A stretch of DNA of 15,467 bases from Myxococcota bacterium. Lineage in GTDB: Bacteria > Myxococcota_C > UBA6777. How positions within the stretch are numbered: the first letter of the stretch is position 1; every line of letters starts with the position of its first letter. The translations under genes were made by a program, and so were the position numbers. Below are positions 1 through 15,467 of this stretch, in pieces. Location of the stretch: assembly GCA_023150835.1 (NCBI GenBank), contig JAKLKB010000150.1, forward strand, positions 1 to 15,467, given 5' to 3'. The notes beneath the pieces were generated by a model. It was not told where the DNA came from, searched no databases, and saw only the letters and a list, made by a program, of their open reading frames with translations.

Positions 1-337
1 GGCTGACGGTGACGTTGATTTGGCTTTGTTTGGGGATGCGGATGCCTGGGGGGGGGGTTTGTTTGAGGATATTGCCGGCGGGTTGGTTGCGATCGTGTTC
101 TTGGCCAGCGAGCTTCATGCGGAAGCCGGTTTCTTGGATCATGGCGCGAGCCTGCGTCAAAGGAAGCCCAACGACAGGAGGGACAGGAAGATTTGCATCG
201 GTTGCTGCTGAGGGGGTTTGTGCAAAGCCCGGGATACGGGGCAACACAAACATCTGCATCAATACTGTAGTTCCCGCCGAAACCACCAACGCCGTGAGAA
301 AGGCGACGAAAAAACTGCTGTCTTGGCTGCGAGCCAT
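1..337 (-). CDS. PASTA-domain membrane protein, 3' end cut by the window edge
   Basis: Reading the minus strand from an ATG at 337-335 gives 112 codons with no stop before the window ends. Residues 1-8 are a short polar tail, about 9-34 form one hydrophobic helix, and residues about 51-112 form a PASTA domain. The domain shows the usual PPVVGLPLTQA start, a following helix, and the QTPPPG turn. PASTA domains bind peptidoglycan stem peptides or related envelope ligands, so an N-in, C-out envelope protein is expected; more PASTA units may lie beyond the edge. The start is supported by AAGGAG seven bases upstream and by a good promoter candidate at 400-428. It is divergent from the 614 gene. A run of ten C residues on the coding strand (48-57) encodes part of TPPPG. 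There is no kinase domain attached, unlike Gram-positive PASTA kinases. The family call is firm; the function is inferred. Confidence 0.85.
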   Translation of the reverse strand, partial: MARSQDSSFFVAFLTALVVSAGTTVLMQMFVLPRIPGFAQTPSAATDANLPVPPVVGLPLTQARAMIQETGFRMKLAGQEHDRNQPAGNILKQTPPPGIRIPKQSQINVTVS

Positions 338-399
338 GCTGATGCTCCTTATCGCTTGTCCTATCGGGGACATCGTTCGGGAATACTCAAAGGGGATGG

Positions 400-428
400 A
401 TCGTATTGCACAAGCGATTCTTTGGCAA
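400..428 (-). promoter_or_regulatory. Candidate sigma70-type promoter for the PASTA gene
   Basis: On the minus strand there is TTGCCA (428-423), a 17-base spacer and TACGAT (405-400). This is 5/6 and 4/6 to the consensus with ideal spacing. It would start transcription about 55 bases before the PASTA start codon. It is a pattern match only. Confidence 0.4.
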
Positions 429-461
429 GTCTCTGCCAGTGAATCGGGTGGAGATCGGCCC

Positions 462-490
462 TTGCCTTTCGTGGGGTCACTCCCTAGGAT
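462..490 (+). promoter_or_regulatory. Candidate sigma70-type promoter for the 614-1531 gene
   Basis: TTGCCT at 462-467 is followed after 17 bases by TAGGAT at 485-490, 4/6 for each box. The implied leader before the ATG at 614 is about 115 bases. Together with the minus-strand candidate at 400-428 it would make 338-613 a back-to-back promoter region. Confidence 0.3.
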
Positions 491-613
491 AGCAGCGCTT
501 AGGAAGCACAGAAGCAAAAAAAGCGAGGCCCACCTAAGTTTCGGTAGGCCGTGACCAGCAGCGCGGTGGAGTCCATCGCACGCAAACAAAAATCTTGCTA
601 AGGAGGTTTGGTA

Positions 614-1531
614 ATGAGCAACCGCCAGAGGAGTGTTCCCGTCGTTCCTGCCGCACCCGTTCAACAGGGGATGGGGTTTTTTCAATGGGTCGCCTTGATG
701 ATCGTGGGTACAGGTCTGGTCTTGGGCCTGTTTTACCTCTTTGAAAGTCTTGGAACCAACAAACCTTTTATTAGCGCTTTGACAAAGATACTGAGCGCGA
801 TCGTCACGGTGTTTGCGACGTATTTCTTGGTCAACCGCGCCCTGCGTTTGCGTGAGCGCCAAAGCGACACCGTGATCAGTTCTTTTGCAGGATACATCGA
901 CTACCAGATCCGCTTGTTTCGTGGTCTTTATGACGGGGGACCCGAAGACGACGAAGATACTGAAAAAGTACTTTCTGCGGTCAATCGTTTTGAAGAATAC
1001 GAAGAGATCATGGACTACGCTCGCCGTCGGGGTGTGAATGCCCAGTCGCTTCCGAACTTTTTGTTGGATACGCTGTGCTGGCCGAGTTATATGGCGACCG
1101 CCGAAGAACGACTGGTCGATATCTATGACGCAACGCGCCAGATCACGATCCTTTCGGGCGTTGCGACACCCAAGCTGGCGATCGATGCGATCAAGATCGT
1201 CGATGAGTACAGCGATCTGTATCGTGACGATCTGCCTGTGATCCGTCGTGGTCTGCGTGCATACCGCAAACTCGAATGGATCGCCCAGTACGTCAATCAA
1301 ACCCAAGATCCCGCTTATCTTCAATACATGCAAGAAGATATCGTTGAGTCGGTGGCCGCAGCCATCGAAGCGATCAAGTACGTCTTTGTCAAAGTCCCCG
1401 ACTCTCTCGAACACCAGATGCGCACGCCCCTCAATACCTTTCGTGGCAACATCCACAGCCGCTATCACGAAGCCTACGATCTCGAAGTCGCCAACGTCGA
1501 AGCTGATCTCGAAGTCCTCGATATCGATTGA
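614..1531 (+). CDS. Unrecognised membrane protein with two N-terminal helices
   Basis: The product is 305 residues. The ATG at 614 is chosen because AGGAGG lies at 601-606 with seven bases between; a TTG at 608 would sit too close to it. Residues about 22-44 and 52-74 are two hydrophobic helices joined by a short loop. The remaining 230 residues are charged and look almost entirely helical, with an acidic patch (GGPEDDEDTEK, 109-119). The likely topology is two membrane passes with a large cytoplasmic helical domain. I recognise no family motif and no catalytic signature. It is divergent from the PASTA gene and convergent with the next gene, so it is probably transcribed alone. The coding call is strong because of the clear ribosome site and normal composition; the function is unknown. 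Confidence 0.85.
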   Translation: MSNRQRSVPVVPAAPVQQGMGFFQWVALMIVGTGLVLGLFYLFESLGTNKPFISALTKILSAIVTVFATYFLVNRALRLRERQSDTVISSFAGYIDYQIRLFRGLYDGGPEDDEDTEKVLSAVNRFEEYEEIMDYARRRGVNAQSLPNFLLDTLCWPSYMATAEERLVDIYDATRQITILSGVATPKLAIDAIKIVDEYSDLYRDDLPVIRRGLRAYRKLEWIAQYVNQTQDPAYLQYMQEDIVESVAAAIEAIKYVFVKVPDSLEHQMRTPLNTFRGNIHSRYHEAYDLEVANVEADLEVLDID

Positions 1532-1620
1532 TTTTCGTCGAGCGTTGTTGTTTCGATTCTCCTCGACAATGCGCCGATTCCGCCGTTTCGATCCTTTCCG
1601 AAAATGCGCGGCTTGTTTGG

Positions 1621-2676
1621 TTATCGGGGACGCGGGAGGGGGGAGCCTTTTTGAGCGGGGGTAGGGAGTACAGGTCGAAGTTGCCACCATTGGATGACGA
1701 AGTGCTCGGGTTGTCTGGCAAAGATCACTTGGAGTTGGGTGTGGGCTTGTTTGGAAAACTTGGCCTGATAGCGCAAGATCAAGTGACCTTCGGGCTGGAG
1801 TTGGTGCGTGCTGATCAAGGTTCGTGTTTGGTAAGCCCCAAAGCGCGAAAAGAGGGCTTTGCGGATCAACGCAAATCGCGGAGGACGCAGGGTGAGGCGC
1901 AACACTTCACCGCAAGGTTGGCTGAATCGCGCCCAATCGCCTTGGTTGTAGCCTTGCATCAGTTGGTCGATGGCTTGTTCGATCTGTTGGCGCAAGATGC
2001 CTGTAGGCTGGGGCTTTGTGAGTTCTTTGCGCATCTGCTGTTGGATGCGCAGCGATTGGATCACGAAGCCTTGGATCTGCCACGATGTCGGATGAAACAG
2101 CACAACGACTTCGGGACGATCCTGCTTGAATTGCGCCTGCCAAAGAAAGCGCACAGACCCGCTTTCTTTGTGGACGCTTTGTAGGCGCAAGCTCTTGGGT
2201 TGATAAGGGCCTGTAATGCGAAAGATCCGTTCGATATAAGCGCCTAACTGTTCGACTGTCAGCGTTCTTCGCAACGAAGGGTGAAGTTGTTGGATGACTT
2301 CGGCGTATTCTTGGGCAACGAAGGCACGCAACAAGGCTTCGGTGCGTTGTGTGGCTTCGGTGCGTTGCGCTGGCAAGATTTCGGAACCTACCGACGATGC
2401 GGTGCTGAGCCATCCGAAGATCAGCACCGCAAAAAGGACGACGGGCCTTTTTTGGGATCTGGGCGTAGGCGTGTTATGTTGTCCGTTGCCTTGGTGGATG
2501 GGGCGGATGGCGTGTGGGTCTTGCATGTTCTCTTGATCCTGTCCTTGATTTTGGGATGCTTTTTGATGTAACGTCAGCGAGGTCATGCGCTTGATAGAGC
2601 GCCCATACGGCGAAAAACCCAATCGCTTTTGCGCAGGGGGTTTCGGATGCTTCTGGGATTTGGCCTCTCTCTCCAT
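1621..2676 (-). CDS. Membrane-anchored protein with two DUF3887-like domains
   Basis: The product is 351 residues. Residues 1-77 are polar, basic and Gln/Pro-rich. Residues about 78-97 are a hydrophobic segment (signal anchor or late signal peptide). Two similar domains follow, at about 112-208 and 232-335. Each has a helical start with a short-residence helix (FVAQEYAEVIQQLHPSL; LMQGYNQGDWARFSQP), then a helix ending in a G-x-Y turn (ITGPYQP; RFGAYQT), then alternating strands ending in a hydrophobic strand. That order fits the DUF3887 family (function not established), which is usually exported and often occurs next to hydrolase domains; here there is no hydrolase domain. The ATG at 2676 has GGAG about five bases upstream. 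Later ATGs at residues 31 and 51 lack a good site. It is divergent from kinase 1 with only 56 bases between. The domain name is a moderate-confidence inference; the internal duplication is visible in the sequence. Confidence 0.75.
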   Translation of the reverse strand: MEREAKSQKHPKPPAQKRLGFSPYGRSIKRMTSLTLHQKASQNQGQDQENMQDPHAIRPIHQGNGQHNTPTPRSQKRPVVLFAVLIFGWLSTASSVGSEILPAQRTEATQRTEALLRAFVAQEYAEVIQQLHPSLRRTLTVEQLGAYIERIFRITGPYQPKSLRLQSVHKESGSVRFLWQAQFKQDRPEVVVLFHPTSWQIQGFVIQSLRIQQQMRKELTKPQPTGILRQQIEQAIDQLMQGYNQGDWARFSQPCGEVLRLTLRPPRFALIRKALFSRFGAYQTRTLISTHQLQPEGHLILRYQAKFSKQAHTQLQVIFARQPEHFVIQWWQLRPVLPTPAQKGSPLPRPR

Positions 2677-2732
2677 GACTCTCCGTTAGAAGTATACGCC
2701 AGCACGCACGGGCGAAGGAGTGCAAAGCCACA

Positions 2733-4757
2733 ATGGCTGCAACAGATCCGCTAATCGGAAAAGAATTCAAGTTTTACCGCATCGTCGATAAGATTGGTGG
2801 TGGTGCGTTCGGGGCGGTCTATCGAGCAGAACACACCCGCGTTCCAAAGCCTTTTGCGATCAAAATTCTCCATCCTCATATCGCTTCAGACGAGTTGATC
2901 GTCGGTCGTTTTGAGCGCGAAGCGCGCACTCTTGCAACGCTGAACCACCCGAATATCGTGCAGTTGGTCGACTTTGACCGCGACGATGAAGTCGGCCTCT
3001 ACCTTGTGATGGAATGGCTGCGCGGCGCTTCGATGAAGCAGATCATCCAAAAAAAGAAGCGTCTGCCCTTGGATGTCACTTGCGAATTTTTCCAGCATTT
3101 GTTGTCTGGCCTTCAAGAAGCCCATGAACATGGGATTGTTCACCGCGATCTCAAACCCGCCAACTTGATGATCATCCCCGCAGGAGGACACCAGATCCTC
3201 AAGATCCTTGACTTTGGTGTTGCTTCGCTCAGCAGCGATGATCGCGATCTCACGATGGTTGGGGCCGCGATGGGAAGCGCCAACTACATGTCTCCCGAAC
3301 AAGCGATGGGTAATATCAAAGAGGTCGATAACCGCTCCGATCTGTATTCTTGTGGTGTGATCCTTGGTCATTGCTTGACAGGCAAGCGCGTATTTTTGGG
3401 CGATACCCCAACACAAACTTTGATGAAGCACATCCACGAAACACCCCGATCTCTACATGAGATGTGTCCCGAAGAAGAATTCTCTCCACAGATCGAGGCC
3501 GTCTTTGCGCGCTCTCTCGCTAAGCGAAAAGAAGATCGTTACCAAAACGCCCGCGAATTTCTGGACGCCGTCGTCGACGCCTCCAAAGCTATTGCAGGGG
3601 GACGTCCTCGGCGGGGTGGACCTCCAAGTGTCACCGGCATCTTTCAGATGCCCACACAAACGGGAACCTTTCAAGCCCCCAATATGACGGGCACGTTTAT
3701 GCCTCCCCCTCAGTTTTCTTCTTCACCTGCGGCTTCTTATCCTCCTGCAACTCATTCAACAGGTTCTTTTACTCCCTTGCCACAAGGCGGAAGCAGCAGC
3801 GGAAACGTCGCCGCTGCGCCTCGTCCACCCACAACCCGCCCGCATACAGGCTCGTTTGCAGGGCTGCCCGACCCCTTGGCAGGTTCTTTTCGCCCCACTC
3901 CTTTGCCTCACTCTCCTGCCTCTGGAAGCCCGCCTATCGCGGGTTTTCGCTCTACCTACGATCATTTTCCTGCACAATCCGCCCCGTCCGCTCCTTCTTT
4001 TTCAAGCGACGAACAAGATGCGCTGTTTTCCGACTTACAATCACCCCATCCCCCACGTTCGCAGACGTATCCTCACACGGGAGCGGCTCCTTCTTTTTCC
4101 TCGGGAAGTGCAGGCGGAGGCATGAGCATTTCTGAGATGCGGATGGCACGTGAGCAGATGGACAACGAACGCGCTGCCGCACCCAAGTACGCCCGCGAAG
4201 TTCTTTCTTTGCCCACACCTGTCGCCGCACAAGTCGGAGCCGATCTGCTTGCGGATGCGCCACAACGCGAACCCACCCGCGCTCGTCGCGATTGGCGCGC
4301 TCAAGACTTCTCCGTCCAAACGCAGCCCCCCTCCGAAGGACCTTGGGAACGCATCGAGCGCATCCTCGACAAGCACTTGCGTGAATTGATTCTCGCTGTG
4401 GTGCTGGTTGCTGTCGTTGGCTTGGGCTTGTTGGCTTGGCGCTTGTCATCGCCTCGAAAAGTCGAACCCCAAAAAACCAACTCGCATATGCTCACCCCCC
4501 AGATCTTGCCCGAACCGATCCCCACTCCCCGCTCACGCCAACAGCTTTTCCCGCGACGGGATGAACCCAAACCCGCCGCCAAGACCCCACAACCAGCCAA
4601 AATCACCGATCCCAAAACCACCGATCCCAAAACCGCCGATCCCAAAACCACCGATCCCAAAACCACCGATCCCAACAAATCGGCTCCCCCAAGCCGTGAT
4701 TCGGGTGATTCCACACAACCTTCCCCTCCCACAAATCCCCCCACACAACCTCGCTAA
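2733..4757 (+). CDS. Transmembrane Ser/Thr protein kinase (kinase 1)
   Basis: The product is 674 residues. The kinase domain spans about 14-285 with all expected elements: glycine loop IGGGAFGAVY (21-30), ATP lysine K44, helix-C glutamate E63, HRDLKPAN with catalytic D139, DFG 160-162, SPE 187-189 and DLYSCGV near 203. It is a Hanks-type (Pkn/PknB-like) kinase, predicted active. Residues about 290-545 are a Pro/Ser/Thr-rich linker with six TGxF-like motifs between 301 and 386. Residues 552-572 are one transmembrane helix. The 100-residue tail should be outside the cytoplasmic membrane and carries five TDPKT-type repeats (625-649). No PASTA or other known sensor domain is present. The start has GAAGGAG twelve bases upstream. 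It is divergent from the DUF3887-like gene, and the cysteine-rich lipoprotein follows 76 bases downstream, probably on the same transcript. Confidence 0.95.
   Translation: MAATDPLIGKEFKFYRIVDKIGGGAFGAVYRAEHTRVPKPFAIKILHPHIASDELIVGRFEREARTLATLNHPNIVQLVDFDRDDEVGLYLVMEWLRGASMKQIIQKKKRLPLDVTCEFFQHLLSGLQEAHEHGIVHRDLKPANLMIIPAGGHQILKILDFGVASLSSDDRDLTMVGAAMGSANYMSPEQAMGNIKEVDNRSDLYSCGVILGHCLTGKRVFLGDTPTQTLMKHIHETPRSLHEMCPEEEFSPQIEAVFARSLAKRKEDRYQNAREFLDAVVDASKAIAGGRPRRGGPPSVTGIFQMPTQTGTFQAPNMTGTFMPPPQFSSSPAASYPPATHSTGSFTPLPQGGSSSGNVAAAPRPPTTRPHTGSFAGLPDPLAGSFRPTPLPHSPASGSPPIAGFRSTYDHFPAQSAPSAPSFSSDEQDALFSDLQSPHPPRSQTYPHTGAAPSFSSGSAGGGMSISEMRMAREQMDNERAAAPKYAREVLSLPTPVAAQVGADLLADAPQREPTRARRDWRAQDFSVQTQPPSEGPWERIERILDKHLRELILAVVLVAVVGLGLLAWRLSSPRKVEPQKTNSHMLTPQILPEPIPTPRSRQQLFPRRDEPKPAAKTPQPAKITDPKTTDPKTADPKTTDPKTTDPNKSAPPSRDSGDSTQPSPPTNPPTQPR
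4605..4679 (+). repeat. 15-bp tandem repeat, five units, inside kinase 1
   Basis: Five consecutive 15-bp units of the type ACCGATCCCAAAACC encode TDPKT, TDPKT, ADPKT, TDPKT and TDPNK in the extracytoplasmic tail of kinase 1. The unit length is a multiple of three and holds no stop in any frame. That explains several long shadow frames here. Changes in copy number would lengthen or shorten the tail without a frameshift. Confidence 0.9.
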
Positions 4758-4762
4758 TTCGT

Positions 4763-4788
4763 CTCTCGCCAAGCAATATGGCGAAGAG
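4763..4788 (+). other. Hairpin between kinase 1 and the lipoprotein gene
   Basis: CTCTCGCCA pairs with TGGCGA-A-GAG around a seven-base loop (4772-4778): nine pairs with one bulged A. It begins six bases after the kinase stop. It is followed by a G-rich run rather than T residues, so it is not a classical intrinsic terminator. It may act as a transcript-stabilising or partial termination structure between the two genes. Confidence 0.45.
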
Positions 4789-4833
4789 GGGGGCGGGATA
4801 GGGTCGATGTCGATCTTTGGAGGCTTTTTGATC

Positions 4834-6363
4834 ATGTTTTCACGCATTACTCGGCTTTTTCTTTGTCGTCTCTGGCAACTGATTCGCACTCTCGGTTTCT
4901 TTTCTCTTTTCTTGGGGGTCGCCTTGGTCGCTTGCGACAAAGGTACTCCCCAAACGCCCGTCTGTACGGCTGCACAGACCCAAACATGCACTTGCACCGA
5001 TAGCAAAACAGGCACCCAATCCTGCAACACCGATGGTCTCGCTTGGAGCGCTTGTAAGTGCGAAACGCAGCCCAACGCTTGCTCTCTCGGCCAGACCCGT
5101 GAGTGCGACTGCGGCTCCACAAGCAAAGGACAACAAGCCTGCATCGGCAACAATCAGTGGGGCGTTTGCACTTGCCCAAGCTGCACGCCCAACGCCAAAG
5201 AAGGCTGTGATTGCACAACAGGCGGGGTGGGCAGCAAGACCTGTAATGCCGATGGCAAGGGATATTCCGCGTGTGATTGTCAAGTCGGTGGCTGCCGTGA
5301 AAATGACACCAAAGGCTGTCAATGCGCGAATCTCGAAAAGGGCGTACAGACTTGCAAAGACGCAAAATGGGGGGCTTGCGAGCAATGCGGCGTGGTCAAC
5401 AACAAGTGCCGCGCCAAGGGAGATATCGAAAACTGCACTTGCCCGAATACGGCTGCAAGTGTTCGCGTTTGCCAAGAGAACCTCACATGGGGGCTTTGCA
5501 AGTGCGATGCTCCCCCGTGTAAGCTCGGTGATACGGAAGAAGGACTTTGCGTCTGTCCGATCGGGATCAAAGGAAAGCGCACTTGCGTTGCGGATGCTCG
5601 AGGATTTCCAGAGTGGGGGACCTGCGAGTGTGCGTGCAAAGAAGGCGATAAGCTCGATTGTGCCTGCCCCAACGGAACCAAAGGCCAACGCTCGTGCGGT
5701 TGTACTGGCGGAAAGTGCGAGTGGATGGCGTGCAGTTGTGCGCGTTGCGCCACCAACGAGGATTGCAAAAAAGATCCGCTCTATCCCCATTGCAACGCGA
5801 CACTCAACCTCTGTGTCGCTTGTCTTGACGACACCCATTGCTCCGCTTCTACCGCAGGAAAGCGCTGTCAAAAGTTTACTGGAAACTGTGTTGCTTGTCT
5901 CGAAGATGCCGATTGTACGGGCGGAAACGCATGCGATCCTTCTTCCGCAAGCTGCCAGATGATCCAAAAGGTCGATCTCGAAGGAACACTCCGACGCTGC
6001 GATGACAACGCCAGCGGTGCCTCCCGCTGTCGTGGCTCGACGCGAACGGGCGATGACAAAGGGCCGATCTATTTCTTGTTTTACACAGGAACGGCTTTCC
6101 CGCCGCCCCAAACACAACGCCCCTTTTATTGGTACAAACTCCCTGAAACCGATTTCTCGGATCCCAAAAAAGAGATCACCTACAAAGTCCCTGCCATCCC
6201 CCCCGGTACATGGATCGTGTACGTCTTCATCGACGACAACAACAACTGGTCGGAAAATCGGTTCTTGCCTGATCCCGGCGATCTCGTCGGTTTTCTCAGT
6301 TCTGTGGAGATCAAAAGCGGGCAAACCAACAGCCGCGATTTCTATCTCGTCGATCGTTATTAA
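4834..6363 (+). CDS. Cysteine-rich surface lipoprotein with seven tandem Cys repeats
   Basis: The product is 509 residues. Residues 1-33 are a signal peptide ending in the lipobox LVAC, so C34 is the lipid-bearing cysteine. Residues 43-302 hold seven repeats of about 32-40 residues with the pattern C-x(5-9)-C-x-C-x(6-9)-C-x(5-12)-C-x-C, most with W or Y before the last pair. Residues 304-375 contain two further Cys clusters of the C-x4-D-x-(D)-C type. Residues 410-509 look like a beta-sandwich (IPPGTWIVYVFIDDNNN, then PDPGD), similar to small transthyretin or Ig-like folds. The ATG at 4834 is chosen over the in-frame one at 4807 because GGAGG lies ten bases upstream and the signal peptide is then of normal length. 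Cys-rich lipoproteins like this are typical of myxobacterial genomes; the ligand is unknown. The gene probably belongs to the kinase 1 transcript. Many paired cysteines imply disulfides outside the cytoplasm. Confidence 0.9.
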   Translation: MFSRITRLFLCRLWQLIRTLGFFSLFLGVALVACDKGTPQTPVCTAAQTQTCTCTDSKTGTQSCNTDGLAWSACKCETQPNACSLGQTRECDCGSTSKGQQACIGNNQWGVCTCPSCTPNAKEGCDCTTGGVGSKTCNADGKGYSACDCQVGGCRENDTKGCQCANLEKGVQTCKDAKWGACEQCGVVNNKCRAKGDIENCTCPNTAASVRVCQENLTWGLCKCDAPPCKLGDTEEGLCVCPIGIKGKRTCVADARGFPEWGTCECACKEGDKLDCACPNGTKGQRSCGCTGGKCEWMACSCARCATNEDCKKDPLYPHCNATLNLCVACLDDTHCSASTAGKRCQKFTGNCVACLEDADCTGGNACDPSSASCQMIQKVDLEGTLRRCDDNASGASRCRGSTRTGDDKGPIYFLFYTGTAFPPPQTQRPFYWYKLPETDFSDPKKEITYKVPAIPPGTWIVYVFIDDNNNWSENRFLPDPGDLVGFLSSVEIKSGQTNSRDFYLVDRY

Positions 6364-6366
6364 AAG

Positions 6367-6456
6367 GCACCCTCACCCCGTCGCTGTGCGCCACCCCTCT
6401 CCCTGCGGCGCTCGCAAAGCCTCGCTGCTGCCGCGAGGAGAAAACCGAGGGGGAGC
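6367..6456. repeat. Probable dispersed GC-rich intergenic repeat
   Basis: This sequence fills most of the 108 bases between two convergent genes. It has pyrimidine blocks on one side (CACCCTCACCCCG, CCACCCCTCTCCC) and purine blocks on the other (GCGAGGAG, CCGAGGGGGAGCC), so it can fold back on itself imperfectly. The composition and word pattern resemble repeats that recur between genes in many bacterial genomes. Only one copy lies in this window, so the repeat status is inferred. It may also end transcription from both sides. Confidence 0.45.
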
Positions 6457-6471
6457 CGAATGGAGCCACGT

Positions 6472-8001
6472 TCAGCGAGGCGGAACTTTTGACATATTTC
6501 TAGGTTGGAGATCGATGGGGTGTTTGAGGCGGTGGATCTGGACGGTGTTGGGGAGAGGGGCGCGTCGGATGATGTATCCTTCGGGGATCTTGCGGAATTG
6601 ATGGATGGTTGGCGCGGGGGCTTTGGGGATCTTGGGGGCTTGGGGGAGAGGAACGTTGCGCGGGAGGGGTTGAGCGGCGGGGAGCGCGTGCGTGGGGACG
6701 GGGCGCGGTGCAGGGGCGAGTAGATCGCGGGTGGAGAATCGAAGTGTTCCAAAACGAGCGAGGTTGTGGTAATCGCCGCCGATGCCGGTGGTCACTGGAC
6801 TCCAAGCGTGATCTTCGTTGGCGCTGTGGCGTGAGCGTTCGAGGCGGTACATGTTGATCGACCATTCGTCCCCGTCGATCGGGGGAAGGTTGCGTGCAGG
6901 ACCCAGCCGTTCAAAGGGCAGCCGCATCTCGACACTCCATCCTTGATCGCGGTCGCTGCGTTGGTTCAGGGTTCCGCGCACATCGACGGCGACGGTCATC
7001 CCGCTGTCATAGGCCAGCCGGCCCCACGGACGGGGAGATCGGTACGTATCAAAAAAGGAATCGAAGATCATCCCTGCGGGAGAGACTTGGAGTTCGATGT
7101 AGTCGCGGCGATTGCGGTTGGCGTCGATATAAAACTCGACGACTTCTTGCTGAAACAACGGATCATCGCGGCGTTTGTACGTGCTAAAGATATCGTCGTC
7201 ATCCATATCAAATGCGATATAAAGATGACGCGCATCCCAAGCGACTTTGGCTTCGGTGCGTTTTTGAGCGGCTCGGTTGTTGTAAGTCCGAAACCGCCCT
7301 GTCGAGGGGGCTTTTTGCCACACAGGATCGTTGAGTTTTCCGTCTATCACGGGTGGGACGCTGGTGCGATAAGCGACGTAGATCGGTCGTTCTAGCTCTT
7401 GGCCGGCCAACAAGATCGGGCCTACCGCAACGCGATTTTGTCCGTCGGTCGGGACATTCGCGGCTGCGGTCATTCGAGCATCGCCGTTCCAAAAGCCCGT
7501 CATCAGGTAGGCTTGGTTGTTGGGCAGATCGGCAGGGCAAGTAAAGCGAAACGTGTAACCGAAGAACTTGCCGACTTGCCAATTGCGGCTGTGATACAGC
7601 CGTGCGGTCGGATCTTGCGCTTCGTCGAGGTTGGTAAAGGCACCGCGTGGGCCGCGATCACCTTGAAGATGGAGGAAGGTTCGCCACAACAGCTTCATTT
7701 GACGCAAGGGCTTGTAGTACAGCGTCACTTCTGCGGCTTCGCCTCGTCGCATCGGCCAAGGCTTGATATCGGCCCCGTATAGCACCACTGCAGGGCCTTG
7801 CCCGGGTTCGGTGAGTGTGGCGTTGAGCAACAAGCGCGGCTTGGGGGTTCCTTGGAGCAAGATCTGTTGGACGGCTTTGGCTTCTCTTGCGTTGAGTTTG
7901 CGATCGACGTAGCGCTTGGGACTGGGGCTTTGATCGATACAGCCCCACGTTGTGAGTAGGAGCGCTCCAAAGATGCCGAAGCATCGCGCAAATGGCTTCA
8001 T
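6472..8001 (-). CDS. Lipoprotein with a CBM9-like carbohydrate-binding domain
   Basis: The product is 509 residues. Residues 1-20 form a signal peptide, followed by a lipobox-like TWGC with C21 as the lipid site. Residues about 55-200 look like a beta-sandwich (RGEAAEVTLYYKP, then a HLQGD strand and a W-x-VGK turn). Residues about 220-430 match the family 9-like carbohydrate-binding fold: PPVIDGKLNDPVW, KVAWDARHLYIAFDMDD, EVVEFYIDANRN, IELQVSPAG and WSVEMRLPFERLG. The last 75 residues are Pro-rich. CBM9-like domains bind sugars, and in this arrangement without an enzyme domain they are common on cell surfaces; the ligand is not known. The start codon overlaps the stop of the preceding gene (ATGA at 8001-7998), and GGAGA lies ten bases upstream, so translation is probably coupled to it. 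The stop lies 108 bases from the convergent lipoprotein gene. Confidence 0.85.
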   Translation of the reverse strand: MKPFARCFGIFGALLLTTWGCIDQSPSPKRYVDRKLNAREAKAVQQILLQGTPKPRLLLNATLTEPGQGPAVVLYGADIKPWPMRRGEAAEVTLYYKPLRQMKLLWRTFLHLQGDRGPRGAFTNLDEAQDPTARLYHSRNWQVGKFFGYTFRFTCPADLPNNQAYLMTGFWNGDARMTAAANVPTDGQNRVAVGPILLAGQELERPIYVAYRTSVPPVIDGKLNDPVWQKAPSTGRFRTYNNRAAQKRTEAKVAWDARHLYIAFDMDDDDIFSTYKRRDDPLFQQEVVEFYIDANRNRRDYIELQVSPAGMIFDSFFDTYRSPRPWGRLAYDSGMTVAVDVRGTLNQRSDRDQGWSVEMRLPFERLGPARNLPPIDGDEWSINMYRLERSRHSANEDHAWSPVTTGIGGDYHNLARFGTLRFSTRDLLAPAPRPVPTHALPAAQPLPRNVPLPQAPKIPKAPAPTIHQFRKIPEGYIIRRAPLPNTVQIHRLKHPIDLQPRNMSKVPPR

Positions 8002-8576
8002 CGTGTCTGTTTCTCCTCGGTCTGTCTTTTTTGGGCTTCGAGTTCAAGGCGTTTTTGATCGATGATCTGTTGAAAACGATAGGAACATCCGTTGTCTGCG
8101 GGGCGATCGACGCTGATCAACTCGACCGTTTTGGGATCGATCGGGAACGTGCGGCAGGGCAACGGACGAGATTTGTGTACGCTACAATACGAGTTCTTGG
8201 TTTCTTTGTCTGTGCGCAAAAAAGGACATCGCCAGAGGATCTCGCAGCAAGCGCCACAATGCGCACACTCGCCTTGTCTCCATGCTTCGTGGCGCGTGAC
8301 ATAGGCCCGATCAAAGAAGCTGCGCCATGTGTTGTTCAATTTGATGCGGTAATGGCGGGTGCGACGACCGATGCCTTTGATATCCCACAACATCACCATC
8401 CAGTACAGCGCGCCCACAAAGACCACAAACCACAGCGAAACAAGTCCCTTGGAGTAGTGTACGATCTCCGAGGCCAGCGTTTTCTTTTGCTCTTGCGTTG
8501 CTTCCGAAGCGGGCGATGGCGCGCTCTCGTGTGCGGTAGAGGGTTGAGGAGAAGATGATTTTTCTTGACCGTCCAT
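7998..8576 (-). CDS. YkgJ-type CxxCxxCC cluster protein with a membrane helix
   Basis: From the ATG at 8576 the product is 192 residues. Residues 1-35 are Ser/Pro/Glu-rich, about 44-65 form one hydrophobic helix, and the conserved cluster follows: CAHCGACC (C104, C107, C110, C111), then C117, YCSVHKSRPLPCRTFP (C131, C141) and C164. That is the UPF0153/YkgJ signature, a predicted iron or zinc site whose biochemical role is not established. The tail is a charged helix. The start is uncertain. AAAGGAG lies 13 bases before 8576 and a second purine run is nearer, while in-frame starts at 8639 (ATG) and 8663 (GTG) have no good site; the ORF is open to 8663. The stop overlaps the start of the CBM9-like lipoprotein by ATGA. 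rlmE lies upstream on the same strand. A redox or metal-linked role at the membrane is possible but unproven. Confidence 0.85.
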   Translation of the reverse strand: MDGQEKSSSPQPSTAHESAPSPASEATQEQKKTLASEIVHYSKGLVSLWFVVFVGALYWMVMLWDIKGIGRRTRHYRIKLNNTWRSFFDRAYVTRHEAWRQGECAHCGACCEILWRCPFLRTDKETKNSYCSVHKSRPLPCRTFPIDPKTVELISVDRPADNGCSYRFQQIIDQKRLELEAQKRQTEEKQTR

Positions 8577-8683
8577 AGTTGCTCTTTCGCTCCTTTGCGT
8601 GATCTCTTCTGGTGATGGACCTTTTTGCAAGTCGGCCATTATGCCCAGAACCCAAACAGACACAAGCCTTTTGTGTGCGTTGT

Positions 8684-8719
8684 GGTTGGGTGCAACCTAT
8701 CCTTCGCGCTGTGGCGCGA
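8684..8719. other. Two small hairpins in the rlmE to YkgJ-type gene spacer
   Basis: GGTTG/CAACC (8684-8697, four-base loop) and TCGCGC/GCGCGA (8704-8719, four-base loop) sit in the spacer after the rlmE stop. The second has a perfect six-pair GC-rich stem. Neither is followed by a T run on the minus strand, so a processing or weak termination role is only a guess. Confidence 0.3.
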
Positions 8720-8781
8720 TGGGTTCGCACCCTCCGATATCGCCGCGATTTGGTCTTCTTCGCTGTTTACCTTGTCGGGAG

Positions 8782-9495
8782 TCAGGAGAGCGGATCATAG
8801 GGGGCGTGGGTGTTCTTGGCTACAGCGGAGGACGCATCTTCGGGCGTTGCATCTGTGGATATGTCGCCCTCTTGCGGGCTTTCGGGGGCTTGTACAAGCG
8901 GCGTGCCGCGAAACTGGGTGGCGATGACGTAGACCTCAGAAGAGGTTTTTCGTGTGGCTTCGGGGCGGGTGGTTCGGACTTTTTTGAAAAGGTTTTTGGT
9001 GGCAAAGAGAAAGTTATCGATGTCGTCACCCGGAAAGATCTTGACCACCATTGAGCCACCCGGCAACAACATCTTTTGCGCGATCTGTAGGGCGATTAGA
9101 GCGAGTTCATACGAGCGTGCGCAGTCGGTGACGCGGATCCCTGAGATGTTGGGAGCCATATCGGAGAGGACTGTATGCGCCTTGCCTTCGAGCGCGTCCA
9201 TCGCTTGTTTTTGCACCGTTTCATCCAAAAGATCGCCTTGCAAAAGCGTGATCTGGCGATACGGTAGCGGGTCGATGGGAAGCAGATCGATCCCAACGAT
9301 CCTTCCCGAAGGACCGACGATCTCGGCTGCGATCTGCAACCAGCCGCCCGGAGCTGCCCCAAGGTCCAACACCCGCCCTCCCTTTGGGAAGATCTGAAAG
9401 CGCTTGTGGAGTTCTTCGAGTTTGTAGGCTGCACGAGAACGCAACCCCTCTTCTTTGGCTTGCTTGTAAAAGTGATCTTTTCGATGAAAGGCCAT
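8782..9495 (-). CDS. rlmE: 23S rRNA (uridine-2'-O)-methyltransferase RlmE (FtsJ/RrmJ)
   Basis: The product is 237 residues. It transfers a methyl group from S-adenosylmethionine to the 2'-OH of the A-loop uridine of 23S rRNA (U2552 in E. coli) late in 50S assembly. The N-terminus DHFYKQAKEEGLRSRAAYKL is the family signature, and LDLGAAPGGW (43-52) is the SAM site. The catalytic K-D-K-E set is present as K25, D112 (SDMAPNISG), K152 (VVKIFPGDD) and E187 (SSEVYVIA). The ATG at 9495 fits the family N-terminus; the open frame continues to 9594, but that extension has no family similarity. The ribosome site is weak (GGAAAG). Residues about 197-237 form an acidic Ser/Thr/Pro-rich tail beyond the usual end of about 209 residues. 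The two downstream genes may be on the same transcript, 205 bases away. Confidence 0.95.
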   Translation of the reverse strand: MAFHRKDHFYKQAKEEGLRSRAAYKLEELHKRFQIFPKGGRVLDLGAAPGGWLQIAAEIVGPSGRIVGIDLLPIDPLPYRQITLLQGDLLDETVQKQAMDALEGKAHTVLSDMAPNISGIRVTDCARSYELALIALQIAQKMLLPGGSMVVKIFPGDDIDNFLFATKNLFKKVRTTRPEATRKTSSEVYVIATQFRGTPLVQAPESPQEGDISTDATPEDASSAVAKNTHAPYDPLS

Positions 9496-9592
9496 CGGTC
9501 TTGTCTTTCCGTGATTTGTGGTGTTCCGTGTTTTGAGGTCGGCGCGGTTGGCGGGCGTGTTCTCTTTTGAACGGATAGAGGTCTCGCCGCAC

Positions 9593-9620
9593 AAGATACA
9601 GAATCACTCGATTTTTACAA
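9593..9620 (-). promoter_or_regulatory. Candidate promoter for rlmE
   Basis: Minus-strand TTGTAA (9620-9615), a 16-base spacer and TATCTT (9598-9593), each 4/6 to the sigma70 consensus. It would give a leader of roughly 90 bases. Pattern match only. Confidence 0.28.
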
Positions 9621-9671
9621 GCAAAACTGCTCCCCTGTCTTGCCCATGTCTCAAAGATCAGAAAGGGTGGC

Positions 9672-9699
9672 TTGCAAGGAGACGCTCTATCGCTATATT
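9672..9699 (+). promoter_or_regulatory. Candidate promoter for the subtilisin gene
   Basis: TTGCAA at 9672-9677 and TATATT at 9694-9699 with a 16-base spacer, in the most A/T-rich part of the divergent gap 9496-9793. The leader to the ATG at 9794 would be about 88 bases. The rest of that gap shows no gene. Confidence 0.33.
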
Positions 9700-9793
9700 G
9701 CACATTCCAAAAACAAAGTTCATTTTCTTTTGCGCTGAAACACAAGGTAAAGAATCTTTTCTTTGGGTTCCAAACCGCAAGACGGAGGGTCGG

Positions 9794-10771
9794 ATGTTTG
9801 GTTGGTTACGACGGCTTTTTGGTGGCGCAAAGTCACAAGAGCAAGAGCTTCGCGGGATGTTGCCTCCCTTTCAAGTCGAAGCGATCTCTCGCGAAGAGGT
9901 CAAGGAGATCATCGACTGGGGACTCCAATCGCTCGGCATCCCCGATATATGGAAGATCACACAAGGCGAAGGCATCAAGGTGGCGATCTTGGATACAGGC
10001 GTCGCCACGACGCACCCCGATCTCAAAGATCGCGTGATCGCTACCAAAGATTTTACCAACGACGGCATCGAAGACGCCAACGGACACGGCACACATTGCG
10101 GTGGGATCGTGGCCGCAAGTCAAAATGATCTCGGGGTGGTGGGCGTTGCACCCAAAGCCCAATTAATTATTGGCAAAGTCCTCAACGACGGTGGATACGG
10201 AACGCTCGAATGGATCGCTGCGGGGATGGAATGGGCCGTCGAAGCAGGGGCCGATATCATCTCGATGAGCCTCGGCGCATCCACAGGTTCGGAGCGCCTC
10301 AAACAAGCCACCCAAAAAGTCATCGACCAAGGAAAGATCTTGATCGTTGCCGCTGGAAACTCTGGCGAAGGCGCAGACACCATCAAGTTCCCGGGCGGTT
10401 ATCCCGACGTGATCTGTGTGGGTTCGATCAACCGCGAGATGCGGCGCTCTTCTTTTTCTTCGACAGGGCGCAACCTCAGCATCATGGCCCCCGGTGAAAG
10501 CATCTTGTCGTGTTATCCGCCTGATCAATATGCTCGGCTGTCTGGAACGTCGATGGCAACACCTTTTGTTGCAGGTGTCGCCGCTTTGATCTTGTCCAAA
10601 CACCGCACGCATGGCGGAAAAACACCTTGCGAAAATCAAAAGCAGATGTACGAACACTTGACCAAAGTGGCGGTGGATGCTGAAGATCCCGGCTGGGATA
10701 AGAATACAGGTTGGGGGATCGTCAACCCGAAAAAAAGTATCGAAGAAAAGCACGCCCATCCAAAGCCCTAG
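9794..10771 (+). CDS. Intracellular-type subtilisin (peptidase family S8)
   Basis: The product is 325 residues. The catalytic triad is D67 (AILDTGV), H98 (NGHGTH) and S253 (SGTSMATPFVAG), with oxyanion N189 (AAGNSG). The protein resembles Bacillus intracellular subtilisins in the order and spacing of motifs. Like them it has no signal peptide and only a short N-terminal extension; LPPF at 23-26 sits where their inhibitory LIPY propeptide motif lies. Residues 1-12 (MFGWLRRLFGGA) could form a small amphipathic basic helix. The ATG at 9794 has GGAGG five bases upstream, and the frame upstream of it shows no protein-like sequence. Expected role: cytoplasmic serine endopeptidase for protein turnover or regulated cleavage. 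It is divergent from rlmE and convergent with kinase 2. Its last codons overlap a short direct repeat. The protease call is firm; localisation is inferred from the absence of a signal. Confidence 0.92.
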   Translation: MFGWLRRLFGGAKSQEQELRGMLPPFQVEAISREEVKEIIDWGLQSLGIPDIWKITQGEGIKVAILDTGVATTHPDLKDRVIATKDFTNDGIEDANGHGTHCGGIVAASQNDLGVVGVAPKAQLIIGKVLNDGGYGTLEWIAAGMEWAVEAGADIISMSLGASTGSERLKQATQKVIDQGKILIVAAGNSGEGADTIKFPGGYPDVICVGSINREMRRSSFSSTGRNLSIMAPGESILSCYPPDQYARLSGTSMATPFVAGVAALILSKHRTHGGKTPCENQKQMYEHLTKVAVDAEDPGWDKNTGWGIVNPKKSIEEKHAHPKP

Positions 10772-10836
10772 CGTGTTTGCAAAACATTCGCCCGCATCAG
10801 ACAACATACGCCCATCCAAAGTCTTCGCGTGTTCGC
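10752..10836. repeat. Imperfect 29-bp direct repeat, two copies 56 bp apart
   Basis: Copies at 10752-10780 and 10808-10836 share an identical 14-base start (ACGCCCATCCAAAG) and differ at about five of the other bases. The first copy encodes the last residues of the subtilisin (HPKP-stop) and runs past its stop. The second lies in the gap before the convergent kinase 2 stop. It looks like a local duplication of the 3' end of the gene. Confidence 0.6.
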
Positions 10837-10842
10837 AGCACG

Positions 10843-12978
10843 TTAACTTGCGCCGGACGCCAAAGCCCGCTGGAGCATCACACGGATACGCTGGCCTACC
10901 CGAAACGCTTGTTCTGCCGAAGCCTCCCCATCCATCGCCACCACCAACATCCAACGCTGCTCTTGTGGGGCGTAGTAAAACGAGAAATCTTCTTGTCGAT
11001 GCAGCCCTTCCACAACAAATTCCAGTCCTCGTGTGCCATCGCTTGGAGTATGCAGATCGTGAAATGCACGAAGCATCAATCGAAACTGCAAAAAGCCTGT
11101 GTATCCGCTGTTTGTTGCGTGGTTAACCTTCCACGACTGAGCTTCCAGATCGTACAAGCCGATCCCGTGTACTTCCTGAAATGTCCTCTGCATCCGCGTA
11201 AAAAAATCTACCCAAGAAAAAGACGATCGAGGCAAGTGGGCTTGTTTTATCGGCGTCGGCGTAGAAAACAAACGCCCTTTGACTTGGGGAGCCTCCTCAG
11301 CGGAGCGCCCTTTGACTCGCGAAACCTCCTCAAAGGAGCGCCCTTTGACCTGTGAAACCTCCTCAAAGGAGCGCCCTTTGACCTGTGAAACCTCCTCAAA
11401 GGAGCGCCCTTTGACCTGTGAAACCTCCTCAACTGAACGTCCCTTGGCTCGGGGTGCCTCCTCGAACGAGCGCTCTTTGAGACGGGGAACTTCCTCAAAC
11501 GAATATTCCTTTGTTTTCGCCTGAGCGGTCCGGTGAGGGTGGGCTTGTGCGTACACCAACGGTTTTTCGTGGCGTGGGGTAGCGTGCGGATGCCAAGAGG
11601 TTTCTTGCGTGGAATGAGGCGGTTCTGTTGTGTGGCGTGGGGCGGGGGTTTGCGCTGCAAACAAAGACAGATCCGCTGGGGTATGTTTGTGAAACGACGA
11701 AGGCGCGGTGGAGCGGCGATCGGTGGCCTCATCGCGTGGGGGACGCTCGGAGCGCGTGGACTGTGCGTGGAGCCAGTCGGATGCGTTGGGGTGGGCTTGT
11801 GGGGGGGTGGGGGCCTCTGGATGAAGCGGCAGATCGGCTTCTGACAAAGCGCGTTGGAAAGCCTCGAATGATCGAGGGGTGGAGTTTTGAGGAGGCAGAC
11901 GCGCCAAGTCAGAAGGCTTGGGCAAGACAGCGATCGGTTCGGATTGATGACCATTTTGTGGCCTTGGTGTAGGCGCTTCGGGGTGCAATGGGAGTCCAAG
12001 AAAATCTTCGGATTCTTCCAAGTCTTCCCATGCGTTTGGCCTTGCTTGGAGGTCAAGGGCAGCGGCTTCGTCAGGGGTGTTCAGCGTCGGAAGATCCTCG
12101 TGGGTGATCATGCCGTATTGCAAAAACGATCCGAGCAAGGTGCTCCAAAAAGTCCAGACATCCGCAGGGCGGTGCGATGGGGACTTTTCAAGCGCCCACA
12201 ACAGCACACGTTCGATCTCTGGCATGGATTGAAAGATCGGGGCAAATTCCCTTGGCAGCGGCGGTGGAACGTGTACATGGCCCGCCATAATGCTGTAGAT
12301 GCTGTCGCCTTGGAAAGGGGTAAAGCCCGTCAATGCCTCAAAAAGGATCACGCCCAAGGCGTAGATATCACTGGCAGGGCCGATGTTTGGTAGATTTTGC
12401 GCTTGTTCGGGCGACATATACAACGGTGTACCCAACGCATAAGGCTCGATTTCTTGTTTTCTTGGCATTTGAAAAAGATGGGCGATGCCAAAATCTAACA
12501 ACAAGGCTTGGGCTTGGCCTGTTGGGGAATTGGGTTCGGATGCAACCAAAACATTCGCAGGTTTCAGATCGCGGTGGACGATACCTAGTTGATGTAAGTA
12601 AGAGAGCGCATCCACAATACCCGTCACGATCGGCACCAACTGCTTGATGGATGAAAAGCACGAGCTTTTTAACCAGTCGCGTAAACTCGGCCCTTCAGCC
12701 CAAGCCGTGATGAAAAAAGGCCGATCTTCTTTGAGATAGCCTCGATCCAGAAAACGTAAGATATGGGGGTGGTGAAGGCGTTGAAGCAGATTGGATTCTT
12801 CTTCAAAACGCTCTCTCCAGTGCATCGATTGGTTTTTTTCTTCGTTCAATACTTTGATCGCAACAGGCCGCTGGCTTTGGCGCTCGACCCCCCGATACAC
12901 CGAAGACATCGCGCTGTCGTAGATCTTCTCTAAACAAATCCAGCGCTCTCCCAACACTTTTCCTTGTGTTGCTTGCAT
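10843..12978 (-). CDS. Soluble Ser/Thr protein kinase with degenerate glycine loop (kinase 2)
   Basis: From the ATG at 12978 the product is 711 residues. The kinase domain is about 10-285: ATP lysine K42, helix-C E61, HRDLKPAN with D137, DFG 162-164, GTPLYMSPEQ (183-192) and DIYALGV (204-210). The glycine loop reads IYDSAMSSVY (19-28) where IGxGxxGxVY is expected, so all three glycines are replaced. Residues about 295-490 are Pro/His/Ser-rich and include LPLHPEAPTP twice (329-338, 383-392). Residues 493-569 are seven 11-residue repeats of the SFEEVSQVKGR type. Residues 588-708 form a folded domain with helix-strand-strand-helix-three strands-helix order, as in Roadblock/LC7 proteins. No transmembrane helix is seen. 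An earlier in-frame GTG at 13092 is possible, but its extension is basic and unlike a kinase N-terminus; the chosen ATG has AGGTGG close upstream. It lies downstream of the acyltransferase gene on the same strand. Confidence 0.92.
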   Translation of the reverse strand: MQATQGKVLGERWICLEKIYDSAMSSVYRGVERQSQRPVAIKVLNEEKNQSMHWRERFEEESNLLQRLHHPHILRFLDRGYLKEDRPFFITAWAEGPSLRDWLKSSCFSSIKQLVPIVTGIVDALSYLHQLGIVHRDLKPANVLVASEPNSPTGQAQALLLDFGIAHLFQMPRKQEIEPYALGTPLYMSPEQAQNLPNIGPASDIYALGVILFEALTGFTPFQGDSIYSIMAGHVHVPPPLPREFAPIFQSMPEIERVLLWALEKSPSHRPADVWTFWSTLLGSFLQYGMITHEDLPTLNTPDEAAALDLQARPNAWEDLEESEDFLGLPLHPEAPTPRPQNGHQSEPIAVLPKPSDLARLPPQNSTPRSFEAFQRALSEADLPLHPEAPTPPQAHPNASDWLHAQSTRSERPPRDEATDRRSTAPSSFHKHTPADLSLFAAQTPAPRHTTEPPHSTQETSWHPHATPRHEKPLVYAQAHPHRTAQAKTKEYSFEEVPRLKERSFEEAPRAKGRSVEEVSQVKGRSFEEVSQVKGRSFEEVSQVKGRSFEEVSRVKGRSAEEAPQVKGRLFSTPTPIKQAHLPRSSFSWVDFFTRMQRTFQEVHGIGLYDLEAQSWKVNHATNSGYTGFLQFRLMLRAFHDLHTPSDGTRGLEFVVEGLHRQEDFSFYYAPQEQRWMLVVAMDGEASAEQAFRVGQRIRVMLQRALASGAS
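11272..11502 (-). repeat. 33-bp tandem repeat, seven units, inside kinase 2
   Basis: Seven 33-bp units encode 11-residue repeats S-F-E-E-V-S-Q-V-K-G-R and variants. The central units are almost identical at the DNA level and the outer ones diverge, the usual pattern when a minisatellite grows from its middle. Gain or loss of units keeps the frame. On the opposite strand the block is also free of stops, which creates a shadow frame at 11279-11524. Confidence 0.92.
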
Positions 12979-13177
12979 CGACCACCTGCCTTTCGCTCGC
13001 CCGCTGTGCGGCGCGCACCTCGGCCCAAAAAGAAGCGAGGCTTTAGCGCGCTGCGATGCGCTGACCTTTGCCTTCTTTGCCGTTCCCGCCACATCAAAAC
13101 ATCTTCCTGTTTAGATCGAAACGGAAAGTGCGCCGACTTCTTGAGTGTGTGGCAAAAAAACGGTGGTGTGGTGTGGA

Positions 13178-14176
13178 TTAGAGGAAGGATTCTCCCGCGT
13201 GGAGGGGGCGTTCGAGCAGCTTGGTGGAAGGGAAAAGCTGTTGGGCAAACTGTGTTGCTTTGTCGAGTAGGCGTGTGGCGGCATCGCGCAGGGGACGGGG
13301 GTCTTCTTCTTCTTGAAGCTGATCAAGCAACGCCTGCATCTGTTCGCGTGTATGCTGATCGATCTTTTCGATCAACGCATCATCGGGAGTTTCGCGCCAC
13401 GTCTTGCGCGGCATCTCGATCAGGTTGCCGATCTTGTAGCGAAGTTTGGTCGGTGGAGGCAGTTGAGGCAACGGGCCGATCGAAAGTCCCCACGGGAAAC
13501 ACAGGTAGATCGGGAAGATCTGCGCACGGATCAATCTGGGCAAGCCCATTTTTTCGGCGATGCGTTTGCCCGACGAAAGCACGATCAACGTCTCGTGCGC
13601 TCCCGCGTGTGCGATCGGTCGGATCGGTGCGCCAGATTCCAGCGCAAGCCGCGTATAGCCCTTGCGCCCCGCAAAGTTCACTTTGTAGCGATCCTTGTAT
13701 GGCCGAAAGGTATCGACATCTCCCCCCGGATACAACAACAGATCACGTTGTTCGTCGCGCAAGATCCGAAGCCCCATCTCAAAGTCTGCTCTTAAACCCC
13801 CAAGGCGCGCCAAGCGCTGCGCAAGCGCAGGCAGCGAAAACACCGCATCATGCGCAAGCATGTGGATCGGTCGCGACAGCGACAGATGTCCATACCACGC
13901 AGTCACCCATCCCCACGCATCCAACGTCAACAATCCCCCCGAATGGTTCGATATCGTCAACGCATGGCTTGGCTCTTGTTCGAGCTTTTCCCACCCATCG
14001 ACTTGCAGATCAAAATAACGCCCCGGCCCAAATAGTTTGGAGGTCTTTTCTAACGTGCTTTGCACAAAACGCCCGTCAAAATGCGCGGGATCGTGCCCCC
14101 ATGTCCCTTCCGTCCCTGCCAACTTCTGGCAAAAGGACACAAAAGACGATGTTTGATTTGCTTTGCGCTGCGCCAT
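13178..14176 (-). CDS. Lysophospholipid acyltransferase-like protein (PlsC superfamily, NHSGG type)
   Basis: The product is 332 residues. The acceptor motif is ISNHSGGLLTLD (75-86), an H-x7-D variant of the H-x4-D catalytic motif, and the second motif is LYPGGDVDTFRP (148-159) in place of FPEG. These are the marks of the LPLAT branch that includes MGAT/DGAT-like and bacterial phospholipid or glycolipid acyltransferases. Members move an acyl group from acyl-CoA or acyl-ACP to a lipid acceptor at the inner membrane; the exact acceptor cannot be told. A hydrophobic stretch near 216-235 may touch the membrane. Residues 255-332 are a charged helical tail. The ATG at 14176 has GTGGAGG eight bases upstream; the open frame upstream of it is basic and Cys-rich and is rejected. 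A perfect hairpin lies just before the ribosome site. Kinase 2 follows 199 bases downstream; that gap holds no gene. Confidence 0.88.
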   Translation of the reverse strand: MAQRKANQTSSFVSFCQKLAGTEGTWGHDPAHFDGRFVQSTLEKTSKLFGPGRYFDLQVDGWEKLEQEPSHALTISNHSGGLLTLDAWGWVTAWYGHLSLSRPIHMLAHDAVFSLPALAQRLARLGGLRADFEMGLRILRDEQRDLLLYPGGDVDTFRPYKDRYKVNFAGRKGYTRLALESGAPIRPIAHAGAHETLIVLSSGKRIAEKMGLPRLIRAQIFPIYLCFPWGLSIGPLPQLPPPTKLRYKIGNLIEMPRKTWRETPDDALIEKIDQHTREQMQALLDQLQEEEDPRPLRDAATRLLDKATQFAQQLFPSTKLLERPLHAGESFL

Positions 14177-14196
14177 CTTTTGGCCTCCACTGTACA

Positions 14197-14215
14197 GGCA
14201 ACGCTTGCCGTTGCC
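14197..14215 (-). other. Leader hairpin next to the acyltransferase ribosome site
   Basis: GGCAACG and CGTTGCC form a perfect seven-pair stem with a five-base loop. On the minus-strand transcript it ends 20 bases before the start codon and a few bases before GTGGAGG. It could influence ribosome access or be a chance palindrome. The surrounding gap 14177-14450 holds no gene. Confidence 0.4.
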
Positions 14216-14346
14216 GTCTTTTCCACGCCGACAACACCCACAGTTGCCGCCTTTTCGATCACACCGCCTGATCCGCCTGTGCAAATAACCTCGAACATCG
14301 CTCGTTTTCGCGGCTGCGTTGTGATCGTCCTTTCACCAATGTGGCT

Positions 14347-14355
14347 CTTATAGCA
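14347..14355 (-). promoter_or_regulatory. Candidate extended -10 box for the acyltransferase gene
   Basis: The minus strand reads TGCTATAAG here, a TGn extended -10 box with 5/6 match. No matching -35 box is seen at normal spacing. The leader would be about 165 bases and would contain the 14197-14215 hairpin. Weak evidence. Confidence 0.22.
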
Positions 14356-14450
14356 CAGTGTCGCAAAAAAGAAACTGTCATTTTTCTGTCACCCCTGTTT
14401 TTCCCCTTCCTGCCTGCCCCCACAAGCCCCCGCATCGGTGTTGTTTTTTT

Positions 14451-15218
14451 TCACGGACAGCCTTCATCGACTTTGCCGTCGCAATTGTTGTCGAGTCCGT
14501 CGCAGATCTCAGGGCCTTTGCTGAAGGACAGACATTCGAGTATGCCTTTGGCGCTGTTGCAACTAAGCTTTCCGCTCGCGCACACCCCGGGGAGTCCCGT
14601 AATGCAGTTTTGTCCCTGTTGTGGGATATCTTCGTCGACTTTGCCGTCGCAATCGTTGTCTTGGCCGTCGCACTTTTCGGGCTGTGGCTGTCGTTCGTTG
14701 GCACAAGCGCCCCATTGACCGCCTTCACAGGTCTGTACGCCGTCTCGGCAAGCCCCGATCCGTTGGGTCTGGATCGGCCCTGTATAACAGGGCTTTTGCG
14801 CTCCGTTTGTGCAGACAGGCGGCGGAGGTTCGGGCATCGGTTCGCTCGCAGAGTCGGGCTGGATGGTTTCGATACTTTTTTCGGCGGCTGGTTCAGGCGT
14901 CACTTCCTCGGTGGATTCGGGTGTTGGTTCGGTCGTTGGCTCTGATCCGTCTTGGGCGGTGTGTTCGGTTTTTGCTTCGGAGGTCGTTTCGGTGGCTTCG
15001 TCTGTTCCTTCGGAGGGGAGGGTGTCTTTTTGGATCTCCGCGCTTGGCTCGGTCGGATCGCTTGCGTCGGAGATCTCACAACGGCCTGCGATGCACTTCG
15101 CAGGAGCGGTGCATTGGGCGTCTTGTTGGCATACCAGCGGATCATTGCACGTGCAACGACTCGACCCCACCCCCACAAACAACAAACAAATCCACCACAA
15201 ACGACAAATGCGATCCAT
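14451..15218 (-). CDS. Secreted MopE-like protein with two CDGxDNxCDGxVDE motifs
   Basis: The product is 255 residues. Residues about 5-20 are a hydrophobic export signal followed by SSRC; the arginine before C22 makes it a poor lipobox, so lipidation is uncertain. Residues 22-50 hold a small Cys-rich segment (C30, C36, C42, C47). Residues 52-134 are a flexible Thr/Glu/Pro/Ser linker. Residues 136-255 resemble MopE-type repeats: CYTGP, GACRDGVQTC, GGQWGACANE, then CDGQDNDCDGKVDED (183-197) and CDGLDNNCDGKVDEG (239-253). The Asp/Asn-rich loops are predicted metal-binding sites, named after the Methylococcus copper-binding protein MopE. The protein ends right after the second motif with no sorting tail. 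The ATG at 15218 has AAAGGAG with eight bases between. Its stop lies 274 bases before the acyltransferase start. Location outside the cytoplasmic membrane is likely; metal identity is unknown. Confidence 0.9.
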   Translation of the reverse strand: MDRICRLWWICLLFVGVGSSRCTCNDPLVCQQDAQCTAPAKCIAGRCEISDASDPTEPSAEIQKDTLPSEGTDEATETTSEAKTEHTAQDGSEPTTEPTPESTEEVTPEPAAEKSIETIQPDSASEPMPEPPPPVCTNGAQKPCYTGPIQTQRIGACRDGVQTCEGGQWGACANERQPQPEKCDGQDNDCDGKVDEDIPQQGQNCITGLPGVCASGKLSCNSAKGILECLSFSKGPEICDGLDNNCDGKVDEGCP

Positions 15219-15246
15219 CTTTTTTTCTCCTTTAACGCGGCTTGGT

Positions 15247-15306
15247 GGGGGCTTCTTTTGTAGGGGCTTCTTTTGTGGGGGCTTCTTTTGTGGGGGCTTC
15301 TTTTGT
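15247..15306. repeat. 15-bp tandem repeat, four units, upstream of the MopE-like gene
   Basis: Four units of GGGGGCTTCTTTTGT (the second begins with A). On the minus strand they read ACAAAAGAAGCCCCC, which would encode TKEAP in a short frame that ends in TAA just inside the AAAGGAG of the MopE-like gene. That frame has an ATG at 15323-15321 but no ribosome site, so I do not call it a gene. The repeat lies in the leader or promoter region, where copy number would alter spacing. Confidence 0.85.
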
Positions 15307-15320
15307 GGGGCGCTGCCCCA
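15306..15320. other. Short GC-rich hairpin adjoining the 15-bp repeat
   Basis: TGGGGC, a GCT loop and GCCCCA form a perfect six-pair stem at the edge of the tandem repeat, upstream of the MopE-like gene. No T run follows on either strand. Confidence 0.4.
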
Positions 15321-15393
15321 TAGGCGTTAGGTTAAGGTGGAAACACCGGAGGGTCGAGGATGATCGCCGTTTTGGGTGTTGGCCCCCCCTCAA

Positions 15394-15413
15394 TCCCCCC
15401 GTGAACGGGGGGA
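15394..15413. other. Strong GC hairpin near the right edge
   Basis: TCCCCCCG, a TGAA loop and CGGGGGGA form a perfect eight-pair stem, with CAA/TTG able to extend it across a two-base bulge. No T run follows. It may be a repeat-type intergenic palindrome or the end of a transcript from beyond the window. The stretch 15321-15467 shows no convincing gene. Confidence 0.5.
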
Positions 15414-15467
15414 AGTTGGAACGGGTAGCGTCTGCGTCTCGTGCATACAGCGTGCGTCACGAAAAAA

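Follow-up and report, generated by a model that had tools for sequence, protein, structure and literature searches.

A PknB-like protein kinase of a Myxococcota bacterium with a glycine-free nucleotide loop

The 15,467-bp window analysed here corresponds to contig C93 in the draft genome (G000; 7.56 Mb, 239 contigs) of a Myxococcota bacterium. Among its genes is one for a protein kinase, kinase 2, which joins an N-terminal kinase domain to a repeat linker that is probably disordered and to a C-terminal domain modelled with a roadblock/LC7-like fold (Table 1). Kinase 2 is the only gene of a 2.4-kb accessory segment: window positions 6472-10765 and 13169-15179 align, at 93-94% DNA identity, to G001:C490:4009-8305 and 8328-10334, the flanks of kinase 2 being adjacent in this sister species and just the 2.4 kb between them missing. 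The G+C content of the segment is that of its surroundings (0.543), a search for a mobile element at the borders of kinase 2 showed that the 190-bp stretch past the start codon is single-copy in the genome, and inspection of the segment junctions by eye revealed no repeats; the difference between the two species could represent either a gain in one lineage or a loss in the other. The reverse case occurs at window positions 6364-6471, where the sister species carries about 2.46 kb (L191 1551-4008) that are absent from the source genome and contain one 748-codon open frame with a signal-like start and repeated modules of the GGGWTL type that recall fibrinogen-like domains. Elsewhere in the window there are two short 15-bp tandem repeats, one at 4597-4675, giving PKTTD units in kinase 1's C-terminal tail, and one at 15245-15310, past the last open reading frame (ORF) and apparently intergenic.

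Table 1. Features of the kinase 2 locus, with positions in the window
Feature	Position	Strand	Evidence or remark
Accessory segment, kinase 2 only, 2.4 kb	10766..13168	.	absent from sister species G001
Kinase 2 CDS, 711 aa	10843..12978	-	ATG 12978, stop 10843; translation; Pfam Pkinase 3.6e-42
Shine-Dalgarno-like AGGTGG	12982-12987		few bases ahead of ATG
Hanks-type (PknB-like) kinase domain, residues 1-285	12124..12978	-	PknB match, AlphaFold, Foldseek
Glycine-free nucleotide loop IYDSAMSSVY, residues 19-28	12895..12924	-	direct reading
VAIK lysine K42	12853..12855	-	kept; invariant in homologues
Alpha-C glutamate E61	12796..12798	-	kept; invariant in homologues
Gatekeeper T91	12706..12708	-	Met in 85% of homologues
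Catalytic aspartate D137 of HRD	12568..12570	-	kept; invariant in homologues
DFG motif, residues 162-164	12487..12495	-	kept
E176-I-E178, activation loop	12445..12453	-	positions of PknB T171 and T173; ungapped register to GTPxYMSPE
SPE motif, residues 189-191	12406..12414	-	PE invariant in homologue alignment
Linker, 33-bp (11-residue, KGRSFEEVSQV) tandem repeats	11266..11499	-	Tandem Repeats Finder
C-terminal roadblock/LC7-like domain (modelled), residues 583-711	10846..11232	-	AlphaFold, Foldseek, VIA-align

The initial annotation held that kinase 2 had lost all glycines of its ATP loop, and direct reading inside the intact 711-codon ORF confirms this: the loop codons are ATC TAC GAC AGC GCG ATG TCT TCG GTG TAT. 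Return to glycine codons at the three canonical positions would take at least five substitutions, and none of the other reading frames restores a glycine loop; a frame shift or a base error at this site was rejected on these grounds. A sequencing or assembly error in the contig could be suspected because the source is a draft assembly in 239 contigs, but the need for at least five substitutions and the lack of a rescuing frame argue against it, as does the fact that five residues of the loop (Y20, M24, S25, S26 and V27) recur in a paralogue on another contig; we consider such an error very improbable.

To place the loop among its relatives, it was compared with about 138 kinase loops of the source genome, namely those in fetched and readable loci among more than 150 kinase matches. 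Three canonical glycines are found in 67 of these loops, two in 50, one in 18 and none in 3, and kinase 2 is the only kinase among them without any glycine in the ten-residue loop. The two others that lack all three canonical glycines (LNQRGMSQVY and LKRTGMAEVW) each still show Gly as the fifth loop residue; these kinases, at L135 and L157 (G000:C183, G000:C232), keep the other key catalytic residues. The statement that active relatives read IGxGxxGxVY was thus too strong, since the full GxGxxG is present in only about half of the loops of the genome and the third glycine is commonly replaced by Ala or Ser, PknB itself, like kinase 2, having Ser at this position (GFGGMS in GFGGMSEVH). Among 74 aligned homologues the first glycine is present in 65 and the third in 49; the second (position 22), close to universal in bacterial kinases, is Gly in all 74 and Ser in kinase 2. 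The real anomaly of the kinase 2 loop is therefore the loss of the second glycine.

Apart from the loop, kinase 2 has the full catalytic set of a Hanks-type Ser/Thr kinase, comprising K42, E61, D137 of HRD, K139, N142, D162-F163-G164, SPE 189-191, D204 (helix F Asp) and R270 (helix I Arg), and its match to the Pfam Pkinase profile (145 bits) is far above the cut-off of 31.7. Membership of the Hanks-type family rests on these features and not on the glycine-rich loop GxGxxG, which is common but not universal in the family and lacking here, because about half of the kinases of the genome are also without the full triad. The kinase 2 domain is identical to its homologues at 23 of 23 non-loop positions with at least 97% conservation in the 74-sequence alignment. 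The claim that every other catalytic residue is kept accordingly holds for the catalytic residues themselves, but not for the conserved activation-loop Thr (E176 in kinase 2) or the gatekeeper (T91). All three catalytic-triad residues whose loss marks pseudokinases (Lys, HRD Asp, DFG Asp) are present, and VAIK in a bacterial genome stands in place of the FIKK motif of apicomplexan kinases.

The closest solved relative of the kinase domain is Mycobacterium tuberculosis PknB (E 2e-32). The AlphaFold model of the domain (pLDDT 90, pTM 0.89), in which the beta1-loop-beta2 region is ordinary, has PknB and PknA as its best Foldseek matches (best E 2.5e-22) and gives residues 1-285 a kinase fold with high confidence. 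Unlike kinase 2, PknB has kept the first two glycines as well as the activation-loop Thr residues, has a PASTA/transmembrane architecture and lacks a roadblock domain; the PASTA kinase (PknB/Stk1 equivalog) profile NCBIfam NF033483 matched kinase 2 through the kinase part only, at 204 bits against a cut-off of 450. Matches to PADLOC PD-T4-6 also span the kinase domain and were taken as generic kinase similarity.

In all genomes searched, the kinases nearest to kinase 2 are a tandem pair on contig C111 of the same genome (L039 5145-9447), with 39-40% identity. Their loops are intermediate (ISAGGMAYVY and VYTGGMSSVF), both retaining G22 and G23, and the second is the one that has Y20, M24, S25, S26 and V27 in common with kinase 2, so part of the loop change may predate the split, and G22S with G23A is specific to kinase 2. 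A tree of 277 kinase domains, from which the loop columns were left out, groups the three kinases in a clade with support of 94, in which the glycine loop appears to have eroded in steps; the terminal branch of kinase 2 is long (rank 28 of 277). The searchable set represents the phylum by five genomes, and no orthologue was detected in the other four. Scanning GTDB with kinase 2 peptides for close relatives gave no orthologue, and a scan with the three-paralogue alignment yielded generic kinases only (28-38% identity). In G001 the neighbouring gene of the tandem pair has an orthologue (C360), next to which the pair itself was not found. The suggestion of a distinct subfamily thus stands in so far as kinase 2 groups with two paralogues, but complete glycine loss is confined to kinase 2; conversely, homologues with more normal glycines, which had been named as evidence for a local oddity, do exist in the C111 pair and make the loop partly that. 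The small family is known so far from one genome, and kinase 2 is its extreme member.

Loss of the loop glycines might mark early decay: the gene would be an accessory copy that is not essential and is under relaxed selection, whose loop has drifted and whose other motifs survive by chance or because the decay is recent. The absence of the gene from the sister species, the lack of a detected orthologue and the long terminal branch would fit such a history, but the ORF is intact over 711 codons, with a coding-like GC by codon position and a ribosome-binding site, and the 23 conserved positions have all been kept at 41% identity, an outcome with a probability of about 0.41^23 had these sites been unconstrained after kinase 2 and its nearest paralogue diverged. 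Conservation of every catalytic residue at this identity suggests that catalysis or Mg-ATP binding was selected for much of the time since that split. We consider early decay improbable, and the view of the initial annotation that the gene is not decayed is supported by the intact ORF, its codon composition and the complete catalytic set.

The activation loop of kinase 2 is also unusual. Glu occupies both positions that are autophosphorylated in PknB; among 256 kinases, a single further one has acidic residues at the two sites. The position of E176 is Thr in 93% of homologues, and the C111 paralogues combine Thr with Ala or Ser. Full activity of PknB needs phosphorylation of T171/T173, and changing both Thr residues compromises activity (PMC6428115). 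A small gatekeeper residue, as in kinase 2, is uncommon (13 of 281 kinases). Across 251 kinases, activation-loop Thr is lost in 3 of 5 that have lost the second glycine, against 50 of 246 others (Fisher p 0.065), a link that is suggestive only.

The C-terminal domain produced no Pfam match, Robl_LC7 included; a profile of the paralogue domains scored it at the level of shuffled sequences, and hhalign gave a non-significant E of 0.019. Its AlphaFold model (pLDDT 80, pTM 0.75), built from an alignment that included the paralogues' domain rows, has the predicted elements H7-17 E21-28 E33-39 H43-61 E76-79 E83-90 E94-101 H106-127, that is, the helix, two strands, helix, three strands and helix of the roadblock fold. 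Foldseek matched the model to MglC (7ct3, E 2.1e-5, the best match), MglB and Ragulator subunits, with VIA-align Z of 10-12 for these matches. On the modelled fold alone, we assign the domain provisionally to the roadblock/LC7 fold of MglB and MglC. These two proteins are stand-alone GTPase regulators, whereas the kinase 2 domain is fused, divergent in sequence and below Pfam detection. The C-terminal domains of the C111 paralogues have relatives in a stand-alone ORF (G000:C35, G001:C498) and in a fusion of another genome, G004 (L285 610-1878), where the roadblock-like domain is the C-terminal part of a response regulator that also matches DUF4388 (PATAN-like) weakly. The source genome also encodes an MglA/MglB-like pair, in which one gene has a Pfam Robl_LC7 match and its neighbour reads, from a sequence motif and not a profile search, as an MglA-type GTPase.

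Taken together, these observations lead us to favour a divergent, weak or non-canonical, ATP-binding kinase with an autophosphorylation-independent activation loop over a pseudokinase scaffold, early decay or error, and we would give this interpretation an even chance of being right. Kinase 2 would then belong to a small subfamily of Hanks-type, PknB-like Ser/Thr kinases (kinase domain, repeat linker, roadblock/LC7-like domain) in which the glycine loop was eroded stepwise and, in kinase 2, became glycine-free. Most likely the protein still binds Mg-ATP, the phosphates of which would be held by K42-E61, by N142 and D162 with its metal ions, by K139 and by backbone amides of S22-A23-M24-S25; ATP affinity or turnover would be below usual. 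E176 and E178 may provide an active shape without need of autophosphorylation, and expression, together with dimerisation or localisation via the roadblock domain, would control output, proteins of the MglA/MglB type encoded by the genome being possible partners; the ATP binding, the low activity, the autophosphorylation independence and these partners are what we infer. The confident kinase model, the intermediate paralogue loops, the uncommon small gatekeeper, the Glu-Glu pair, the roadblock-like fold and the MglA/MglB-like pair count in favour of this interpretation. Counting against it are the invariance of the second glycine in the homologues, the glycine that is most needed in PKA, where its changes lower ATP affinity (PMC4718504), and the long terminal branch, which fits relaxed constraint, no orthologue being at hand for a selection test.

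The main competitor, to which we give a lower but still substantial probability, is a pseudokinase scaffold without productive ATP binding, which would take an active-like shape through the Glu-Glu loop and K42-E61 and would bind or allosterically activate partners, for example the sister roadblock kinases via roadblock heterodimers. Loss of an otherwise invariant glycine and the replacement of a phosphorylated Thr by Glu are both in line with this possibility; VRK3 is a precedent for an active-shaped pseudokinase and, like some other degenerate-loop proteins, does not bind nucleotide (PMC4718504), and the bacterial pseudokinase EssB/YukC is reported with a degraded loop (PMC12599244). However, HRD, N142, DFG and all other catalytic residues are kept in kinase 2, whereas among the pseudokinases that, like it, have a degraded glycine-rich loop (PMC4718504, PMC12599244), VRK3 and EssB/YukC are also without catalytic motifs and the DFG of ILK is altered. 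Nucleotide binding is not predictable from sequence alone (PMC4718504).

The FIKK kinases of Apicomplexa provide a functional analogy to the favoured ATP-binding kinase, which would work as the active FIKKs of the malaria parasites (Plasmodium) do. FIKKs lack the glycine triad and keep the other key residues (PMC526369), and activity has been demonstrated for at least 14 of them, most with a small gatekeeper (PMC12137140). Such active triad-less kinases (FIKK, PMC12137140), together with the Glu-Glu activation loop, make the earlier proposal of altered nucleotide binding, or of a slow or regulated kinase, reasonable and plausible. FIKKs are nonetheless eukaryotic, belong to a different family and mostly retain one or two glycines, which also weighs against the favoured interpretation; the likeness would be convergent only. 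A stronger version, in which kinase 2 is an independent bacterial counterpart of the FIKK solution, a glycine-free active kinase with a small gatekeeper and a Glu-locked loop that is targeted by its roadblock domain to a small-GTPase polarity module, seems to us rather unlikely.

The three paralogues form a natural series from partial to complete glycine loss in which the other catalytic residues are constant, a ready-made test of the need for the glycine loop that bears on ATP binding, on phosphotransfer and on how bacterial pseudokinases begin, and the Glu-Glu activation loop makes the clear prediction that activity is independent of autophosphorylation. If simply inactive, kinase 2 would just add another pseudokinase to a genome that is very rich in kinases. 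The kinomes of this small phylum are very large, with at least 153 Pkinase matches in the source genome (7.6 Mb) and, on a first look, about 156-253 candidate kinases in each of the other four.
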